Positions 1 to 64,000 of a DNA stretch of 64,000 bases are shown in pieces. A model generated the notes under the pieces. It had not been told where the DNA came from. It did not search any database and saw only the letters and a program-made list of their open reading frames with translations. The position numbers were made by a program, and so were the translations under genes. The DNA is from Pseudodesulfovibrio indicus (GTDB taxonomy: Bacteria > Desulfobacterota > Desulfovibrionia > Desulfovibrionales > Desulfovibrionaceae). How positions within the stretch are numbered: position 1 is the stretch's first letter; the number at the start of each line of letters is the position of its first letter. Where the stretch lies: NCBI RefSeq assembly GCF_001563225.1, contig NZ_CP014206.1:930001-994000 (forward strand), in the 5' to 3' direction.

Positions 1-1
1 G

Positions 2-628
2 CTCTTCTCCATCAGCGGGTTCGCCAACTCGCTCATGCGCAGCAAGGGCGTGGACGAGAAGGCGCGCGAAAAGCTGGCCATCATCCTGGACGAGTCCCGG
101 CGGCTGGACGAGGTCCTGCGCAGCCTGATGAACTTCACCCGGCCCACCGAGGCGCAGGTGGCCGAGGTGGACCTGAACGAGGTGGTCACGGCCACCATGG
201 ACGTCATGCGGCTGCCGTGCTCCAACCAGAAGGTCGAGGCCCACGTCACCCTGGACGAGTCCATGGCCCGGGTGCACGCCAACCCGGACCTGATCAAGCA
301 GTGCCTCATCAACCTGATCAAGAACGGGCTGGAGGCCATGCCCGACGGCGGCAAGCTGTTCGTGACCACGGCCATGAACCACGACCTGGCCATGCTCGCG
401 GTGGAGGACACCGGCGTGGGCATCCCCCTCGACATCCGCGACAAGATTTTCAGCCCGTTCTTCTCCACCAAGGACAAGGGCGCGGGGCTGGGGCTGGCCC
501 AGATACACAAGATCGTGGGCGAGCTGGGCGGTCGCGTGGACCTGGTCTCCATGGAGGGGGTCGGGACCAAGGTGACCCTGTTCCTGCCGCCCATTTTGGC
601 GGTTGAAGAATCCGGCGAGTCCGGTTAG
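2..628 (+). CDS. Sensor histidine kinase, C-terminal part (cut by window start)
   Basis: The reading frame is open from base 2, so the 5' part lies outside the window. The first visible residues (LFSISGFANSLMR) match the segment just after the phospho-accepting histidine of a HisKA domain; the histidine itself is off the edge. The ATP-binding HATPase_c domain follows, with an N box (NLIKNGLEAM), a G1 box (DTGVGIP) and a G2 box (GAGLGLAQ). By family it phosphorylates a partner response regulator, but none is visible here. The stop is 36 bases before rdgB, so the two may be co-transcribed. Confidence 0.9.
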   Translation, partial: LFSISGFANSLMRSKGVDEKAREKLAIILDESRRLDEVLRSLMNFTRPTEAQVAEVDLNEVVTATMDVMRLPCSNQKVEAHVTLDESMARVHANPDLIKQCLINLIKNGLEAMPDGGKLFVTTAMNHDLAMLAVEDTGVGIPLDIRDKIFSPFFSTKDKGAGLGLAQIHKIVGELGGRVDLVSMEGVGTKVTLFLPPILAVEESGESG

Positions 629-664
629 GTTCGCCCCCTGACGCAAACCACCGCAGGGGGATTT

Positions 665-1273
665 ATGGACACCATCGTTCTGGCGACCAACAACAAGGGC
701 AAGATTCGCGAACTCTCCGTCATGCTGGAGCCCTTCGGGGTCACGGTCAAGAGCCTGGGCGAGTTCCCGGAGATAGGCGACATCCCCGAGACCGGCGAGA
801 CCTTTCTGGACAACGCCTTCATCAAGGCCCGCACCGTGGCCAAGCTGACCGGCCTGGTGGCCGTTGCCGACGACTCCGGCATCGAGGTGGACGCCCTCGA
901 CGGCCGCCCCGGCGTCTATTCCGCACGTTATGCGGGCGAGCAGCACGACGACCACGACAACAACGAAAAGATGCTCGCCGAGCTGCACGGCGTGCCCGAC
1001 GAAAAACGCACGGGCCGCTACCGCTGCGTCATGGCCGCCTCCGCCCCCAACGGCGCGGAGATCAGCGCGGACGGCGCCTACGACATCGTGGTCGGCCACG
1101 GCTACAAGGGCAAGGGCGGCTTCGGCTACGACGTCATCGTCCTCGACCCCGAACTGGGCCTGCACGTCGCCGAACTGGACCCCGAAGTCAAAAACAAGCG
1201 CTCCCACCGAGGCAAGGCCATGCGGAAGCTCTTGGAGCTGTGGCCCGATTTTTGGGAGAAGGCCAACAAGTAG
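665..1273 (+). CDS. rdgB: XTP/dITP diphosphatase (RdgB/HAM1 family)
   Basis: This 202-residue protein has the usual family length. It opens with the nucleotide-binding signature IVLATNNKGKIREL, has the acidic metal-binding stretch VADDSGIEVDAL and the family block GVYSARYAG, and ends with SHRGKAMRKL. The family hydrolyses non-canonical purine nucleoside triphosphates (ITP, dITP, XTP) to monophosphates plus pyrophosphate, cleaning the nucleotide pool. A GGGGG stretch lies just upstream of the ATG. The gene follows the sensor kinase closely and is followed by a repeat and a large hairpin. Confidence 0.95.
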   Translation: MDTIVLATNNKGKIRELSVMLEPFGVTVKSLGEFPEIGDIPETGETFLDNAFIKARTVAKLTGLVAVADDSGIEVDALDGRPGVYSARYAGEQHDDHDNNEKMLAELHGVPDEKRTGRYRCVMAASAPNGAEISADGAYDIVVGHGYKGKGGFGYDVIVLDPELGLHVAELDPEVKNKRSHRGKAMRKLLELWPDFWEKANK

Positions 1274-1282
1274 GAGTTTGGG

Positions 1283-1380
1283 GGAGGCCTCCGGCGGCTG
1301 CTCGCCGCAGAGGCGTCTCCGACGGGCAGGGCGCTGCCCTGCACCCGCCAGGGAGCAAAGCCCCCTGGACCCCCACGTCG
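1283..1380 (+). repeat. Intergenic repeat, family S, copy 1 (degenerate)
   Basis: It starts with GGCCTCCGGCGGCTG and ends with CCCCCTGGACCCCCA, the same outer sequences as the two copies at 5968 and 6185. The middle differs and carries its own short hairpins (GGGCAGGGCGCTGCCCTGC). It sits directly behind the rdgB stop codon. Confidence 0.6.
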
Positions 1381-1426
1381 CCTCCGGCGAGGGCAGTGCG
1401 AACGCCTCCTGCCGCCGTGCCGGTTG

Positions 1427-1502
1427 GCGATTTGCGCAAGAAAAACGAGTAACGCCGTACCATGAACGATTCATGGTGCGGCGTTTTCCTTGCGCAAATC
1501 GC
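1427..1502. terminator. Two-tier hairpin, probable rdgB terminator or small structured RNA
   Basis: The outer arms GCGATTTGCGCAAG (1427-1440) and CTTGCGCAAATCGC (1489-1502) are perfectly complementary over 14 bp. Inside them AACGCCGTACCATGAA (1451-1466) pairs with 1470-1485 with one wobble. A run of six T follows at about 1509. It is longer than an ordinary terminator. Confidence 0.6.
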
Positions 1503-1538
1503 GGGTCGTTTTTTGGGGGAGGGTGGGGGCAGGCGGAG

Positions 1539-1598
1539 TGGCGGCGGAGAGGAGAGGATTTGAACCTCCGGCAGAGTTTCCCCTGCACACGCTTTCCA
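1539..1598 (-). pseudogene. tRNA-Ser(GGA) 3' fragment, a probable integrase attachment site
   Basis: On the minus strand the fragment starts in the anticodon loop with CTGGAAA (anticodon GGA). It continues with the 3' anticodon stem GCGTG, a long class II variable arm (GCAGGGGAAACTCTGC), a T arm with GGTTCAAATCC, and the acceptor strand CCTCTCC with discriminator G. The position of the terminal CCA reads CCG. Nothing upstream resembles the 5' half (D arm, acceptor, 5' anticodon stem). A tRNA 3' half cut exactly at the anticodon loop is the typical trace of site-specific integration into a tRNA gene. Confidence 0.8.
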
Positions 1599-1701
1599 GA
1601 ATCATCCTGGTTTTCGACTCTGATTTCAGCTAGTTATGCAGATCCTGAAATGCGCCCGACAGTCTGTTATTCAGTGAGTGGCTGTAGCAACTGCTGGGCA
1701 A

Positions 1702-1725
1702 TTATGTAGCAAGTTATGTAGCAAG
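1702..1725. repeat. Tandem direct repeat, 2 x 12 bp
   Basis: TTATGTAGCAAG occurs twice head to tail with no mismatch, about 100 bp inside the island from the tRNA fragment; a related GTTATGCAG lies at about 1633. Spacing and position suit arm-type binding sites of a tyrosine integrase or its directionality factor. That role is inferred. Confidence 0.55.
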
Positions 1726-1858
1726 TTTCAAGAGGGCAGATGCTTCACCCCTGCCCTACTCACTTCCCAGAAATAGGCTTTGAGAGTGATGAACTCTCCG
1801 CCACAAACACACTGCAAATTCGTTAATATTCTCAGCGCGGCGGGTGAGAAGGTGGGAT

Positions 1859-1920
1859 ACTCGTAATGCGAACAGCCACAACGGGTGATTCTATGGAGGA
1901 AAGTGACCGTTATTACGAGT
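1859..1920. repeat. Spaced inverted repeat in the island
   Basis: ACTCGTAAT (1859-1867) and its exact complement ATTACGAGT (1912-1920) are 44 bp apart. No coding function is evident between them. It could be a protein-binding pair or chance in AT-rich DNA. Confidence 0.35.
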
Positions 1921-2021
1921 TAATAGTGAAAATTTGGAAAACTTCCCAGAGATGTTGAACGTACCCAATCTTCCCCAGATGTGTCCCATTATGCAGAAAG
2001 TTTAGATGGTGGGGCATCTGT

Positions 2022-2684
2022 TTAGCTTGTTTGAATCTTCCCATATTTGTTTTCAAACGCGACAACAAGATCGTCAAGTGCTTTCATAAAAATCAAATAA
2101 GGGCTTGGTTCAGGTGATTTATTGATAATTTCATTACACACTCTCTCTGCTCTATCTAATTCCTTTCCAAAATCATCTATGTCATTTGGAAAAGCCCTTC
2201 TTATTGCTCTGATGGAGAATTCTGCATCAGGTGCATACAACTTAATATATTCTTCAAATGTTTTTTGCGAGCATCTTGTTTTGTTTGGTGATGCTGTTCT
2301 TAATATTGTATATTCCGTTTTTGAATATACTGTATTGTGATCATACAAGTTAATCTTTCCATCACGTGATCTTATACTTGCCCCTGACACCTTCTCAAAC
2401 TCAAGTTTGTTTTTAATAAATGCTTCGAGATGTAGTTTTGCATATGCTATTTGCTCTTGTCGTTTTTGATTTTGAGGCATTATGATTGTTGCATAATAAA
2501 AAAAATAGGCTGCAATTATGCTCATAGTTAGCGACAAAAGAACTTCATCTAGCAATTGACCGTATGGTGGATATGAATCCACGCATGAAGCCAAAAAAAA
2601 GTGAATAACTACGTAAAAAATTGAGAATAAAAATGCTATGTTGCATGAGGTGGGTATCGTGAAGAATGATGTTTTATTGCTCAT
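2022..2684 (-). CDS. Hypothetical two-helix membrane protein
   Basis: This 220-residue protein is of unrecognised family. Two hydrophobic helices lie near residues 12-33 (AFLFSIFYVVIHFFLASC) and 47-67 (LLSLTMSIIAAYFFYYATII). A basic, lysine-rich cytoplasmic region of about 150 residues follows, with a possible helical stretch and no catalytic motif I can name. Base composition and codon use are far more AT-rich than any neighbour, consistent with arrival on the island. The ribosome-binding site before the ATG is weak. It might be an accessory or defence-type membrane protein, but nothing in the sequence proves that. Confidence 0.55.
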   Translation of the reverse strand: MSNKTSFFTIPTSCNIAFLFSIFYVVIHFFLASCVDSYPPYGQLLDEVLLSLTMSIIAAYFFYYATIIMPQNQKRQEQIAYAKLHLEAFIKNKLEFEKVSGASIRSRDGKINLYDHNTVYSKTEYTILRTASPNKTRCSQKTFEEYIKLYAPDAEFSIRAIRRAFPNDIDDFGKELDRAERVCNEIINKSPEPSPYLIFMKALDDLVVAFENKYGKIQTS

Positions 2685-2849
2685 AGGGCTGACGATAACT
2701 CATGAAGGATATAAAAGCCAGACGCCTACATGATTTACCCCATCCGCTCCAACAACCTTTTCACACTCGACGGATATCATTTCCCACTAAAGGCTGTTTT
2801 GCTCTTCAGGACGTTGAGTCATTCTCGCTATCCCGGCAAAGCACAATCC

Positions 2850-2869
2850 ATCTAGAGTATACCCTAGAT
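2850..2869. promoter_or_regulatory. Small palindrome, possible binding site
   Basis: ATCTAG and CTAGAT flank an 8-base centre (AGTATACC) near the right end of the AT-rich island. It could be an operator or an attachment-region protein site. No adjacent gene start makes the role clear. Confidence 0.3.
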
Positions 2870-2911
2870 AGACTCAATCCTTATCTTTTTATCCGCCCAA
2901 CTAGCATGTGA

Positions 2912-2948
2912 AAAGGCCCTGATCGACACAATGTCAATCAGGGCCTTT
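2912..2948 (-). terminator. Rho-independent terminator of the flavoprotein gene
   Basis: Perfect 12-bp arms AAAGGCCCTGAT / ATCAGGGCCTTT; on the minus strand the second arm runs into TTTT. It lies 78 bp beyond the restored stop codon of the minus-strand flavoprotein. Confidence 0.8.
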
Positions 2949-3025
2949 CTTCTGTTCTACAACCACAGCGGGCAACGTGATTCGTGCCCGGGAAAAAACG
3001 ATTCTTCCGCTATCCGAATTCGCCG

Positions 3026-4196
3026 CTACAAGGCCACCCCGCAAGCCTGGCCCGAGGCGAACGCCCAATGTAGATTGAAGCCGCCCAGATGGCCGGTGAC
3101 GTCGAGGGTTTCTCCGATCACATACAACCCCGGTACGTCGCGGGTTTCCATGGTTTTGGAGGAGACGTGGTCCGTGTCCACGCCGCCGAGGCAGACTTCG
3201 GCCTTGTCGAGGCCCTCGGTGGAGGACGGGGTTATGGTGAAGCGGTGGATGCGCTCGCAGGCGGTTTCGATCTGTTGTTTGGAGAGCTGGCTGACCTGGG
3301 TTTCGGCCAGGTGCGGGTCCAGGAGCAGGGGGGCAGCCGCTGGGCAGGATGGGCGGCGACAGCAGGTTGCGCAGCTGGGCGTTGGACGCGCGGTTTTCGG
3401 CCAAAAAATCCTCCAACGACGTCCCGGGCAGGTAGTCGATGACCACGGGCTGGCCTTCGCGCCAGTAGTTGGACGCCTGGAGCACAGCCGGGCCGGAGAT
3501 GCCCCGGTGGGTGAAGAGCAGGGGATCGGTGAAGCGCGCGCCGCCCGTCTCCACGGTGGCGGGCAGGGCGTTGCCCGCCATCTCGGCGCACATGGGCTGG
3601 CGGTTGCGGGGAAAGACCAGCGGCACGAGCCCGGGCCGCGCCGGGACGAGCTTCAGCCCGTATTGCCGGGCCAGCTGAAAGCCGAAGTCCGAAGCACCGG
3701 CCTGGGGCCAGGACGGGCCGCCCAGGGCCAGGACCAGCTTGTCCCCGGTCAGCTCGCCCCTGGTGGTCCGCACGTGGAACGGGCCTTTGCCAGACACGCC
3801 GCTGACGGACCGCCCCAGGAACAGCTCCGCGCCCGCGCGGGTGGACCGCTCCTGCAATGCGCCCGCCACGCGCCCGGCCCCTTCCAGGGTGAAGAGCTGG
3901 CCGTGGTCGCGCTCCTCATAGGTGATCCCGTTCTCGCCCAGGAACCCGACCACGTCCCAGGGGGAGAACCGCGCCAGGGCGGACTTCACGAAATGCGGAT
4001 TGGCGCAGACGTAGTGGGCCGGCCCGGCGTTCAGGTTGGTGAAATTGCACCGCCCGCCGCCGGAGATGCGGACCTTGCGCGCGGTCTTGGCCCCGTGATC
4101 GACCACGGCCACCCGCAGCCCACGGCCCGCGGCGGTCATGGCGCACCACAGGCCGGATGCCCCGGCTCCCAGGATGATGACGTCGTATCGGTTCAT
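3026..4196 (-). pseudogene. NAD(P)/FAD-dependent oxidoreductase, HI0933/YhiN (BaiN-like) family, frameshifted
   Basis: The N-terminus has the dinucleotide-binding motif GAGASGLWCA and the family signature KVRISGGGRCNFTN. The frame is intact to about residue 288 (ASNAQLRNLL) and then breaks at a G6 run on the plus strand (3328-3333). Removing one base restores a normal family ending: QVSQLSKQQIE, AEVCLGGVD, TMETRDVPGLYVIGETLD, GGFNLHWAFASG, stop at 3026. The corrected length is 389 codons. Left as read, the frame runs on to 2934 with a nonsense tail. The family is annotated as FAD flavoprotein reductases of uncertain substrate. The break may be real or a homopolymer error. Confidence 0.8.
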
Positions 4197-4319
4197 GGGC
4201 CGGTTCTACGGCAGGACTTCGCGGACCGCAAGGGGAGAGGAATTGTCACCCAACCGTGTTGACAAAATCGCGCGCCCGGATATGATCGAAAATCATACCA
4301 TTACGCCTAGGAGGATATA

Positions 4320-4907
4320 ATGGCAGCCAAGAAAATACTGATGTTGGTCGGCGACTTCGTGGAAGACTACGAAGCCATGGTTCCCTTTCAGATGCTCGTC
4401 ATGGTCGGCCATGAGGTCCACACGGTCTGCCCCGGCAAGAAGGCGGGCGAGACCGTGGCCACCGCCGTGCACGATTTCGAGGGGCACCAGACCTACTCCG
4501 AGAAACCGGGCCACAATTTCGGCATCACCACCACCTTCGAGGAGATCAAGGCCGAGGACTACGACGCCCTGGTCATTCCCGGCGGGCGCGCCCCGGAATA
4601 CCTGCGCCTCAACCCGGACGTCATCAAGTGCGTGCAGCATTTCGCCAAGGCCAACAAGCCCATCGCGGCCATCTGCCACGGCCCGCAGCTGCTGACCGCC
4701 GCCGACGTTATCAAGGGCAAGACCTGCACCGCCTACCCGGCGGTCAAGCCGGACATCGACGGCGCGGGAGCCGCCTGGTGCGAAGTCAACGCCACGGCCT
4801 CCAACGCCTGCACGGACGGCAACATCGTCACCGCCCCGGCCTGGCCCGCCCATCCCGAATGGATGCGCGCCTTCCTCAAGGTGCTCGGCTCCACCATCGA
4901 GCCGTAG
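4320..4907 (+). CDS. DJ-1/PfpI family protein (class I glutamine amidotransferase-like)
   Basis: This 195-residue single-domain protein has the nucleophile elbow AAICHGPQLL (cysteine in a G/CHG turn), the upstream acidic residue in GDFVEDYEAM and the family core DALVIPGGRAPEYLR. Members include chaperones, glyoxalases and proteases acting in stress or deglycation, and the exact activity cannot be read from sequence. An ideal ribosome-binding site (AGGAGG) lies 6 bases before the ATG. The gene diverges from the flavoprotein to its left and is followed by a GC-rich hairpin. Confidence 0.88.
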   Translation: MAAKKILMLVGDFVEDYEAMVPFQMLVMVGHEVHTVCPGKKAGETVATAVHDFEGHQTYSEKPGHNFGITTTFEEIKAEDYDALVIPGGRAPEYLRLNPDVIKCVQHFAKANKPIAAICHGPQLLTAADVIKGKTCTAYPAVKPDIDGAGAAWCEVNATASNACTDGNIVTAPAWPAHPEWMRAFLKVLGSTIEP

Positions 4908-4930
4908 CCGAATCCACCGCAAGCAACCAC

Positions 4931-4966
4931 GCGGCCCGGGGGATTTCTCCGGGCCGCCGTGCTTTT
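4931..4966 (+). terminator. Probable terminator of the PfpI-family gene
   Basis: Arms GCGGCCCGG (4931-4939) and CCGGGCCGC (4949-4957) are followed by CGTGCTTTT. The T tract is short and slightly displaced. Confidence 0.5.
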
Positions 4967-5030
4967 CAAGCCCGAAACTTTCTGCTAAGAGCAAAAGCAA
5001 CAATCGCTTACATACGTGGAGGATGCGACT

Positions 5031-5120
5031 ATGATGGGTTATTTCTGGTTTTTCCTCGGTCTGGCCCTGACCATCAGCGCGCTGGTGATGATCAAGATCA
5101 GCTCCCCGAACGAGCACTAA
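5031..5120 (+). CDS. 29-residue single-span membrane protein
   Basis: The reading frame is MMGYFWFFLGLALTISALVM followed by IKISSPNEH and stop: one hydrophobic helix and a short polar tail. A strong ribosome-binding site (GTGGAGGATG) lies at the correct distance before the first ATG, and a good terminator follows at 5145. A start signal, a helix of membrane length and its own terminator together argue for a real gene despite its size. Function is unknown. Small proteins of this shape often act as accessory subunits of membrane complexes. Confidence 0.7.
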   Translation: MMGYFWFFLGLALTISALVMIKISSPNEH

Positions 5121-5144
5121 TCTTCGCCGCGCATGCGGCATGAA

Positions 5145-5180
5145 GGGGGAATCGGCCCGCGCCGGTTCCCCCTCCCTTTT
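5145..5180 (+). terminator. Terminator of the 29-residue membrane protein gene
   Basis: GGGGGAA (5145-5151) pairs with TTCCCCC, with an inner CGG/CCG pairing; the tail CTCCCTTTT follows. It lies 25 bp after the stop and just before the ribosome-binding site of xth. Confidence 0.65.
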
Positions 5181-5192
5181 CCAGGAGGCGCG

Positions 5193-5960
5193 ATGATCAT
5201 CTACTCATGGAACGTCAACGGCTACCGCGCCGTGCTCAAGAAGGACTTCCGCGACTGGCTCGACGGCTGCGGCGGCGACGTGGTCATGCTCCAGGAGACC
5301 AAGGCCGAGCCGGACCAGCTCGACCCCGAGGACCGCGAGCCGGACTCCTTCTCCAACCACTACTGGAACTGGTCCAAGAAAAAGAAAGGCTACTCCGGCG
5401 TGGCCTGCTTCGCCAACCCCGAGCCGCTCTCGGTCTCCACCGGCCTGCCCGACGTCCGGTTCCGCGACGAGGGCCGCGTGCTGCACCTCGAATACCCGGA
5501 CTTCCACCTCTTCAACATCTATTTCCCCAACGGCCAGATGTCCGACGAGCGCCTGGACTTCAAGATGGGGTTCTACGACTGCTTCCTGGACCACGCCGAA
5601 ACCCTGCGCAAGACCAAGCCCATCGTGGTCGGCGGCGACTTCAACACCGCCCACCGGGAAATCGACCTCAAGAACCCCAAGGCCAATGCCGAACGGTCCG
5701 GGTTCCTGCCCGTCGAGCGTGCCTGGATCGACAAATTCATCGAACACGGCTACGTCGACACCTTCCGGCTCTTCGAAGACGGCCCCCACCACTACTCCTG
5801 GTGGTCCTACCGCTTCAACGCCCGCAAGAACAACGCGGGTTGGCGCATCGACTACTTCTTCGTGTCCGAAGAACTCAAGGACCGCGTCACCCGCGCCTGG
5901 ATCGAACCCGACGTCCTCGGCTCCGACCACTGCCCCATCGGCGTGGAAATCGACGTTTAG
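5193..5960 (+). CDS. xth: Exodeoxyribonuclease III (AP endonuclease)
   Basis: A 255-residue member of the exonuclease/endonuclease/phosphatase fold. Visible motifs are the N-terminal SWNVNGYRA, the metal ligand in MLQETKAEPDQL, the catalytic GGDFNTAHREIDL, the tail block RIDYFFVS and the catalytic aspartate-histidine GSDHCPIGVEI. The family cleaves at abasic sites and removes 3' blocking groups during base-excision repair. The ATG at 5193 is preferred over an upstream in-frame start because AGGAGG lies 7 bases before it. Transcription ends in the repeat hairpin directly after the stop. Confidence 0.95.
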   Translation: MIIYSWNVNGYRAVLKKDFRDWLDGCGGDVVMLQETKAEPDQLDPEDREPDSFSNHYWNWSKKKKGYSGVACFANPEPLSVSTGLPDVRFRDEGRVLHLEYPDFHLFNIYFPNGQMSDERLDFKMGFYDCFLDHAETLRKTKPIVVGGDFNTAHREIDLKNPKANAERSGFLPVERAWIDKFIEHGYVDTFRLFEDGPHHYSWWSYRFNARKNNAGWRIDYFFVSEELKDRVTRAWIEPDVLGSDHCPIGVEIDV

Positions 5961-5967
5961 ATGAATG

Positions 5968-6085
5968 CCTCCGGCGGCCGGGGGAAGGGAGGGAAAAACC
6001 TTTTGAGAAAGGTTTTTCCCTCCCTTCCCCCGGACCCCCATCCCTCCCTTTTCCAAAACTTTTTTTGTGCCTTCGGCAAAGGCGT
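5968..6085 (+). repeat. Family S repeat, copy 2, containing a 23-bp perfect hairpin (xth terminator)
   Basis: It starts GCCTCCGGCGGCC and ends GGACCCCCATCCC, TTTTCCAAAACTTTTTT. The 23-bp arms at 5978-6000 and 6011-6033 are perfectly complementary around a 10-base loop. It sits eight bases after the xth stop and probably terminates it. The copy at 6185-6287 is the same design in opposite orientation but with different arm sequence. Confidence 0.75.
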
Positions 6086-6184
6086 GCGTCCGCATGGGGT
6101 GTGCGCTCTTTTGGTGTTTTTAAAGTATTACTTTAAGTCCGACAGGGGCCCCCGGCGACCCGCCACCCCTCGCGAAGCGACCCA

Positions 6185-6287
6185 AAAAGTTTTGAAAGGG
6201 AGTGGGGATGGGGGTCTGGGGGAAGGGGAGAGGGGAAACTTTTCCAAAAGTTTCCCCTCTCCCCTTCCCCCAGCCGCCGGAGGCCCC
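6185..6287 (-). repeat. Family S repeat, copy 3, containing a 28-bp perfect hairpin (thpR terminator)
   Basis: On the minus strand it reads GGCCTCCGGCGGCTGG at the start and GACCCCCATCCCCACTCCC then a CAAAACTTTTT tail at the end. The arms 6216-6243 and 6246-6273 are perfectly complementary over 28 bp with only two loop bases. It lies just after the thpR stop. The stretch between the two repeats holds no gene. Confidence 0.75.
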
Positions 6288-6288
6288 T

Positions 6289-6846
6289 TCACCCAGCCAG
6301 CGCAAACTCGGCCAGGACCGTGTGGGTGGCGCCGGTGGGGGCGAGGGTGCTTTGGTAGAGGGTGAACCGGTTGACGGTGAACGGCGGCCATTGGGTTTGG
6401 GCGGCGGCGTCCAGGAGCGGTTGGTGGTTGCCGGGTCCGGGCCTGCGCACCCGGCCCAGGGTCAGGTGCGGGCGGAACCGTTTTTGTTCGCGCGGCACGC
6501 CGACGGCGGCGAGGGCGTCTTCAATGCCGGAGGCCAGCCCGGCGGCCTGGTCGGCGCCTTGGGCCAGACCGAGCCAGAGCACCTTGGGGCGTTGGGCATT
6601 GGGGAACGCGCCCGCGCCCCCGGCCTGGAGGGTGAAGCGGGGGAAATCGAGGGTTGAGAGGGCGTCCTTGATGGCAGGAATGCGCGCCTCTTCGGTCTCG
6701 CCCAGGAACTTGAGGGTCAGGTGCCAGGTGTCGGGTCTGGACCAGTTAATGCAGTTATCGGTAAGCCTGGAAAGTGAGGTTGTGAGGGGGCTGAGCGATT
6801 GACGGTAAGTCTCCGGTAAGCCAATGCCGACGAACAGGCGGGCCAT
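6289..6846 (-). CDS. thpR: RNA 2',3'-cyclic phosphodiesterase (ThpR/LigT family)
   Basis: This 185-residue 2H phosphoesterase carries its two catalytic histidine motifs: HLTLKFLG (about residues 41-48) and HLTLGRV (about residue 125). The N-terminus RLFVGIGLPE is typical of the family. These enzymes open 2',3'-cyclic phosphates at RNA ends; some members show reversible ligase activity on tRNA halves. The ATG lies two bases after the stop of the preceding small gene, so translation is probably coupled. Confidence 0.9.
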   Translation of the reverse strand: MARLFVGIGLPETYRQSLSPLTTSLSRLTDNCINWSRPDTWHLTLKFLGETEEARIPAIKDALSTLDFPRFTLQAGGAGAFPNAQRPKVLWLGLAQGADQAAGLASGIEDALAAVGVPREQKRFRPHLTLGRVRRPGPGNHQPLLDAAAQTQWPPFTVNRFTLYQSTLAPTGATHTVLAEFALAG

Positions 6847-6848
6847 GG

Positions 6849-7031
6849 TTATTTGCGTTCCAGGTCGCTCAGGGCCTGTCCGAACACGGTCAGGTCGCCC
6901 ATGATCTCGGCCATGGCTCGTCGCAGCTCGTCGGGCAGCCCGTCGGCCTCGGCGATGGCCAGGAGCTGTTCCGGGTCGATGCCGTTCTGCTCGGCCAGGG
7001 CGCGCAGTTCGTTGAGGGTGTTCTCGTCCAT
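6849..7031 (-). CDS. Conserved-looking small acidic protein, 60 residues
   Basis: The protein begins MDENTLNELRALAEQNGI and is rich in leucine, alanine and acidic residues with predicted helices (ELRRAMAEIMGDLTVFGQAL). The family is not recognised. The start at 7031 is chosen because the upstream in-frame extension runs through the malic-enzyme terminator. It is almost fused to thpR, which suggests a two-gene operon. No catalytic motif is visible. Confidence 0.6.
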   Translation of the reverse strand: MDENTLNELRALAEQNGIDPEQLLAIAEADGLPDELRRAMAEIMGDLTVFGQALSDLERK

Positions 7032-7073
7032 GGGGTGAGCATAGAGGACAACCGGGGCGGGTGGCAACGCGAG

Positions 7074-7108
7074 AAAAAGGCCCCGCGCCGGAAGTCCGGG
7101 GCGGGGCC
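7074..7108 (-). terminator. Terminator of the malic enzyme gene
   Basis: GGCCCCGCCCCGGA and TCCGGCGCGGGGCC flank a short loop, followed on the minus strand by TTTTTC. It lies 25 bp after the restored malic-enzyme stop. Confidence 0.75.
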
Positions 7109-7132
7109 TGTCCATTCAGCGGAAGCGGGCGG

Positions 7133-8456
7133 CTAGATGTCGTAGCCGAAGGTGTCCACCACCAGCTTGGTGCGGGCCTTGGAGGCCTTCATGCGGGCTT
7201 CCAGGTCCTTGGCGTACTGGTCGAGGTCCAGCTGGACCTTGGCCACGCCGGTGTCCATGGCGGCCTTGGCAGGCCACGGCCGGGGCCAGCCAGGTCAGGA
7301 CGCGCGGGTCCAGCGGCTTGGGGATGATGTAGTCGATGCCGTATTCCAGCTTGTCCACGCCGTAGGCGTCGCAGATGTCCTGGGCGACCGGCTCCTTGGC
7401 CAGGGCGGCCAGGGCCTCGGCGGCGGCGATCTTCATCTCCTCGTTGATGGCCGTGGCGCGGCAGTCCAGCGCGCCCCGGAAGATGAACGGGAAGCCGAGC
7501 ACGTTGTTCACCTGGTTCGGGAAGTCGGAACGGCCCGTGCCCATGATGATGTCCGGGCGCACTTCCTTGACGTCCGGGTAGGGAATCTCGGGATCGGGGT
7601 TGGCGCAGGCGAAGATGATGGCGTTCTCGGCCATGGTCTTGACCATGTCCTGGCTGATGGCGTCCTTGACGGACAGCCCGAGGAACATGTCGGCCCCGAC
7701 CATGCAGTCGGCCAGGGAGCCCTTGTCCTCGGCCTGGGCGTAGGCGAGCTTGAACTCGTTCAGGTCGGTGCGCCCGGCGTGGATCAGGCCGCGCGAGTCG
7801 AACATGAAGATGTTCTCGCGCTTGACGCCCATGTTCACGTACAGGTTGGAGCAGGCGATGGCCGCCGCGCCAGCGCCGGAGACCACGATGGTGATGTCCT
7901 CGATCTTCTTGCCGGAGATTTCGAGCGCGTTGATGATGCCGGCGGCGGAGATGATGGCCGTGCCGTGCTGGTCGTCGTGGAAGACCGGAATGCCCATCTC
8001 TTCCTTCAGCCGGGTCTCGATCTCGAAGCACTCGGGGGCCTTGATGTCTTCGAGGTTGATGCCGCCGAAGGTCGGTTCGAGCAGCTTGCAGAAGGCGACG
8101 ACCTCGTCCGGGGTCTTGGCCGCGATGTTCAGGTCGTAGACGTCGATGTCGGAGAAAATCTTGAACAGCACGCCCTTGCCTTCCATGACCGGCTTGCCCG
8201 CTTCGGGGCCGATGTTGCCCAGGCCGAGCACGGCGGTGCCGTTGGAGACGACCGCGACAAGGTTGCCCTTGTTGGTGTACTCGTAGACCTTCTCGGTGTC
8301 CGCGTGAATGGCGCGGCACGCCTCGGCCACGCCGGGGCTGTACGCCATGGACAGGTCCTTCTGGTTTCTGCACGGCTTGATGGAGATGACTTCCAGTTTG
8401 CCCTTGCGCTTGCTGGAATGATAATTGAGAGCTTCTTCCTTGGTGAACAGTGCCAT
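7133..8456 (-). CDS. maeB: NADP-dependent malic enzyme (malate dehydrogenase, decarboxylating), 3' end frameshifted
   Basis: The N-terminal malic domain is intact ([46 protein letters not shown]). The NAD(P)-binding domain has [12 protein letters not shown] and [19 protein letters not shown]-like sequence (here [15 protein letters not shown]). It converts malate to pyruvate plus CO2 and has no phosphotransacetylase extension. Near residue 395 (TWLAPAVA) a 4-base insertion at about 7268-7274 shifts the frame. Removing it gives [16 protein letters not shown] and a stop at 7133, 439 residues in all. As read, translation runs to 7116 with an aberrant tail of about 50 residues. Confidence 0.88.
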
Positions 8457-8716
8457 GATCAGGCCTCCCTTGGTTCAGTTATGGCCCAGTCGGCGACGAG
8501 CTGGCGAATGGGCCACGGAGCCGCGTGGCCCGTGGCGACAACCTCCCGACAGACTGGTGTGACCGCAATACTTTGCCCATTGGTACGGGTGTTTTTCAAT
8601 TTCCGTCAAGCAGTATTTATCCTTGTGCGCCAACACTTTCCAGGCGATTTGCCGGGACTCCCCAGGGGCGTTGGTTGAGCGCCCAATCAAATCAGCATGT
8701 TGGGCCGTAAGACCGG

Positions 8717-9737
8717 TCAGGGCATGAGGATGGGCGGGATGTCCAGGTCGTGTCCGGACCAGAACCGGATCGCCCCGGGGTGGAGCGGGATGGACAGGTT
8801 GCGGATGCCGTTTTCCAGGCTCATCTCCCAGGCCGCGCGGTGGGTGCGGCGCAGGTCCGCCAGCCGGTCCTCGGAGAAGACCGCGCCAAGGCTCCGGTAC
8901 ACGGCGTTCCCGTCGATCCCCGCGCGGGCGCACCACAGGGCCGAGTCCTGGAAGGTGTGCACCGGGGTTTGCTGGCCCTCGTAGGTCCCTTCCGGGATGG
9001 TCGCCTGGGTGTAGAACGGGTAGAGCTGGTAGAAGCCGGAGACCGTGGCCGCGTCGTGCAGGTCCAGGATCTTGATCGGCGTGCGGGTCGAGGCCTCGAT
9101 GACCGCCGCGTTGGGGTACCCGACCAGGACCCAGAAGGCGTCCACCGTGCCGTCGGCGAAGTCCCCGGCGGCCTCGGAATAGCCCAGGGGCCGGTGGTCG
9201 ATGTGCTTCCAGAGGTCCAGGTGCTTGAAGAACCGTTCGGCCGACACCGCCGCGCCCGATCCGGGATTGCCCACGGCCACGACCTTGCCGCGCAGGTCAA
9301 GGACCGTGTTGATGGCCGCATCGCGTCGGACCACCAGTTGGGCGGGTGCGCCGTAGAGGAAGGCCAGGGCGCGGGCGTTGACGTACTTGGTTTCCGGGCA
9401 GTGCAGTTTGCCGATGCGGCCGAGGAAGGCGTCGCCCGCATAGACGATGGCCATGTCCGCCCGGCCCGAACACAGGGCCAGCAGGTTGTCCACCGAGCCG
9501 CCGGAGCTCTTGGTCTGGATATCCAGCCAGCCGACCTCGTCGGAGATCAGGCTCGCCATCTTGTTGGCGAAGTAGTTGAAGGTGCCGCCCTTGGGGCCGC
9601 CGTTGAAGGTCAGGGTCAGGCTCCGTTCCTCCGGCTCGCCTGCCTGCGCGGGCGGGGCTTCCCGGGGCTCCTGGGAGCACCCGCAGGCCAGCAGCAAAAG
9701 CACGAGCGGCACGATCAGGAAAGGCGGACGACGCATC
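8717..9737 (-). CDS. TRAP transporter solute-binding protein, TAXI family (lipoprotein)
   Basis: The protein starts MRRPPFLIVPLVLLLLACGC, a lipoprotein signal with a lipobox at LLACGC. The start is chosen because GGAGGACC precedes it. TAXI-family blocks are present: GGPKGGTFNYFANKMA, SGGSVDNLLALCSGRADMAI, GDAFLGRIG and VAVGNPGSGAAVSAERFF. It resembles the binding protein at 12285 but is clearly diverged (for example RPLGYSEAAGDFADGTVDAF). It would deliver a still unidentified substrate to the fused permease encoded just upstream. The 260 bases downstream, up to maeB, hold no convincing gene. Confidence 0.88.
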
Positions 9738-9903
9738 GGTCCTCCAAGGGCCGAAAGATCACTCGGCCCGCCCGGAACGGACGGACCCGTACCACGGCAT
9801 GATTGCACACCGTGACATTGAAGACAACGGACGTCGGGTTTTGGCCTGCAAGTTATAACGGCTCGCGCGGGTTGCGGGCCATTGGCCCGCTTGGGGAGAG
9901 GGC

Positions 9904-9933
9904 AAAAAAAGGGGCCGGATGACCGGCCCCTTT
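9904..9933 (-). terminator. Terminator after the TRAP permease gene
   Basis: GGGGCCGG/CCGGCCCC arms with loop ATGA, followed on the minus strand by a run of seven T. It lies between the permease and the downstream binding-protein gene and may partly uncouple them. Confidence 0.8.
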
Positions 9934-9943
9934 GGTGACGGGT

Positions 9944-12061
9944 TTAGGCGGGCGCTCCGGAGAGCATGCGCTTCAGCGGCTTGAACCAGATGAAGCTCAT
10001 GAACCAGGCGTAGGCGTAGACGACCACCGTGATGATGGCGAACCACACGACGATCTGCTGGATGGAGGCATCCAGGGAGAAGGCCGGGATGTAGGCGAAC
10101 AGGAACGGCGCCAGGTAGAGGAACTTGGCGAACTTGAACGAGGTGAACGCGGTCCGCCACATGTTGGCTCCGGCGATGGTCGCGCCCGCAAAGGCGGCGA
10201 TGCAGACCGGCGGCGTGATGTTGGAGTCCTGGGACAGCCAGTACACGATCATGTGCGCCGCAACCTCGTTGACCCCCAGGTGGGTGAGGGCCGGGACGGC
10301 GACCACGGCGGTGATCAGGTAGGCCGCGGTGACCGGCACGCCCATGCCGAGGATCAGCGACGCCAGGGCGATGAGCAGGATGGTGTAGACCAGGTTGCCG
10401 TGGGCCAGCTCGATGACGATGTCGGCGAAGGTCAGCACCAGGCCGGAGTACGTCAGCACGCCGATGATGATGCCGATGACGCCGACGGTGGCGCCGATCT
10501 TGAGCGAGTTGATGGTGCCCACGCGGGAGGCGATGACGAACCCGCGCAGCTCGTTCCGCTCCCCCCGGGGATAGGCGAAGACCGCCGCCGCGATCAGCAG
10601 CCCGACCAGGAGGATGATCTCCTTGTTGAAGATCAGGTTGAACGACTTGGCGAATTCCGGGCTGATCATGGCCGGGACCTTGTGGACCAGGACCATCAGC
10701 ACCGAGACGCCCAGCAGCGTGGCGATGACCACGAAGGTCTGGCCGCTGTCGTCCAGGCGGCTCTTCTTGCGGTAGAAGTAGAATCCGGCGGCCGCGATCA
10801 GGCCGTAGAGCATCAGGACGCGGCCGGACAGGAACGGCCGGATGGCCGTTGCCGCCTCCTTGCCGCCCACCAGCCCGACCAGCTTGAGCAGCCAGGGGCA
10901 GATGACCATGAAGGCCATGACGATGAGCAGGGTCGGGTCGATGCGCTGGGTGTCGTCCTTGAAGGACAGGCCGATGCAGATGGCCAGGCCGACGATGGCC
11001 GAATAGCCGGGCGAGTAGCCGGCCAGCATGAAGATGGTGATGCCCACCAGCGGCAGGGTGTACAGCCATTCGTTCTTGAAGATGGTCATGGCGTTTTCCT
11101 TGTACCGCTCGCCCACGATGTTGTCCTTCTTGGCCTCGTAATGGACCATGACGAACACGGAGAAGAAGTACATGAGCGCGGGGAAGATGGCGATGAGCAT
11201 GATCTGCGAGTAGGGCAGGCCGGTCATCTCCGCCATGATGAACCCGCCCGCGCCCATGATCGGGGGCATGAACATGCCGCCGATGGAGGCCGCAGGTTCG
11301 ATGCCGCCCGCCACGTGGGGCTTGAAGCCCGCCTTCTTCATCATCGGGATGGTGAAGGAGCCGGTGGACACGGTGTTGGCGATGGCCGAGCCGGAGATGG
11401 ACCCGAACAGGCCGGAGGCGATGACCGAGACCTTGGCCGGGCCGCCGATCTTGTGGCCCACGGCGGCCAGCGGCCAGTCGATGAAGAACCGCTGCGCCCC
11501 GCACTGCTCCAGGAACGCGCCGAAGAGCACGAACAGGATGATGTAGGTGGCGAGCACGTTGGCCATGATGCCGAACACGCCGTCGGAGCGGTAGAAGATG
11601 GAGGTGCACAGGTCCGGGAAGCTCGCGCCCGCATGGGCGATGAGTTCCGGCATGTGCGCCCCGTACATGCCGAACAGGAGCATGGCCACGCCGATGATGA
11701 CGAAGACGTTGCCCACCACGCGCCGTGCCAGCTCGATGCCGATCAGCACGCCGATCATGGCCATCCACTTGTCCAGGTCGGTCTCGATGCCGGTGCGGTA
11801 GTTGATGGCCTCGAAGTTGATGATCCAGTAGCCCACGGAGAGCACTGACGCGGCCATGAGCAGGTAGTCCACGATGCGCATGATCAGGCTTCTGGATTTG
11901 TAGATCAGGAAAATGAGGATATACGTGATGATGACGTATATGCCCCGGTGATACTGTGTCGCCGCCGGTTCGAAGATGGCCGACCAGGAGTAGAAGAGGA
12001 CCATCCCCACCGACAGGAAGTCGAAGAGAAATCGTTCGAATTTCGATAATTTTTCGTACAT
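9944..12061 (-). CDS. TRAP transporter fused permease (4TM/12TM, DctQM type)
   Basis: A 705-residue integral membrane protein with about 16-18 hydrophobic helices. The first four (about residues 15-125) form the small DctQ-like unit; the rest form the large DctM-like translocation domain with the family block FGSISGSAIANTVSTGSFTIP and the helix-turn GGFIMAEMTGLPY. Fused permeases of this kind pair with TAXI binding proteins and use an ion gradient. Here one binding-protein gene precedes it and another follows on the same strand. The substrate is not deducible. The Shine-Dalgarno before the ATG is weak. Confidence 0.92.
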   Translation of the reverse strand: MYEKLSKFERFLFDFLSVGMVLFYSWSAIFEPAATQYHRGIYVIITYILIFLIYKSRSLIMRIVDYLLMAASVLSVGYWIINFEAINYRTGIETDLDKWMAMIGVLIGIELARRVVGNVFVIIGVAMLLFGMYGAHMPELIAHAGASFPDLCTSIFYRSDGVFGIMANVLATYIILFVLFGAFLEQCGAQRFFIDWPLAAVGHKIGGPAKVSVIASGLFGSISGSAIANTVSTGSFTIPMMKKAGFKPHVAGGIEPAASIGGMFMPPIMGAGGFIMAEMTGLPYSQIMLIAIFPALMYFFSVFVMVHYEAKKDNIVGERYKENAMTIFKNEWLYTLPLVGITIFMLAGYSPGYSAIVGLAICIGLSFKDDTQRIDPTLLIVMAFMVICPWLLKLVGLVGGKEAATAIRPFLSGRVLMLYGLIAAAGFYFYRKKSRLDDSGQTFVVIATLLGVSVLMVLVHKVPAMISPEFAKSFNLIFNKEIILLVGLLIAAAVFAYPRGERNELRGFVIASRVGTINSLKIGATVGVIGIIIGVLTYSGLVLTFADIVIELAHGNLVYTILLIALASLILGMGVPVTAAYLITAVVAVPALTHLGVNEVAAHMIVYWLSQDSNITPPVCIAAFAGATIAGANMWRTAFTSFKFAKFLYLAPFLFAYIPAFSLDASIQQIVVWFAIITVVVYAYAWFMSFIWFKPLKRMLSGAPA

Positions 12062-12284
12062 TGCGCGCTCTTGAGCTGCCCCCGGGGCAGCGGTTGAAAA
12101 CTATGCCGCCGGGCATGTCCGACCGGTACGGGACCTCCCCGGTCCGGGCCGGGAGACATGCCGTGCAAGTCCTTCCAAAAGACCCCGGCCCCGGCGGGAC
12201 CGGGCCGGAGTCCGCCGGACTCGCGGAACACGGACGGGCCTTGCGGCCCGCCCGTCTTGGACTATGGTGAGAGCGTGTGGGGTG

Positions 12285-13254
12285 TTACTTCAGAACGCCC
12301 ATTTCCTTCCAGAACCGTTCGGCGCCGGGGTGCAGCGGGGGTCGCGGCCGGGTTCACGCCCTTGAGGCCGTCGGCCACGCTCATGGCCTTGAAGGTCTTC
12401 TTTTGGTCGACCATGTGCTTCAGGCCCTCGTCGGACCAGACGGCCTTGAGCAGCGCGTAGACGTCGTCCGCGGACACGTCGGCGTTGGCGACGAGCAGGG
12501 CGGAGTCGAAGAAGGAGGGGGTGTCGTGATCCACGCCGCGATAGGTGCCTGCGGGGATGTTCAGCTTTCCGAAGTAGGGGTAGGCGGTGTAGTAGCCGGT
12601 GTCCTCGGCGTCCTTGCCCACGTTGACCAGGTCGATGTCGTTGGTCTGGGCGGCCATGATCACGGCGCCGGACGGGAAGGCGGTCAGCAGCCAGAAGGCG
12701 TCGAGCTGTTCGTTGCCGAAGGCCTGGGCGGCGTCGTTGTAGCCCATGGCGTTACGCTCGATCTTGTCCCAGATGCCCAGGTGGGTGAAGAACCGCTCGC
12801 AGTTGGCGAACGCGCCGGAACCGGCGTTGCCCACGCCGACCTTCTTGCCGACCAGGTCCTTGGCGGAGTTGATGCCGGAACCCTTGCGCACGACGAGCTG
12901 GGCCGGGGCGCCGTAGAGGTAGCCCACGACCAGGACCTTGTCGTACTTGTTCGGGTCGCCGGTCATCTTGCCGTTGCGGCCGAGGAAGACCTCGCCCGCA
13001 TACACGGTGCCGAAGGCGGAGCGGCCCGCGTTGACGGTGCGCAGGTTCTCGGTGGAGCCGCCGGAGGACTGGGCCTTGATGGAGAAGTCGGGGTTGTTCT
13101 TGATGGGGCCGAAGACCTGGATGGCGTTGGCGACCACCTGGAAGGTGCCGCCGGCCGGTCCGCCGCCGAAGACGTAGCGTTTCTTGGCTTGCGCGTTGAA
13201 GGACATGCCGAAAACAAGGGCGAGAGCCAAGACCAGAGTCAGAATCCGTTTCAT
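12285..13254 (-). CDS. TRAP transporter solute-binding protein, TAXI family, 3' end frameshifted
   Basis: Signal peptide MKRILTLVLALALVFGMSFN then AQA/KK cleavage; AGGAGGAAA precedes the ATG at 13254. TAXI motifs: FGGGPAGGTFQVVANAI, QSSGGSTENLRTVNAGRS and VGVGNAGSGAFANCERFF. Close to the end (GVNPAAT) a run of five G on the plus strand (12337-12341) has one base too many. Removing one gives PLHPGAERFWKEMGVLK and a stop at 12285, matching the end of the sister protein (PLHPGAIRFW). The corrected length is 322 residues; as read, the frame ends at 12262. It captures substrate in the periplasm for the permease. Confidence 0.88.
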
Positions 13255-13298
13255 TTTTCCTCCTAGGGAACCACAGAAGTTATTAAGGACCGCAACTT

Positions 13299-13318
13299 TT
13301 TTACCTTGAAAGGTAAAA
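13299..13318 (-). promoter_or_regulatory. Palindrome upstream of the TAXI operon, possible operator
   Basis: TTTTACCTT-GA-AAGGTAAAA has perfect 9-bp arms 45-65 bases before the start codon of the first binding-protein gene. Position and symmetry suit a dimeric repressor or activator. It could also be a hairpin in the leader RNA. The rest of the stretch up to 13543 shows no gene. Confidence 0.45.
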
Positions 13319-13543
13319 CACACCCCCGAGGGAAGGCTATTCCACTCGGTAGCCCGTTGTCGCACAAAACACCAAATTATTCAATGTAATTCTCCTGATA
13401 CGCCGGTCACTCCGGTACTTATTTGGAGCATTTCAATATAACTGGTTTTTTTTGAGCGGCGGGTCAGGGAGCGAGGGAACCCGGCCTTTGACAACGGCGG
13501 GCAGTGTGGTACATGCCGGGCGTCAGCGAACCCGGAGGTGCGC

Positions 13544-14287
13544 ATGCTCGACGAACTCACGGTGGTCCTGTTCCGCCCCAAATACCCTGAAAACATCGGC
13601 TCCGCGGCCCGCGCCTGCCTGAACATGGGCGTTTCCAGGCTGGTGGTGGTGGACCCGTACAATTTCAATATGGAGAAGGCGCTGCCCCTGGCCACAGCCC
13701 ACGCGCGCCACATTCTCGAGACCGCGCGCATCGTGGACACCCTGGCCGAGGCCGTGGAGGGGTGCACCGCCGTCTTCGGCACCACCGCGCGCACCGGCGG
13801 CTGGCGAAAGGGAATCATGAGCCCCGAGACCCTGGCGGGCGTGGTCGACGAGCGGCTCCGGGGCGGCGGCAGGGTGGCCATCGTGTTCGGCCCCGAGGAC
13901 AAGGGGCTGACCAACGAGGAAACGTCCATCTGCTCCGGCCTGATGACCATCCCCACCAGCCGTGAGGGCACTTCCCTGAACCTGGCCCAGGCCGTGGTCG
14001 TGGTCCTGTACGAATGCTTCAAGCGGTCCCTGGCCGGGCCGTTCGTGCCGGACGGCCCCCCGGAGGAGCGCGCCGCGACCATCCCCGAGCAGGAGGCGCT
14101 GTTCGCCAATCTCCAGCAGAGCCTCCTGGCCATCGATTTTCTCAAGGACGACAACCCGGACTACTGGATGCTCCCGGTGCGCCGTTTCTTCAGCAAGGTC
14201 AACCTGAAGCGCAACGAGTTCAATCTGCTCATGGGCGTCTGCCGCCAGGTGCAGTGGTTCGTGGAGCGGTACGGGCCCAAGAAATAG
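13544..14287 (+). CDS. trmJ: tRNA/rRNA 2'-O-methyltransferase, SpoU/TrmJ family
   Basis: This 247-residue SPOUT enzyme shows the three family motifs: motif 1 PKYPENIGSAARACLNMG, motif 2 VAIVFGPEDKGLTNEE and motif 3 IPTSREGTSLNLAQAVVVVLYE. The AdoMet site forms in the knot of the C-terminal half. The C-terminal extension (QSLLAIDFL to LMGVCRQVQWFVERY) matches TrmJ proteins that methylate position 32 of tRNA. The ATG at 13544 is preferred to a GTG six bases earlier that overlaps the GGAGG ribosome-binding site. Confidence 0.85.
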   Translation: MLDELTVVLFRPKYPENIGSAARACLNMGVSRLVVVDPYNFNMEKALPLATAHARHILETARIVDTLAEAVEGCTAVFGTTARTGGWRKGIMSPETLAGVVDERLRGGGRVAIVFGPEDKGLTNEETSICSGLMTIPTSREGTSLNLAQAVVVVLYECFKRSLAGPFVPDGPPEERAATIPEQEALFANLQQSLLAIDFLKDDNPDYWMLPVRRFFSKVNLKRNEFNLLMGVCRQVQWFVERYGPKK

Positions 14288-14306
14288 TCTGGTCCCCGTC
14301 GGAGAC

Positions 14307-14342
14307 AAAAAAACCCGCGCGGTTCACCGTGCGGGGTTTTTT
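14307..14342. terminator. Bidirectional terminator between trmJ and the GGDEF-EAL gene
   Basis: A run of A, arms CCCGCGCGG and CCGTGCGGG around TTCA, and a run of six T. It can end both convergent genes. Confidence 0.85.
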
Positions 14343-14357
14343 GCGGGCTGTTCCCGT

Positions 14358-16844
14358 CTATTTGTTCTTTTCGTCGTGGCAGACCCGGTGGGCGTGGCGC
14401 ATGCGCTCGCGGGTGTGGTCCGCGGTCCGTCCGGTGCGGTGCTCCAGGAGCTCCCGCGCGGAGTCGGCGGGCATGGGCTCGTGAAAGTAGAACCCCTGGA
14501 CGCAGTGGCAGTCCAACGCCAGCAGGGAGCAGAGCTGGTCCGGCAGCTCCACGCCCTCGGCGATGACGTTGAGGTCCAGGGAGCGGGCCAGGGCGATGAC
14601 CGCCTTGACGATCTCCATGTTCTCCGGGTCGCTCTTCATGCGCGAGATGAAGGAGCGGTCGACCTTGAGGGTGTCCACGGGCAGCTGCTGGAGCTGGGAC
14701 AGGGAGGAATAGCCCGTGCCGAAGTCGTCGATGGAGAAGCGCACACCGACCTTGCGCAGTCGGTTCAGGGTCAGGATGGAGGACTCGGGATTGTCCATGA
14801 TGGAGGACTCCGTGATCTCCAGCTTCAGACAGGAGGGCGGCAGGTCGTGCTTGTTCAGGGTCTTGACCACGATCTTGTCCAGGTCCGCGCGGGCGAACTG
14901 CTTGCTGGACAGGTTCACGGACATGAAGATGTTGTCCGCCCTGCCGGTCTCCCTGCGCCATTCGGCCAGGGTGGCCAGGGACTTTTCCAGGACCCACTCG
15001 CCGAGCTGGGTGATCAGCCCGGACTCCTCGGCCATGGGGATAAATTCGGCGGGCGGGATCTGACCCCGGTCCGGGTGGTCCCAGCGGGCCAGGGCCTCGA
15101 ATCCGATGACGTCGGACCCGGAGAGGTCCATGATCGGCTGGTAGACCACGCGGAATTCTTTGTTGCCCAGGCCGCGCCGCATGTCGTTTTCCAGGGTCAG
15201 CTGGTCCACGGCGGTTTCGAGCATCCGCTCGGTGAAGACCTTGAACCGGTTGCGCCCGGCTTCCTTGGCGCGGTGCATGGCGATGTTGGCGTGCTGGAGC
15301 ACGTCCGCGGCCTTGATGTCCTCCACGGGGCTTAAGACGATGCCGAAGCTGGCCGTGGTCTGGACCTCGTCGCCGTTGAACCGGAACGGCTCGGCGAGGC
15401 GCAGCCGGACGCGCTTGATGATTCGGATGGCCTCGCCCGGGCTGGACAGCTCGTCCAGGAGCAGGACGAACTCGTCGCCGCCGAACCGGGACACGGTGTC
15501 CAGGCCGCGCATCTCCGAGGTCAGCCGGATGGCGGTCTCGGTCAGGACCATGTCGCCGAACCGGTGGCCCAGGGAGTCGTTGATGATCTTGAACCGGTCG
15601 AGATCCAGGAAGACCACCGCGAAATAGTAGTTCTCCCGCCGCTTGGCCCGGCGCATGGCCTGGCTCAGCCGGTCCAGGCACAGGGTGCGGTTGGCCAGGT
15701 TGGTCAGCGGATCGTGCAGCGCCTGGTGGCGGAGCTGCTCCTCCATGGTCTTGCGGTCGGTGATGTCGCGGAAGCTGAGCCGCATGCCCAGAGGCTTGCC
15801 GCCGATGCCGGACACGGACCGGCCGACCACGCCGAGCCAGCGGATCTTGCCCTCGGTGTTCTTGATGCGGAAGTCCAGGGAGTCGCCCCGGTCGGAGTTG
15901 GCCTCCACCAGGTAGGCGTCCCAGGCATCCTGGTCGTCCTCGATGATGATCTCGCGGATCAGGCCGGGGTGCTCGAAGAATCGCTCCTGGGGATAGCCGG
16001 TGATCCGCTGGCAGGCCGGGGAGCAGTAATGGACGGTCTTGTCCGTGCCGATCCAGACCTCCCAGTCGTAGGCGAAGTCCGCGATGGTCCGGTACCGCTC
16101 CTCGCTTTCCTGAAGCACGCGCACCAGTCGTTCGCGCTGGCCCTGGACCAGGGCCTTCTTCTTTTCGCTCAGGCCGGACTGTCGGATAATGTACAGGGAG
16201 AGCAGGGAACTGATCAGCAGGATGCCCATGAAGATCGCGGAGATGCGGTCCCGGTAGACGGCGATCTCCTGTTGCAGGTCATCCAGATACAGGCCGGTGC
16301 CGATGACCCAGCCCCAGGGCGCGAACACGCGGACGTGGGACAGTTTGCGGCTGACGCGGTCAGGCTGGTCCTTCCACTGCCAGTAGTAGTCCACGAACTG
16401 GTCCTTCCCCTTTTCCGCGGCCAGGATGAACTCCGCGAACAGCCGCTTGCCGTTCCTGTCGCGGAAATCGGACAGGTCCTGGCCGTCCAGCTCCGGGCGG
16501 TAGGGGTGCATGATCATGCGCGGTGTCAGGTCCGTGACCCAGAAGTAGTCCATGTCGTCGTCGCCGTAGCGGATGGCCTTGAGCAGCTCCACGCCGAGCT
16601 TCCTGGCGTAGTCGTCGGTGATCTCGCCGCGTCTGGCCATGTCGTCCAGGCGGGTCAGGGTGGAGATGACCGTGTCGGTGATCTCCAACACCCCGTCCTT
16701 CTTGGACTTGAGGAGGGTGGTTTCGATGGAGGGCAGGAGGTAGAGAAAGATTGAACCGGCGAACAGCACGAGCATTATCGCCGACGGGAGCAAGACCCTG
16801 ACGGGGGCGAATTTGAAGTAATGGGTCCGCTTGTCCTGAGGCAT
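14358..16844 (-). CDS. Membrane-bound Cache-PAS-GGDEF-EAL protein (cyclic-di-GMP turnover)
   Basis: 828 residues. A first helix (about 17-37) leads into a periplasmic Cache sensor with the block FWVTDLTPRMIMHPY and a second helix (about 203-223, ISAIFMGILLISSLLSLYII). A PAS domain follows (about 245-370), then GGDEF with the intact active site RFGGDEF near residue 455 and the inhibitory site RGLD five residues before it. EAL comes last, with the signature FEALARW near residue 585 and the loop DDFGTGYSSLSQL. Both synthesis and hydrolysis sites look intact, so the net activity cannot be predicted. No membrane partner gene is adjacent. Confidence 0.93.
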   Translation of the reverse strand: MPQDKRTHYFKFAPVRVLLPSAIMLVLFAGSIFLYLLPSIETTLLKSKKDGVLEITDTVISTLTRLDDMARRGEITDDYARKLGVELLKAIRYGDDDMDYFWVTDLTPRMIMHPYRPELDGQDLSDFRDRNGKRLFAEFILAAEKGKDQFVDYYWQWKDQPDRVSRKLSHVRVFAPWGWVIGTGLYLDDLQQEIAVYRDRISAIFMGILLISSLLSLYIIRQSGLSEKKKALVQGQRERLVRVLQESEERYRTIADFAYDWEVWIGTDKTVHYCSPACQRITGYPQERFFEHPGLIREIIIEDDQDAWDAYLVEANSDRGDSLDFRIKNTEGKIRWLGVVGRSVSGIGGKPLGMRLSFRDITDRKTMEEQLRHQALHDPLTNLANRTLCLDRLSQAMRRAKRRENYYFAVVFLDLDRFKIINDSLGHRFGDMVLTETAIRLTSEMRGLDTVSRFGGDEFVLLLDELSSPGEAIRIIKRVRLRLAEPFRFNGDEVQTTASFGIVLSPVEDIKAADVLQHANIAMHRAKEAGRNRFKVFTERMLETAVDQLTLENDMRRGLGNKEFRVVYQPIMDLSGSDVIGFEALARWDHPDRGQIPPAEFIPMAEESGLITQLGEWVLEKSLATLAEWRRETGRADNIFMSVNLSSKQFARADLDKIVVKTLNKHDLPPSCLKLEITESSIMDNPESSILTLNRLRKVGVRFSIDDFGTGYSSLSQLQQLPVDTLKVDRSFISRMKSDPENMEIVKAVIALARSLDLNVIAEGVELPDQLCSLLALDCHCVQGFYFHEPMPADSARELLEHRTGRTADHTRERMRHAHRVCHDEKNK

Positions 16845-16956
16845 GGGTTCGGTCCGTCCTGGGCGAGAGTTTCCTATTTCTACACCTATATAGCGTATAA
16901 ATGAGAAAAATGGAATCGCGATGGGGGAGGAATGTGCGGCAGGCCGCGGGGGCGGA

Positions 16957-17748
16957 TCAGGCCTGGGTGGAGTGCGCCCGGTTGACAGCGACCCGGTCCC
17001 GGCCCGCGTTCTTGGCCGTGGCCAGCCCGGCCTGGAGGCGCTGGCGGAAGGTCTCGGGCGTGTCGTCCTCCAGGGCCTGGGCCACGCCCAGAGAGAGGGT
17101 CATCCGGACCGTGCCGCCGAACAGCTTGTGGCCCACCCGCTGGCGGAGCTTCTCGGCCATTATCGCGGCCTTGTCGATGTCCGTGTGCGGGGCGAGGATG
17201 ATGAACTTGCCGCCGCGCCAGCGGAACAGGTAGTCGTTGTCGCGCAGCAGGGAGTTCAGGTGGTGGGCCAGGTTGGCCAGCAGCCGGTCCCCCGCCGCAT
17301 AACCCTGCGCCTCGTTGATGGCCTTGAACCCGTCCACGTCGAGCATCACCCCGGAGAGGTCCAGGCAGTAACGCCGGACATTGCCCAGTTCGCGGTTCAG
17401 AACCTCCTCGAACTTGCCCCGGTTGTACGTCTTGGTCAGGGAGTCCATGACGACCAGTTGCTCCAGCCGTTCGGCCAGCTCTCCGGCCTCTGCGGCGTCC
17501 CTGCCGATCACGGCGATGATCCGCTTGAGCACCAGCAGGACCTGGCCCGCCAGGACCAGCAGGCCGGCCACCATGCACAGGTAGGCCAGCTGCATCAGCC
17601 GGGAGTGGTTGCCGTCCGGATGGAGGATCAGGGTGTAGATGGTCCCGAAGTTGACGCACAGCAGCGCGCCCAGGGCCACGACGCTCAGGACATAAAGGAT
17701 CTTATGGCGCAGCACGGGCCTGCGGACGGCGGGTTTGGCCTGGTTCAT
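16957..17748 (-). CDS. Membrane-anchored degenerate GGDEF protein
   Basis: 263 residues. Two hydrophobic segments (about 16-38 and 52-75) and a short linker precede a GGDEF fold (about 95-255). The substrate loop reads FRWRGGKF where an active enzyme has RWGGDEF, so the catalytic acidic residue is replaced by lysine. The metal-binding aspartate loop (GVMLDVDGFKAINEAQGY) and the inhibitory-site motif RDND five residues upstream remain. The pattern suggests loss of cyclase activity with possible retention of cyclic-di-GMP binding. The gene starts 4 bases after the stop of the exported-protein gene upstream and is probably co-transcribed with it. Confidence 0.8.
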   Translation of the reverse strand: MNQAKPAVRRPVLRHKILYVLSVVALGALLCVNFGTIYTLILHPDGNHSRLMQLAYLCMVAGLLVLAGQVLLVLKRIIAVIGRDAAEAGELAERLEQLVVMDSLTKTYNRGKFEEVLNRELGNVRRYCLDLSGVMLDVDGFKAINEAQGYAAGDRLLANLAHHLNSLLRDNDYLFRWRGGKFIILAPHTDIDKAAIMAEKLRQRVGHKLFGGTVRMTLSLGVAQALEDDTPETFRQRLQAGLATAKNAGRDRVAVNRAHSTQA

Positions 17749-17752
17749 CCGA

Positions 17753-18211
17753 TTATTTCAGGGGGCCTTCGAAGGTGTAATAGAGGCTGCCGGTGTTTTC
17801 GTCGCCGTCGTAGTTCAGCTCGATGGAGAAGTCGGGCCACATCCAGCCGTAGCGGAACCCCAGGGCGTGGCCTTCGCCGTACTTCTGGAGCAGCATGTCC
17901 TTGATGAAGAACTGGTTGACCCGCCCGGCATAGGCGATGCCCACCCGATAGAGCTTGTCGTTGCGGAAATAGTAGGCCACGGAGACCAGCTCGGCCTTGC
18001 CGAAGGTCAGGTCCTCGTTGCGGCGGAAATAGGTATTCTCGAAGCCCGCCTTCTGCACCGGGGTCAGGTCCTTGATCTCGGACAGGGGCGTACCCCAGGC
18101 CAGGCCTCGGAACCCGTCGGGATGGGGGACCTGCGTGTAGTCGGAGGCCAGGGCGGGCGCGGCCAGGAAGGCCAGGGCGACAAACAGTGTCAGGGTGCGG
18201 AGTGTTTTCAT
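17753..18211 (-). CDS. Exported protein of unknown function, 152 residues
   Basis: A classical signal peptide (MKTLRTLTLFVALAFLAAPA, cleavage near ALA-SDY) is followed by a small periplasmic domain with GFRGLAWGTPLSEI, a pattern seen in small exported proteins of delta-proteobacteria, and aromatic beta-strand-like sequence (SVAYYFRNDKLYRVGIAYAG). There are no cysteines after the signal and no catalytic motif. It lies upstream of the degenerate GGDEF gene with only a few bases between them. Confidence 0.7.
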   Translation of the reverse strand: MKTLRTLTLFVALAFLAAPALASDYTQVPHPDGFRGLAWGTPLSEIKDLTPVQKAGFENTYFRRNEDLTFGKAELVSVAYYFRNDKLYRVGIAYAGRVNQFFIKDMLLQKYGEGHALGFRYGWMWPDFSIELNYDGDENTGSLYYTFEGPLK

Positions 18212-18365
18212 TGCCGGTCTTTCTCTCTGGCGTAAGAGGGTGGGGGAGCCATCCTGAATGGCCGTATTGTACGGACTTGTCTGGTAAATGCAAGATGGAG
18301 GGCGGCCGGGAAGGGGGCGGCGCGCGCATTGTCAGCACCGCGCCGGGTGTGCTATCAGGCGGGGC

Positions 18366-18830
18366 ATGAGGAAGATGGTATCCCTGACCGCGGCCCTGGC
18401 CGTCCTGCTGCTCGCCCTGTGCGGCTGCAACCCGCCCGCGCCCGAAGAGAACCGGACGAACGCGGCCCGCATCGACGCCCTGGAGGCCGAGGTGCAGGCC
18501 CTGCGCCGGGACGAAGCGGCCCGCGACAAGCGGTTCGCGGACGAGCTGGCCCGGGTGCGCGAGAGCTTGGAGAGCATTCGTGCGCTGCTCGAAATCGACC
18601 GCGCCCGCACCGGGGTCGGCGACGCGCCCGGCAAGTCGGACACCGACGAGCCCGGCCCGGGCGAGCCGCCCTCGGACGAGGAGCTCGATGCCAAGGCCAA
18701 GACCTTTGTGGGCGAAAACCTCGACCGGCTCCTGGACCTGACCCGGAAGCTCCTGGACAGGATGGAGTCCGAACTGGACGACAAGCTCAAGGAAACCGGC
18801 GAGCCGCCCGCCGAGGGCCATGAAATCTGA
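18366..18830 (+). CDS. Coiled-coil lipoprotein
   Basis: 154 residues. The lipobox LLALCGC follows a short hydrophobic leader (MRKMVSLTAALAVLLLALCG), so it should be lipid-anchored. A heptad-like helix follows (IDALEAEVQALRRDEAARDK to SLESIRALLEI), then an acidic, proline-rich linker and a second helix ending ESELDDKLKETGE. A long in-frame extension upstream lacks a good start. The shape recalls small structural or Lpp-like envelope proteins. The next gene begins 13 bases later. Confidence 0.7.
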   Translation: MRKMVSLTAALAVLLLALCGCNPPAPEENRTNAARIDALEAEVQALRRDEAARDKRFADELARVRESLESIRALLEIDRARTGVGDAPGKSDTDEPGPGEPPSDEELDAKAKTFVGENLDRLLDLTRKLLDRMESELDDKLKETGEPPAEGHEI

Positions 18831-18843
18831 TGGAGATTCACCG

Positions 18844-19407
18844 ATGAAAGCATATATGAAATGGGTGCCGTGCCTGGCGCTGCTCCTGGCCGTCCTGGCC
18901 GGTTGCGCCTCCGGCAACGGCATCAAGCTGAAATACGCCCTGATCAGCACCGACTCCCCCTGCGCGGGCGAGGTCGTGGTCTTCAAGTTCGAGGACAAGC
19001 GCGCCAAGACCGTGCTCGGCAAGACCCGCGACAACCAGCAGATCACCACCCTGTCCGACGTGGCCGACTGGGTCGGCTGGGCGCTGTTCGACGAGCTGGA
19101 GAATGCCGGGTGCAAGCCCAAGTACCGCGCCACCGCGATCATGCCCGGCGACGACCCGGTCGTCACCGGCGAGATTCTGGCCCTGGAGCTGAACCAGACC
19201 GGCGTGACCACCTACAAGGGCAGGATCGAGCTCAGGCTCAAGGTCACCAGGGGTGGCGAGATCGTGCACCTGGAGAAATATTCCAGCGAGGTCGAGGACG
19301 TGGTCGTTCCCGGTTATTCCACCGAGTCGGACATCCTGGCCGAGGCCCTGCGCGGCGTGATGTTCGAAGCGATCCCGGCCATCGCCGCCGTCACCAGCGG
19401 GTCCTAG
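18844..19407 (+). CDS. Outer-membrane-type lipoprotein, YajG-like
   Basis: 187 residues with a lipobox (AVLAGCASG) near residue 20. The body resembles the YajG/curli-secretion type lipoprotein fold: VVVFKFEDKRAKTVLG, then a helix with DELENAGCKPKYRA and a strand-rich region (VTGEILALELNQTGVTTYKG). The ATG at 18844 is preferred because it gives a proper signal peptide. It is probably co-transcribed with the coiled-coil lipoprotein before it. Function is unknown, with a role in envelope structure or lipoprotein sorting inferred from the family. Confidence 0.65.
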   Translation: MKAYMKWVPCLALLLAVLAGCASGNGIKLKYALISTDSPCAGEVVVFKFEDKRAKTVLGKTRDNQQITTLSDVADWVGWALFDELENAGCKPKYRATAIMPGDDPVVTGEILALELNQTGVTTYKGRIELRLKVTRGGEIVHLEKYSSEVEDVVVPGYSTESDILAEALRGVMFEAIPAIAAVTSGS

Positions 19408-19453
19408 CCCGCTCCCGTCCCGTTCTCCGGGACCCCATTTTCGAGGAGCAGCC

Positions 19454-20257
19454 ATGTTTGCCGACAAGGAAACCTGCAAGCGCTGCGGCGCCTGTTTGGA
19501 CGAGTGTCCTTTCGACCTGATCGTGACCGACGCGGAGGGGTTCCCCAAGCTCCGCCCGGCCGCGAAAAAGACCTGCATCAACTGCGGCCATTGCGTGGCC
19601 GTCTGTCCGGTGGGGGCCGTGACCCTGCCGCCCATGCCCGTGACCGACGGGCTGGGCCCGGACCAGTGCGCGCCCCTGTCCCGCGACCTCCGGCTGACCC
19701 CGGAACAGGCCGACCAGTTCCTGAGCGGGCGGCGGTCCACCCGCACCTACCGCGACAAGGTGGTCCCCGAAGCGGTCCTGAACCACCTCTTCGCCGTGTC
19801 CTCGTTCGCGCCCAGCGCCAAGAACGGCCAGCCCGCGCGCTGGATCGTCACCCGCACCCCCCAGGCCACCCGGCGGCTGGCGGGCATGACCGTGGAGTAC
19901 ATGGCCACCAACTCCATCTTCCCCGGCGTGGTCAAGAACTGGGAGAAGGGGCTGGACAAGATCCTGCACGGCGCGCCCCACGTGGCCGTGGCTCACGCCC
20001 CGGAGGACGGCTTCAACCCGGCCGAGGACTGCGCCCTGTCCGCCGCCTATCTCGAACTCGCGGCCCACGCCCACGGCCTGGGCGCCTGCTGGGCGGGCTT
20101 CCTCATGGAGGTGGCCGAAGGGTGCTGCGCCATCCGAAGGGAACTCGGCATTCCCGAGGGCCACGGAGTCTATGCGGCGCTCATGCTGGGATACCCCAAA
20201 TACCGGTACCAACGGATACCCACGCGGAGTGTCGTCGAAGTCTCTTGGCTCGATTAG
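19454..20257 (+). CDS. Ferredoxin-nitroreductase fusion protein
   Basis: 267 residues. The N-terminus holds two 4Fe-4S motifs, CKRCGACLDECP (residues 9-20) and CINCGHCVAVCP (about 40-51). The remainder is an FMN-dependent nitroreductase domain beginning RRSTRTYRDKVVPE and containing SAKNGQPARWIV and the C-terminal GVYAALMLGYPKYRYQR. Such fusions occur in anaerobes and couple ferredoxin-type electrons to flavin reduction of unknown substrates. A good GGAGCAG site precedes the ATG. A palindromic P element begins two bases after the stop codon and may act as its terminator. Confidence 0.88.
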   Translation: MFADKETCKRCGACLDECPFDLIVTDAEGFPKLRPAAKKTCINCGHCVAVCPVGAVTLPPMPVTDGLGPDQCAPLSRDLRLTPEQADQFLSGRRSTRTYRDKVVPEAVLNHLFAVSSFAPSAKNGQPARWIVTRTPQATRRLAGMTVEYMATNSIFPGVVKNWEKGLDKILHGAPHVAVAHAPEDGFNPAEDCALSAAYLELAAHAHGLGACWAGFLMEVAEGCCAIRRELGIPEGHGVYAALMLGYPKYRYQRIPTRSVVEVSWLD

Positions 20258-20258
20258 C

Positions 20259-20377
20259 GGCTTTCGATAGCGGCGCATCTGCACATTTTTCCCGGGGGCT
20301 TCCATCCTCACGTAGACGGCTACGCTGCGGTGGAAGCCCCCGGAAGAAAATGCACAGCTGCACCACTCTCGAAAGCC
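20259..20377. repeat. Palindromic element P, copy 1 (119 bp)
   Basis: Outer inverted ends GGCTTTCGA / TCGAAAGCC enclose a long inner hairpin: CTGCACATTTTTC, arm GGGGGCTTCCA, centre ATCCTCACGTA with TACGCTGCGGT, arm TGGAAGCCCCC, then GAAAATGCACAG. Copies 2 (20584, inverted) and 3 (29165) share the outer, near-arm and centre blocks. The inner arms differ in sequence but stay complementary. Confidence 0.85.
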
Positions 20378-20480
20378 TATCCCTAGTACGGGGGCCTTCG
20401 GTCGGTGAGGCGGCTGGTTGACCCGCTGTTCGGGGCTGGAGCCCCGAAGGCGTTAGCCTGGGTTGAATGGGAATATTTTT

Positions 20481-20512
20481 GGCCCTGTCGATGTTGTCGG
20501 CAGGGCCTTTTC
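20481..20512. terminator. Terminator-like hairpin between P elements
   Basis: GGCCCTG and CAGGGCC flank 14 bases and are followed by TTTTC. No gene ends directly before it. The 200 bases between the two P copies also hold fragments of mosaic repeat (GCTGTTCGGGGCTGGAGCCC). Confidence 0.5.
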
Positions 20513-20525
20513 ATAGCGCTCACCC

Positions 20526-20571
20526 CGGAGCGATTCGGGCGGCGCAGCCACCCGACAGCGGCTCTCTAGCC
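20526..20571. repeat. Repeat module Q, copy 1
   Basis: GGAGCGATTCGGG, GGCGCAGCC, ACCCGACAGCGGCTCTC. The copy at 40127-40167 has GGAGCGATTCGGA, GGAGCAGCC, ATCCGACAGCGGCTCTC. The change in one arm is matched in the other, so the small hairpin is kept. It lies just before P copy 2. Confidence 0.65.
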
Positions 20572-20583
20572 GTGCGCGGAATA

Positions 20584-20704
20584 GGCTTTCGAGAGTGGGT
20601 CAGGCGTGCATTTTTCGAGGGGGGATTTGACCGCAGCGTACACCCGGTACGTGAGGATCAAATCCCCCCTCGAAAAATGTGCGAATGGCCCGCTCCCGGA
20701 AGCC
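20584..20704. repeat. Palindromic element P, copy 2 (121 bp, inverted)
   Basis: Reverse orientation to copies 1 and 3. Ends GGCTTTCGAGAG and CTCCCGGAAGCC; inner arms TCGAGGGGGGATTTGA and TCAAATCCCCCCTCGA, almost perfectly paired; centre CCGCAGCGTA and TACGTGAGGAT as in the other copies. Confidence 0.85.
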
Positions 20705-20713
20705 GCTCCCCAT

Positions 20714-20754
20714 AAAAAAAAGCCCCCGCACCGTTACGGTGCGGGGGCTTTTTT
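20714..20754 (-). terminator. Terminator of the 3D-domain gene
   Basis: GCCCCCGCACCG-TTA-CGGTGCGGGGGC with T run on the minus strand (and A/T runs on both sides). It lies 12 bp after the stop of the 3D-domain gene. Confidence 0.85.
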
Positions 20755-20765
20755 CGGGCGTACTC

Positions 20766-21260
20766 CTAGATGTCGAGGAGTGCCGCCTTGATGTTCTTGC
20801 TGCCGAACTGTCTGGCTTCGGACTCGTCCCACATGAAGATGTCGATGCGCTGGGTGAAGCGCTTGTTCATGAGGTCGTTGATCTCGAAGATGCCCAGGCC
20901 CTCGATGCGGACCTTGCGGCCGAAGACCCAGCCCTGGTCGAACAGATCGCGGGAAACCGCGATGGTGCCGGAGCGGACCTTGCGCATGGAGGCGGCGATG
21001 AGCGGATCGTCGTCGCACTGGTCGGTGGTGGGGTTGTAGGCGGTCACGGTGACCGTGCGCACAGGGGACATGTTCATGGCTTTCTGAAGGAGGCGGGCCT
21101 CCTCCACGAGGACCTTGCGCGCCTCGGCGGTCTTTTGCACCAGCTCCAGGCGGTGCGACAGGTCGTCGATCTTCTGCTGCTTGACGACCACAACCACAGC
21201 CATGATCACCAGGGCCGCACAGAGCACCGGCGTGACGGTGTAGTTGAACAATATCTTCAT
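20766..21260 (-). CDS. 3D-domain protein with N-terminal membrane anchor
   Basis: 164 residues. An N-terminal helix (about 9-27, TPVLCAALVIMAVVVVV) and a helical linker precede a 3D (Asp-Asp-Asp) double-psi beta-barrel domain: TVTAYNPTTDQCDDDPLIAA, GTIAVSRDLFDQGWVFGRKV and IDIFMWDESEARQFG. The family is related to the C-terminal domain of MltA and to YuiC/RpfB-type cell-wall proteins. Catalytic aspartates are plausible, but lytic activity is inferred. A well-formed promoter lies directly upstream and a terminator directly downstream, so the gene is transcribed alone. Confidence 0.8.
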   Translation of the reverse strand: MKILFNYTVTPVLCAALVIMAVVVVVKQQKIDDLSHRLELVQKTAEARKVLVEEARLLQKAMNMSPVRTVTVTAYNPTTDQCDDDPLIAASMRKVRSGTIAVSRDLFDQGWVFGRKVRIEGLGIFEINDLMNKRFTQRIDIFMWDESEARQFGSKNIKAALLDI

Positions 21261-21295
21261 ACGTGGATTGCTCCCTTTCGAATTTTGGTTTGTGG

Positions 21296-21324
21296 CATAT
21301 AATGGCCGGTCAAAACCTTGTCAA
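21296..21324 (-). promoter_or_regulatory. Sigma-70-type promoter of the 3D-domain gene
   Basis: On the minus strand TTGACA (21324-21319), 17 bases, then TATATG (21301-21296); the start codon is about 35 bases further. Confidence 0.65.
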
Positions 21325-21485
21325 CGGTTATGATTCCTACTGCAAGGCTCAGGCCGCGAATCCATTACATACTGATTTTATTGAAATATTGTGAGAAGTC
21401 ACAAGCCGTGTCGAAAAGAGCGGTCATAGATTCAAGGAATTTCAGCGAGTTGAGAACCCTATTTTTTTATCCGAAAAATTACTAC

Positions 21486-21514
21486 TTGATATAGAATCAC
21501 GCTTTGAATATAGT
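21486..21514 (+). promoter_or_regulatory. Sigma-70-type promoter of the MBL-like gene
   Basis: TTGATA (21486-21491), 17-base spacer, TATAGT (21509-21514); five of six matches in each box. The start codon follows 45 bases downstream. The region is AT-rich compared with the genes on either side. Confidence 0.65.
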
Positions 21515-21558
21515 ATCGACTACTCTAACGCGGTGACCTTTTTTCATCAAGGATAAGG

Positions 21559-22815
21559 ATGGGTTCTACGGTATTCAGAGCGCTCCCGGTGCGCCGGGGC
21601 GACGCTTTCCTGCTCAGAACGGGGCGCGGCGCGTACCTGTTCGACGGCGGCTGCCTGGACAGCGCCCTGCCCGGCATGCTCCGGGAGCGGCTGGTGGGCA
21701 AATTGCGGTCCGTGGTGTGCACGTCGGCGTCTCCGGAGCGGCTCGGCGGCGTGCTGGACCTCATGGACGAGGGGTATCCGGTGGGCGAATACTGGCTGCC
21801 GGAGTCCCTGCTCGACCTGATCCTGGCGGGGCGGGGCTTCGACGGCGGGTTCCCGGACTGGCTGGTGCGCTGCTCCCTGCCGGTTCCGGCCGAGGCGGCC
21901 TTTCCCATCCCCTCGACCCTGCCGCCCGTGGCCGGGGACATGCCGTTGACCGGGGCGGCCACCCTGGCCCTGCTCTGCGCGGCCGCCTGCCTGGGCGAGC
22001 TGCCGCCCGCACCGCGTCCCATGACTCCTGCGTCCGCGTTCCTGGCTGTCATGAAGCAGCTCCTGGACGACAAGTCCGGCGAGGGCGGGGACCGGCTGGG
22101 CGGGCTGCTGCTCGCGACCCTGGACCGCAGGCGGGAGGACGCGGCGGACCTGGCCGTGCTCTGCGGGCGGATGCTTGCCGCCGAGGCGGAGAAGCTGCCG
22201 GTGGCCGGGCGGGACCCGCGCCGCGACGTGGCCCGGGGGTTGGCCCTGGCCGTGCTGGCTGAAGGACTGATGGCGCGCGACGTGACGATCCGTTTCTTTC
22301 GCCAGACCAACCGGCTGGAGAACCGCTTCATTCCCCTGCACCCGCTCATGTGCCTGAACGGGCTGCCCGCGCCCGGAGGAAAGCGCAAGGTGCTGCCCGC
22401 GTCGGCCGGGACCGTGTTCCGGGCGGCCAGGGCGCTGTCCGGTGCGGGGGCCGGTCTGGTCTTCCGGTACGGCAGCGGGCGGTGCGGCGCGCTCTTCTGT
22501 TCCGATTCGACCATGGCCTTTCTGGGCCGGGGCAACGTCCTGCCCGTGGACCGTCCAACCGTCATCTCCGCCCCGCAGCTCGGCGGCGTGGGCAACGACG
22601 AGGCCTATGCGCGCATAGCCTCCCGCGATCCGCACAGTGACGTCTGGGTGCGCTCGCACCTCTCCTTCGGGCGCAAGGTGTCCGAGGAGTTCCGCAGCCT
22701 GCCGGTCAAATACTGTCTGCGCAACTGCGCGGACCGCACCGTGCAGGAGGTACTCCTCACCTTTTCCGGCAAGGGCTGGGAAAAGCGTTCCGGGGCCGAT
22801 TGCTCCTGTCCCTGA
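21559..22815 (+). CDS. Metallo-beta-lactamase-like (ComEC-type) protein lacking metal ligands
   Basis: 418 residues. Residues 8-90 follow the layout of a ComEC/Rec2-type metallo-beta-lactamase domain: FLLRTGRGAYLFDGG, then VVCTSASPERLGGVLDLMDE where active members have THxHxDHxGG, then VGEYWLPES. None of the three histidines or the aspartate is kept. The middle part (about 100-250) is helical and not recognised. The end has a strand-rich block (CGALFCSDSTMAFLGRGNVL) and the motif APQLGGVGNDEAY, which may correspond to the late MBL motifs. It is therefore probably a binding or scaffold protein rather than a hydrolase. It has its own promoter. Confidence 0.6.
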   Translation: MGSTVFRALPVRRGDAFLLRTGRGAYLFDGGCLDSALPGMLRERLVGKLRSVVCTSASPERLGGVLDLMDEGYPVGEYWLPESLLDLILAGRGFDGGFPDWLVRCSLPVPAEAAFPIPSTLPPVAGDMPLTGAATLALLCAAACLGELPPAPRPMTPASAFLAVMKQLLDDKSGEGGDRLGGLLLATLDRRREDAADLAVLCGRMLAAEAEKLPVAGRDPRRDVARGLALAVLAEGLMARDVTIRFFRQTNRLENRFIPLHPLMCLNGLPAPGGKRKVLPASAGTVFRAARALSGAGAGLVFRYGSGRCGALFCSDSTMAFLGRGNVLPVDRPTVISAPQLGGVGNDEAYARIASRDPHSDVWVRSHLSFGRKVSEEFRSLPVKYCLRNCADRTVQEVLLTFSGKGWEKRSGADCSCP

Positions 22816-22906
22816 CCCCTTGGGAACCACCTCCATCAGGCTATAAAGCTCTTTTCAGAAAGCCCGCCAGGTGCTAAGGGACGCTGAATTCGATGGGGGG
22901 AAATCA

Positions 22907-23254
22907 ATGACGCGGGATTTGTTTGACGACAAGCAGTTCCTGGCCAGCATAGCCTATGACGACGAGCTGGCCGTGGAGCTGATAGACGCTTTTCTCGAAG
23001 ACGCGCCCAGGCGGGTACGCGATCTGGATGCGGCCCTGGAAGCGGGCCGGGCGGAGACGGCTGCCAAGCTCTCCCATTCCCTCAAGGGTATGTGCGGCGT
23101 GGTCCGTTCCGACAGCCTGTCCCGGCTGGCCCTGGAGATGGAATACGCGGGCCGGGAAGGGCGGCTCGATGCGCTGCGCGAGAAGTTCGTCAGGTTCACC
23201 GACGCTCTGGACCAGGTTGCCGGGCTGATGACCGCGTTCAAGCGGGAACACTGA
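22907..23254 (+). CDS. Histidine phosphotransfer (Hpt) protein
   Basis: 115 residues, one Hpt domain. The phospho-accepting histidine lies in AAKLSHSLKGMCGVV. Other helices are typical (FLEDAPRRVRDLDAALEAG and LALEMEYAGREG). The domain relays phosphate between a hybrid kinase and a response regulator, and no partner is adjacent. The ATG at 22907 is chosen because GGGGGGAAATCA precedes it. A good terminator follows. Confidence 0.88.
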   Translation: MTRDLFDDKQFLASIAYDDELAVELIDAFLEDAPRRVRDLDAALEAGRAETAAKLSHSLKGMCGVVRSDSLSRLALEMEYAGREGRLDALREKFVRFTDALDQVAGLMTAFKREH

Positions 23255-23272
23255 ACCGTTTTCCGCAACGAG

Positions 23273-23311
23273 AAAAGAAAAGGCCTGTCCGCCGACGGAC
23301 AGGCCTTTTTT
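23273..23311. terminator. Bidirectional terminator (Hpt gene / OmpH-like gene)
   Basis: AAGGCCTGTCC-GCCGAC-GGACAGGCCTT with A run before and T run after, between two convergent genes. Confidence 0.85.
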
Positions 23312-23328
23312 CGTTCGATGCGGAAGGG

Positions 23329-23889
23329 CTACTCGGCCTTCTTGTTCTCTGCTTCCGGGGCGGCGGCTTCGGGAGCTGCTTCGGCCGGAGCGGCGGCTTC
23401 CGGGGCGGCCTCGGCGGCGGGCTCGGGCCGGGTGAAGTCCAGCTGGATGCCGTTCATGGCGTTGACGATGTCCTTGGTGATGTCCACGGTCTCGCTGGAG
23501 GAGATGACGGACTGCTTGGACAGGATCAGGGTCAGCCCCTTCTCCTTGCGGTAGTTTTCCAGCACTTCATTGAACTTGCCGTCCACCATGGCGACGATGC
23601 GCTGCTGCTCGGCGGTCATGGTGTTCTGCAGCTCGCCCATGGCCAGCTTGTAGGCGGCCACGGTCTCTTCGTTCTGGTTCTCCTGCATGGCCTTGTACGC
23701 GGCCTCGGCCTTTTCCTGGAGGGGCTTGCCCATCTCCTGGAGGTAGGCCATGGCCTCGGTGGCGACCTTGTTGTCCTTGAAGGCGGCCGCCTCGTCCACG
23801 ATGCCGATCTTGACCGAAGGCTCCTGGTTGCAGGCGCTCAGGCCAAGGACCAGGACGATGATGCCGATCAGGGGAAGAATCCGTTTCAT
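23329..23889 (-). CDS. OmpH/Skp-family periplasmic chaperone-like lipoprotein
   Basis: 186 residues. A lipobox LGLSACN ends the signal. The body begins VKIGIVDEAAAFKDN and is mostly long helix (QEKAEAAYKAMQENQNEE, then AEQQRIVAMVDGKFNEVLE), followed by a strand pair (LTLILSKQSVISSSE), as in Skp/OmpH proteins. The C-terminus is a low-complexity tail of alanine, proline and glutamate repeats (AAPEAAAP). Skp-type proteins hold unfolded outer-membrane proteins, but lipidation here is a departure from the soluble chaperone. No bam or lpx genes lie nearby. Confidence 0.8.
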   Translation of the reverse strand: MKRILPLIGIIVLVLGLSACNQEPSVKIGIVDEAAAFKDNKVATEAMAYLQEMGKPLQEKAEAAYKAMQENQNEETVAAYKLAMGELQNTMTAEQQRIVAMVDGKFNEVLENYRKEKGLTLILSKQSVISSSETVDITKDIVNAMNGIQLDFTRPEPAAEAAPEAAAPAEAAPEAAAPEAENKKAE

Positions 23890-24093
23890 AATGATATATC
23901 TCCGTTGGTTCGTTTGAAGTCGCTATGGGTCAAAGTCGCGCAAGCCTACGCGCGGGGCCGGTGTCTTGCAAGGGAAAGATCATTCGGCGCGCCCGGTTGA
24001 GGGTCGTGCCGCCCGGCGGCGGTTTTTGCCGGGGCGGAAGCAAGTTCCCTAATTTTTCCTTTGCGACCCGTTAAAAATATTGAGTTTTATAAA

Positions 24094-24109
24094 CGGCACA
24101 CACCTTGCT
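24094..24109 (+). promoter_or_regulatory. Sigma-54 promoter of flgE
   Basis: CGGCACACACCTTGCT: GG at 24095-24096 and GC at 24107-24108, exactly 10 bases between, with the expected CAC and TT next to them. It lies 96 bases before the flgE start. The stretch 23890-24203 holds nothing else recognisable. Confidence 0.75.
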
Positions 24110-24203
24110 TAATCTTTCTCCGAGAAGGAGTCGGGAATTATTTGCCGGGAATGGGTCTCCCGGCGGGTTCCCGCTAGTCCGGCCAGGCCGGATCGGAGGA
24201 AGT

Positions 24204-25823
24204 ATGAGTTTTGGAAGTATGTACGTGGGGGCCACCGGCGTGATCGCCCACAGTCAAGGCATGCAGGTGCTGGCCAACAACCTGGCCAACGTCAACACCA
24301 TCGGCTATCGGCGCTCGGAGTTGCTCTTCGGCGATCTGATCAGCCAGCAGATGGGGTCGGGCGGCGCCCAATACGATTCGGGCGTGTTCCGCACCAGCCA
24401 GATCGGCAAGGGCGTCGGGGTATCGACCATCCGGCCCTCCTTCAACGAGGGGTCGCTGGAGAACACCAACGCGGTCACCGACCTGGCCCTTTCCGGCGAA
24501 GGATTTTTCGGGGTCAGCGATCCCTCCATGGGGGGCACGGGCGCGACGCATTACACCCGCGCGGGGTCCTTCCGTTTCAACAACGATGCCTATCTCGTGG
24601 ACGCGGCGGGCTTCCGGCTCCAGGGTTACGCCTACGACCAGGAGACCGGCCAGTGGGACACCGCCGTGTCCGACATCCGGCTGCCCTACGAAGACGTGAT
24701 CGTCGACGGCGAGACGGCCCGCGTGGTCCGGTCCGAGCCGGTGGCCACCAACTCGGTGGAAGTGGTCGCCAACCTCGACCATTCGGCCACGGAGGTCTTC
24801 TCCAGCACCGACAACCCGTTTTTCTCCATGCTCGAGGCGTACAACGGCTCCCAGAGCAACGCGGCCACGCCGTTCGGCGACACGGAACCCCAGTACTCCA
24901 CCGCCATGGACGTGTTCGACGCCGAGGGCAACAGCTACGAGATGACCGTCTATTACGATCCGGTCAACCCCGACACCCTGTCCAACGCCGTACCCGGCTA
25001 CAGCTATTGGGAATACGTCATCGCCATGCCCGGCGACGCCGACGGCTCGGCGGCCTACGGGACTTCGGGCGCGGGGCTCGCCGGTATGGGCGTCCTGACC
25101 TTCAACTCGCGCGGCGCGCTGGTCAACCAGTCCGCCTTCAGCCTGGATCCGTCCGCCTCCGGCGACCCCAAGGATCTGGCATCATGGGTCCCGGCCACCT
25201 TTGACGAGGAGGGGCTGCCGCAGTTCAACTTCACCTTCGGCGCCGACGGACAGTCCACGGGCGAGGTGAGCACCATCGGATACGACTTCGGGGTCAACTC
25301 CCAGAGCTCGTCCTGGCGCAGCCACGGCACCGGATCGGCGGCCACCCTGGGCACCGACGCCGACCTCCTGCCCGAAATGGCCGACATGGACCGCGACGCG
25401 CGGGTGACGACCAGTTTCGCCCAGCCGTCCTTCACCGGCTACTACAACCAGGACGGCTACACCTGGGGCTATCTCAACTACCTCAGCGTGGACGAGGAGG
25501 GCATCCTCAGCGGCCATTTCTCCAACGGCCAGACCGAGGAGCTGTACCAGGTGGGCGTCTACAAGTTCAACAGCCCCTGGGGGCTGTCCCGGGACGGGCA
25601 TACCAATTTCGTGGCCACCGAGGCTTCGGGCGGGGCCATCGAGGGCGTGGCCGGGGACCGTGGCCGGGGAACCATCAACCAGAATTCCCTGGAGTCGTCC
25701 AACGTGGACATGGCCGATGAATTCTCCAACATGATCGTCACCCAGCGCGGCTACCAGGCCAACACCAAGGTCATCACCACCGCCGACACGATGCTGAACA
25801 CCCTCATCTCGGTGAAGCGGTAG
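24204..25823 (+). CDS. flgE: Flagellar hook protein FlgE
   Basis: 539 residues. The N-terminus has the rod/hook signature QGMQVLANNLANVNTIGYRR, and the C-terminus the matching helix NVDMADEFSNMIVTQRGYQA ending DTMLNTLISVKR. Between them are hook domains with LALSGEGFFGVSDPSMGG and YTRAGSFRFNNDAYLVDAAG. FlgE subunits polymerise into the curved hook joining motor and filament. The ATG at 24204 is chosen because GGAGGAAGT precedes it. No other flagellar structural gene is adjacent, so this is an isolated copy, and it has a sigma-54 promoter. Confidence 0.92.
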   Translation: MSFGSMYVGATGVIAHSQGMQVLANNLANVNTIGYRRSELLFGDLISQQMGSGGAQYDSGVFRTSQIGKGVGVSTIRPSFNEGSLENTNAVTDLALSGEGFFGVSDPSMGGTGATHYTRAGSFRFNNDAYLVDAAGFRLQGYAYDQETGQWDTAVSDIRLPYEDVIVDGETARVVRSEPVATNSVEVVANLDHSATEVFSSTDNPFFSMLEAYNGSQSNAATPFGDTEPQYSTAMDVFDAEGNSYEMTVYYDPVNPDTLSNAVPGYSYWEYVIAMPGDADGSAAYGTSGAGLAGMGVLTFNSRGALVNQSAFSLDPSASGDPKDLASWVPATFDEEGLPQFNFTFGADGQSTGEVSTIGYDFGVNSQSSSWRSHGTGSAATLGTDADLLPEMADMDRDARVTTSFAQPSFTGYYNQDGYTWGYLNYLSVDEEGILSGHFSNGQTEELYQVGVYKFNSPWGLSRDGHTNFVATEASGGAIEGVAGDRGRGTINQNSLESSNVDMADEFSNMIVTQRGYQANTKVITTADTMLNTLISVKR

Positions 25824-25845
25824 GCCGAATCCCCAAGCGGAACGC

Positions 25846-25883
25846 GGGGCGCTGTCCGGATATCCGGGCAGCGCCCCTTTTTT
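25846..25883 (+). terminator. Terminator of flgE
   Basis: GGGGCGCTGTCCGGA-TATCCGGGCAGCGCCCC, then six T, 23 bp after the stop. The remaining bases to 26123 show no gene. Confidence 0.88.
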
Positions 25884-26123
25884 GGCTATGGTGTCCCCAT
25901 GATCCCGTGCGGGTCAAAGACCGAATGCATGTTTTCGCCCGGAATCACGGGGCAATGACTGTTAATCGCCGGGGTCGCGATTCGAGTCCGTGTCCGCGCG
26001 GGACTCCCGAACGGTCATGCGTCATGCCGCTGCGGGCGATCGGAACGGACCCTCCCGATTAATACTTTACGCAGACTAACCAGCCGGTTTAAATCCCAGT
26101 TAACCTGGAAGGAGCGTAATACG

Positions 26124-26501
26124 ATGGCGTACACGATTACCTGGCGAGCCGCGGGCGTGGTCTGGACATTCCATGGCCTGCTCACCAACGAGGATGTCAT
26201 ACAGGCCAACCTCGATATCTATGGAGATCGGCGGTTTGACGACTTGAGCTATCAGATTGTCGACATAACCAGGGTCGAACGGTTCGAGGCGTCCCCGGAA
26301 GCCATGGAGGAGGCCGCGTCCATGGATGAGGCCGCTTCCCTCCACAACGCGCATCTGATGGTCGCCGTCGTTGCCGACTCGGCAGCCGCCCTTGAGGTGG
26401 CACAGCAATATGAATCGGCCATGAAAATGTCTCCATGGAGAATCGAAATATTCCGCTCCATGGAAGACGCGGAGAATTGGGTTGGCTTCCTCGCCGGGTG
26501 A
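26124..26501 (+). CDS. Small protein of SpoIIAA-like/STAS appearance
   Basis: 125 residues. The sequence alternates strands and helices (VVWTFHGLLTNEDVIQANLD, LSYQIVDITRVERFEASPEA, HLMVAVVADSAAALEVAQQY), an order close to SpoIIAA-like proteins that bind hydrophobic or regulatory partners. There is no signal peptide and no catalytic motif. GGAAGGAG lies about 9 bases before the ATG. The next gene begins 143 bases on and may be in the same transcript. The fold assignment is by pattern only. Confidence 0.6.
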   Translation: MAYTITWRAAGVVWTFHGLLTNEDVIQANLDIYGDRRFDDLSYQIVDITRVERFEASPEAMEEAASMDEAASLHNAHLMVAVVADSAAALEVAQQYESAMKMSPWRIEIFRSMEDAENWVGFLAG

Positions 26502-26644
26502 GCCGTGCAGCGTTGTCGAATCGACATGCGAACATTCGCGGATTTTGCCGGGCCGTCTGTCAAGGACGGCCCTTTTCGCGCCCTTCCTTGAATTCCCGAG
26601 GCAAAACGGATAGTCAGGTCCTGTTCGACAACCAAGGAGTCCCT

Positions 26645-27994
26645 GTGACGGATACGAGCGAGACCCGCACCCCGGAAGAGATCCTGGCCCTGGTCCGGGA
26701 GGTGGAGCAGGAGGCCCCCGGCGGGGCCGAAACCCTGTTCATGGCCGCCATGCTGGCCGACGCCTCCCTGCCCTACGACTTTGCCCTGTCCGTTGACGGC
26801 ACGCCGCACAATCCGGCCCTGATCAACCCGGCGGCCGCCTTTTTCGCGGCCACGGCTATCATGGACCCGATCATCGAGCGCGGGCTGGCCCTGGCCGACG
26901 CCGACAACCAGGTCTTCATCCTGGCCCCAGGCGTGCGCGAAACACTGCGCGGTTCCCTGACCCCGGAGCAGGCATTGGAGTGGGGCGGGCGCGCGGTCTA
27001 CGCCCTGAACCTCGTGCTGCCCGACGCCGATCCGCAGCACTGGCCCATGGTCGAGTGGCTCATGCCCCACATACTGGCCTGTCGCGATCTGGCCGTTGAT
27101 CCGGGCGTGGTCACCGCCGCCGCCAACCGCGTGCTGCACCAGGCCGGGTTCTCCCTCCATTTCCAGCAGCGCCACCAAGAGGGGGCCGTCCTCCTGGAGG
27201 CGGCCCTGGACGCGGACATTCGGGCCAAGGGCGAACGCCACCCGGACATCACCGCCGACCTCGAAGGGCTGGGCACGGTCTACTGGGCCGCGGGCGACCT
27301 GGCGCGCGCCGAGACCGCCTTCCGCGACTGCCTGGCCCTGCAACGCGAAATCTTCACCGAGAACAACCCGGCCTCGGCCCCGATTCTCAACTCCCTGGCC
27401 ATGGTCCTGCAAGCCGCCGGGCGCAACGACGAGGCCGAGAGGACCCTGCGCGACTGCCTGGCACTGCTGCGCGGTGCCGGAGCCGAGCGCCATCCGGCCA
27501 CGGCCTCCTGCCTGAACAACCTCGCCCTGGTCCTGGAGGGCGCGGGCCGAACCCGCGAGGCGTTGGGCGCGGCCCTGCAAAGCCTGGAGCTGAACGGTTC
27601 CCTGTACGGCGAGCTGCACCCGGACACCGCGTCGGGCCACAACGTGGTGGCCCTGCTCCTGGACGGGGTGGGCGACGGTGCCGGAGCCGAGGACCATTTC
27701 CGCAAGAGCCTGGCCATCCGCGAGCGGCTCTACGGCAATGACCACCCGGAGACCGCCCAGGCCGAGTGCAACCTGGCCCTGTTCCTTGCCTCGGCCCGCC
27801 GCGAAGCGGAGGCGTTCGACCATTTCGAGCGCGGTTTCTCGGCCTACGAGTATTCTCTCGGCCCGGACCATCCGTACATGGAGACCGCCCTGGCCGGGAT
27901 GATCGAGTTCCTGGAACAGGCCGCGGCCGCGGACTCCCCACTGGGCGAGCGAGCGCGGGCGCGGCTCAAGGCCATCGTGCAGAGGGCGGGCTAG
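26645..27994 (+). CDS. Tetratricopeptide-repeat protein (kinesin-light-chain type repeats)
   Basis: 449 residues from a GTG start with AAGGAG five bases upstream; an ORF extending upstream has no comparable signal. Residues 1-165 form a helical region of unknown family. From about residue 170 onward at least five 42-residue TPR units follow, with the recurring patterns GERHPDITADLEGLGTVYWA, NPASAPILNSLAMVLQAAGR and HPETAQAECNLALFLASARR. Repeats of this class bind protein partners. The stop is three bases before the PfkB kinase start, implying one operon. Confidence 0.8.
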   Translation: MTDTSETRTPEEILALVREVEQEAPGGAETLFMAAMLADASLPYDFALSVDGTPHNPALINPAAAFFAATAIMDPIIERGLALADADNQVFILAPGVRETLRGSLTPEQALEWGGRAVYALNLVLPDADPQHWPMVEWLMPHILACRDLAVDPGVVTAAANRVLHQAGFSLHFQQRHQEGAVLLEAALDADIRAKGERHPDITADLEGLGTVYWAAGDLARAETAFRDCLALQREIFTENNPASAPILNSLAMVLQAAGRNDEAERTLRDCLALLRGAGAERHPATASCLNNLALVLEGAGRTREALGAALQSLELNGSLYGELHPDTASGHNVVALLLDGVGDGAGAEDHFRKSLAIRERLYGNDHPETAQAECNLALFLASARREAEAFDHFERGFSAYEYSLGPDHPYMETALAGMIEFLEQAAAADSPLGERARARLKAIVQRAG

Positions 27995-27997
27995 GCC

Positions 27998-28953
27998 ATG
28001 CGTCCGGTACTCGCCGTGGGGCTGGGGGAGATCCTCTGGGATGTGCTGCCGAGCGGCCGCATGCTGGGCGGCGCGCCCGCCAATTTCGCCTACCACGTCA
28101 ACGCCCTGGGCGGCGCGGGCGTGCCCGTGTCCCGCGTGGGCGACGACGACCTGGGACGCGAAGCCCTGTCCCTGCTGGTGCGAAAGGGGCTGAACATCGA
28201 CGCCGTTTCCGTGGACCCGGACCATGCCACCGGCACGGTGGACGCCCGCGTGGACGAAAGCGGCGTGGCCACCTACGTGTTCCCGGACGACGTGGCCTGG
28301 GATTTCCTGGTCCCGGACGAGATCGGTCTGGCCCTGGCGGCCCGGGCGGACGCGGTCTGCTTCGGCACCCTGGCCCAGCGGTCCCCGGTCTCCCGCGAGA
28401 CCATCCGCCATTTCCTGGCCCGAGCCCAGCATGCGCTCAAGGTCTACGACATCAACCTGCGCCAGGACTTCTACACCCCGGAGATCATCGCCGGTTCCCT
28501 GGACCTGGCCGACGTGCTCAAGATCAACGACGACGAGCTGCGCACGGTATCAAGCCTGTTCGGGCTGCCGTCGGACGAGCGCGGGGCGCTGCGCGCGCTC
28601 ATGGAGCGCCACTCCCTGCGGTTGGCGGTGCTCACGCGGGGTGGAGCGGGGAGCCTGATCCTGTCCCCGGACGGGGAGTCGGACCTGCCGGGCCTCGGGA
28701 CCTCCTCTCTCGGCGCTCACGCGGAGCGGGGAGCCTGATCCTGTCCCCGGACGGGGAGTCGGACCTGCCGGGCAGGAAGGTCGCGGTCGCGGACACCATC
28801 GGGGCCGGGGATTCGTTCACTGCCGCGCTGGTGGTGGGCTATCTGGCGGGGCGGTCCCTGGATGAGATCAATGGGTTCGCCGCCCGGGTGGCGGCGTATG
28901 TCTGCGCCCGGCCCGGGGGAATGCCCGATATGTTGGAGGAGTTTGTGGTGTAG
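27998..28953 (+). pseudogene. PfkB-family carbohydrate kinase (fructokinase-like), broken by an internal duplication
   Basis: The N-terminal part carries GEILWDVLPSGRMLGGAPAN and the substrate-domain strand RVGDDDLGREALSLLVRKGL. The middle has VYDINLRQDFYTPEII and LKINDDEL. A 50-bp stretch (28644-28693, encoding AGSLILSPDGESDLPG) occurs again at 28724-28773, shifted by 80 bp. This stops the first frame at 28738. Removing the 80 bp restores a 291-residue kinase with the catalytic GAGDSFTAALVVGYLAG and a normal end at 28953. As read the catalytic loop is out of frame, so the product should be inactive. Confidence 0.85.
28644..28773 (+). repeat. Direct duplication inside the PfkB kinase gene (2 x 50 bp)
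   Basis: Copies at 28644-28693 and 28724-28773 are identical. The 30-base spacer includes CTCACGCG, which also precedes copy 1 at 28631, so the right copy is a patchwork. The net gain is 80 bp, which is not a multiple of three. Confidence 0.9.
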
Positions 28954-29052
28954 GGGCTGCGCCCCGGCTTTTATTGAAGAGAGTCTTTGCGGGTGAGCGC
29001 ATTTTAGGGAGGAGGGAGAGCCGTCGCTGTCGCTCCTCCATGTTTTTTTGGA

Positions 29053-29527
29053 GCCCTCCCGGCGGGGTTCTTTCTTTTCAGGGAGAAAGAAAGAACGAAA
29101 GAAACGCCCTGGGGGGGCACCCCCGCCCGAAGTTTCGCCGCTGAGAATCCGATCCGCTCGGTGCGGCTTCGCATAGCGGGCCATCTGCACATTTTTCAAG
29201 GGGGAATTTGATCCTCACGTAGTATTGCTACGCTGCGGTCAAATCCCCCCTCGAAAAATGCACAGCCGCCCCACTCTGCGAAGCCTTCCGGCTCCATCTG
29301 ATCAAAAGTATAGGGACAGTCTCCACGGGAACGCCCCTTTTATGGAACACCTCCGGGTCACGGGAGCGGAGCCGCCGCCCCTTCGCGGTCGGCTTCTAGG
29401 CGTCCGGAACAGGGCTCACTGCGTGCTGCTTGACGGGACGAAGGGCGAAGGAAGAGGGGCCTTTGTAAGGCATGGCGGGGTATGAAAGCCGCTGTTTGGG
29501 GCTGACGCCCCAAAGGTGCTCCAGGGG
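29053..29527 (+). repeat. Mosaic repeat R, copy 1, carrying an inserted P element
   Basis: Modules in order: GCCCTCCCGGCGGGG; a hairpin GTTCTTTCTTT/AAAGAAAGAAC; CGCCCTGGGGGG; GAATCCGATCCGCTCGG; P copy 3 (29165-29285); CCGGCTCCATCTGATCAAAA; AGCGGAGCCGCCGCCCCTTC; GAAGAGGGGCCTT; GCTGTTTGGGGC/GCCCCAAA. Copies 2 (39678) and 3 (47044, reverse) share these blocks without P. No reading frame is conserved between copies. The remainder of 28954-29712 holds no gene. Confidence 0.85.
29165..29285. repeat. Palindromic element P, copy 3 (121 bp), inserted in repeat R copy 1
   Basis: Ends GGCTTCGCA and TGCGAAGCC pair perfectly; inner arms ATTTTTCAAGGGGGAATTTGA-like and their complement surround TCCTCACGTAG / CTACGCTGCGG. 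The flanks GCTCGGT and CCGGCTCC are contiguous in the other two R copies. Confidence 0.88.
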
Positions 29528-29712
29528 GGGCGGTGGACGAAAATTGCGTTCGGTGTGCACCGGGGGTGCGCAGGCTGAGGGAGTGGGCGGTGAGAAAATT
29601 AATGAATTCAGCCATAAACCCTGTGGCACGGGGTATGCTTTGACTGGGTAAGTGAGCAAGGCCGTGCGGCCTGAGCAGTGAACGGGCCGACAGGCTGAAG
29701 GAGGATAATCCC

Positions 29713-30180
29713 ATGACGAAGACCATCGTGAAAAGCGCAGTGAGTTTGGTGCTGATGATTTCCCTGCTGGCGGGTTGCCAGACCACCCAGGCGCAGAACG
29801 CGGCCACGCTGGGGACACTGGCGGGCGCGACCCTGGGCGCGCTGACCTTCAAGAACAAGATTTCCGGCGCGGCCATCGGCGCTGGCGCGGGCATGCTCGT
29901 GGGCTACATCGCGGGCAACGAGATGGACAAGTACGATTCCTACGACCGGGGTCGCATCTCCAACACCCTGGAGACCACGCCCTCGGGCCACGCCTCCCAG
30001 TGGGTCAATCCCGACACCCGCACCCAATACCAGGCCGTCCCCGAACCGGCGCGCAGGATGCACGACGGCCGGGTGGAGCGCGACGTGACCGTCAACGCGC
30101 GCATGGCCGACGGGTCCACCCAGACCGTCTACGCCAAGGCGTACCGCCAGCCGGACGGCAGCTGGCAGCTCGTCCAGTAG
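29713..30180 (+). CDS. Glycine-zipper 2TM lipoprotein (SlyB/OsmB-like)
   Basis: 155 residues. Lipobox LLAGCQT at about residues 19-23; then a glycine-zipper pair (LGTLAGATLGALTF and AAIGAGAGMLVGYIAGNEMD). A beta-rich C-terminal half follows (TQYQAVPEPARRMHDGRVER, then VYAKAYRQPDGSWQLVQ). Proteins of this type sit in or on the outer membrane, often under envelope stress. AAGGAGG precedes the ATG and a strong terminator follows, so it forms a single-gene unit directly downstream of repeat R copy 1. Confidence 0.82.
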   Translation: MTKTIVKSAVSLVLMISLLAGCQTTQAQNAATLGTLAGATLGALTFKNKISGAAIGAGAGMLVGYIAGNEMDKYDSYDRGRISNTLETTPSGHASQWVNPDTRTQYQAVPEPARRMHDGRVERDVTVNARMADGSTQTVYAKAYRQPDGSWQLVQ

Positions 30181-30201
30181 CCCGGCGAAACGCAACCGAC
30201 C

Positions 30202-30240
30202 AAAACGACAGGGCCGCCCAATGGGCGGCCCTGTCGTTTT
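30202..30240. terminator. Terminator of the glycine-zipper lipoprotein gene
   Basis: AAAACGACAGGGCCGCCCA and TGGGCGGCCCTGTCGTTTT are perfectly complementary with a minimal loop; the T run follows. Confidence 0.88.
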
Positions 30241-30316
30241 GGTGGTCCGTGCTCCTTCCTCATTGCCCCGAACGTCCCCGGGGGGAACATTGGGGTGGGG
30301 TGGGAGATTGTTGGGG

Positions 30317-30793
30317 TCAGTCCGTGGAGCGGAACAGCCGGGTCAGGGAGCGGGGGCGGAAACCGGCGTAGCGGCGTTGCAGGTGGATCAGGGCGCAGCC
30401 CGCAAGCATGGCCGCGTCGCGCAGGAAGGCGACCAGCGGGCCGGTGGGGGCGTTGTCCGTGTTCTTCGGGGTGCCGAAGCAGCCGCAGTCGGCGTCCAGG
30501 CCGAGATGCAGGGCGTAGAGCAGCACCGCCATGAACCCCAACAACTGTGCCACAACGAGCGCAAGCCCGCCCTTGACGTCCAGGGCCAGCCCCAGCCCGG
30601 CCAGGATCTCCACCGTCGGGATGACGTAAGACAGCACGCCCGACATGCGCCAGGTGGTCAGCCCGTAGATGTTGATGGTCACCGCGAACCCCTCCGGGTT
30701 GGAGAGCTTGAGCGCGCCCGCGTAGACGAACAGCAGGCCGATGATCAGCCTGAGCGCGAGATAGACGTATTTGGAAGTGAGCAGTCTTGTCAT
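30317..30793 (-). CDS. MauE/DoxX-type redox membrane protein
   Basis: 158 residues with four to five hydrophobic helices (LRLIIGLLFVYAGALKL, VLSYVIPTVEILAGLGLAL, GLALVVAQLLGFMAVLLYAL). The cysteine pair in ADCGCFG precedes the last helix, a feature of MauE-like and DoxX-like proteins involved in methylamine dehydrogenase maturation or membrane redox chemistry. There are no mau genes nearby, so the substrate is unknown. The 270 bases upstream are AT-rich and include an imperfect inverted repeat (CAACAG/CTGTTG near 30923-30940) shared with the divergent regulator gene. Confidence 0.75.
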   Translation of the reverse strand: MTRLLTSKYVYLALRLIIGLLFVYAGALKLSNPEGFAVTINIYGLTTWRMSGVLSYVIPTVEILAGLGLALDVKGGLALVVAQLLGFMAVLLYALHLGLDADCGCFGTPKNTDNAPTGPLVAFLRDAAMLAGCALIHLQRRYAGFRPRSLTRLFRSTD

Positions 30794-31063
30794 GGTGTTT
30801 CCTTCAAGTCCCGTTTCTGCGACCCGGCGACCATACGGCCATCCGCGCCGGAGCGCAAACCCCGAGCCGTTAACGGAAAGCCTCTACTAAAAGTCTAGAA
30901 AAATTCAAGAATATCAACCACAACAGTTTGCTGTTGGTTGTTGTTTCCAAAAAGCTCCATGAATTGAGCATGATGCAAACTGTTTTTCCTTGTCGGAAAA
31001 GTGAATTTAGCGTACTCCAATGAAAAACAACAAGGTCTGCAAGCAAGCGAAAGGGAGTTTGAC

Positions 31064-31672
31064 ATGACTGGCAAGAAGGTACTTTCCGTGGCCGAGATCG
31101 CCCGCGAACTGGAGCTGCCCGAGTCCACGGTGCACTACTGGAAGAACCGGTTCGCCCAGCATCTGCCCAGCGTGGGCAGGGGCCGCCAGAAACGGTTCAA
31201 GCCCGAGGCCATCGAGATTTTCTCCACCATCTCCCGGCTCCTCAAGGAGGGGCACACCGCCCGGGACGTCATGGACCAGCTCTCCCAGGAGTACCCCCTG
31301 CAGGCCGACACCATGCCCGCCGCCGTTCCGTCCGAGTCCGGCGTGGCCGTCTCCGCCGGGTCCATGGAGCCGGTCATGAAGATGGCCGCCGCCATCGGCC
31401 TGGAGATCGCCAAGTCCGTGGGCGAGGGCATCCGATCGGTGCTCGACGCGGAGAACCTCGGCTCCCCGGACGTGTCCGAGGTCCGCAAGGGGCTGGAGGA
31501 CGCCGCCGCCCGCATCTCCGAGGCCATGGTGGAGACCGAAGCCCTCAAGGCCGAGAACCGCGAACTCAAGGAAAAGCTGGCGGTCATGGAAGCGGAGATG
31601 GTCCGTCTGCGCAAGGACCGGCGGGAAATGGAAAAGTACCTTCTTGACAAGATAAAATCCGTATCTACTTAG
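31064..31672 (+). CDS. MerR-type helix-turn-helix protein with C-terminal coiled coil
   Basis: 202 residues. The N-terminal MerR-like winged helix reads SVAEIARELELPESTVHYWK, then a wing and second helix (GRQKRFKPEAIEIFSTISRL, HTARDVMDQL). The C-terminus (about 125-200) is a long coiled coil (ALKAENRELKEKLAVMEAEM), so it probably dimerises there. No effector domain with metal-binding cysteines is present. GAGTTTGAC before the ATG is a weak ribosome site. It lies directly before htpG on the same strand and may regulate it, but that is inferred from position. Confidence 0.78.
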   Translation: MTGKKVLSVAEIARELELPESTVHYWKNRFAQHLPSVGRGRQKRFKPEAIEIFSTISRLLKEGHTARDVMDQLSQEYPLQADTMPAAVPSESGVAVSAGSMEPVMKMAAAIGLEIAKSVGEGIRSVLDAENLGSPDVSEVRKGLEDAAARISEAMVETEALKAENRELKEKLAVMEAEMVRLRKDRREMEKYLLDKIKSVST

Positions 31673-31722
31673 ACCCTGTTCCCGGGACGCCATTCCCGAA
31701 CATGCTCTCTCTGCGAACCAGT

Positions 31723-31756
31723 CCCGCCGGATGCGCCGACCCGCGTGTCCGGCGGG
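31723..31756 (+). promoter_or_regulatory. Leader hairpin before htpG
   Basis: CCCGCCGGA (31723-31731) and TCCGGCGGG (31748-31756) pair perfectly; the ribosome-binding site GGAGGT of htpG lies about 20 bases further. No T run follows, so it looks like a leader or attenuator rather than a terminator. Confidence 0.45.
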
Positions 31757-31787
31757 CGCGCATATCCAAGATACGGAGGTACGTTTC

Positions 31788-33677
31788 ATGGGCAAGAAAA
31801 CCACCCACAAGTTCAAGGCTGAAGTCAGCCAACTGCTCGATATCCTGGTGCATTCGCTGTACACCAACAAGGAGATTTTTCTCCGCGAGCTGATCTCCAA
31901 CGCGTCCGACGCCCTGGAGAAGGCCCGTTTCAAGGGCCAGGCCGAGGGCGCGGAGGATACCGTGGCCCCGGAGATCCGCATCGCCTGCGACGCGGACGCG
32001 GGGACCCTGACCATCACCGACACCGGCGTGGGCATGACCCGCGACGAGCTGATGCGGAACATCGGCACCATCGCCCATTCCGGCACCGCCGAGCTGACCC
32101 GGCTGGCCGGGGAGGGCAAGGAGTCCCTGGATGCGCTCATCGGCCGTTTCGGCGTGGGCTTCTACTCGGTCTACATGGTGGCCGACGAGGTCGAGGTGAC
32201 CACCCGGTCCATCGAGCCGGACGCCAAGCCCGTGGTCTGGACCTCGGACGGGCGCACCGACTACAAGCTTCAGGAGCTGGACGAAGACCTGCCGCGCGGT
32301 ACGAAGATCGTCGTGCGCCTCAAGGAGGACCTGGCCTCCCAGTTCACCAATGCGGCGCACCTCAAGCACATCGTCAACAAGCACTCGAACTTCATCAATT
32401 TCCCGATCTATGTCGGCGACGAGCGGGTGAACACCATCCAGGCCCTGTGGCGCGAGCCAAAGTTCCAGATCACCTCGGAGCAGTACGCCGAATTCTACAA
32501 GTTCCTGACCTTTGATCCGGACGATCCCTTCGACACCCTGCACACCTCGGTGGACGCGCCCGTGCAGTTCAACGCGCTGATGTTCATTCCCAAGCACGGC
32601 GACGATCCGTTCGGCATGGGCCGCGAGAACCGCGGGCTGGACCTGTACGTGCGCCGGGTGCTCATCGAGAAGCAGAACAAGGACCTGCTTCCCGAGTACC
32701 TGGGCTTCGTCAAGGGCGTGGTGGACACCGAGGACCTGCCCCTGAACATCTCCCGCGAGACGCTCCAGGACAACATCCTGATGCGCAAGATCAGCTCCAC
32801 CCTGGTCAAGCAGGTGCTCGACCACCTGGCCAAGATGGCCAAGGACGACGCGGACCGCTACGCTGATTTCTGGCGCGCCCACGGCGAGCTGTTCAAGGCG
32901 GGCTACATGGACTTCCTGAACAAGGACAAGTTCGCCGGCCTGGTCCGGTTCCACTCCTCGGGCCTGGAGGACGAGAAGGGGCTGACCTCCTTCGCGGACT
33001 ACATCACCCGCGCCAAGGAGGACCAGAAGGAGATCTACTATGCCTACGGCCCCAGCCGCGAGGCCCTGAACCTCTCCCCGCACCTGGAGGTCTTCCGTCG
33101 CAAGGGCGTCGAGGTCCTGTACCTCTTCGAGCCCATCGACGAGTTCGTCATGGACGCCCTGAGCGAGTTCGACGGATGGTCCCTGGTCTCCGCCGAGCAC
33201 GCGGACCCGGCCAAGCTCGACAAGTTCGAGTCCCTGGAAGCCGAGGACAAGCCCGAGCCGCTGTCCGACACCGAGAAGCCGGTGCTCGACAAGCTGCTGG
33301 CCCGCATGAAGGACGCGCTGGGCGACGCCGTGACCGAGGTCAAGGCCTCGGCCCGCCTGTCCCGCTCCCCGGTCTGCCTGGCCAACCCGGACGGCAACGT
33401 GACCTCGTCCATGGACAAGATCATGCGCGTCATGAGCAAGGATTCCTCCATCCCCAAGAAGATCCTGGAGGTCAACCCGGACCACCCGCTGGTGCGCAAC
33501 ATGCTGACCATCCTGGAGCGCGACGAGAACGACCCGTTCATCGAGCAGGCCGCCAACCAGCTCTACGAGTCCGCCCTGCTGCTGGAAGGCTACCTGACCG
33601 ATCCCCACGCCCTGGTGGGCCGGGTCCAGGACCTGCTGACCAAGTCGAGCGGCTGGTACGTGGCGAGCGAAAAATAG
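31788..33677 (+). CDS. htpG: Molecular chaperone HtpG (Hsp90)
   Basis: 629 residues. The N-terminal ATPase domain has LYTNKEIFLRELISNASDAL, the DTGVGMT motif and GTIAHSGTAEL, then GRFGVGFYSVYMVA. The middle domain includes RRVLIEKQNKDLLPEYLGFV and the catalytic-loop segment NISRETLQDN. The C-terminal dimerisation region ends in the usual helices. HtpG assists folding and stability of client proteins, notably under heat or oxidative stress. The start at 31788 follows GGAGGT; an upstream in-frame extension overlaps the leader hairpin and is rejected. Confidence 0.96.
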   Translation: MGKKTTHKFKAEVSQLLDILVHSLYTNKEIFLRELISNASDALEKARFKGQAEGAEDTVAPEIRIACDADAGTLTITDTGVGMTRDELMRNIGTIAHSGTAELTRLAGEGKESLDALIGRFGVGFYSVYMVADEVEVTTRSIEPDAKPVVWTSDGRTDYKLQELDEDLPRGTKIVVRLKEDLASQFTNAAHLKHIVNKHSNFINFPIYVGDERVNTIQALWREPKFQITSEQYAEFYKFLTFDPDDPFDTLHTSVDAPVQFNALMFIPKHGDDPFGMGRENRGLDLYVRRVLIEKQNKDLLPEYLGFVKGVVDTEDLPLNISRETLQDNILMRKISSTLVKQVLDHLAKMAKDDADRYADFWRAHGELFKAGYMDFLNKDKFAGLVRFHSSGLEDEKGLTSFADYITRAKEDQKEIYYAYGPSREALNLSPHLEVFRRKGVEVLYLFEPIDEFVMDALSEFDGWSLVSAEHADPAKLDKFESLEAEDKPEPLSDTEKPVLDKLLARMKDALGDAVTEVKASARLSRSPVCLANPDGNVTSSMDKIMRVMSKDSSIPKKILEVNPDHPLVRNMLTILERDENDPFIEQAANQLYESALLLEGYLTDPHALVGRVQDLLTKSSGWYVASEK

Positions 33678-33702
33678 CCCGTCCGCGATTAGAGGACATC
33701 AC

Positions 33703-33735
33703 GGGGACCCGGCCATGCGCCGGGTCCCCTTTTTT
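33703..33735 (+). terminator. Terminator of htpG
   Basis: GGGGACCCGGC and GCCGGGTCCCC with loop CATGC, then six T. Confidence 0.88.
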
Positions 33736-33839
33736 CATTTCGGGAACGACCGGGGCCGCCGCAAATAATAACATCCGCACCCCGACGGGCGTGCTATGGG
33801 GAAGGAAACCGTTCAACCTCTATTCAAAGGAGCGCACAC

Positions 33840-34202
33840 ATGCCCAACATGGATTACCCGGGTCCCTGCCCCAGCTGCATGGGTATCGACGGCTGCCCGA
33901 CGGACGCGGGCAAGGCGGAGGCGGTCGCCCACTACTGCAAGGGGCTGGAGATGGAACTCAACAGCTGGAAAGCGCGGCTTTACGATGTCCTGGCGTCGGA
34001 CAAGAGCGGCGACGTGGCTGACGAGATCATCCTGATCAAGTCTCTGGTCAAGGAGATCGAGGCCATCGCCAAGGATATGGAGGCCGTCTGCCCGACGAGC
34101 CTCGGTGCCCAGGAAAAGCGCATCGGTACGAAGCTCGAGGACCTGCGGGTCCACTACACCAAGGCCCTCAACGTTCTTGCACCAGGTTGGTTCGGCGGCT
34201 AG
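33840..34202 (+). CDS. Small cysteine-containing helical protein, 120 residues
   Basis: The N-terminus has GPCPSCMGIDGCP, a possible metal site with a further cysteine in HYCKGLEME, and one later cysteine (MEAVCPTSLG). The rest is helical and amphipathic (ADEIILIKSLVKEIEAIAKD). AAAGGAGCG lies just upstream of the ATG. The family is not recognised. The cysteine pattern resembles small zinc- or Fe-S-binding proteins of anaerobes. It is a single-gene unit between the htpG terminator and a long hairpin at 34251. Confidence 0.65.
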   Translation: MPNMDYPGPCPSCMGIDGCPTDAGKAEAVAHYCKGLEMELNSWKARLYDVLASDKSGDVADEIILIKSLVKEIEAIAKDMEAVCPTSLGAQEKRIGTKLEDLRVHYTKALNVLAPGWFGG

Positions 34203-34250
34203 TCCGCCGGTCCTGTCCACCCGGTCCGAGGGAAGGGATGGGTACGACAA

Positions 34251-34296
34251 GGCGGCGGCCGGTCCGGGAATCTCCCGGACCGGCCGCCCGCCGTTT
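34251..34296. terminator. Hairpin between convergent genes, probable terminator
   Basis: GGCGGCCGGTCCGGGA and TCCCGGACCGGCCGCC pair over 16 bp around ATC. The T tract is weak (CCGTTTG), but the stem is strong and the position fits both the small cysteine protein and dgt. Confidence 0.55.
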
Positions 34297-34303
34297 GAAA
34301 ACG

Positions 34304-35650
34304 CTAGTAGCCCAGCCCCAGGAACTTCCGGCACAGGTCCGTGGCGTAATGGTCGGTCATGCCGGAGATGTAGTCCACGATGGCCATGATGATCCGGTAT
34401 TGGCAGCGGTTCTCGTCGGCGACGATGGCGTCGATGACCGAGGGGCCGATAATGGAGCGGATTTTCCGGTTGGTGGAGGAGAGCCCGGTCTTGGGCTGGC
34501 AGTACCGGTCCACGTCGGCCATGGTCTGGTCCAGGAGCCGGAAGAGTCCGTTTTGCGCGCCCAGCTCCAGGGTGGCCTTGCGCCGGGAGTGGAAGAGCCG
34601 CTCCTTGATGGTCCCGTACACGGCCCGGATGCGGCCGCAGATGCCGGTGGATTGTTCCATCAGGCTGGAGTCCAGGTCGAAGGAGCCGGTCATGATGGCC
34701 TCGTAGTGGGTCTGGAACAGTTCCGCGGCGTCCCTGGTCGCCTTGTTGATGAGTTTTGCCCGCAGATAGCTGTTGCGCTGGCGGAAATGGGCGCTCAACA
34801 GCCATTCGTGCGCCTGCCCAGGGCCGGTTTCCAGTTCCAGCGGTTCGGCAAAGCTGTCCAGCATGAACATCTCGTCCAGAATGCCCATCTCCGTCGCGTC
34901 CTCGATGTCGATGATCCGGTAGCAGATGTCGTCGGCGGCTTCGGTCAGGTAGGCCAGGGGCGGGCGGGACCACCGCCGGTCCATGGGGATGAGCCCGAGG
35001 GCGTCGGCCACCTTGTCCATGGCTTCGGCCTCGGTCTGGAAAAAACTGAATTTATCCTTGCCCTTGGGGGCGTCGTAGGAGGACCAGGGGTATTTGAGGA
35101 CGGCCCCGAGCACGGCGTAGGTCGGGCTGATGCCGGTCTGGACGAACCCCGTGTTGACCAGGATGCGCACGGACATGGCGTTGCCGTCGAACCGGGTGAA
35201 GTCGGTCAAGCATTCGGCGGGCAGGAGCTTGTATTCCTCGGCGTGGGCCTTGAACCACTCCTTGATCGCCTCCTCGCCGCTGTGTCCGAAGGGCGGGTTG
35301 CCGATGTCGTGGGCCAGGCAGGCGGCCTGGACGGCCTCGCCCACGTCCTTGGGCGACAGACCGGGGGGCAGCTCCTTCCGGTCCTCCAGGAAATACCCGA
35401 TGAGCTCGCCCAGGCTCTTGCCCACCGAGGCCACCTCCAGGCTGTGGGTCAGCCGGGAGTGGATGTGGTCGTTCTCGTTGAGCGGATGGACCTGGGTCTT
35501 GCGCGCCAGCCGCCGGAAGTGGTCGCTGAACAGGATGCGGTCTATGTCCCGCTGAAAGGGGCTGCGGATGTCGGTGCTCTCGCTCTCGCGCCCGTAGCGC
35601 GTGGCGTCGAGCAGCCTGGTCCAATCCATGCGCCGGTTTTCGGTTGCCAT
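34304..35650 (-). CDS. dgt: Deoxyguanosinetriphosphate triphosphohydrolase (HD domain)
   Basis: 448 residues. The N-terminal block SDHFRRLARKTQVHPLNEND is the dGTPase signature; metal ligands are in SRLTHSLEVASVG, LAHDIGNPPFGHSGEE and later RIIDIEDATEMG. The family splits dGTP into deoxyguanosine and triphosphate, or acts as a dNTPase controlling precursor pools and phage replication. The ATG at 35650 is preferred over one 204 bases upstream because CCAAGGATCG supplies a ribosome site and the extension reads as non-coding. Confidence 0.9.
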   Translation of the reverse strand: MATENRRMDWTRLLDATRYGRESESTDIRSPFQRDIDRILFSDHFRRLARKTQVHPLNENDHIHSRLTHSLEVASVGKSLGELIGYFLEDRKELPPGLSPKDVGEAVQAACLAHDIGNPPFGHSGEEAIKEWFKAHAEEYKLLPAECLTDFTRFDGNAMSVRILVNTGFVQTGISPTYAVLGAVLKYPWSSYDAPKGKDKFSFFQTEAEAMDKVADALGLIPMDRRWSRPPLAYLTEAADDICYRIIDIEDATEMGILDEMFMLDSFAEPLELETGPGQAHEWLLSAHFRQRNSYLRAKLINKATRDAAELFQTHYEAIMTGSFDLDSSLMEQSTGICGRIRAVYGTIKERLFHSRRKATLELGAQNGLFRLLDQTMADVDRYCQPKTGLSSTNRKIRSIIGPSVIDAIVADENRCQYRIIMAIVDYISGMTDHYATDLCRKFLGLGY

Positions 35651-35860
35651 GCACGATCCTTGGGTTTCGTTGAACGGATAAAACCTCCGGGAATATGAGC
35701 CGATAACCCCCCATCGGTCAACCGCCCCGCTTCGCTCCAACCTCTTTCTGCTCCTCCCCCGACCCCAAGGGCGGCGAGCGCAGCGCATGCCGCCCGCACG
35801 AAGGCCTCCCACGTTGCCGCACGGACCGAGGCCCGCCATCCCAAGCCGACGCAAGCCCGC

Positions 35861-35904
35861 AAAAAAGGCGGGGGCGGGATGTCAATCCCGCCCCCGCCTT
35901 TTTT
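35861..35904 (-). terminator. Terminator of flgM
   Basis: GGCGGGGGCGGGAT and ATCCCGCCCCCGCC flank GTCA, with a T run on the minus strand. It lies ten bases after the flgM stop. Confidence 0.85.
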
Positions 35905-35913
35905 CGGGCGCCC

Positions 35914-36141
35914 CTACAACGTGGGGTCCATGGCCGACGTGAGCAGCCTGGCGATGTCCATGACGTCCGGCTCGTAGCGGCCGGAATCGACCTCCGCCTT
36001 GAGCCGGGCGATCTTGCGCGCCCGTTCGTCCGGCGTATCGCGGTGGCGGCGGCCCGTCTCCACGTCGTCGAAACCGTCGATCACGCAATCGGTTTCCCTG
36101 TCCGCCGCATCCAGGACGCGGCTATCGTCATAACCCTTCAT
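35914..36141 (-). CDS. flgM: Anti-sigma-28 factor FlgM
   Basis: 75 residues. The C-terminal two-thirds carry the FlgM pattern RARKIARLKAEVDSGRYEPD followed by VMDIARLLTSAMD; the N-terminus is acidic and looks unstructured, as usual for FlgM. By family it binds sigma-28 (FliA) until the hook is complete and is then exported. A sigma-28-type promoter lies about 180 bases upstream with a structured leader between. No other flagellar genes are adjacent, as with flgE at 24.2 kb. Confidence 0.8.
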   Translation of the reverse strand: MKGYDDSRVLDAADRETDCVIDGFDDVETGRRHRDTPDERARKIARLKAEVDSGRYEPDVMDIARLLTSAMDPTL

Positions 36142-36310
36142 TAACCCCTCCCTGGGTTATTGAAGTCAGTGGGAAGGATGTCTCACGTCCTTCCCGGAGG
36201 TCTCCCCTCATCCGCTGCGACAGCCTCCGGCCGCGTCCCTGCGACCGGGCTCTCCCGCAACCCGCGGATGGTTTCCTTGCTTCGTCCGAACGCACCGGAC
36301 GACCGCGGTT
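36142..36310 (-). ncRNA. Structured 5' leader of flgM (candidate regulatory RNA)
   Basis: Between promoter and start codon the minus strand can fold into at least three hairpins. An outer stem GCAACCGCGG/CCGCGGGTTGC encloses CGTCCG-GTGCGTT-CGGACG. A second stem is CGGTCGC/GCGGCCG. A third, GGGAAGGA-CGTGAGACA-TCCTTCCC, is perfect and lies just before the gene. It does not match a riboswitch I recognise, though GGACGAAGC recalls part of cyclic-di-GMP aptamers. Confidence 0.45.
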
Positions 36311-36317
36311 GCTTCTC

Positions 36318-36344
36318 TTATCGGACGCCGCCCCCGAATGCTTA
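36318..36344 (-). promoter_or_regulatory. Sigma-28 (FliA) promoter of flgM
   Basis: On the minus strand TAAGCATT, exactly 11 bases, then TCCGATAA. The consensus is TAAAGTTT-N11-GCCGATAA; the -10 box matches 7 of 8 and the spacing is exact. Confidence 0.75.
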
Positions 36345-36506
36345 GGGGCGGGGAACATATTTCCAATATTAATATTGTGATGTAATTGCAGATGGATGGG
36401 ATGCCACCGTTCCGCGGGGAAACGGGCCGGGAAGGGCGTATCCCAAAGGTTTCCGGGAGGTTCGCCGCATCGGGCGGAAAGGGTCGGGCCGGGGAGAAAA
36501 AGCGGG

Positions 36507-36890
36507 CTAGACGTTTACCTTGAACCCCAGGTCGAGGTCGCAGGCTGCTTGGCCTCCTCGAATCCCCCAGTTTTCCAGGGGCTCGTCGGACAGGACCACG
36601 AACACGTCCAGCGGGTCCACGCCGCACGCCTCCAGGTTGGCGGTCACGGCTGCGTACAGGGCGCGCTTGGCCTCAAGGGAACGCCCGGCAAAGAGCTTGA
36701 TCTCCACCAGCACGCGGTCGGGCCGCTCCGGGCAGTCCCAGTTGCCCTCCGGGATCTCGTTGACGAACTGAAAACGGTCGTTCTCCGGGATGCGCAGCGC
36801 GTCCACCAGGGCAGCGTGCACCCCGTCCATGATCCGGCGCTTCTGGCCCGCGGTGCGGCCCGAGCGCATGGTCAGCTTGATGAGCGGCAT
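36507..36890 (-). CDS. Tautomerase-family protein
   Basis: 127 residues beginning MPLIKLTMRSGRTAGQKRRI: the proline directly after the start methionine is the catalytic base of 4-oxalocrotonate tautomerase-like and MIF-like enzymes. A second beta-alpha-beta unit follows (VLVEIKLFAGRSLEAKRALY, CGVDPLDVFVVLSDEPLENW), as in longer tautomerases. GGAGGAGCC lies directly before the ATG at 36890, so the upstream in-frame extension is rejected. The substrate is unknown. Neighbouring genes give no pathway hint. Confidence 0.82.
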   Translation of the reverse strand: MPLIKLTMRSGRTAGQKRRIMDGVHAALVDALRIPENDRFQFVNEIPEGNWDCPERPDRVLVEIKLFAGRSLEAKRALYAAVTANLEACGVDPLDVFVVLSDEPLENWGIRGGQAACDLDLGFKVNV

Positions 36891-37194
36891 GGCTCCTCCT
36901 TGTGGCCGCCAGATGTACTCCGCGCCCCGTCCGGGCGCAACCCCCGGCCCGGTTCCGACCCGGTCCCGCCCTCCCGCGACGCACTCCCGCGCCGGATCGT
37001 CACCCGTTCGACATGACCCGCACGGGGCCAGCGGATATTTTGCATCTAGACTTTTTCGTGAAAACTGGTCATGCTTCGGACAACTGGTAGAACCATAGCG
37101 GAGGCGCAAATGAAATTGATTCGCTGATTCCCGGACACGGGTACCTTGACGTGAAAAGCCCAGGAATCAACTACCAACCACCGGACGGGGGATT

Positions 37195-38385
37195 ATGGCC
37201 CAGAAGCACTTTGTCCTCGACACCAACGTCCTCATTGAAAACCCCAAATGCATCGTCGCCCTGCGCAACGGGGTGGAAAACCAGATCTACATTCCCTATA
37301 CCGTCCTCGACGAGCTGGACGGCCTGAAGAAAGACCCGCGCATCGGCCACATCGTGGCCCAGGCGGTGCGCGCCATCCTCGAAGACCCCGACGTCAACAT
37401 CTTCCCGCCCGATTTCGCGGCCACCCTGACCGACACCCTGATGGACGACCGCATCCTGAAGGAGATCCTGCACGTGGGGCCGGAAGAGGCGACGCTGATC
37501 ACCAACGACCGCATCCTGCAGATCAAGGCCAAGTGCTACGGCATTCCCAGCGAGGAATACCGCGACTCCGACCCGTTCCGGTCCGAGTCCCAGCGCTACA
37601 CCGGGTTCGTGGAGGACGGCGACGAGCTGGTGCGCAACTGTTTCCGCTGGGAGAACGGCGTGCCCGTCTTCCACGGCCCCGAAGGGCCCAAGGAAGTGGG
37701 CTACACCCACGAGATATGGGGCGTGAAGCCGCGCAGCGTGTACCAGAACCTGGCCCTGGAGCTGATGCTCTGCGAGGGCATCGACCTGGTCTCCATCCAG
37801 TCCGAGGCGGGCTACGGCAAGACCTTCCTGTCCCTGGCCGCCGCCCTGTACCTGATGCTGGAGCGCAAGGACAATCCCTACCGCAAGATATACCTGGTCA
37901 AGCCCGTGGTGGAGATCGGGGCCAAGATGGGCTACCTGCCCGGCGACATCGAAGAGAAGATGCTGCCGTACATCAAGTACATCCAGGACCTGCTCATCAA
38001 GCTCCACGACATCCGGCCCTGCAACCGCATCTGGTTCGACCCGCAGTCCGATTCGTTCAAGTTCAACCCCAAGAAGTTCGAGGTCCAGCCCGTGGCCTTC
38101 CTGCGCGGCATGAACATCGAGAACGCGGTGGTCATCGTGGACGAGATGCAGAACCTGTCGCGCGGCGAGACCCGCGCCCTGCTCACCCGCATGGGCGAGG
38201 GGGTCAAGTGCATCTGCCTGGGCGACACCCGGCAGGTGGACAACCCGTACCTCAACGAGTCCAACAACGGGCTTAACTGGACAGTGCGCAAGCTGAAGGG
38301 GTACAAGAACTATGCGCACATGGTTCTCAAGGGGGACCGGTCGCGCGGTCCGATCACGGACATCGTCCTGAAATCCAAGCTGTAA
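37195..38385 (+). CDS. PIN domain-PhoH ATPase fusion (PhoH2-like)
   Basis: 396 residues. The N-terminal PIN nuclease domain has FVLDTNVLIENP, the acidic VLDELDGLKKD and a later acidic LITNDRILQIKA. The C-terminal PhoH ATPase has the P loop SEAGYGKTFLSLAAALY, the Walker B VVIVDEMQNLSRGE and a sensor motif GDTRQVDNPY. PhoH2-type proteins are reported as RNA helicase-nucleases. A GGGGGA site precedes the ATG. The 304 bases upstream hold no gene apart from a 5-codon frame (37110-37127) with a good ribosome site. The next gene begins 32 bases later. Confidence 0.92.
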   Translation: MAQKHFVLDTNVLIENPKCIVALRNGVENQIYIPYTVLDELDGLKKDPRIGHIVAQAVRAILEDPDVNIFPPDFAATLTDTLMDDRILKEILHVGPEEATLITNDRILQIKAKCYGIPSEEYRDSDPFRSESQRYTGFVEDGDELVRNCFRWENGVPVFHGPEGPKEVGYTHEIWGVKPRSVYQNLALELMLCEGIDLVSIQSEAGYGKTFLSLAAALYLMLERKDNPYRKIYLVKPVVEIGAKMGYLPGDIEEKMLPYIKYIQDLLIKLHDIRPCNRIWFDPQSDSFKFNPKKFEVQPVAFLRGMNIENAVVIVDEMQNLSRGETRALLTRMGEGVKCICLGDTRQVDNPYLNESNNGLNWTVRKLKGYKNYAHMVLKGDRSRGPITDIVLKSKL

Positions 38386-38417
38386 GGCCGCCGCCCCGGC
38401 GGCCATGGGGAATACGC

Positions 38418-39542
38418 ATGGCGCATCGGCGCACCCTCCTCCCGCTCCTGGCCGGGCTCTGGCTCTTCTGCCTCGTCCTGGCCGTTCCCGGCCCGGCCCG
38501 CGCCGAGTCGCCGGAGATGCTCGCGCCCATGCGCACCGCCGCGTTCCCGTCGCTGGAGTCCGCCATCCGCATCAAGGGGCCGCTCAACTTCTGCGGCGAA
38601 TTCGTTCCCCTGCACCTGCCCGAGGTGCGCGAGCGGCTGGAAAAGGAACTCCTGCTCATGCTCTGGGACCGCGCCCAGGTCATCCTCTGGCTCAAGCGCA
38701 CCGGGCGGTACTTCCCGCATATCGAGACCGTGCTCCGGGGCGCGTCCATGCCCGACGACCTCAAGTACGTGGCGGTCATCGAGTCCGCCCTCAAGCCGTT
38801 GGCCGGGTCCAGCCGGGGTGCGCGCGGCATCTGGCAGTTCATCCCGTCAACGGGCCGAAACTACGGCCTGACCGTGGACGGACTCATCGACGAGCGGCGC
38901 AACTTCTATTTTGCCACCCGCGCCGCCGCCGAGTACCTCCGCGCCCTGCACGACCAGTTCGACTCCTGGACCCTGGCCTGCGCCGCCTACAACATGGGCG
39001 AGCAGGGGCTGGCCCGGCAGGTGGAGATGCAGGAGGTGGCGGACTACTACCACCTGCACCTGCCCGACGAGACCGAGCGGTACGTGCTGCGCGCCATCGC
39101 GGCCAAGCTCATCCTGACCGACCCGGCGCGGTACGGGTTCGACCTGCACCCCGAGGACTTCTACCGGCCCGTGAAGTTCGACCGGGTCAAGCTCAGGGGC
39201 AAGTACCCCACGCCGTTGACCCTGGTGGCCAAGGCCGCCGGGACCTATTACAAGGACATCCGCGACCTGAACCCGCAGTTCCTGGGCGAGGCCGTGCCGT
39301 CCGGACAGCACACCGTGTTTCTGCCCGAAGGCGCGGCCGAGGAGTTCACCGCGAAGTACCAGCCGCTCATGGCCAAGTACCGGGAGACGCTCAAGCCGGA
39401 AACCTATGTGGTGAAGTCCGGGGATTCGCTGACCGAGATCGCGCGGCGGCACGACATGACGCTGCATCAGTTGTGTCGGTTGAACAAGTTGACCACGCGG
39501 GCGACGATTCATCCGGGGCAGAAGTTGTTGGTGCACCAGTAG
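38418..39542 (+). CDS. Membrane-bound lytic murein transglycosylase with LysM (MltD-like)
   Basis: 374 residues. Signal peptide PLLAGLWLFCLVLAVPGPAR with a consensus cleavage after ARA. The transglycosylase core has the catalytic glutamate in LKYVAVIESALKP, then SSRGARGIWQFIPSTGRNYG and the block TLACAAYNMGEQGLARQ. One LysM repeat ends the protein (YVVKSGDSLTEIARRHDMTL ... KLLVHQ). The family cleaves the glycan strand of peptidoglycan with anhydro-muramic product. It closely follows the PIN-PhoH gene and may be co-expressed. Confidence 0.9.
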   Translation: MAHRRTLLPLLAGLWLFCLVLAVPGPARAESPEMLAPMRTAAFPSLESAIRIKGPLNFCGEFVPLHLPEVRERLEKELLLMLWDRAQVILWLKRTGRYFPHIETVLRGASMPDDLKYVAVIESALKPLAGSSRGARGIWQFIPSTGRNYGLTVDGLIDERRNFYFATRAAAEYLRALHDQFDSWTLACAAYNMGEQGLARQVEMQEVADYYHLHLPDETERYVLRAIAAKLILTDPARYGFDLHPEDFYRPVKFDRVKLRGKYPTPLTLVAKAAGTYYKDIRDLNPQFLGEAVPSGQHTVFLPEGAAEEFTAKYQPLMAKYRETLKPETYVVKSGDSLTEIARRHDMTLHQLCRLNKLTTRATIHPGQKLLVHQ

Positions 39543-39677
39543 GGTGCACCAAGTATTGGTGAATTAAGAGTAGAAGAGTTGAAGAGATGAGGAAGGCCGC
39601 CTTGAGGGCGGCTTTTTTGTGGGATGCGCGCTGAGGCGCGAGAGCCAGTGAGGCGGCTGCGCCGCCTCGGCTTCCAT

Positions 39678-40099
39678 GCCCTCCCGGCGGGGTTCTTTCT
39701 TTTCAGGGCGAAAGAAAGAACCAAAGAACGCCCTGGGGGGGGACCACCGCCCGAGTTTGGACACCAAGAATCCGATCCGCTCGGGACGGCTCCATCCGAT
39801 CAAAAGTATAGTTCGTGCCTCCACGGGAACGTCCCTTTTAAGGGATGCCTCCGGGCCACGGGAGCGGAGCCGCCGCCCCTTCGCGGTCGGCTTCTAGGCG
39901 TCCGGAACAGGGCTCGCTCCGTGCTGCCTGACGAAACTGCGTGCGAAGGAAGAGGGGCCTTCGTAAGGCTTGGCGGGGTATGAAAGCCGCTGTTTGGGGC
40001 TGCGCCCCAAAGACGCCCCAGAAGAGGAACGTTGGGCGGGCCTTGGGTGCGGGAGAGCCACTGTTTGAGGCTGCGCCTCAAAGGCGTTCCAGGGGAGGG
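39678..40099 (+). repeat. Mosaic repeat R, copy 2 (no P element)
   Basis: Same module order as copy 1 at 29053, but the junction reads GATCCGCTCGGGACGGCTCC (39774-39793) with nothing inserted. The region from AGCGGAGCCGCCGCCCCTTC to GAAGAGGGGCCTTCGTAAGG is nearly identical to copy 1. A second, diverged tail module follows (ACTGTTTGAGGC/GCGCCTCAAA). The rest of 39543-40273 holds only repeat fragments. Confidence 0.85.
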
Positions 40100-40126
40100 C
40101 GGGCACGGAGTACGTTTTGGCCCCCA

Positions 40127-40243
40127 TGGAGCGATTCGGATGGAGCAGCCATCCGACAGCGGCTCTCGCCCTCGCGCTGGCACGAGGCTTTGATCACCCC
40201 TTTGGGGCGTTGCGGAAAGACCGCAACGTCCAAATCCGCTGTC
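40127..40243. repeat. Repeat module Q, copy 2, within a larger inverted repeat
   Basis: Starts GGAGCGATTCGGATGG and continues GCAGCCATCCGACAGCGG. GACAGCGG (40155-40162) pairs with CCGCTGTC (40236-40243), enclosing a separate hairpin GTTGCGG-AAAGA-CCGCAAC. It ends next to GAAAGCCGCTTCCCG, similar to the edge of P copy 2. Confidence 0.6.
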
Positions 40244-40273
40244 GAAAGCCGCTTCCCGAAAGATCACCCCACG

Positions 40274-40621
40274 CTAATCATGGGCCGGGCGGGATGTTCC
40301 GTAGTTCCTCGCCAGGTATTCGATGATCGCCTTGTGGTCGTTGATGAAGGTCTTGTCCTCAAAGGTCGAGACCGGGAGGCCGTCGGCCTTGGCCGGCTCG
40401 GCAACGATGAGGCAGGGGCAGTCCTGGTTGGTTTCGCCGAGCAGGGCCACTATTTCGGGGCGCGGGCGCTTGAAGTCGATGGTTCGGACGTCGAGCCTTT
40501 CGCGGAGTTCGGGATGGTAGTGGAGCAGGCCCTCGGTGATCGCGCATTCCGGGCAGTAGAGGGGGCCTTGCAGGTCGCGGGTGAAGCCCGCCGCCAGGGT
40601 GAAGAGGATGTCTTTGGCCAT
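40274..40621 (-). CDS. DUF3088-type thioredoxin-fold protein
   Basis: 115 residues beginning MAKDILFTLAAGFTRDLQGP. A cysteine pair occurs in LYCPECAITEGLL, the usual position for a thioredoxin-like active site, and two more in QDCPCLIVAE. The pattern matches a small family of unknown function (DUF3088). AGGAGACC precedes the ATG at 40621. A redox role is plausible from the CxxC motifs but unproven. It is flanked by repeats and by the terminator shared with the alanine dehydrogenase gene. Confidence 0.75.
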   Translation of the reverse strand: MAKDILFTLAAGFTRDLQGPLYCPECAITEGLLHYHPELRERLDVRTIDFKRPRPEIVALLGETNQDCPCLIVAEPAKADGLPVSTFEDKTFINDHKAIIEYLARNYGTSRPAHD

Positions 40622-40683
40622 GTGGTCTCCTTTGTCGTTGCGTGGGGCCGAGCATAGCACGGGCCGGTCAGGACCGGGGAAAG

Positions 40684-40713
40684 AAAAAGGCCCCGATTTT
40701 TCGATCGGGGCCT
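40684..40713. terminator. Terminator of the alanine dehydrogenase gene
   Basis: AAGGCCCCGAT and ATCGGGGCCTT with a TTTTCG loop; A run on the left gives a T run on the minus strand. Confidence 0.75.
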
Positions 40714-40737
40714 TCGGGATCGCTTATGAAGCGGAGG

Positions 40738-41906
40738 CTACATCTGGGCCAGGGCTTCTTCGGGGGTCAGGGAATCGAGGTTCAGGGCGGCACCGACGGC
40801 GGGGCAGGTCAGCTTGCCGTTCCAGGTGTTCAGGCCGAGCGCCAGGCCCGCGTCGTCCTTGAGGGCGTCCACGCCCTTGGCGGCCAGGCGCAGGGCGTAG
40901 GGAGCGGTCCGGGGAGGCGGGGCGAGGCGAGGCCGGCGGCCAGGCGCAGGGCGTAGGGAGCGGTCTGGTTGACCAGGGCGAAGGTGGAGGTGCGGGGCAC
41001 CGCGCCGGGCATGTTGGCCACGCCGTAGTGGACCACGCCGTCGATGACGTAGGTCGGGTTGTCGTGGGTGGTGGCCTTGATGGTCTCGACGCAGCCGCCC
41101 TGGTCCACGGCCACGTCGACGATGACGGAGCCTTCCTTCATCATCGGCAGCATGTCGCGGGTGATGAGGTTCGGGGTCTTGGCGCCGGGCAGCAGGACCG
41201 CGCCGATGACCAGGTCGGCGCGCTGCACCATCTGGCGGATGTTCGGCTCGGTGGACATCATGGTGGTGATGCGGCCCTGGAACACGTCGTCCAGGTACTG
41301 GAGGCGCTGGTGGGAAAGATCGAGGATGGTCACGCGCGCGCCCATGCCCATGGCGATGCGGGCCGCGTTGGTGCCGACCACGCCGCCGCCCAGGACCAGG
41401 ACTTCGGCGGGATACACGCCGGGCACGCCGCCCAGCAGGATGCCGCGGCCGCCCTGAGTCTTCTCCAGGTAGTGCGCGCCCACCTGGGTGGCCATGCGGC
41501 CCGCGACCTCGGACATGGGGGTCAGCAGGGGCAAGGTGCCGTCCGCGGACTTGACGGTCTCGTAGGCGATGCCGGTGGTGCCGGACTCCAGCAGGGCGTG
41601 GGTCAGGTCCTCGGCGGCGGCCAGGTGCAGGTAGGTGAACAGGATCAGGTCGTTGCGCAGGTACTTGAATTCGCTCTTGAGCGGCTCCTTGACCTTGATG
41701 ACCATCTCGGCGGCCCACGCGTCATCGGCGGAGACCATCTTGGCGCCGGCGGCGACGTACTCTTCGTCGGTCAGGCCGCTGCCCAGACCGGCACCGGTCT
41801 CGACCAGCACCTCGTTGCCCTTGCGAACCAGGGATTCGACCGCACCGGGGGTCATGGAAACGCGGTTTTCCAGCGTCTTGATCTCTTTGGGGATACCGAT
41901 AATCAT
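40738..41906 (-). pseudogene. ald: Alanine dehydrogenase, broken by an internal duplication
   Basis: The N-terminus [20 protein letters not shown] and the catalytic region [13 protein letters not shown] are intact, as is the NAD-binding block [20 protein letters not shown]. Near codon 320 (YALRLAAG) a 31-bp stretch (40935-40965) is repeated at 40879-40909 with 25 GC-rich bases between, a gain of 56 bp. The frame is lost there and ends at 40830 with a nonsense tail. Subtracting 56 bp restores [20 protein letters not shown] and a stop at 40738, 370 residues, the normal length. The enzyme interconverts alanine and pyruvate. The broken form lacks the last 50 or so residues. Confidence 0.88.
40879..40965. 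repeat. Direct duplication inside ald (2 x 31 bp)
   Basis: Copies at 40879-40909 and 40935-40965 are identical; the 25-base spacer CGGGGAGGCGGGGCGAGG (first 18 bases shown) has no match in the normal gene. The net gain of 56 bp shifts the frame. Confidence 0.9.
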
Positions 41907-41951
41907 CTCATGCTCCTTTGAAATACTCTCCGCCCTCTCCGGCGGCTTAGG

Positions 41952-42434
41952 TTATTTGGTGAAGGTGTCCAACACGGCGTCGGGCAACAGCAGCCACTTG
42001 CGCCGGGATTTCATGACGACGAACGATTCGGAGGCGGTGATGCCGCCCAGCTTGGACAGGTCCTGGTCCAGGAACGCGTAGAGGTCGTCCATGCCTTCCT
42101 GGCAGACGATCTCCACGATGATGTCGTAGCGCCCGGTGACCACCGCGCACCAGTTCACCCTCGGCAACGCGCCGATCTGGTCCAGCTTCTCGCCGAGCTG
42201 CTCATGGCTCATCAGGCTGATGCCCACCAGGGCCACGGTCAGCCCCTTGACCCGCATGGGGTTCACCAACCCTGCCACCTTGAGCGCGCCGGCCTGCATC
42301 AGGTTCTTCAGCCGGGTGCGCACGGTGGGCGCGGTCACTCCCGTGACCGACCCGATCTTGCCCGGCGACAGCTGCCCGTCGCGGGTGAGCTCGGCCACCA
42401 GCCGCCTGTCCTGTGAATCCAATGCGTTCTTCAT
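41952..42434 (-). CDS. Lrp/AsnC-family transcriptional regulator
   Basis: 160 residues. An N-terminal helix-turn-helix (LDSQDRRLVAELTRDGQLSP, then GVTAPTVRTRLKNLMQAGAL) precedes an RAM/ligand domain (VALVGISLMSHEQLGEKLDQ, CAVVTGRYDIIVEIVC). The gene lies 45 bases upstream of ald on the same strand, so the pair should form one transcript. In many bacteria an Lrp-type protein activates ald in response to alanine, and this pairing suggests the same. A strong promoter is visible upstream. Confidence 0.88.
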   Translation of the reverse strand: MKNALDSQDRRLVAELTRDGQLSPGKIGSVTGVTAPTVRTRLKNLMQAGALKVAGLVNPMRVKGLTVALVGISLMSHEQLGEKLDQIGALPRVNWCAVVTGRYDIIVEIVCQEGMDDLYAFLDQDLSKLGGITASESFVVMKSRRKWLLLPDAVLDTFTK

Positions 42435-42481
42435 GCTTCTTTGTCTCGCGTTTTTCAGTTTTGAAAGCGAAGTGAATCTTT

Positions 42482-42509
42482 TTTATCTAAAAGCGAAAAA
42501 ACTTGTCAA
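42482..42509 (-). promoter_or_regulatory. Sigma-70-type promoter of the Lrp-ald operon
   Basis: On the minus strand TTGACA (42509-42504), 16 bases, then GATAAA (42487-42482), in an AT-rich stretch about 48 bases before the start codon. The rest of 42435-42691 has no gene. Confidence 0.6.
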
Positions 42510-42691
42510 TTAAATATTTCTAAAAAAATCGCCGAGGAAAAGGGGCGGAAAACGATCGGTGCGCCGGGCGGGACAAAGGCGCGCGTCAAGGATGCCGGAG
42601 GTTCCGGGGAGATGGCGTGGAGCCGCGGGCCTGGGCGCTGGGGACGCGGGCCGGGTCGTTCAGGGGGGTGGCGTTGGGTCGCCGGGCGGGA

Positions 42692-44137
42692 TCAGGCGGT
42701 CAGGCTGGACACGAGCAGGGCGGTGCCGAACAGGCAGATGGCGGCCGCGCCGCAGATGGACAGCCCCGCGTAGACCACGTTGAACAACCGCCGGTTGCGG
42801 CCGGAGAGCTTCAGGGCGGCGGATCGGGCCGTGACCGCGAACCAGGCGAACAGGGTGGTGGTCAGCCCCATGCCCGCGGCCATGACGATGAGCGCCATGA
42901 CCCCGGTCCAGAAGATGTTCAGGCCGATGGAAAAGGCCAGGATGACCGCCGCGCCCGGACAGGGGATCAGGCCGGTGACGAAGGACACGGCCAGGATGGA
43001 CCGGAGGTCGCCCCCGTTGCCGTCCGTATGTTCGCAGCCGGGCGCGAGCATGCCGCCCTTGAGCAGATCGCGCACGGCCTTGATCACCAGGACCAGCCCC
43101 ATGAGCGCGAGCAGCCCGTAGCTGGCGGGCTGGAGGGCGCGGCTGGCGGCGGCGAATCCGCCCATGCCCGAGGAGAAGATCAGGTAGGCCACGCCCACGG
43201 CGGCGGCAGCGGACCCCATGTGCACGAAGGTGATGGCGTTGCCCATGAGCGCGCCGCTGGCCAGGGAGCCGGGGTTGGCCAGGAAATAGGAGCAGACCAC
43301 GGCCTTGCCGTGCCCCGGTCCCACCGCGTGGATCACGCCGTAGACGAAGGACAGCCCCAGGAACATCCACAGGGCCGGGCCGAGCGGGTTGTCGCGCAGG
43401 TCGGTGCCGAACGCGTTGAGCCGGGTGGTCAGCTCCTTCTGGGCCGAGCGCACCAGTCCCATGAGCCGGGTCAGCGGGCCGGGCGCTTCCGAGGGCGGCG
43501 CAGTCACGATCTGCGGCGCGGGACCGGCCGCGCCCGAGACCACCAGGTGCACGGCGTCAGGCACGATGTAGCGCCAGTAGGTCTGGTCCTTGGCGGGCAG
43601 CATGGAGTGGCTGACCTTGACCCCGCCCTTGACGTCGAAGCGGATGCCGTTCTCGGCGTAGATCATATCCGTGTAGTATTCGCGGTCGAACACGGCCATG
43701 CGGAATTTCTCCAGCCGCTCCGGGGGCAGGTTCAGGGGGACGTCGAAGTCGTAGACGAACCGCTCGCCGGACAGGGACGCCCGGAAGTTGTCCACGGTCA
43801 CCGGCACGCGCTTGCCCCCGGCCTCGATCAGGGTGAAATAGCCGTAGTTGGCCAGGTACTGGAACGCGCCCTCGCGCACCGCCTTCTGCCCCTCCGGGGT
43901 GGCCAGGGCTTCGGGCGACAGTCCCAGGTCCGAGAGGATGGCGCGGGTGAAGATCTCGTCGAACAGCCAGTTCTGGTGTACCGAGGAGAGTCCCTTTTCG
44001 TCGAGACGGAAGGTCAGGGACACGTCCACGTAGACGTGGGGATGGGCCTGGGCCGGGCCGGAGCCGAGGATCGGGCAGGCCAGGGCCAGGACAAGGAGGG
44101 GGGCGAAAAATATGCGCATGGCGGCTGGGGTGAGCAT
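42692..44137 (-). CDS. DUF1007-NicO fusion, probable nickel/cobalt exporter
   Basis: About 480 residues. The signal peptide (MRIFFAPLLVLALACPILG, cleavage near AQA) leads to a periplasmic DUF1007 domain starting HPHVYVDVSLTF. The C-terminal half is a NicO/RcnA-type membrane domain with six helices (ALWMFLGLSFVYGVIHAVGP, GHGKAVVCSYFLANPG, AVSFVTGLIPCPGAAVILAF). The GPGHGKA and GLIPCPGAA motifs are family hallmarks. Such fusions move nickel or cobalt across the inner membrane. No strong ribosome site is visible; starts at 44137, 44119 or 44194 are possible. Confidence 0.82.
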   Translation of the reverse strand: MLTPAAMRIFFAPLLVLALACPILGSGPAQAHPHVYVDVSLTFRLDEKGLSSVHQNWLFDEIFTRAILSDLGLSPEALATPEGQKAVREGAFQYLANYGYFTLIEAGGKRVPVTVDNFRASLSGERFVYDFDVPLNLPPERLEKFRMAVFDREYYTDMIYAENGIRFDVKGGVKVSHSMLPAKDQTYWRYIVPDAVHLVVSGAAGPAPQIVTAPPSEAPGPLTRLMGLVRSAQKELTTRLNAFGTDLRDNPLGPALWMFLGLSFVYGVIHAVGPGHGKAVVCSYFLANPGSLASGALMGNAITFVHMGSAAAAVGVAYLIFSSGMGGFAAASRALQPASYGLLALMGLVLVIKAVRDLLKGGMLAPGCEHTDGNGGDLRSILAVSFVTGLIPCPGAAVILAFSIGLNIFWTGVMALIVMAAGMGLTTTLFAWFAVTARSAALKLSGRNRRLFNVVYAGLSICGAAAICLFGTALLVSSLTA

Positions 44138-44254
44138 TACGGGAGGAACCCCTGGCTGGCAAGGGTATTTCGTTTTCGGGCGGTGGCTGCGCATTGCAAT
44201 CGGAACCGTTGCATTATAGGCTCAATGTGAAATACTCCCTAAACGAGATACGTG

Positions 44255-44983
44255 ATGTTCCGATTCAAGTTTTTGTCTTTATTCGTCTTGCTCATAGCCG
44301 CGCAGCTCCTGTGGCCCCTCGCGGTCCGGGCGGAGACGTTGCGCGTGGCCATTCCAGAGCTGGTGCGTTGCGGCGACATGGAGAACGGCAAACCCGTCGG
44401 GTATTGCGTTGATATCGCCGAAGAGCTGGCCCGCGAGGCCGGTCTGGAGACGGTCACCACCGTCAGGCCGCTGCCCCGGGTGCTGGACGATTTCCAGTCC
44501 GGGGACGTGGACCTGTCCGTCCTGGTCCCGGACGGGGCGTTGGGCGGCAAGGCCCGGATTCTCGGCGAAGTGCGGGGCATCGAGTTCGCGGCCTGGGCCA
44601 GGGCGGAGACGCCGCTGCGCGATCTCCGCGACCTGGAGGGAAAGCCCGTGGCGGTGGTCCGGGGCGGCCAGTTCGAAACCAGGGCCAGGGAGCTGAAAAT
44701 CGTGCCGATCCCGACGCGAAATTACGACATGAGTCTCAAGCTGCTCATGGTCAGGCGCGTGGACGCGGTCGTCGGGCCGGTCAACCCCCTTGTCCTGGCC
44801 GCCAAGGGGCTGGGCCTTGACCGCAGCGTCCTGGGCAGGATGCTGCCGTTGGACAGCCTGTCCCTGCACTTCATCGTCTCCGACTCCCTGGACCCCGACG
44901 TGGCGGACCGCCTGAAGGGGGCGTTGCAGCGCCTCCGGGACGACGGAACCCTTGATCGGATCATGGAAAAGTACAAGTTATAA
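44255..44983 (+). CDS. Periplasmic solute-binding protein, amino-acid ABC type (SBP_bac_3)
   Basis: 242 residues with a signal peptide (FLSLFVLLIAAQLLWPLAVR, cleavage near RAE). The mature protein reads ETLRVAIPELVRCGDMENGK, then GYCVDIAEELAREAGLE and the C-terminal DDGTLDRIMEKYKL, the standard ends of family 3 binding proteins. No permease or ATPase gene is next to it. Instead a sensor kinase follows about 90 bases later, so it might sense a ligand for that kinase. That is inferred from position. Confidence 0.78.
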   Translation: MFRFKFLSLFVLLIAAQLLWPLAVRAETLRVAIPELVRCGDMENGKPVGYCVDIAEELAREAGLETVTTVRPLPRVLDDFQSGDVDLSVLVPDGALGGKARILGEVRGIEFAAWARAETPLRDLRDLEGKPVAVVRGGQFETRARELKIVPIPTRNYDMSLKLLMVRRVDAVVGPVNPLVLAAKGLGLDRSVLGRMLPLDSLSLHFIVSDSLDPDVADRLKGALQRLRDDGTLDRIMEKYKL

Positions 44984-45069
44984 CCCTGATGACAGGATTT
45001 CCCGAGTGGTGTAAGGATGACTCCCTAATGGCGTGGAGTTTTGTTCAGCCCCCTTTGCCCGGATAGACG

Positions 45070-47001
45070 ATGCGAGCAGACCAACCCAAGAGAACCAGGC
45101 CTCTCCTGACCAGCAGATCCATTTCCAGGGATTTGACGCTCAGTCTCGTCGTCATCGTCATGATCATCGCCACCGCCATGGGCGGCTACATCTATTGGCA
45201 GCAATCCCAGGACATGTGGAAGAGCGCCGAGGAGAAGGGCGAGGACACCATCACCTCCGTGGCCGAGATCCTGGCCGTGCCCATCTGGAACCTCGATTAC
45301 GACAACGCCCGGCTCATCGGCTCGGTCTACACCCATGACGACATGGTCCAGGGCATCCGCATCTACGGCTCGCGCAACGAGGTCGTCTTCGCCCACGAAA
45401 AATTCTCCGGCGCGCCCGCCGATTTCAGCAAAATACGCTCCATCGTCTTCGAGGGCCGGACCATCGGCCGGGCCGAGATCGACTTCACCCTGGCCAAGGA
45501 GAAGAAGCGGCTCGACGAGCAGATGTTCGTCTCGATCATCATCATCGTCGTGGCCATCTCCGTTATCCTGGCCATCACCGGCCTGCTCCTGCGCGTCTTC
45601 CTGAACAAGCCGCTCATGGTCCTCCAGTCGGGCATCGCCCGCGTGGCCAAGGGCGACTTCTCCTACGACTTCGGCGAGGTCTACCATGCCGAGCTGCAGG
45701 AGATCGCCAAGCGGTTCCGGCGCATGTCCATCGAGATCGAGGGCCGCGAGAACAAGCTCCAGACCATGAACAAGACCCTCCAGGAAGCGGAGGAGAAATA
45801 CCGCGGTATCTTCGAGAACGCCATCGAGGGCATCTTCCAGGCCACCCCGGACGGCGTGCTGCGCCGCGCCAACCCGGCCATGGCCCGCATCTTCGGCTAC
45901 GACTCCCTGGACGAGTTCCTGTCCAACGTCCGTTCCCTCAACTCCCGGATTATGGTCAACCCGGAGAACATGAAGGGATTCACGGACCTGGTGCGGGAGA
46001 AGGGCGAGGTCAAGCGGTTCGAGGCCGAGTACTACCGGCGCGACGGCAAGACCATCTGGGGGTCCCTCAACGCCCGCGCCATCTACGGCGACGACGGCAA
46101 CTTCGTGTTCGTCGAGGGCATCCTGGAGGACATCACCGACCGCAAGAAGGCGGAGCAGGACCTGGCCGACCTCAACCGCCACCTGGAGCAGCTGGTGCGC
46201 GAGCGCACCGAGGACCTGGTCAACAAGGCCCGCGAACTGGAAGAGGCCAACCAGCGGCTGCGCGAGCTTGACGAGATGAAGTCCGCCTTCCTCTCCTCGG
46301 TCTCCCACGAGCTGCGCACCCCGCTGACCTCCATCCTCGGCTTCGCCAAATTGCTGAACAAGGAGTTCACGCGCAACTTCCTGCCCCTGGTCAGCCCGGA
46401 CAGCAGCCTGGCGCGCAAGGGCAAGCGCATCCGCGAGAACCTGGCCATCATCAGCCACGAGGGCGAACGGCTGACCCGGCTGATCAACGACGTGCTGGAC
46501 CTGAACAAGATCGAGTCCGGCTCCATGGGCTGGCGCGACGAGAAGCTGGACATGAACGAGGTCATCGAGGTGGCCGCCAACTCCGTGTCCGGCATGTTCG
46601 CCCAGACCTCCCTGGAGCTGCTGACCGAGGTCGAGCCGAACCTCCCGGCCATCTTCGCGGACCGCGACCGCATGCAGCAGGTGCTCATCAACCTGCTGAA
46701 CAACGCCTCCAAGTTCACCGAGTCGGGCCACGTCACCATCCGCGCCTTCCCGCGCTTCGGCCAGCTTCGCGTGGAGGTGGTGGACACCGGCACCGGCATC
46801 CACCCCGAGGACCAGTCCCAGATCTTCGAGAAATTCCACCAGACCCACACCGACGACACCATGGTCAACAAGCCCAAGGGCACCGGCCTCGGCCTGACCA
46901 TCTGCCGCGAGATCATCGAGCACTACGGCGGCCGCATCTGGGTCGAGTCCGAAGTGGGCGTAGGCTCCACCTTCATTTTCACTCTTCCTGCCATGCAGTA
47001 G
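45070..47001 (+). CDS. Sensor histidine kinase with HAMP and PAS domains
   Basis: 643 residues. Helix 1 (about 22-43) and helix 2 (about 152-175, VSIIIIVVAISVILAITGLL) border a periplasmic domain. A HAMP linker, a PAS domain (about 245-365, GIFENAIEGIFQATPDGVL) and a coiled coil follow. HisKA has its phospho-histidine in SVSHELRTPLTSILGFA near residue 412. HATPase_c has NLLNNASKFTE, DTGTGIHPEDQ and GTGLGLTIC. No receiver domain is attached and no response regulator gene is adjacent. The putative binding protein gene lies just upstream. Confidence 0.93.
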   Translation: MRADQPKRTRPLLTSRSISRDLTLSLVVIVMIIATAMGGYIYWQQSQDMWKSAEEKGEDTITSVAEILAVPIWNLDYDNARLIGSVYTHDDMVQGIRIYGSRNEVVFAHEKFSGAPADFSKIRSIVFEGRTIGRAEIDFTLAKEKKRLDEQMFVSIIIIVVAISVILAITGLLLRVFLNKPLMVLQSGIARVAKGDFSYDFGEVYHAELQEIAKRFRRMSIEIEGRENKLQTMNKTLQEAEEKYRGIFENAIEGIFQATPDGVLRRANPAMARIFGYDSLDEFLSNVRSLNSRIMVNPENMKGFTDLVREKGEVKRFEAEYYRRDGKTIWGSLNARAIYGDDGNFVFVEGILEDITDRKKAEQDLADLNRHLEQLVRERTEDLVNKARELEEANQRLRELDEMKSAFLSSVSHELRTPLTSILGFAKLLNKEFTRNFLPLVSPDSSLARKGKRIRENLAIISHEGERLTRLINDVLDLNKIESGSMGWRDEKLDMNEVIEVAANSVSGMFAQTSLELLTEVEPNLPAIFADRDRMQQVLINLLNNASKFTESGHVTIRAFPRFGQLRVEVVDTGTGIHPEDQSQIFEKFHQTHTDDTMVNKPKGTGLGLTICREIIEHYGGRIWVESEVGVGSTFIFTLPAMQ

Positions 47002-47043
47002 GCGTTCCGATAGCGGCTCTCTACCCGGCAGTCCCGCCCGAAG

Positions 47044-47290
47044 GCCCTCCCCTGGAACGCCTTTGAGGCGCAGCCTCAAACAGTGACTTTCATACCCTGC
47101 CAAGCCTTGCGAAGGCCCTGATTTCTTCTTTCGCCGTCCCGTCAATCCGCACTCTACTTTTGATCAGATGGAGCCGGACCGAGCTGATCGGATTCTCGGC
47201 GGCCAAACTCGGGCGGTGGGCTACCCCCCAGGGCGTTTTCTTTGGTTCTTTCTTTTGGCCCAACAAAAGTAAGAACCCCGCCGGGAGGGC
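47044..47290 (-). repeat. Mosaic repeat R, copy 3 (reverse orientation, no P element)
   Basis: Read on the minus strand it has GCCCTCCCGGCGGGG, a hairpin of changed sequence (GTTCTTACTTTTG/CAAAAGAAAGAAC), GCCCTGGGGGGTAGCCCACC, GATCAGCTCGGTCCGGCTCC at the empty junction (47170-47189 on the plus strand), CATCTGATCAAAAGTA and the tail GTTTGAGGC/GCCTCAAA. The middle block of copies 1 and 2 is absent. The rest of 47002-47405 holds no gene. Confidence 0.8.
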
Positions 47291-47405
47291 TGTTCGAAAC
47301 TTGGAGGAGCGCCGGCGAAGGCTCTCTCTCCTCCTCTTTTCCCATCAAAAAAGCGGCCCGGAGATTCCTCTTCGGGCCGCCCGCATTTCAAGAAGAGGCT
47401 CGCGC

Positions 47406-48875
47406 CTATTCGTCGTACTCGTATTCGATGTCGATGTGGATGGACTTGCCGTAGCGCTGCTCCAGGTCGGCCAGAATGCCGCGCTTGTTGTTGAGCAGGT
47501 AGATGGCCAGCTCCTCTTCGCAGTCGAACTCCACGGTGTCGGAACCGGGCTTGCGCAGGTCGCGGTGGATGTCCTTGAGCGCCTGGAGGGCCTGCCATTC
47601 CATGTTGCGGCGGATGCCGGTGCCCTTGCAGCACGGACACGGCTCGGTGGAGATGGCGATGGCCGAGGACCCCAGCCGCTGGCGGACCAGCTCCATGAGG
47701 CCGAATGACGAGATGCGCGAGACGTCGGTCCGGGCGCGGTCGTTCTTCATCTCGGCGCGCATGACCTTCTCCACCTCGCGGCAGTCCTTGGGGTTCTTCA
47801 TCTCGATGAAGTCGATGACCACCTGGCCGCCGATGTCCCGCAGCCGGAGCTGCCGGGCGATCTCCACGGCGGCTTCGACGTTGGTCTTGAGCGCCATCTT
47901 CTGGAAATTCCGTTCGCCGCCGATCTTGCCGGAGTTGATGTCCACGGCGGTCAGGGCCTCGGTGGCGTCGAAGACCAGCCGCCCGCCCGAGGGCATGGAC
48001 GCCTCGCGGGAGTATATCTCCTCCACCTGTTTGACCAGGTTGAACCGCTCCAGCAGCGAGAGGTCGCTGTCTTCGTGCAGCCTGACCAGGTTGTTCTTGC
48101 GCGGGAAGGCGAGCTTCACGAACTGGTGGACCTGCTCATAGGTCTCCTTGTCGTCCACCCAGACCTCGGTCACGTCGCTGGTCAGGTAGTCGCGCACGGC
48201 GCGGGCGGCCAGGCCGAGCTCCTCGTAGACGATGGCCGGGGCCTTTTCCTTCTGGGCGTTGGAGCGGATGTCGGTCCACAGCCGGTTCAGGTACTTGAAG
48301 TCGCGCTCCAGCGCGGCCTTGGACTGGCCCACGGCGGCGGTGCGGGCGATGAGCCCCACGCCCTCGGTGGTCTCGAACCCTTCGAGAATCTTCTTCAGGC
48401 GGACGCGCTCCTTCTCGTCCTCGATCTTGCGCGAGACCCCGATCTGGTTGCGGCCCACGGTGTAGACGAAGCTGCGGCCGGGCAGGGAGAGATAGGAGGT
48501 CAGGAAGGCGCCCTTCTTGCCGGTGGGTTCCTTGACCACCTGGACCAGGACCTCCTGGCCGGGCTTGAGAACCTTCTGCATCAGCGGGAACCGCTGGCCC
48601 TTCTTGGTGGCCGGGGAGCCGATGTAGTATTCCGGGTGGACCTCGTCGATCTGGAGGAACCCGTTGCGCTCGGCCCCGTAGTTGATGAACGCGGCCTGCA
48701 GCCCGTTGTCGATGTTGTGGATGTAGCCCTTGTAGATGTTGCCCTTGGTCTTGGCCTGGTGGACCATTTCAACGTAGTATTCGTTGACCTTGCCCTCTTC
48801 GGCGATGACGACCTCTACCTGTTCTCCCGGCAGTACGGAGATGAACATCTTCTGCCGTTTCTTCTTGTTGGTCAT
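47406..48875 (-). CDS. rng: Ribonuclease G/E family endoribonuclease
   Basis: 489 residues. S1 RNA-binding region near the start (GNIYKGYIHNIDNGLQAAFI, then NYGAERNGFLQIDEV). Catalytic-domain blocks include SGGRLVFDATEALTAVDINS and QVVIDFIEMKNPKDCREV. The zinc-link cysteines are in TEPCPCCKGTGIRR. The length and the absence of a long C-terminal scaffold fit RNase G (CafA) better than RNase E. It processes rRNA and mRNA 5' ends. GAGGG precedes the ATG. Confidence 0.93.
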   Translation of the reverse strand: MTNKKKRQKMFISVLPGEQVEVVIAEEGKVNEYYVEMVHQAKTKGNIYKGYIHNIDNGLQAAFINYGAERNGFLQIDEVHPEYYIGSPATKKGQRFPLMQKVLKPGQEVLVQVVKEPTGKKGAFLTSYLSLPGRSFVYTVGRNQIGVSRKIEDEKERVRLKKILEGFETTEGVGLIARTAAVGQSKAALERDFKYLNRLWTDIRSNAQKEKAPAIVYEELGLAARAVRDYLTSDVTEVWVDDKETYEQVHQFVKLAFPRKNNLVRLHEDSDLSLLERFNLVKQVEEIYSREASMPSGGRLVFDATEALTAVDINSGKIGGERNFQKMALKTNVEAAVEIARQLRLRDIGGQVVIDFIEMKNPKDCREVEKVMRAEMKNDRARTDVSRISSFGLMELVRQRLGSSAIAISTEPCPCCKGTGIRRNMEWQALQALKDIHRDLRKPGSDTVEFDCEEELAIYLLNNKRGILADLEQRYGKSIHIDIEYEYDE

Positions 48876-48923
48876 GCAACCCTCGCGACGAGAAAAGTGT
48901 GTTTGAAGTCCCGGCGCGCCCTT

Positions 48924-49877
48924 TCAGTCCTCTATGACGTGGCCCGTTCCGTGGTAGAATGTCTGCCCCCGGTCATCCCGGCGGGTGACGTCGCCCATCT
49001 TCTCGAGGGCTTCCACGGCCTGGCGGACCCGTTCGGGGTCCGCTCCCAGGGCCTGGGCGAGCTGTTCCGCGGTCTGGGGCCGGCGGTTCAGGGAGGCGGT
49101 CACGGCAGCGGTCATCCGCTCCAGGCTCATCTCCTTTCCCCCCGTGCCCGACCGCTCGCGGTTGCGGGTTTCCCCGCCTCCCAGCGCCAGGCGCCAGCGG
49201 CTTAGGACCGCCCCGTCCACGGGGCGGACCCCCTTGACCGTTCCGGGGCGGGTCAGGGTGACCACGTCCACCCGGTCGGGGGCAAGCCGCTTGCAAAAAT
49301 CCTGTAGCAAGCCGAGGTTCTCGTCGGAATCGTTAATTCCCTCGGCAAGCAAAATTTCCAAAAATATCTGTCCCTTAAATTCCTTTTTGAATTCAAGGAG
49401 CCCTTCGGCCACGGCCTGGGGCGTGATGGTCCGGTCCGGCCGGTTCACGGCGGCGAACTCGTCGCCCACCAGGGAATCCAGGCTGGGCAGGACCACGTCG
49501 GCGGCGCACAGCTCGCGCCGCACCTGCGGGTCGGTCATCAGGCTGGCATTGGTCAGCACCGCCACCGGGGTGTCCGGGAACAGCCGCCGCGAACCGAGGA
49601 TGATGGTCTCCATATCCAGGTTCAGGCACGGCTCGCCCAGTCCGCCCAGGGTGATCATGTCGGGCGGTTCCAGCCCCTCTTCCTTCCACAGGGCCAGCTC
49701 CTTGAGAATGTCGGCCGCCGGGACGTACACCCTGCGTTCGCAGGTCCGGTCCCTGGTGGCTCCCACCTCGCAGTAGACGCAGTCCATGGAGCAGATGCGG
49801 TCCCCCAGCAGGTCCAGGCCGAGGGATCGGCCGAGCCGCCCGCTCATCACGGGGCCGAAGACGTACTTGTATGCCAT
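48924..49877 (-). CDS. Radical SAM protein with C-terminal winged helix
   Basis: 317 residues. The radical SAM cluster motif is CSMDCVYCEVG (CxxxCxxC) and the AdoMet-binding glycines are in LGGLGEPCLN. Further core strands include VAVLTNASLMTDPQVRREL and ILLAEGINDSD. From about residue 245 a helix-turn-helix-like tail follows (TAEQLAQALGADPERVRQAV). The early PVMSGRLGRSLG pattern occurs in uncharacterised radical SAM proteins related to TYW1-like enzymes. The exact reaction is unknown. It is the gene downstream of an AT-rich gap facing the next sensor kinase. Confidence 0.85.
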   Translation of the reverse strand: MAYKYVFGPVMSGRLGRSLGLDLLGDRICSMDCVYCEVGATRDRTCERRVYVPAADILKELALWKEEGLEPPDMITLGGLGEPCLNLDMETIILGSRRLFPDTPVAVLTNASLMTDPQVRRELCAADVVLPSLDSLVGDEFAAVNRPDRTITPQAVAEGLLEFKKEFKGQIFLEILLAEGINDSDENLGLLQDFCKRLAPDRVDVVTLTRPGTVKGVRPVDGAVLSRWRLALGGGETRNRERSGTGGKEMSLERMTAAVTASLNRRPQTAEQLAQALGADPERVRQAVEALEKMGDVTRRDDRGQTFYHGTGHVIED

Positions 49878-50059
49878 GCGCGTCGCTTTCCTTGTGGGTA
49901 GGAATTCCTATAACCCTAGCCAGCTTATTAAGTACTGGGGGGGTTCTGTCAAGGGCGGCGGGGTCCCGGGGACGGCGGACGGAGGGGCGCGACCAATAAA
50001 TCATTTGTGTGTCGACCGCCGTCATGTATGTTCATCGGTGAATTCCGGAGGAGCCGTCG

Positions 50060-51904
50060 ATGCTGGAAACCTTTTTCGAAATAGTCCGATTCCTGGCCCT
50101 GGCCGCGGCGTTGTGGCTGTTCATCCGGGCCGACAAGTCGGTCCGCTACTGCCGCCGGGGGTTCCTGCTCATCAAGATCGGCTTTCTGCTCATCCTGTTC
50201 GGGGTGTTCATGAGCATCATCGGCACCCTGAACATTCCGGGCTGGGGGACCGTGGGCGGCATCGGCATGCAGGTCTTCCTGGAGAAGTTGGTGGGTTATG
50301 CGGCCGGTTCGCTTCTGCTGCTCGTCGGGTTGTGGCACTGGCTGCCGTCCATCCGGACCATGGACGAGGTCCAGGAAGAGCTGGATTGCGTCCGGCGGGA
50401 CCTGCAGGAGCACTTCCAGGCCAGGACCGACGAACTGGAGCGCGCGGTGGAGGCCCGGCGCAAGGCCGAGGCCGCGATGCGCATCGAGGACGAGCGGCGG
50501 CGGGCGATCTACGATGAGAGTCCGGTGGGCATCTCCCACGGTTTCGTGGGCGGGAAGCACGTGGAGCGCAACCAGGCCTTCGCCCGGATGCTGGGCTACG
50601 GCTCCCCCCGGGAGATGGTCGAGGCCCAGGCCGCGGCGGGCGATCCCTACTCCCATTTCGCGGACCGCGAGGACGCCGAGCTGCTGCACTCGCTGGCCGC
50701 GGAGGGCAAGTCCGCCAAGGGGATGAACGTCCGCATGCGCCGCAAGGACGGGGAGATCATTTGGGTCCGGCTGGACGCCACGACCATCCTGGACCACCAG
50801 GGAAAGAGCTATTATTTCTATGCCTTCGCCCTTGATATCACCGAGCAGAAGCTGAGCCGCGACGCCCTGGCGCGCAACGAGAACCGGTTGCAGGCCATCA
50901 TCAATTCCCTGCCGGTGGGCATCTTCGTGGTGGACCTGGAGAGCCACACCCTGCTCGGAGCGAATCCGGCGGCCCTGCGGCTGGTCGGCTACGAGCGCCA
51001 GGAGATCGTCGGGTCGCCGTGCAGGGGGACGCTGTGCGGCGGAGAGGGCGACTGCCCGCTGGACCTGAGGGACGGGTTGACCTGCGTGAGCGAGAGCGAC
51101 CTGACCCGCAAGGACGGGACCCGGGTGCCGGTGATGAAGAACATCGTCGGGGCCGAGGTGGACGGCCGCCGGTGTCTGGTGGTCGGCGTGCAGGACATGA
51201 CCGAGCAGAAGCGGCTGGAAGAGCTGCGTGCCGACGTGGCCCGCATCGTGGCCCACGACCTCAAGGCGCCGATCATAGGCATGATCAACGGCTGCCGCCT
51301 CCTGCTCATGGAGGAGGGGCGGATCGACGGCGAGATCCGGGAGATGCTCGAACTCATCGAGACGCAGGGCAGCAAGGCGCTGCTGATGATCGGGCTGTCC
51401 CTGGACCTCTACAAGATCGAGGCCGGGACCTACGAATACCGCCCCGTCCGGGTGGATCTCATGGGCACGGTGCGCCAGGCGGCCCGGAACCTGGAGGGGC
51501 ACTTGCGGACCAAGCGGCTGGAGCTGTCCGTCCGGCTCGGCGGCGAACCGGACAACGGGCGGGCGTCCCTGATGATCCCGGCCAACCCGCTGCTCCTGGA
51601 GGCCATGCTCTCCAATCTGCTGCTCAACGCGCTGGAGGCCGCCCCGGACGATACCGAGATCCGGCTGGAGGTGTCCGGCAACGGCGAGGCCGTCCTGACG
51701 CTGACCAACAACGGGGCCGTGCCCGAAGCCATCCGCGACACCTTTTTTGAAAAGTACACCACCCTGGGCAAGAGCGGCGGCACCGGCCTGGGGACCTATT
51801 CCGTCAGGCTGGCGGCAACGGCCATGCGGGGGACCGTGGACCTCTCCGTGTCCGACGAGGACGACTCGACCACCATCACCGTGCGGCTGCCCATGGAGGG
51901 GTGA
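50060..51904 (+). CDS. PAS sensor histidine kinase with four-helix membrane region
   Basis: 614 residues. Three to four hydrophobic helices lie in residues 1-95 (FFEIVRFLALAAALWLFI, GFLLIKIGFLLILFGVFMSI, AAGSLLLLVGLWHWLP). Two PAS domains follow (about 150-270 and 275-385); the second has an unusual cysteine cluster CRGTLCGGEGDCPL. HisKA has IVAHDLKAPIIGMINGC near residue 397. The HATPase domain has NLLLNALEAAPDD and GGTGLGTYSV, but the G1 box reads NNGAVPEA instead of DxGxG, so kinase activity may be altered. No output domain is attached. Confidence 0.88.
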   Translation: MLETFFEIVRFLALAAALWLFIRADKSVRYCRRGFLLIKIGFLLILFGVFMSIIGTLNIPGWGTVGGIGMQVFLEKLVGYAAGSLLLLVGLWHWLPSIRTMDEVQEELDCVRRDLQEHFQARTDELERAVEARRKAEAAMRIEDERRRAIYDESPVGISHGFVGGKHVERNQAFARMLGYGSPREMVEAQAAAGDPYSHFADREDAELLHSLAAEGKSAKGMNVRMRRKDGEIIWVRLDATTILDHQGKSYYFYAFALDITEQKLSRDALARNENRLQAIINSLPVGIFVVDLESHTLLGANPAALRLVGYERQEIVGSPCRGTLCGGEGDCPLDLRDGLTCVSESDLTRKDGTRVPVMKNIVGAEVDGRRCLVVGVQDMTEQKRLEELRADVARIVAHDLKAPIIGMINGCRLLLMEEGRIDGEIREMLELIETQGSKALLMIGLSLDLYKIEAGTYEYRPVRVDLMGTVRQAARNLEGHLRTKRLELSVRLGGEPDNGRASLMIPANPLLLEAMLSNLLLNALEAAPDDTEIRLEVSGNGEAVLTLTNNGAVPEAIRDTFFEKYTTLGKSGGTGLGTYSVRLAATAMRGTVDLSVSDEDDSTTITVRLPMEG

Positions 51905-51973
51905 CCCCCTTTTCCTTGACTTCCGGCCATGCGGGCCGTACTCAGTGCCATCTTTTCCAGGAGGCCAACATCT

Positions 51974-52840
51974 ATGATCGAACCGGGACAGCTCATTCTG
52001 CTCATCAGCCACAAGGGCAAGCGGTACCTGCGCAAGCTCGAGGCGGGCGGCGAGGTCCACACCCATGACGGCAAGCTGCTCATGGACGAGGTGGCCGAGG
52101 CCGGCTACGGCCAGTACGTCAAGACCCACCTCGGCAAGGCGTATCTCGTGCTCAAGCCGACCCTGCACGACCTGATCAAGGGCGTGAAGCGCCAGACCCA
52201 GATCATGTACCCCAAGGAAATCGGGTACCTGATGATGAAGCTCGGCATCGGTCCCGGCTCCACGGTCATCGAGTCCGGCACCGGTTCCGGCGGCCTGACC
52301 ACGGCCCTGGCCTGGTTCGTGGGCGACACCGGCAAGGTCATCACCTACGAGCGGCGCGCCGACTTCTACAAGCTGGCGGGCAAGAACCTGGAGCGCGTGG
52401 GCCTGGCCCATCGCGTGGAGCAGGTCAACCAGAACATCGAGGAAGGGTTCCTGCACTCCGGCGCGGACGCCCTGTTCCTGGACGTGCGCACCCCCTGGGA
52501 ATATCTCCATTCCATCCCCCAGGCGGTCATCCCCGGCGCCATGTGCGGCTTCCTGCTGCCCACGGTGAACCAGGTGTCCGACCTGCTGCGCGGGCTGGAG
52601 GACGGTCCCTTCGCCGACCTGGAGGTCCTGGAAATCCTGGTCCGGCGCTGGAAGCCCGTGGCCGACCGGCTGCGCCCGGACGACCGCATGGTGGCCCACA
52701 CCGGGTTCCTGGTCTTCGCCCGATACATGGAGGAGCCTGCGGCCCCGGCCCGGCTCGACGACGAGGACGGAGAGGACCGGGAGGAGCTGCCCGACGCCCC
52801 GGAGGGTGCGGACGCCCCGGACGCCGACAATATGGATTAG
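51974..52840 (+). CDS. trmI: tRNA (adenine-N1)-methyltransferase TrmI
   Basis: 288 residues. An N-terminal beta domain (LILLISHKGKRYLRKLEAGG) is followed by a Rossmann-fold methyltransferase: motif I VIESGTGSGGLTTALA, then TYERRADFYKLAGKNLERVG, and the acidic motif DALFLDVRTPWEYL. RQTQIMYPKEIGYLMM is a family hallmark. TrmI adds m1A at position 58 in the T loop of tRNAs. The C-terminal tail is acidic (DDEDGEDREELPD) and family-specific. The start at 51974 is preferred over an in-frame upstream start; CCAGGAGGCC precedes it. A terminator follows. Confidence 0.93.
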   Translation: MIEPGQLILLISHKGKRYLRKLEAGGEVHTHDGKLLMDEVAEAGYGQYVKTHLGKAYLVLKPTLHDLIKGVKRQTQIMYPKEIGYLMMKLGIGPGSTVIESGTGSGGLTTALAWFVGDTGKVITYERRADFYKLAGKNLERVGLAHRVEQVNQNIEEGFLHSGADALFLDVRTPWEYLHSIPQAVIPGAMCGFLLPTVNQVSDLLRGLEDGPFADLEVLEILVRRWKPVADRLRPDDRMVAHTGFLVFARYMEEPAAPARLDDEDGEDREELPDAPEGADAPDADNMD

Positions 52841-52845
52841 CCCCG

Positions 52846-52875
52846 AAGGCCCGCCCAACGGCGGGCCTTTTTTTG
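52846..52875 (+). terminator. Terminator of trmI
   Basis: AAGGCCCGCC-CAAC-GGCGGGCCTT then T run, six bases after the stop. Confidence 0.85.
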
Positions 52876-52983
52876 TGCCTCGTTCCTTTTCGCCGATGTG
52901 GCGGCCAGGTTTTTTCTACCCTGGCGCGGCCGTTTCTGGTATGCCTTCCGGGAAGCAGTAATCCCAAGCATCCCGGACTGAGG

Positions 52984-55539
52984 ATGAAACGTTCGAAAAC
53001 CCCTCCAGCCGCCTGCGAAGAGCAGGTCCGCCAGCGCGTCAGGCAGCACGCCGCCCTCTTCCGGGAGGGCGACGATCCCGTCGCGTTCTGGGAATCCCTG
53101 TGCCTTGAGCTGGCCGACTGCGAGACCGCGGAATGCCCGCCCCCGGAGACCCGCCAGGCGCGGATGCAGACCCTGTTCATGAGCCTTCGGACCCCGGTCC
53201 TGCTGCTCAACGCCGACTTCGAGGTGGAGGTCATGAACCCGGCCGCCGTGGCCCTGGTCGAGGGCGATCGCATGGACGCCTGGGCCGAGGGGACGCACGT
53301 TCCCGTGCCGCTGGCGGAGCTGGCCCCCTGGCTGGCCGCGCCCCTGGAGGACCACCGGCAGGAGTCGTCCGAGGCCGAGGCGTGCCGCATGGGCGTGGCC
53401 GTGTCACAGAAGCACGGGGAGCGGCACTACAACGTGTCCGTGTCCCGGACTTCCGATTTTTCCGACCGTCACGACGGATTCGCCGTGGTCCTGGACGACA
53501 TCACCGAGCGCGTGGAAGGCGAGCGCCAGCTGGCCGAGGAGCGCAACCGGGTGGCCCACTACCTGGACGTGGTCGGCTCCATGGTCTTCGCCCTGGACGC
53601 CGCCGGACGGGTGACCATGGTCAACCGCACCGCCTGCCGCGTGCTGGGGTACGAGGAGCGGGCGCTGCTGGACAGGGACTGGGTGGACGCCCTGGTCCCG
53701 GACGAACAGCGCGACGAAGTCCGGGATTGCCTGTACATGATCTTTTCGGGCCAGCTGGAGGACGAGGACGAGCGGTTCCACTACGTGACCACCCGGGAGG
53801 GCGAGCACCGGCTGGTGCAGTGGCAGGGCAAGCTGCTGACCAACGAGGGCGGCCTGCCCGTGGGGCTGCTCCTGTCCGGGACCGACGTCACCGAGCGGCG
53901 CGCCATCGAGGAGGCCCTGGCCGAGAAGGAGCTGTGGCTGCGCAACACCTTCGTGGCCCTGGGCGAGGCGGTCCTTATCCTCACCCCGGACATGAAGATC
54001 CTGGACGCCAACCCGGCGGCCGAGACCATGTTCGGCATGACCAACGAGGAGCTGGACGGGCTGCCCGTGGGCGACCTGCACGTCAATCCCGCCCACTACG
54101 ACGATTTTCTGGCCCGTGCCCGGTCCGCCTTCGAGGCGGGCGAGCGGGCCGTGTTCGAGCTGCCCCTGAAGCGGCGTTCCGGGGTCATCTTTCCGGCCGA
54201 CCACTCCGTGTCGATCATCGACGGCGACGACGGCACCACCCTGGGGGTGGTCAACGTCATCCGCGACATTTCGGACCGCAAGCACGCCGAGGCCGAGCTG
54301 CGCCGCAGCGAGGAGAAGTTCCGGCGCATCTTCGAGTCCATCGAGGAAGGGTACATGGTCACCGACCTGGAGGGGACGATCATGATGGTCAACCCGGCCA
54401 CCTGCCGCATTCTGCAGTACGAGGCCGGGGAGCTGGTCGGCCGCTCCATAGACTCCCTGTACCGGATAGCGGAGGAGCGGGGCGGGTTCCGCAAGACGCT
54501 GGAGGCCGAAGGGACCATCCGCAGCCGCCAGATGAACGCCCTGCGCAAGGACGGGACCACCATCGTCATCGAGGCCAACGCCCACCTGGTCCGGAACCAT
54601 CGCGGCGAGCCCGTGGCCATGGAGGGGACCTTCCGCGACATCACCAGGCGCATCGAGGCCGAGAAGGTCCTGCGCGAGCGCGAGAAGCAGTACCGGGCGT
54701 TCTTTGAAAACAACCACGCCATCATGCTCCTGACCGACCCCAAAACCGAGGGCATCATCGACGCCAACCCCGCGGCCAGCGACTTCTACGGGTATCCCGT
54801 GGAGGTCATGCGGACCATGAGCATGAGCCAGATTAACGGGCTGTCGCGGGACGAGATGTTCGAGGAGATGCGCCGGTCCATGGACGAGGGGCGGACCTAT
54901 TTCGTGGTCAAGCACCTGCTGGCCGGGGGCGAGGTCCGCGACGTCGAGGTCTACTCCGGGCCGATCATGGTCCAGGGGGTCCAGCGGCTGTATTCGGTCA
55001 TCCACGACGTGACCCAGCGCATCCGGCTGGAGCAGGACATGAAGCGGCTGGCCACCACCGACGCCCTGACCGGGGCCAACAACCGGCACCAGTTCTTCTC
55101 CCAGGCCGCCCACGAGGTGGCCAGGGCCAAGCGGTACGACAACCCGCTGAGCGTGATCATGCTCGACATCGACTATTTCAAGTCCATCAACGACACCTAC
55201 GGCCATCACGCGGGGGACGTGGTCCTCAAGGTCTTTTCGGAGACGGCCCGGACGGCCCTGCGCGTCAACGACGTCTTCGGCAGGCTGGGGGGCGAGGAAT
55301 TCGCCGCGCTCCTGCCCCAGACCGGGCTGGAGGAAGGGCTGGAGGTGGCCGAGCGGCTGCGCGCGGCGTTCGCCGCCCTGTCGGTCCGGGTGGACGAGGC
55401 GGTCATCTCCTTCACGGTCTCCCTGGGCGTGACCCAGGTCCGGGCCTCGGACCGGGACATGGAGGAGGTCCTCAACCGGGCGGACGAGGCGCTCTACAGG
55501 GCCAAGCGCATGGGCCGCAACCGGGTGGTAAAGGGCTGA
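52984..55539 (+). CDS. Soluble multi-PAS diguanylate cyclase
   Basis: 851 residues with no membrane helices. About five PAS domains are arrayed from residue 60 to 685, with linkers such as FAVVLDDITERVEGERQLAE, LGVVNVIRDISDRKHAEAEL and GTFRDITRRIEAEKVLRER. The C-terminal GGDEF domain has the intact active site FGRLGGEEFAALLP near residue 770 and the inhibitory site RVND five residues before it. It should synthesise cyclic-di-GMP and be product-inhibited. Cytoplasmic PAS signals (redox, oxygen, small ligands) are likely inputs. The ATG at 52984 is chosen because GAGG precedes it. Confidence 0.93.
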   Translation: MKRSKTPPAACEEQVRQRVRQHAALFREGDDPVAFWESLCLELADCETAECPPPETRQARMQTLFMSLRTPVLLLNADFEVEVMNPAAVALVEGDRMDAWAEGTHVPVPLAELAPWLAAPLEDHRQESSEAEACRMGVAVSQKHGERHYNVSVSRTSDFSDRHDGFAVVLDDITERVEGERQLAEERNRVAHYLDVVGSMVFALDAAGRVTMVNRTACRVLGYEERALLDRDWVDALVPDEQRDEVRDCLYMIFSGQLEDEDERFHYVTTREGEHRLVQWQGKLLTNEGGLPVGLLLSGTDVTERRAIEEALAEKELWLRNTFVALGEAVLILTPDMKILDANPAAETMFGMTNEELDGLPVGDLHVNPAHYDDFLARARSAFEAGERAVFELPLKRRSGVIFPADHSVSIIDGDDGTTLGVVNVIRDISDRKHAEAELRRSEEKFRRIFESIEEGYMVTDLEGTIMMVNPATCRILQYEAGELVGRSIDSLYRIAEERGGFRKTLEAEGTIRSRQMNALRKDGTTIVIEANAHLVRNHRGEPVAMEGTFRDITRRIEAEKVLREREKQYRAFFENNHAIMLLTDPKTEGIIDANPAASDFYGYPVEVMRTMSMSQINGLSRDEMFEEMRRSMDEGRTYFVVKHLLAGGEVRDVEVYSGPIMVQGVQRLYSVIHDVTQRIRLEQDMKRLATTDALTGANNRHQFFSQAAHEVARAKRYDNPLSVIMLDIDYFKSINDTYGHHAGDVVLKVFSETARTALRVNDVFGRLGGEEFAALLPQTGLEEGLEVAERLRAAFAALSVRVDEAVISFTVSLGVTQVRASDRDMEEVLNRADEALYRAKRMGRNRVVKG

Positions 55540-55623
55540 AAACCGCGAATCTGATCGCGGCGGACAACCCGCCTCGAACCCCTGATAACCCTTATCATTA
55601 GGCGGTTTTTCCATGAAAAAACC

Positions 55624-55648
55624 TTGACGTTTTCCAAGGTGTTTGGAA
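55624..55648 (+). promoter_or_regulatory. Candidate promoter with overlapping palindrome before the RsbRD-domain gene
   Basis: TTGACG at 55624-55629 and AATATG 17 bases later. Between them lies the inverted repeat TTCCAA (55632-55637) / TTGGAA (55643-55648). The -10 box is weak; the combination suggests a regulated promoter. Confidence 0.4.
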
Positions 55649-55772
55649 TATGGTTCTGAGTTTTAAGTGACGCTTTTCACAATTTATCAAAAGCCAGTCC
55701 GTGAAACGGCGAGCCTTCCCCTCTGGAAGGGGTTGGGCGAGGCCGGATTTCCGGATTGTTGCGGGTTATATA

Positions 55773-56300
55773 ATGACTTTTGAAAACAAGCTGGCCGAGC
55801 GCCGGACGGAGCTGTCGGAGAAGTGGGCGGATCTGGTCCTCCAGACCTACCCCAAGGAAACCCAGAAGGTCTGGGCCCGGCAGAAAGACCGTTTCCAGAA
55901 CCCCGTGGGGGCAGCCATTCACGAGGCTACCGGGGATCTGTTCGGCCAGTTGATCGAGTGGCGGGACGCGGACGTCATCGCCGCCTCCCTGGACCGGCTC
56001 ATCCGGATCAGGGCGGTGCAGGACTTCTCGCCGTCCCAGGCCATCAGTTTCGTCTTCCTTCTGAAAAAGCTCCTGCGCGACGAGTTTTTCAAGGACATGA
56101 AGAAGGACGGGACCCTGGAGGACCTCTTGAGGTTCGAGGCCAAGGTGGACAACCTGGCCATGATGTCGTTCGACATCTACACGAAAAGTCGCGAAGAGGT
56201 ATTCCGGTTCCGGGTGGAGGAGGTCAAGCGTTCGCAGCACAACCTGCTCCGCAAGGCCCGGATGATCGTGGACGTTACGGCCGACAATTCGGCCGATTAG
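55773..56300 (+). CDS. RsbRD-type N-terminal domain protein next to the dsr operon
   Basis: 175 residues. The sequence fits the helical globin-like domain found at the N-terminus of RsbR/RsbRD co-antagonists: KLAERRTELSEKWADLVLQT, then VIAASLDRLIRIRAVQDFSP and ISFVFLLKKLLRDEFF. No STAS domain follows. It lies in the gap before dsrM on the same strand and ends 191 bases before it. The family is regulatory in partner-switching systems, so it may sense a signal for sulfate respiration. That role is inferred. Confidence 0.7.
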   Translation: MTFENKLAERRTELSEKWADLVLQTYPKETQKVWARQKDRFQNPVGAAIHEATGDLFGQLIEWRDADVIAASLDRLIRIRAVQDFSPSQAISFVFLLKKLLRDEFFKDMKKDGTLEDLLRFEAKVDNLAMMSFDIYTKSREEVFRFRVEEVKRSQHNLLRKARMIVDVTADNSAD

Positions 56301-56491
56301 GAACGCCCGCGGGGTTGGCACGTGGTGTGAGGTGCCGGGTTTGCTGTGATGAGGGGTGAGGTCCGCGCGAATGGTCGCGCGGGTCTGTTTCCACACATGT
56401 TCCCGTCCTGCATCGACCGATTCCCGCCGTTCCGAAAGTGGCAGGCCGCCGGCAATTCCGGCGGTCCAACCTTCAAGCGAGGTGACGGTAG

Positions 56492-57529
56492 ATGAATGCT
56501 CTTTACTCACTTCTGTTCGTCTTTCTCCTGGTGTTGATCCCGTTGTTCGGGGTTGATGCGGCACACCTGAGGACTTTCTTCGGTGTCTGCATCCCGACAA
56601 CGGCGTTCATCATCTTCGTCGTCGGCTTTGTGTACAAAGTCATCACCTGGGGCCGGAGCGCCGTGCCGTTCCGCATCCCCACAACCGGCGGACAGTTTCA
56701 ATCCTTCGATCCCCAGCTTTTCAAACAGAACAAGCTGGACTGTCCCCAGACCGGGGCCCAGACCTTCTTCCGCATGGTGCTGGAAGTCTTCGCGTTCCGG
56801 TCCCTGTTCAGGAACACCGCGGTGTCCCTGTACGAAGGCAAGGACTACCCCGTAGTCGCCTACAAATCGAGCAAGTGGCTGTGGCTCTTCGCCATCACGT
56901 TCCACTACTCCTTTTTCATCATCGCCCTGCGGCACCTGCGGCTGTTCCTGGAGCCCATCCCGTTCTTCGTGAAGGGGCTGGAGTTCGTTGACGGCCTCCT
57001 GCAGATCGGCGCCCCGGTCATGTACCTGGCCGACGTCGGCCTGGTGGTCGGCGTGCTCCTGCTTCTGGGCCGCAGGCTCGTTCTCCCCAGGATCAACTAC
57101 ATCAGCTACGTCTCCGACTATTTCCCGCTGTTCCTGATCCTGGCCATCGCCCTGTCGGGCATCTACATGCGCTACTACGCCAAGGTGGACATCATCGCCA
57201 TCAAGGAACTGACCATGGGCCTCGTGACGTTCCACTACGTCGTCCCCGAGACCATCTCCGTTTCCTTCTTCGTGCACGTCTTCCTGGTCAGCACGCTCAT
57301 GGTGTACTTCCCGTTCAGCAAACTCATGCACATGCCGGGCGTCTTCCTGTCCCCGACCCGCAATCTGCCGAACGACTCGCGCGCCAAGCACCACGTGAAC
57401 CCCTGGAACGATCCCAACATCAAGGCCCATGCCTACGCCGACTACGAAAAGGAATTCGGCGTGCCCATGGCCGAGGCGGGACTGCCCCTCGACAACCCCG
57501 AGAACGGCATCCCCAAAGACAAGGCCTAG
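56492..57529 (+). CDS. dsrM: Sulfite-reduction-associated complex protein DsrM
   Basis: 345 residues. An N-terminal region precedes five hydrophobic helices of NarI-like type (LRTFFGVCIPTTAFIIFVV, WLWLFAITFHYSFFIIALRH, YFPLFLILAIALSGIYMRYY, ISVSFFVHVFLVSTLMVYF). Histidines that could bind two b hemes are FHYSF, ALRHL, TFHYV and FVHVF. By family DsrM is the membrane quinone/heme subunit of DsrMKJOP, passing electrons to DsrK. The gene starts the five-gene operon 191 bases after the RsbRD-domain gene; dsrK begins 51 bases after its stop. Confidence 0.95.
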   Translation: MNALYSLLFVFLLVLIPLFGVDAAHLRTFFGVCIPTTAFIIFVVGFVYKVITWGRSAVPFRIPTTGGQFQSFDPQLFKQNKLDCPQTGAQTFFRMVLEVFAFRSLFRNTAVSLYEGKDYPVVAYKSSKWLWLFAITFHYSFFIIALRHLRLFLEPIPFFVKGLEFVDGLLQIGAPVMYLADVGLVVGVLLLLGRRLVLPRINYISYVSDYFPLFLILAIALSGIYMRYYAKVDIIAIKELTMGLVTFHYVVPETISVSFFVHVFLVSTLMVYFPFSKLMHMPGVFLSPTRNLPNDSRAKHHVNPWNDPNIKAHAYADYEKEFGVPMAEAGLPLDNPENGIPKDKA

Positions 57530-57580
57530 GCCCAGGGTTCACCAACTGGTGATACTTTCTTTATCCGAGGAGATAAGAAT

Positions 57581-59251
57581 ATGTCCGACATCCCCAAAGC
57601 AGATGAGCTCTTCAAGAGCATAGACTACAATCCGCCGCTCACCGGGTGGATGGAAACCCCGGTGGACTTCTCGCCCGGCCATTGGTGCTACCCCGCCAAG
57701 CCCGAGAAGATCGCGTACATGGACAAGAAGCTGCCCGGCCTGTGGGGAACCCCCCGCGAATGGGTGCCGTCCGAAGAGGACTGGAAGCTTCCCGCCAACT
57801 GGAAGGAGACCGTGGTCAACGGCTTCCGCGAGCGGCTCAAGAAGTTCCGCTCCCTCCAGCTGTTCATGGACATCTGCGTGCGCTGCGGCGCCTGCGCCGA
57901 CAAGTGCCACTACTTCATCGGCTCCGGCGATCCCAAGAACATGCCCGTCCTGCGCGCCGAGCTGATGCGCTCCGTGTATCGCGGCGAGTTCACCCTGGCC
58001 GGCAAGATCCTGTCCAAGCTGACCGGCTCGCGGGTCATGGAAGAGAACGTCCTGAAGGAGTGGTTCATCTACTTCTACCAGTGCACCCAGTGCCGCCGCT
58101 GTTCCCTGTTCTGCCCCTACGGCATCGACACCGCTGAAATGACCATGATGGCCAGAGAGCTGATGCACCTGGTCGGCCTGAACACCAACTGGATCATGGA
58201 GCCGGTCTCCAACTGCAACATCACCGGCAACCACCTCGGCATCCAGCCCCACGCCTTCAAGGATATCGTCGACTTCATGGTCGACGACATCGAAGAGGTC
58301 ACCGGCCGCAGGGTCAAGGCCCCGCTGAACGAGAAGGGCCACGAGATCCTGTTCATCACGCCGTCCGGCGACGTGTTCGCCGATCCCGGCATCTACACCT
58401 TCATGGGCTACCTGCTCCTGTTCGATTACCTCGACCTGGACTACACCCTGTCCACCTACGCCTCCGAGGGCGGCAACTTCGGCTCGTTCACCAACAACGA
58501 GTCCATGAAGAAGCTGAACGCCAAGATGTACGCCGAGGCCGAGCGGCTGGGCTGCAAGTGGATCCTGGGCGGCGAGTGCGGCCACATGTGGCGCGTCATC
58601 CACCAGTACATGGACACCATGAACGGCGACAACCAGTGGTCCGGCATGACCACCCCGAAGTCCCCGATCACCGGCACCGTGTTCGACACCGCCGCGGCCA
58701 CCAAGATGCTGCACATCACCGAGTTCACCGCCGACCTCATCAAGCACAACAAGCTGAAGCTGGATCCCAGCCGCAACGACCATCTGCGCGTCACCTTCCA
58801 TGACTCCTGCAACCCCGCGCGGGGCATGGGTCTGCTGGAAGAGCCGCGTTACGTCCTGAAGCACGTGTGCAACAACTTCTTCGAGATGCCTCCGGCGACC
58901 ATCCGCGAGCAGACCTTCTGCTGCGCCGGCGGTTCCGGCCTGAACACCGACGAGATCATGGAGATCCGTCTCCGCGGCGGCCTGCCCCGCGGCAACGCGC
59001 TCAGGTACGTCCAGGAGAAGCACGGGGTCAACCTCATGGCCTGCATCTGCGCCATCGACCGCGCGACCCTGATCCCGCTTGCCGACTACTGGGCCCCCGG
59101 CGTGGCCATCTCCGGCACCCACGAGCTGGTGGCGAACGCCCTTGTCCTCGAAGAGGGCGAGGTCCGGACCATGGACATGCGCCAGGAACCCCTCCCCGGG
59201 TTCGAGGACGAAGACGACGATTGGACGCCCCCGAACATGGAGGATGCGTAA
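57581..59251 (+). CDS. dsrK: DsrK, heterodisulfide-reductase-like Fe-S subunit of DsrMKJOP
   Basis: 556 residues. Two 4Fe-4S motifs occur near residues 99 and 168: CVRCGACADKCHYF and CTQCRRCSLFCPYGID. The C-terminal half carries HdrD-like CCG patterns (FHDSCNPARGMG, then TFCCAGGSGLNTDE), the site of the catalytic special 4Fe-4S cluster. DsrK is thought to reduce the DsrC trisulfide on the cytoplasmic side. It is immediately followed by dsrJ. A long opposite-strand frame across this gene is a codon-bias shadow. Confidence 0.96.
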   Translation: MSDIPKADELFKSIDYNPPLTGWMETPVDFSPGHWCYPAKPEKIAYMDKKLPGLWGTPREWVPSEEDWKLPANWKETVVNGFRERLKKFRSLQLFMDICVRCGACADKCHYFIGSGDPKNMPVLRAELMRSVYRGEFTLAGKILSKLTGSRVMEENVLKEWFIYFYQCTQCRRCSLFCPYGIDTAEMTMMARELMHLVGLNTNWIMEPVSNCNITGNHLGIQPHAFKDIVDFMVDDIEEVTGRRVKAPLNEKGHEILFITPSGDVFADPGIYTFMGYLLLFDYLDLDYTLSTYASEGGNFGSFTNNESMKKLNAKMYAEAERLGCKWILGGECGHMWRVIHQYMDTMNGDNQWSGMTTPKSPITGTVFDTAAATKMLHITEFTADLIKHNKLKLDPSRNDHLRVTFHDSCNPARGMGLLEEPRYVLKHVCNNFFEMPPATIREQTFCCAGGSGLNTDEIMEIRLRGGLPRGNALRYVQEKHGVNLMACICAIDRATLIPLADYWAPGVAISGTHELVANALVLEEGEVRTMDMRQEPLPGFEDEDDDWTPPNMEDA

Positions 59252-59641
59252 ATGAAAATGCAAAACGGTTTCCCGATCATTGTGGGTCTCGCCATATTCA
59301 TCGGCGCGCTCTGCGCTCCGTTCGTCTGGGGCAAGACCGTCACGCACCAGTACAAAGAGCCCGAGCTCAAGATGCCGGCCAACGAGAAGGAATGCATCGA
59401 GTCGAAGGAGTTCATGCGCACCGAGCACATGCAGCTCCTGAACGACTGGCGCGACTGGGCCCTGCGCGACGGCAAGCGGATCTACACCAACCACAAGGGC
59501 AAAGAGTTCGTCATCTCCCTGCAGAACACCTGCATGAAGTGCCACACCAGCAAGGCGGACTTCTGCGACAAGTGTCATAACGACGCCGGTGTCTCCCCCT
59601 ACTGCTGGGATTGCCACGTTCAGCCGGAGGGTTTGAAATAA
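59252..59641 (+). CDS. dsrJ: DsrJ, triheme cytochrome c of DsrMKJOP
   Basis: 129 residues with an N-terminal membrane anchor or signal (FPIIVGLAIFIGALCAPFVW) and three c-type heme motifs CMKCH, CDKCH and CWDCH. The conserved cysteine in NEKECIESKEF, ahead of the heme region, corresponds to the unusual heme ligand reported for DsrJ. It should be periplasmic and linked to DsrO. The gene starts directly after the dsrK stop and overlaps the dsrO start by one base. Confidence 0.95.
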   Translation: MKMQNGFPIIVGLAIFIGALCAPFVWGKTVTHQYKEPELKMPANEKECIESKEFMRTEHMQLLNDWRDWALRDGKRIYTNHKGKEFVISLQNTCMKCHTSKADFCDKCHNDAGVSPYCWDCHVQPEGLK

Positions 59642-60411
59642 TGAAGAACAACAGAAGAGCCTTCATCAAGCTTGCCGGAATCGCTGCTGCCGGCCTGGCC
59701 GTGGCCCCCAAGGCCCTGGCCTCGAGCGGCGGCCATTCCCCGGTTTCCGTCAATCCCAAGGCCGTGCACGCCAAGCACTGGGCCATGGTCATCGACACCA
59801 CCAAGCTGCACACCGCGGAAGAGATCGACAAGCTCGCCGCCGTCTGCCACCACATCCACAACGTCCCCAAGATCGAGGGCAAGAAGGAAGTGAAGTGGCT
59901 GTGGCACGACACCTACGGTCACTCCTTCCCGGAGCAGGAGAACCCGCACCTGGCCGAAGAGGTCCATCACCGCGTGTTCCCGCTCTTGTGCAACCACTGT
60001 GAAAATCCCCCGTGCGTGCGCGTCTGCCCCACCAAGGCGACCTTCCAGCGCCCGGACGGCATCGTGGCCATGGACTACCACCGCTGCATCGGCTGCCGCT
60101 ACTGCATGGCCGGTTGTCCCTACGGCTCGCGGTCCTTCAACTGGGGCGAACCCCGGCTCGGGCTGGACGTGACCAAGCTGAATCCCGAGTTCCCCACCCG
60201 CATGCGCGGCGTGGTCGAAAAGTGCAACTTCTGCGTCGAGCGCCTCGCCGTGGGCCAACAGCCCGCCTGCGTCGAAGCCTCCGAAGGCGCCATGTTCTTC
60301 GGCGACCTGAAGGACCCGGATTCCGAAGTCCGCAAGGTGCTTCGCGAGAAGTTCACCATTCGTCGTAAACCCTCGGCAGGCACTGAGCCCAGTGTTTACT
60401 ACATCATTTAG
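59641..60411 (+). CDS. dsrO: DsrO, periplasmic ferredoxin-like Fe-S subunit
   Basis: 256 residues. The Tat signal NNRRAFIKLAGIAAAGLAVA targets it folded to the periplasm. Four ferredoxin-type 4Fe-4S motifs are spread over the protein: CNHCENPPCVRVCP, CIGCRYCMAGCP, with further cysteines in EKCNFCVERLAVGQQPACVE. It is expected to relay electrons between DsrJ and the DsrP membrane subunit. The start ATG overlaps the dsrJ stop (TAATG), so translation is coupled. dsrP follows 11 bases later. Confidence 0.95.
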   Translation: MKNNRRAFIKLAGIAAAGLAVAPKALASSGGHSPVSVNPKAVHAKHWAMVIDTTKLHTAEEIDKLAAVCHHIHNVPKIEGKKEVKWLWHDTYGHSFPEQENPHLAEEVHHRVFPLLCNHCENPPCVRVCPTKATFQRPDGIVAMDYHRCIGCRYCMAGCPYGSRSFNWGEPRLGLDVTKLNPEFPTRMRGVVEKCNFCVERLAVGQQPACVEASEGAMFFGDLKDPDSEVRKVLREKFTIRRKPSAGTEPSVYYII

Positions 60412-60422
60412 GAGGAATCGGA

Positions 60423-61637
60423 ATGCTTGAATTAGCTCTGAAAGGTTCCAAGAGATACTACGGCTGGATTGCGTTCCTCCTGGTGGTCATCGGCATCGGC
60501 TCCACCGCGCTGATCGACCAGTGGATGAACGGCCTGAAGATCACGGGCATGAGCCGCGACGTGTCCTGGGGATTCTACATCTCCCAGTTCACCTACCTGG
60601 TCGGCCTGGCCGCCTCCGGCGTCATGATCGTGCTGCCCAACTACTTCCACTCCTACAAGACCAACAAGCACATGGTCATCTTCGGTGAGTTCATGGCCAT
60701 CGCGGCGTGCATCATGTGCCTGCTGTTCATCGTCGTGGACATCGGGCAGCCCACCCGCATGATGAACATGATCTTCCATCCCACCCCGAACTCCATCCTG
60801 TTCTGGGATATGATCGTGCTCAACGGCTACCTGTTCCTCAACCTGCTCGTGGGCTGGACCTGCCTGCAGGCGGACCGCCAGCACCTGCCTCACCCGAAGT
60901 GGCTGAAGCCGTTCATCTACACTTCGATCATCTGGGCGTTCTCCATCCACACCGTGACCGCGTTCCTGTACCAGGGATTGCCCGGCCGCCACTACTGGCT
61001 CACCGCCATCCTGGCCGCCCGCTTCCTGGCCTCCGCGTTCTGCTCCGGACCCGCCATCCTGCTGCTCGTGATGATGCTCACCGAGAAGTTCACCACCTTC
61101 AAGATGGCCAAGAACGCCGTGAAGACCCTCGTCAAGATCATCGCTTACGCCATGTGCGTGAACATGTTCTTCTTCGCGCTCGAGATCTTCACCTCCTTCT
61201 ACTCCAACATCCCGGGCCACATGCATCCGATCGTGTACCTGTTCTCGCATGCCACCCCGGGCCTGGTCACCCTGATGTGGGTCTTCATCGCCTTTGCCGC
61301 GATCGCCATCACCCTGCTGGTGACCCCGCGCTTCCGCAACAACTACAAGCTGCTGCCCTGGACCCTTGGCATCCTGATCATCGCGACCTGGATCGACAAG
61401 GGCCTCGGACTGCTCATCGGCGGTTTCAACCCCACGCCGTTCGAGACCGTGACCACCTACTGGCCCACGCTCAAGGAGCTGATGGTCTCCATGATGGTCT
61501 ACGCCGTCGGCGCGCTGGTCGTGACCGTGCTCTTCAAGATTGCCACCGAAGTCAAGGAAGAGGTCGGGCATTCCCAGACCCTGCCTTGCGGCTGTTCTTC
61601 CGAGGACACCTGCGAGTGCGCTCCTGAAGCCGAATAA
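60423..61637 (+). CDS. dsrP: DsrP, NrfD-type integral membrane subunit
   Basis: 404 residues with about ten hydrophobic helices (GWIAFLLVVIGIGSTALIDQ, FGEFMAIAACIMCLLFIVVD, FWDMIVLNGYLFLNLLVGW, MWVFIAFAAIAITLLVTP). The NrfD-type segment near the first helices and the conserved histidines in the middle (SIHTVTAFLYQGLPGRHYW) suit menaquinone oxidation at the periplasmic face. The cytoplasmic C-terminus ends CGCSSEDTCECAPEAE, an unusual cysteine cluster. It completes the operon and a strong terminator follows. Confidence 0.95.
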   Translation: MLELALKGSKRYYGWIAFLLVVIGIGSTALIDQWMNGLKITGMSRDVSWGFYISQFTYLVGLAASGVMIVLPNYFHSYKTNKHMVIFGEFMAIAACIMCLLFIVVDIGQPTRMMNMIFHPTPNSILFWDMIVLNGYLFLNLLVGWTCLQADRQHLPHPKWLKPFIYTSIIWAFSIHTVTAFLYQGLPGRHYWLTAILAARFLASAFCSGPAILLLVMMLTEKFTTFKMAKNAVKTLVKIIAYAMCVNMFFFALEIFTSFYSNIPGHMHPIVYLFSHATPGLVTLMWVFIAFAAIAITLLVTPRFRNNYKLLPWTLGILIIATWIDKGLGLLIGGFNPTPFETVTTYWPTLKELMVSMMVYAVGALVVTVLFKIATEVKEEVGHSQTLPCGCSSEDTCECAPEAE

Positions 61638-61708
61638 GCCTTGCCGAGGCGTGAAATCGGCACAGCCTGGCCACGTAACGTCACCTCGCTAGGCAGATAG
61701 GCTGAATC

Positions 61709-61742
61709 AGGGCCGCCCCGGAAACGGGGCGGCCCCTTTTTT
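61709..61742 (+). terminator. Terminator of dsrMKJOP
   Basis: GGGCCGCCCCG-GAAA-CGGGGCGGCCC then six T, 72 bases after the dsrP stop. Confidence 0.88.
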
Positions 61743-61848
61743 GGGTCGTGCGACAACGCGGGGTTCACTTTTTCCCCGGGCCTGTGCTAGGTTGCTACCG
61801 GCGGTCAAACGGCATCAAACGGCCACAGAACAACAGGCAGGCAAGACC

Positions 61849-62733
61849 ATGACACGCTCCCCCGGCGTCCATCTTCTCCCCGTTCATGCGCTCCTGGCGG
61901 CCGCGCTCCTGGCGGGTCTCCTCTTCGGCTGCTCTTCGAAGATCAACCTTCCGCCCGTCACCCCTGACGCGGGCGGCCTGTCCTACACCGGCAAGTTCGT
62001 CTGGTACGACCTCCATGTCCCGGACATCGACGGCGTGGCCCGGTTTTATGACGCGGTCCTGGACTGGGGGATGGAGCGCACGGACCCGGGTTCCTCCAAG
62101 GTCAAGACCATCTTCCACAAGGGGCGGCTCATCGGCAGCGTCTTCGAGCTGACCGAGGCCGGTCCGGCCGCGGGCTGGGTTGCCTGCGCCTCGGTCCCGG
62201 ACGTGGACGGCGCGGCAGCGCGCGCCGTGAAACAGGGCGGGCGCGTGGTCGCCGCGCCGACGGACAAACCCTATCGTGGCCGCATGGCCACCATCCGCGA
62301 CCCGCAATCCGCGCGCATGGCGTTGCTCCATTCCCCGGTGGGCGACCCGCGCGACGAGGGGCCGGGAGACGGCCTCTTCCTCGGCGCGGAGCTGTGGACC
62401 CCGGACGTGGAAGCTGGCGCAAAATTCTACGCCGGGCTGCTCGGCTATCAGCTCGCCGCCGTCAGGCTGAAGCAGGGGACCTACGTCATGCTCCTGGCCG
62501 AGGGCAAGCCGCGCGGCGGCCTCACCGCGCCCCTCGCGTCCCTGCCCGCCGCGCTGTGGATACCCCAGGTGGCCGTGTCGGACATCGAAGGCACGGTGCA
62601 ACGGGTGGAGGAGAACGGCGGCACCGTGTTGCTTCGGCCCGATCCCGCGTCCCGTCCCAACCGCACCGCCGTGTTCGCCGACCCCTCGGGCGCCATACTG
62701 GGCGTGCGCGAGTTCGTCCCGCCTCGGGAATGA
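61849..62733 (+). CDS. Two-domain VOC (glyoxalase-fold) lipoprotein
   Basis: 294 residues. Lipobox LLFGCSS ends a signal of about 38 residues. Two vicinal-oxygen-chelate domains follow, each with paired beta-alpha units: VWYDLHVPDIDGVARFYDAV in the first and GAELWTPDVEAGAKFYAGLL in the second. The expected metal-ligand histidine is kept in WYDLHVPD but not clearly in the second. VOC proteins include glyoxalases and dioxygenases, and a periplasmic lipidated form is unusual. The ATG at 61849 gives the correct signal peptide. An inverted repeat GGCACA-T-TGTGCC lies after its stop near 62743. Confidence 0.75.
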   Translation: MTRSPGVHLLPVHALLAAALLAGLLFGCSSKINLPPVTPDAGGLSYTGKFVWYDLHVPDIDGVARFYDAVLDWGMERTDPGSSKVKTIFHKGRLIGSVFELTEAGPAAGWVACASVPDVDGAAARAVKQGGRVVAAPTDKPYRGRMATIRDPQSARMALLHSPVGDPRDEGPGDGLFLGAELWTPDVEAGAKFYAGLLGYQLAAVRLKQGTYVMLLAEGKPRGGLTAPLASLPAALWIPQVAVSDIEGTVQRVEENGGTVLLRPDPASRPNRTAVFADPSGAILGVREFVPPRE

Positions 62734-62887
62734 TGCAGCCATGGCACATTGTGCCGAATCGTACATAATACCGGTTTATTGCGCTGGTGGAATGGCCGTG
62801 GCATAGTGCGTTTCCATTTTTATGGTCATAATCGGGGAAAAGACGGCATCGGTCATGCCGCCCGCGAACGCGAACAGTGAGGCAAAC

Positions 62888-64000
62888 ATGAACATCGGTC
62901 AGTACACCTTTGAAGAGTTCAAGCAGAAGGCCAAGGAATTTCACGGGTATCCCGCTCCGGGATTGCTCATCGGCGGATACATGGTGGAAGCGGCCAAGGC
63001 CCGGTTGCCCGAAGGCACCCTGTTCGAGGCCATGGTCGAGTCCGGCAAGTGTCTGCCCGACGCGGTCCAGCTCCTGACCCTCTGCTCCACGGGCAACAAC
63101 TGGATGAAGGTCAAGCTGCTGGGCCGGTACGCCGTGTCCCTGTACGACAAGTTCACGGGTGTTGGCGTGCGCGTGGCCATTGATCGGAAGAAGCTCGACA
63201 AGTGGCCGGAGATCCGGGGCTGGTTCATGAAGGAGAAGCCCAAGGCGGAACAGGACACCGACAAGCTGTTCGCCGAGATCGAGGAGGCGGGGGACACCAT
63301 CTGCTCCATCCGGCCCGTGACCATTTCCAAGAAATACCTGGGCCACGGCCACATGACCACCATCGACGTCTGTCCGGTCTGTGGCGAGGCGTATCCCGGC
63401 TCGGACGGCTCCATCTGCCGCGGCTGCCAGGGCGAGGACCCCTACGTGGCCATGGAGAACGTGGCCTGCGCCGACGACGCCCCCGACGGGCCGGAACTTC
63501 GGGTGGTCCCGGTGGAGCAGGCCGTGGGCAAGCAGGTCGTCCACGACATGACCGGCATCGAGCCGGGCGAATCCAAGGGCCCCATCGCCCGCGCCGGCGA
63601 CGTCCTGGACGTGGGCGACGTCTGCCGGTTGCAGCGCATCGGCAAGTTCAACGTCTTTGACGGCGAGGCCCTGCCGGGCGACGAGTGGGTGCACGAGAAC
63701 GACGCGGTCAAGGCGTTCGCCAAGCGCATGGCCGGGCCGGGCATCACCTACGACCCGAACCCGGAAGAGGGCAAGATCAACTTCTTCGCCGAGTATCCCG
63801 GCATGCTGTCCATCGACCTGGACGCCCTGACCCGGTTCAACCTGTCCCCGGACGTCATGCTCGCCACCCGCCACGACGGGTCCGTCATGCCCGAGGGCAA
63901 GGGCGTGGCCGGCACCCGCGCCATCCCACTGTACATCTCCCGCGACCGGTTCAGCCGCGCCCTGACCGCCCTTGGCGAAGGGCCTGTGCTGTCCGTCCTG
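62888..64000 (+). CDS. FmdE-family protein fused to a molybdopterin-binding-like domain (cut by window end)
   Basis: The frame is open to the end of the window. It begins MNIGQYTFEEFKQKAKEFHG, GYPAPGLLIGGYMVEAAKAR, and keeps FmdE blocks (CLPDAVQLLTLCSTGNNWMK, KLLGRYAVSLYDKFTGVGVR). Four cysteines in CPVCGEAYPGSDGSICRGC suit a zinc finger. After about residue 210 a second part starts with EQAVGKQVVHDMTGIEPGES and RAGDVLDVGDVCRLQRIGKF, resembling MoeA/molybdopterin-binding proteins. The name FmdE refers to formylmethanofuran dehydrogenase operons, but a methanogenic function need not apply. GAGGCAAAC lies before the ATG. Confidence 0.82.
   Translation, partial: MNIGQYTFEEFKQKAKEFHGYPAPGLLIGGYMVEAAKARLPEGTLFEAMVESGKCLPDAVQLLTLCSTGNNWMKVKLLGRYAVSLYDKFTGVGVRVAIDRKKLDKWPEIRGWFMKEKPKAEQDTDKLFAEIEEAGDTICSIRPVTISKKYLGHGHMTTIDVCPVCGEAYPGSDGSICRGCQGEDPYVAMENVACADDAPDGPELRVVPVEQAVGKQVVHDMTGIEPGESKGPIARAGDVLDVGDVCRLQRIGKFNVFDGEALPGDEWVHENDAVKAFAKRMAGPGITYDPNPEEGKINFFAEYPGMLSIDLDALTRFNLSPDVMLATRHDGSVMPEGKGVAGTRAIPLYISRDRFSRALTALGEGPVLSVL

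Follow-up and report, generated by a model that had tools for sequence, protein, structure and literature searches.

The window, by which we mean the whole stretch of 64,000 nucleotides analysed here, comprises bases 930001-994000 of the Pseudodesulfovibrio indicus genome (G000), a single contig of 3.97 Mb. It harbors copies of three repeats, a gene-less hairpin element (P), a larger repeat (R), one copy of which is split by P, and a short hairpin (Q), which are located as follows:

19454-20257, gene with Nitroreductase and 4Fe-4S domains (Pfam), co-oriented with the P copy behind it
20257-20378, plus strand: P, overlapping the TAG stop codon of gene 19454-20257 by its final G
20420-20455, plus strand: Q-like hairpin downstream of this P, read from the sequence
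20527-20566, minus strand: Q hairpin (GAGAGCCGCTGT...CGCTCC) downstream of the following P
20583-20706, minus strand: P, about 60 bp past the stop of gene 20766-21260, with a terminator-like hairpin between gene and P
20766-21260, minus strand: gene
29016-29524, plus strand: R copy 1, split by P and bounded on the left by a Q-like hairpin and on the right by Q
29163-29286, plus strand: P inside R copy 1, placed by genome search and an alignment of 29 copies
29483-29524: Q, right end of R copy 1
39678 to about 40018-40100, plus strand: R copy 2, with the empty site CTCGGGACGGCTCC
40127-40167: Q
47052-47290, minus strand: R copy 3, internally shortened, with the TC-type empty site CTCGGTCCGGCTCC

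The original prediction had described a palindromic element of 121 bp at 29165-29285. The element itself stands, whereas its bounds had to be revised: the alignment of 29 family members gives 124 bp (GCGGCTT...AAGCCT), and these ends are consistent with the empty R sites. The lone copy expected at 20259 and its inverted counterpart at 20584 were recovered at 20257-20378 and 20583-20706, and P is indeed a discrete unit without a gene, with ends defined by the family. Direct reading also confirmed the three R copies announced at 29053 (+), 39678 (+) and 47044 (-), the third lying at about 47290-47052 and the first extending left of 29053 to a Q-like hairpin (GAGAGCCG...) near 29016. Their junctions are those given before, namely CTCGGGACGGCTCC in copy 2, CTCGGTCCGGCTCC in copy 3 and CTCGGT-P-TCCGGCTCC in copy 1. 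Relative to the TC-type empty site of copy 3, P and one T make up a net insertion of 125 bp, and this one-base T repeat is the sole possible duplication at the junction.

Folded as DNA, the strand of P reaches -36.2 kcal/mol in comparison with -16.6 +/- 3.0 kcal/mol for shuffled sequences, which, together with its occurrence at 35 distinct places in the genome, argues against a chance structure. A scan for intrinsic terminators did not call P as a whole, and detected a 5-pair stem of the left arm before ATTTTT in two of the three window copies. No Rfam family matched the window above its gathering score, nor did any match the R locus L034; at five loci with P or R only sub-gathering matches were returned, mostly to microRNA models, and these seem to be due to the chance similarity of long hairpins.

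The 35 distinct places were obtained by blastn with the window copy (40 rows, five being opposite-strand repeats), and the copies outside R share 73-86% identity with it. A covariance model built from 29 full copies returned 72 genome rows, many of them the same place on the other strand, and places P at a minimum of 40 sites in G000 (150 of 1095 candidates scored, one 43-base partial match left out), five inside R and 35 outside. P is found essentially only in Pseudodesulfovibrio: among 60 genomes searched with stricter filters it occurs in 30 of the 36 from this genus, G000 among them (24 at E < 1e-10, six weaker), and in two of the 24 others, both weakly (8e-7 and 1e-6). One exact P pattern matched three stretches in GTDB contigs, on two contigs of a Pseudodesulfovibrio MAG and in a Desulfovibrionaceae MAG. 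In the literature searches made, no title on this repeat family was found, and the available portions of PMC3733652, PMC12306157, PMC10969869 and PMC2267715 contain neither 'Desulfovibrio' nor 'Desulfo'.

Six copies in G000 (L022, L025, L026, L027, L029, L031) are enlarged by one to three conserved modules, which vary in combination and each have a fixed place: one of about 55 nt lies in the 3' arm (all but L027), one of about 57 nt beside the loop (L029, L031) and one of about 80 nt ahead of the final AAAGCCT (all but L025). The longest form in G000 measures 313 nt. The third module also starts the downstream flanks of L181, L187, L191 and L200 in G002 and G013. Reduced forms were recognised by eye; the second P of the window pair has apparently collapsed to a short remnant in G013, and in G028 the gene is followed only by an AAGCCT tail and a remnant of Q.

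The stem of P covaries. Compensatory changes occur in 21 of the 43 stem pairs (27 distinct rows), the covariation score is 0.292 versus 0.100 in shuffles (none of 500 as high), and 95.9% of the pairing cells are paired as opposed to 84.6% after shuffling and 36-48% with slid partners. Each arm consists of a conserved outer part and a variable yet paired inner stem, and the loop region, ATCCTCACGTA...TACGCTGCGGT, is again conserved. The strand reading with the upstream gene, here termed the sense strand, contains conserved C.A and T.C mismatches; because the C.A mismatches become G.U on the opposite strand, the antisense strand folds better, in all 29 copies (27 distinct) and with means of -85.3 versus -67.1 kcal/mol as RNA and -47.7 versus -36.4 kcal/mol as DNA. 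Counted over the antisense fold of 112 distinct copies, drawn from several genomes, the paired positions comprise 634 antisense G.U cells against 62 on the sense strand. Six near-fixed columns, all A.C in the sense and hence G.U in the antisense strand, supply 494 of the 634. The asymmetry is carried mostly by these columns, and related copies are not independent; without the six columns the same lean persists, with 140 versus 61 cells and 25 versus 14 columns (p=0.11 for columns).

Placement was studied with 70 copies, comprising 30 from G000 outside R and the 20 best-scoring each from G002 and G013, relative to genes called with a simple GC3 caller. For 66 copies an upstream gene was called, and 57 of these copies are co-oriented with it, lying a median of 16 bp behind the stop (51 of 57 within 100 bp, 33 within 30 bp). 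The median distance to the downstream gene is 266 bp for all 70, and in 46 of them this gene faces P. Copies about 60-90 bp from the stop are, as judged by eye, often preceded by a T-tailed hairpin. Convergent gene pairs can hold two copies, one per gene, as in the window (20257/20583) and at L017. Of 119 copies, 79 have Q (GAGAGCCGCTGT...CGCTCCA) no more than 90 nt downstream, or 86 with a looser motif, and one or two have it upstream. As a repeat in its own right, Q is a short REP-like hairpin that is found by itself, behind P and, as related forms, at either end of R; its strict pattern is present at 21 genome places and its reversed control at none.

The distribution of P also follows replication to a degree. 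With the origin taken as the better of two DnaA_C matches, 29 of the 40 places in G000 (p=0.006) and 26 of the 34 listed for G002 (p=0.003) lie in the origin-proximal half, and 30 of 40 (p=0.002) and 23 of the 34 listed (p=0.06), respectively, point with the fork; among 35 gene-following copies of both genomes, 26 do so and nine point against it. As the main cause of the orientation, replication direction was rejected because the genes of a convergent pair can each have a P pointing along its own gene, as in the window pair and at L017. Since the orientation of P also agrees with replication direction, replication may contribute to part of the bias.

Such regular placement raises the question of whether P is a selected functional element of gene 3' ends, serving RNA processing, a block of antisense transcription or ribosome stalling, with the mRNA or antisense read-through from a convergent neighbour as the acting RNA. 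Roles at the transcript level have been reported for REPs near stop codons and for ERIC in Yersinia (PMC12306157 and PMC2229807). The short distance to the stop in the 57 co-oriented copies, the frequently facing downstream gene, the strong covariation of the stem and the sites common to G000, G002, G013 and G028 would all suit such a role. Against it, close relatives can lack P behind the same gene. Following gene 19454-20257, G000, G002 and G013 have P, whereas G007 and G010 lack it although their proteins are equally close (87-88% identity). At a second locus (A), G002 and G013 have P and none exists in the 480 bases past the gene in G028, G000, G010 and G007; at a third (B), G013 and G028 have it and none exists in 420 bases in G002, G000, G010 and G007. 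P present after a gene in one species and lacking in another is thus dispensable, and its sites are gained or lost. Orthologs were read by eye at 30 loci, with L115, L117 (which ends 82 bases past the gene) and L135 set aside and L112 taken from other searches. Furthermore, some copies lie past a terminator-like hairpin (by eye) and so outside the main transcript, the well-folding strand is not that of the mRNA, and the 40 places counted (150 of 1095 candidates scored) are few for a 3.97-Mb genome. Altogether, we consider a selected 3'-end function unlikely. Past the locus B gene, L227-L232 show, by eye, a further repeat-like stretch, GCGAAGCGGC..AAAAAGTTTGGAAGGGGAGTCC...GCCGCCGGAGGCATT, in several genomes.

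Comparison of orthologous sites points to exchange between copies. For 21 orthologous pairs matched by their upstream flank, the odd copies L032 and L025 counted, the mean identity is 0.866 as compared with 0.805-0.808 for non-orthologous copies. In six of the 21 pairs no copy of the other genome matches better than the ortholog, and in five the ortholog ranks ninth or lower of 20; in four of these five the entire inner stem is different (L155/L166, L018/L141 and L032 twice, L032/L153 among them). In G013, copy L221 unites the left arm of one type with the right arm of another, joined at the conserved central loop. The outer arms of 112 copies fall into two matched types in 95 cases and other combinations in 15, and are outright opposite in two (CG|AC and GC|CA).

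As originally proposed, a unit of this kind would need an enzyme acting in trans. Consistent with the earlier statement that the window lacks a transposase, none appeared among the Pfam matches of 52 of its 53 called genes (nine of the 52 without a family; the 101-aa ORF 63442-63747 left out). Target-site duplication beyond about one base was not found in permutation tests of 108 of the 119 copies. The longest word shared by the flanks averages 5.04 versus 4.95 bases in permuted data (321 of 2000 as high), and a suffix test likewise gave no excess (408 of 2000). Two tests lean positive and so allow a duplication of about one base: that of prefixes (26 of 2000) and that of exact offsets, at one offset out of nine (9 of 1000; 0.42 versus 0.28 bases). 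Flanking repeats resembling GCGCGGGGG exist at L144 and L163, and flanks of different copies match as well.

These results bear on two classes of movers. P might be a classical MITE of an insertion sequence with a DDE transposase, as its terminal inverted repeats (GGCTT...AAGCC), its multiple copies and the one-base repeat at the R junction could suggest. A duplication of ordinary length is missing from the flanks, however, and P has a single prevailing orientation and an interior paired throughout, both atypical of MITEs, which makes this origin highly doubtful. Slightly less probable still is a REP/RAYT system, in which a Y1 HUH transposase moves P. A single-strand hairpin, placement at gene ends and a near-absent target duplication would match REPs, and the P-rich G013, G018, G019 and G022 have one to six Y1 matches, some of them fragments. 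Yet PF01797 (Y1_Tnp), the one transposase family searched genome-wide, has no match in G000, with five of 14 control genomes positive, and its occurrence in 17 of the 36 genus genomes does not follow that of P: G002, G006, G020 and G028 are P-rich without it, G012, G014, G031 and G032 have it without P, and G009 and G015 have neither. P is also at least three times as long as a REP. The RAYT suggested as mover is thus not borne out, which leaves a lost or unknown enzyme. As to possible carriers, one query each revealed no match of a stretch with the long P among phages or of a stretch with R and P among plasmids, and in viral contigs neither an exact pattern of P nor one of R had a match.

Intergenic DNA outside R is too divergent between species for the reading of junctions, and R is the only place where an insertion can be read at both. 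We aligned 36 copies of R, consisting of 30 loci, the third window copy and five filled copies (40 of 78 candidates scored). R without P and P without R were both looked for and found, as 31 of the 36 aligned R copies are empty and 35 of the 40 P places lie outside R, and within R of this genome the bounds of P agree with the empty-site junctions. The empty sites read GG in 24 copies (one a variant), GA in three, TC in three and GT in one. All five filled copies have P at one same base and read CTCGGT-P-TCCGGC, and four of them contain TTTCACCGCCAAG. On the 5' side, TTTC is present in five of five filled and none of 31 empty copies, all of which have TTTG. The other four P copies in R are 95-97% identical to that of the window.

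From the same base, the high identity and the shared TTTC it follows that the five filled copies are probably not five insertions. The original idea that P moved as a unit into R is thus partly supported: P is a discrete unit, whereas separate moves into the filled copies are not supported. In a tree of whole R the filled copies are ungrouped, the smallest clade with all of them having 27 of the 36 copies, which fits conversion but would also fit several insertions at a hot site. R itself seems to be a mosaic, as variable segments are apparently shuffled between its copies. Judged from these alignments, one insertion followed by spread between R copies fits best, and insertion with subsequent conversion explains the filled copies with the least assumption. 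Five separate entries at one hot site, for which the tree and the likeness of the commonest empty site, GGGGCGGCTCC, to the left end of P might speak, are very improbable in view of the shared base and TTTC flank and of 95-97% identity where copies elsewhere reach 73-86%. A single insertion spread by exchange can thus mimic repeated transposition in a pair of filled and empty sites.

R is an uncharacterised repeat of the genus, with matches in 24 of 36 genomes, many of them only short blocks. In G010, R is arranged in tandem arrays of about 360-380 bp that contain two highly conserved blocks, and L239, L240 and L241 are further R loci. Its copies cluster near dnaA, with 37 of 40 main matches origin-proximal and quartiles of 25/12/3/0 (40 of 78 candidates scored).

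Taken together, we favor the following reading, with a probability of roughly 0.6: P is a gene-less, non-autonomous repeat of the ERIC/REP sort, dispersed through a single strand to the 3' ends of genes, which entered R by one insertion and was then distributed by recombination. Formerly, P would have spread as a unit of 124 bp, by means of an enzyme handling the folded single strand antisense to the upstream gene, and would have settled directly 3' of genes in a single orientation. The strand asymmetry of P would suit an enzyme acting on a single strand, and the near absence of target duplication fits single-strand transposition. At present, P would change mainly by inheritance, by internal deletion or insertion and by exchange between copies. 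In R, one old insertion into a TC-type copy may have been followed by the transfer of the P-bearing segment to four more copies through recombination between R elements, with conversion tracts carrying P together with its flank.

A more specific version of this dispersal is put forward tentatively and is rather unlikely as a whole: the near-perfect antisense hairpin with its six conserved G.U pairs could be recognised by an unknown enzyme of a type other than Y1, which would insert P in an oriented manner behind stop codons or terminators with little or no duplication. If true, such strand-specific reading would define a new class of gene-end-targeted elements. With 36 genomes of the genus, presence and absence at given sites, covariation and an orientation rule, P renders both the choice of gene ends and the use of one strand testable.

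Repeats of the ERIC and REP kind are best described in enterobacteria and pseudomonads. According to PMC2229807 and PMC10969869, ERIC is a long intergenic hairpin of 127 bp with tens of copies, whose effect on the upstream transcript depends on its orientation; shortened forms of 69-127 bp are described for Y. pestis (PMC2267715), and Table 1 of PMC2229807 lists TA termini with a target-site duplication. P resembles ERIC/IRU/RU-1 of Enterobacteriaceae and Vibrionaceae in length (124 versus 127 bp), long hairpin, intergenic position, multiple copies and the existence of shortened forms, which are listed for ERIC. It differs from ERIC, compared here by description, in its ends, in having neither TA termini nor a TA duplication, and in usually lying behind a gene in that gene's orientation. 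REPs measure 20-40 bp and lie near the 3' ends of genes, in spaces separating convergent or unidirectional genes (PMC3733652). P shares with REP/BIME/REPIN the position near gene 3' ends, and is often followed by the REP-like Q, whereas its length of 124 bp and a host genome without a Y1 transposase set it apart from REP/RAYT.

A further parallel is the attC site of integrons, which folds on one strand, keeps its structure while the sequence varies and stands directly after an ORF, bounded by the boxes GTTRRRY/RYYYAAC. P has the one-strand fold, the conserved structure and the place after an ORF in common with attC, whereas these boxes are absent from its ends in the 29-copy alignment and P is dispersed and mostly single instead of forming cassette arrays. 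Since P lacks tested defining features of ERIC (TA ends, duplication) and of REP (Y1, size), it is filed as a new family of the same broad kind that is neither ERIC nor REP, and its most unusual points are the orientation rule and the one-strand fold.
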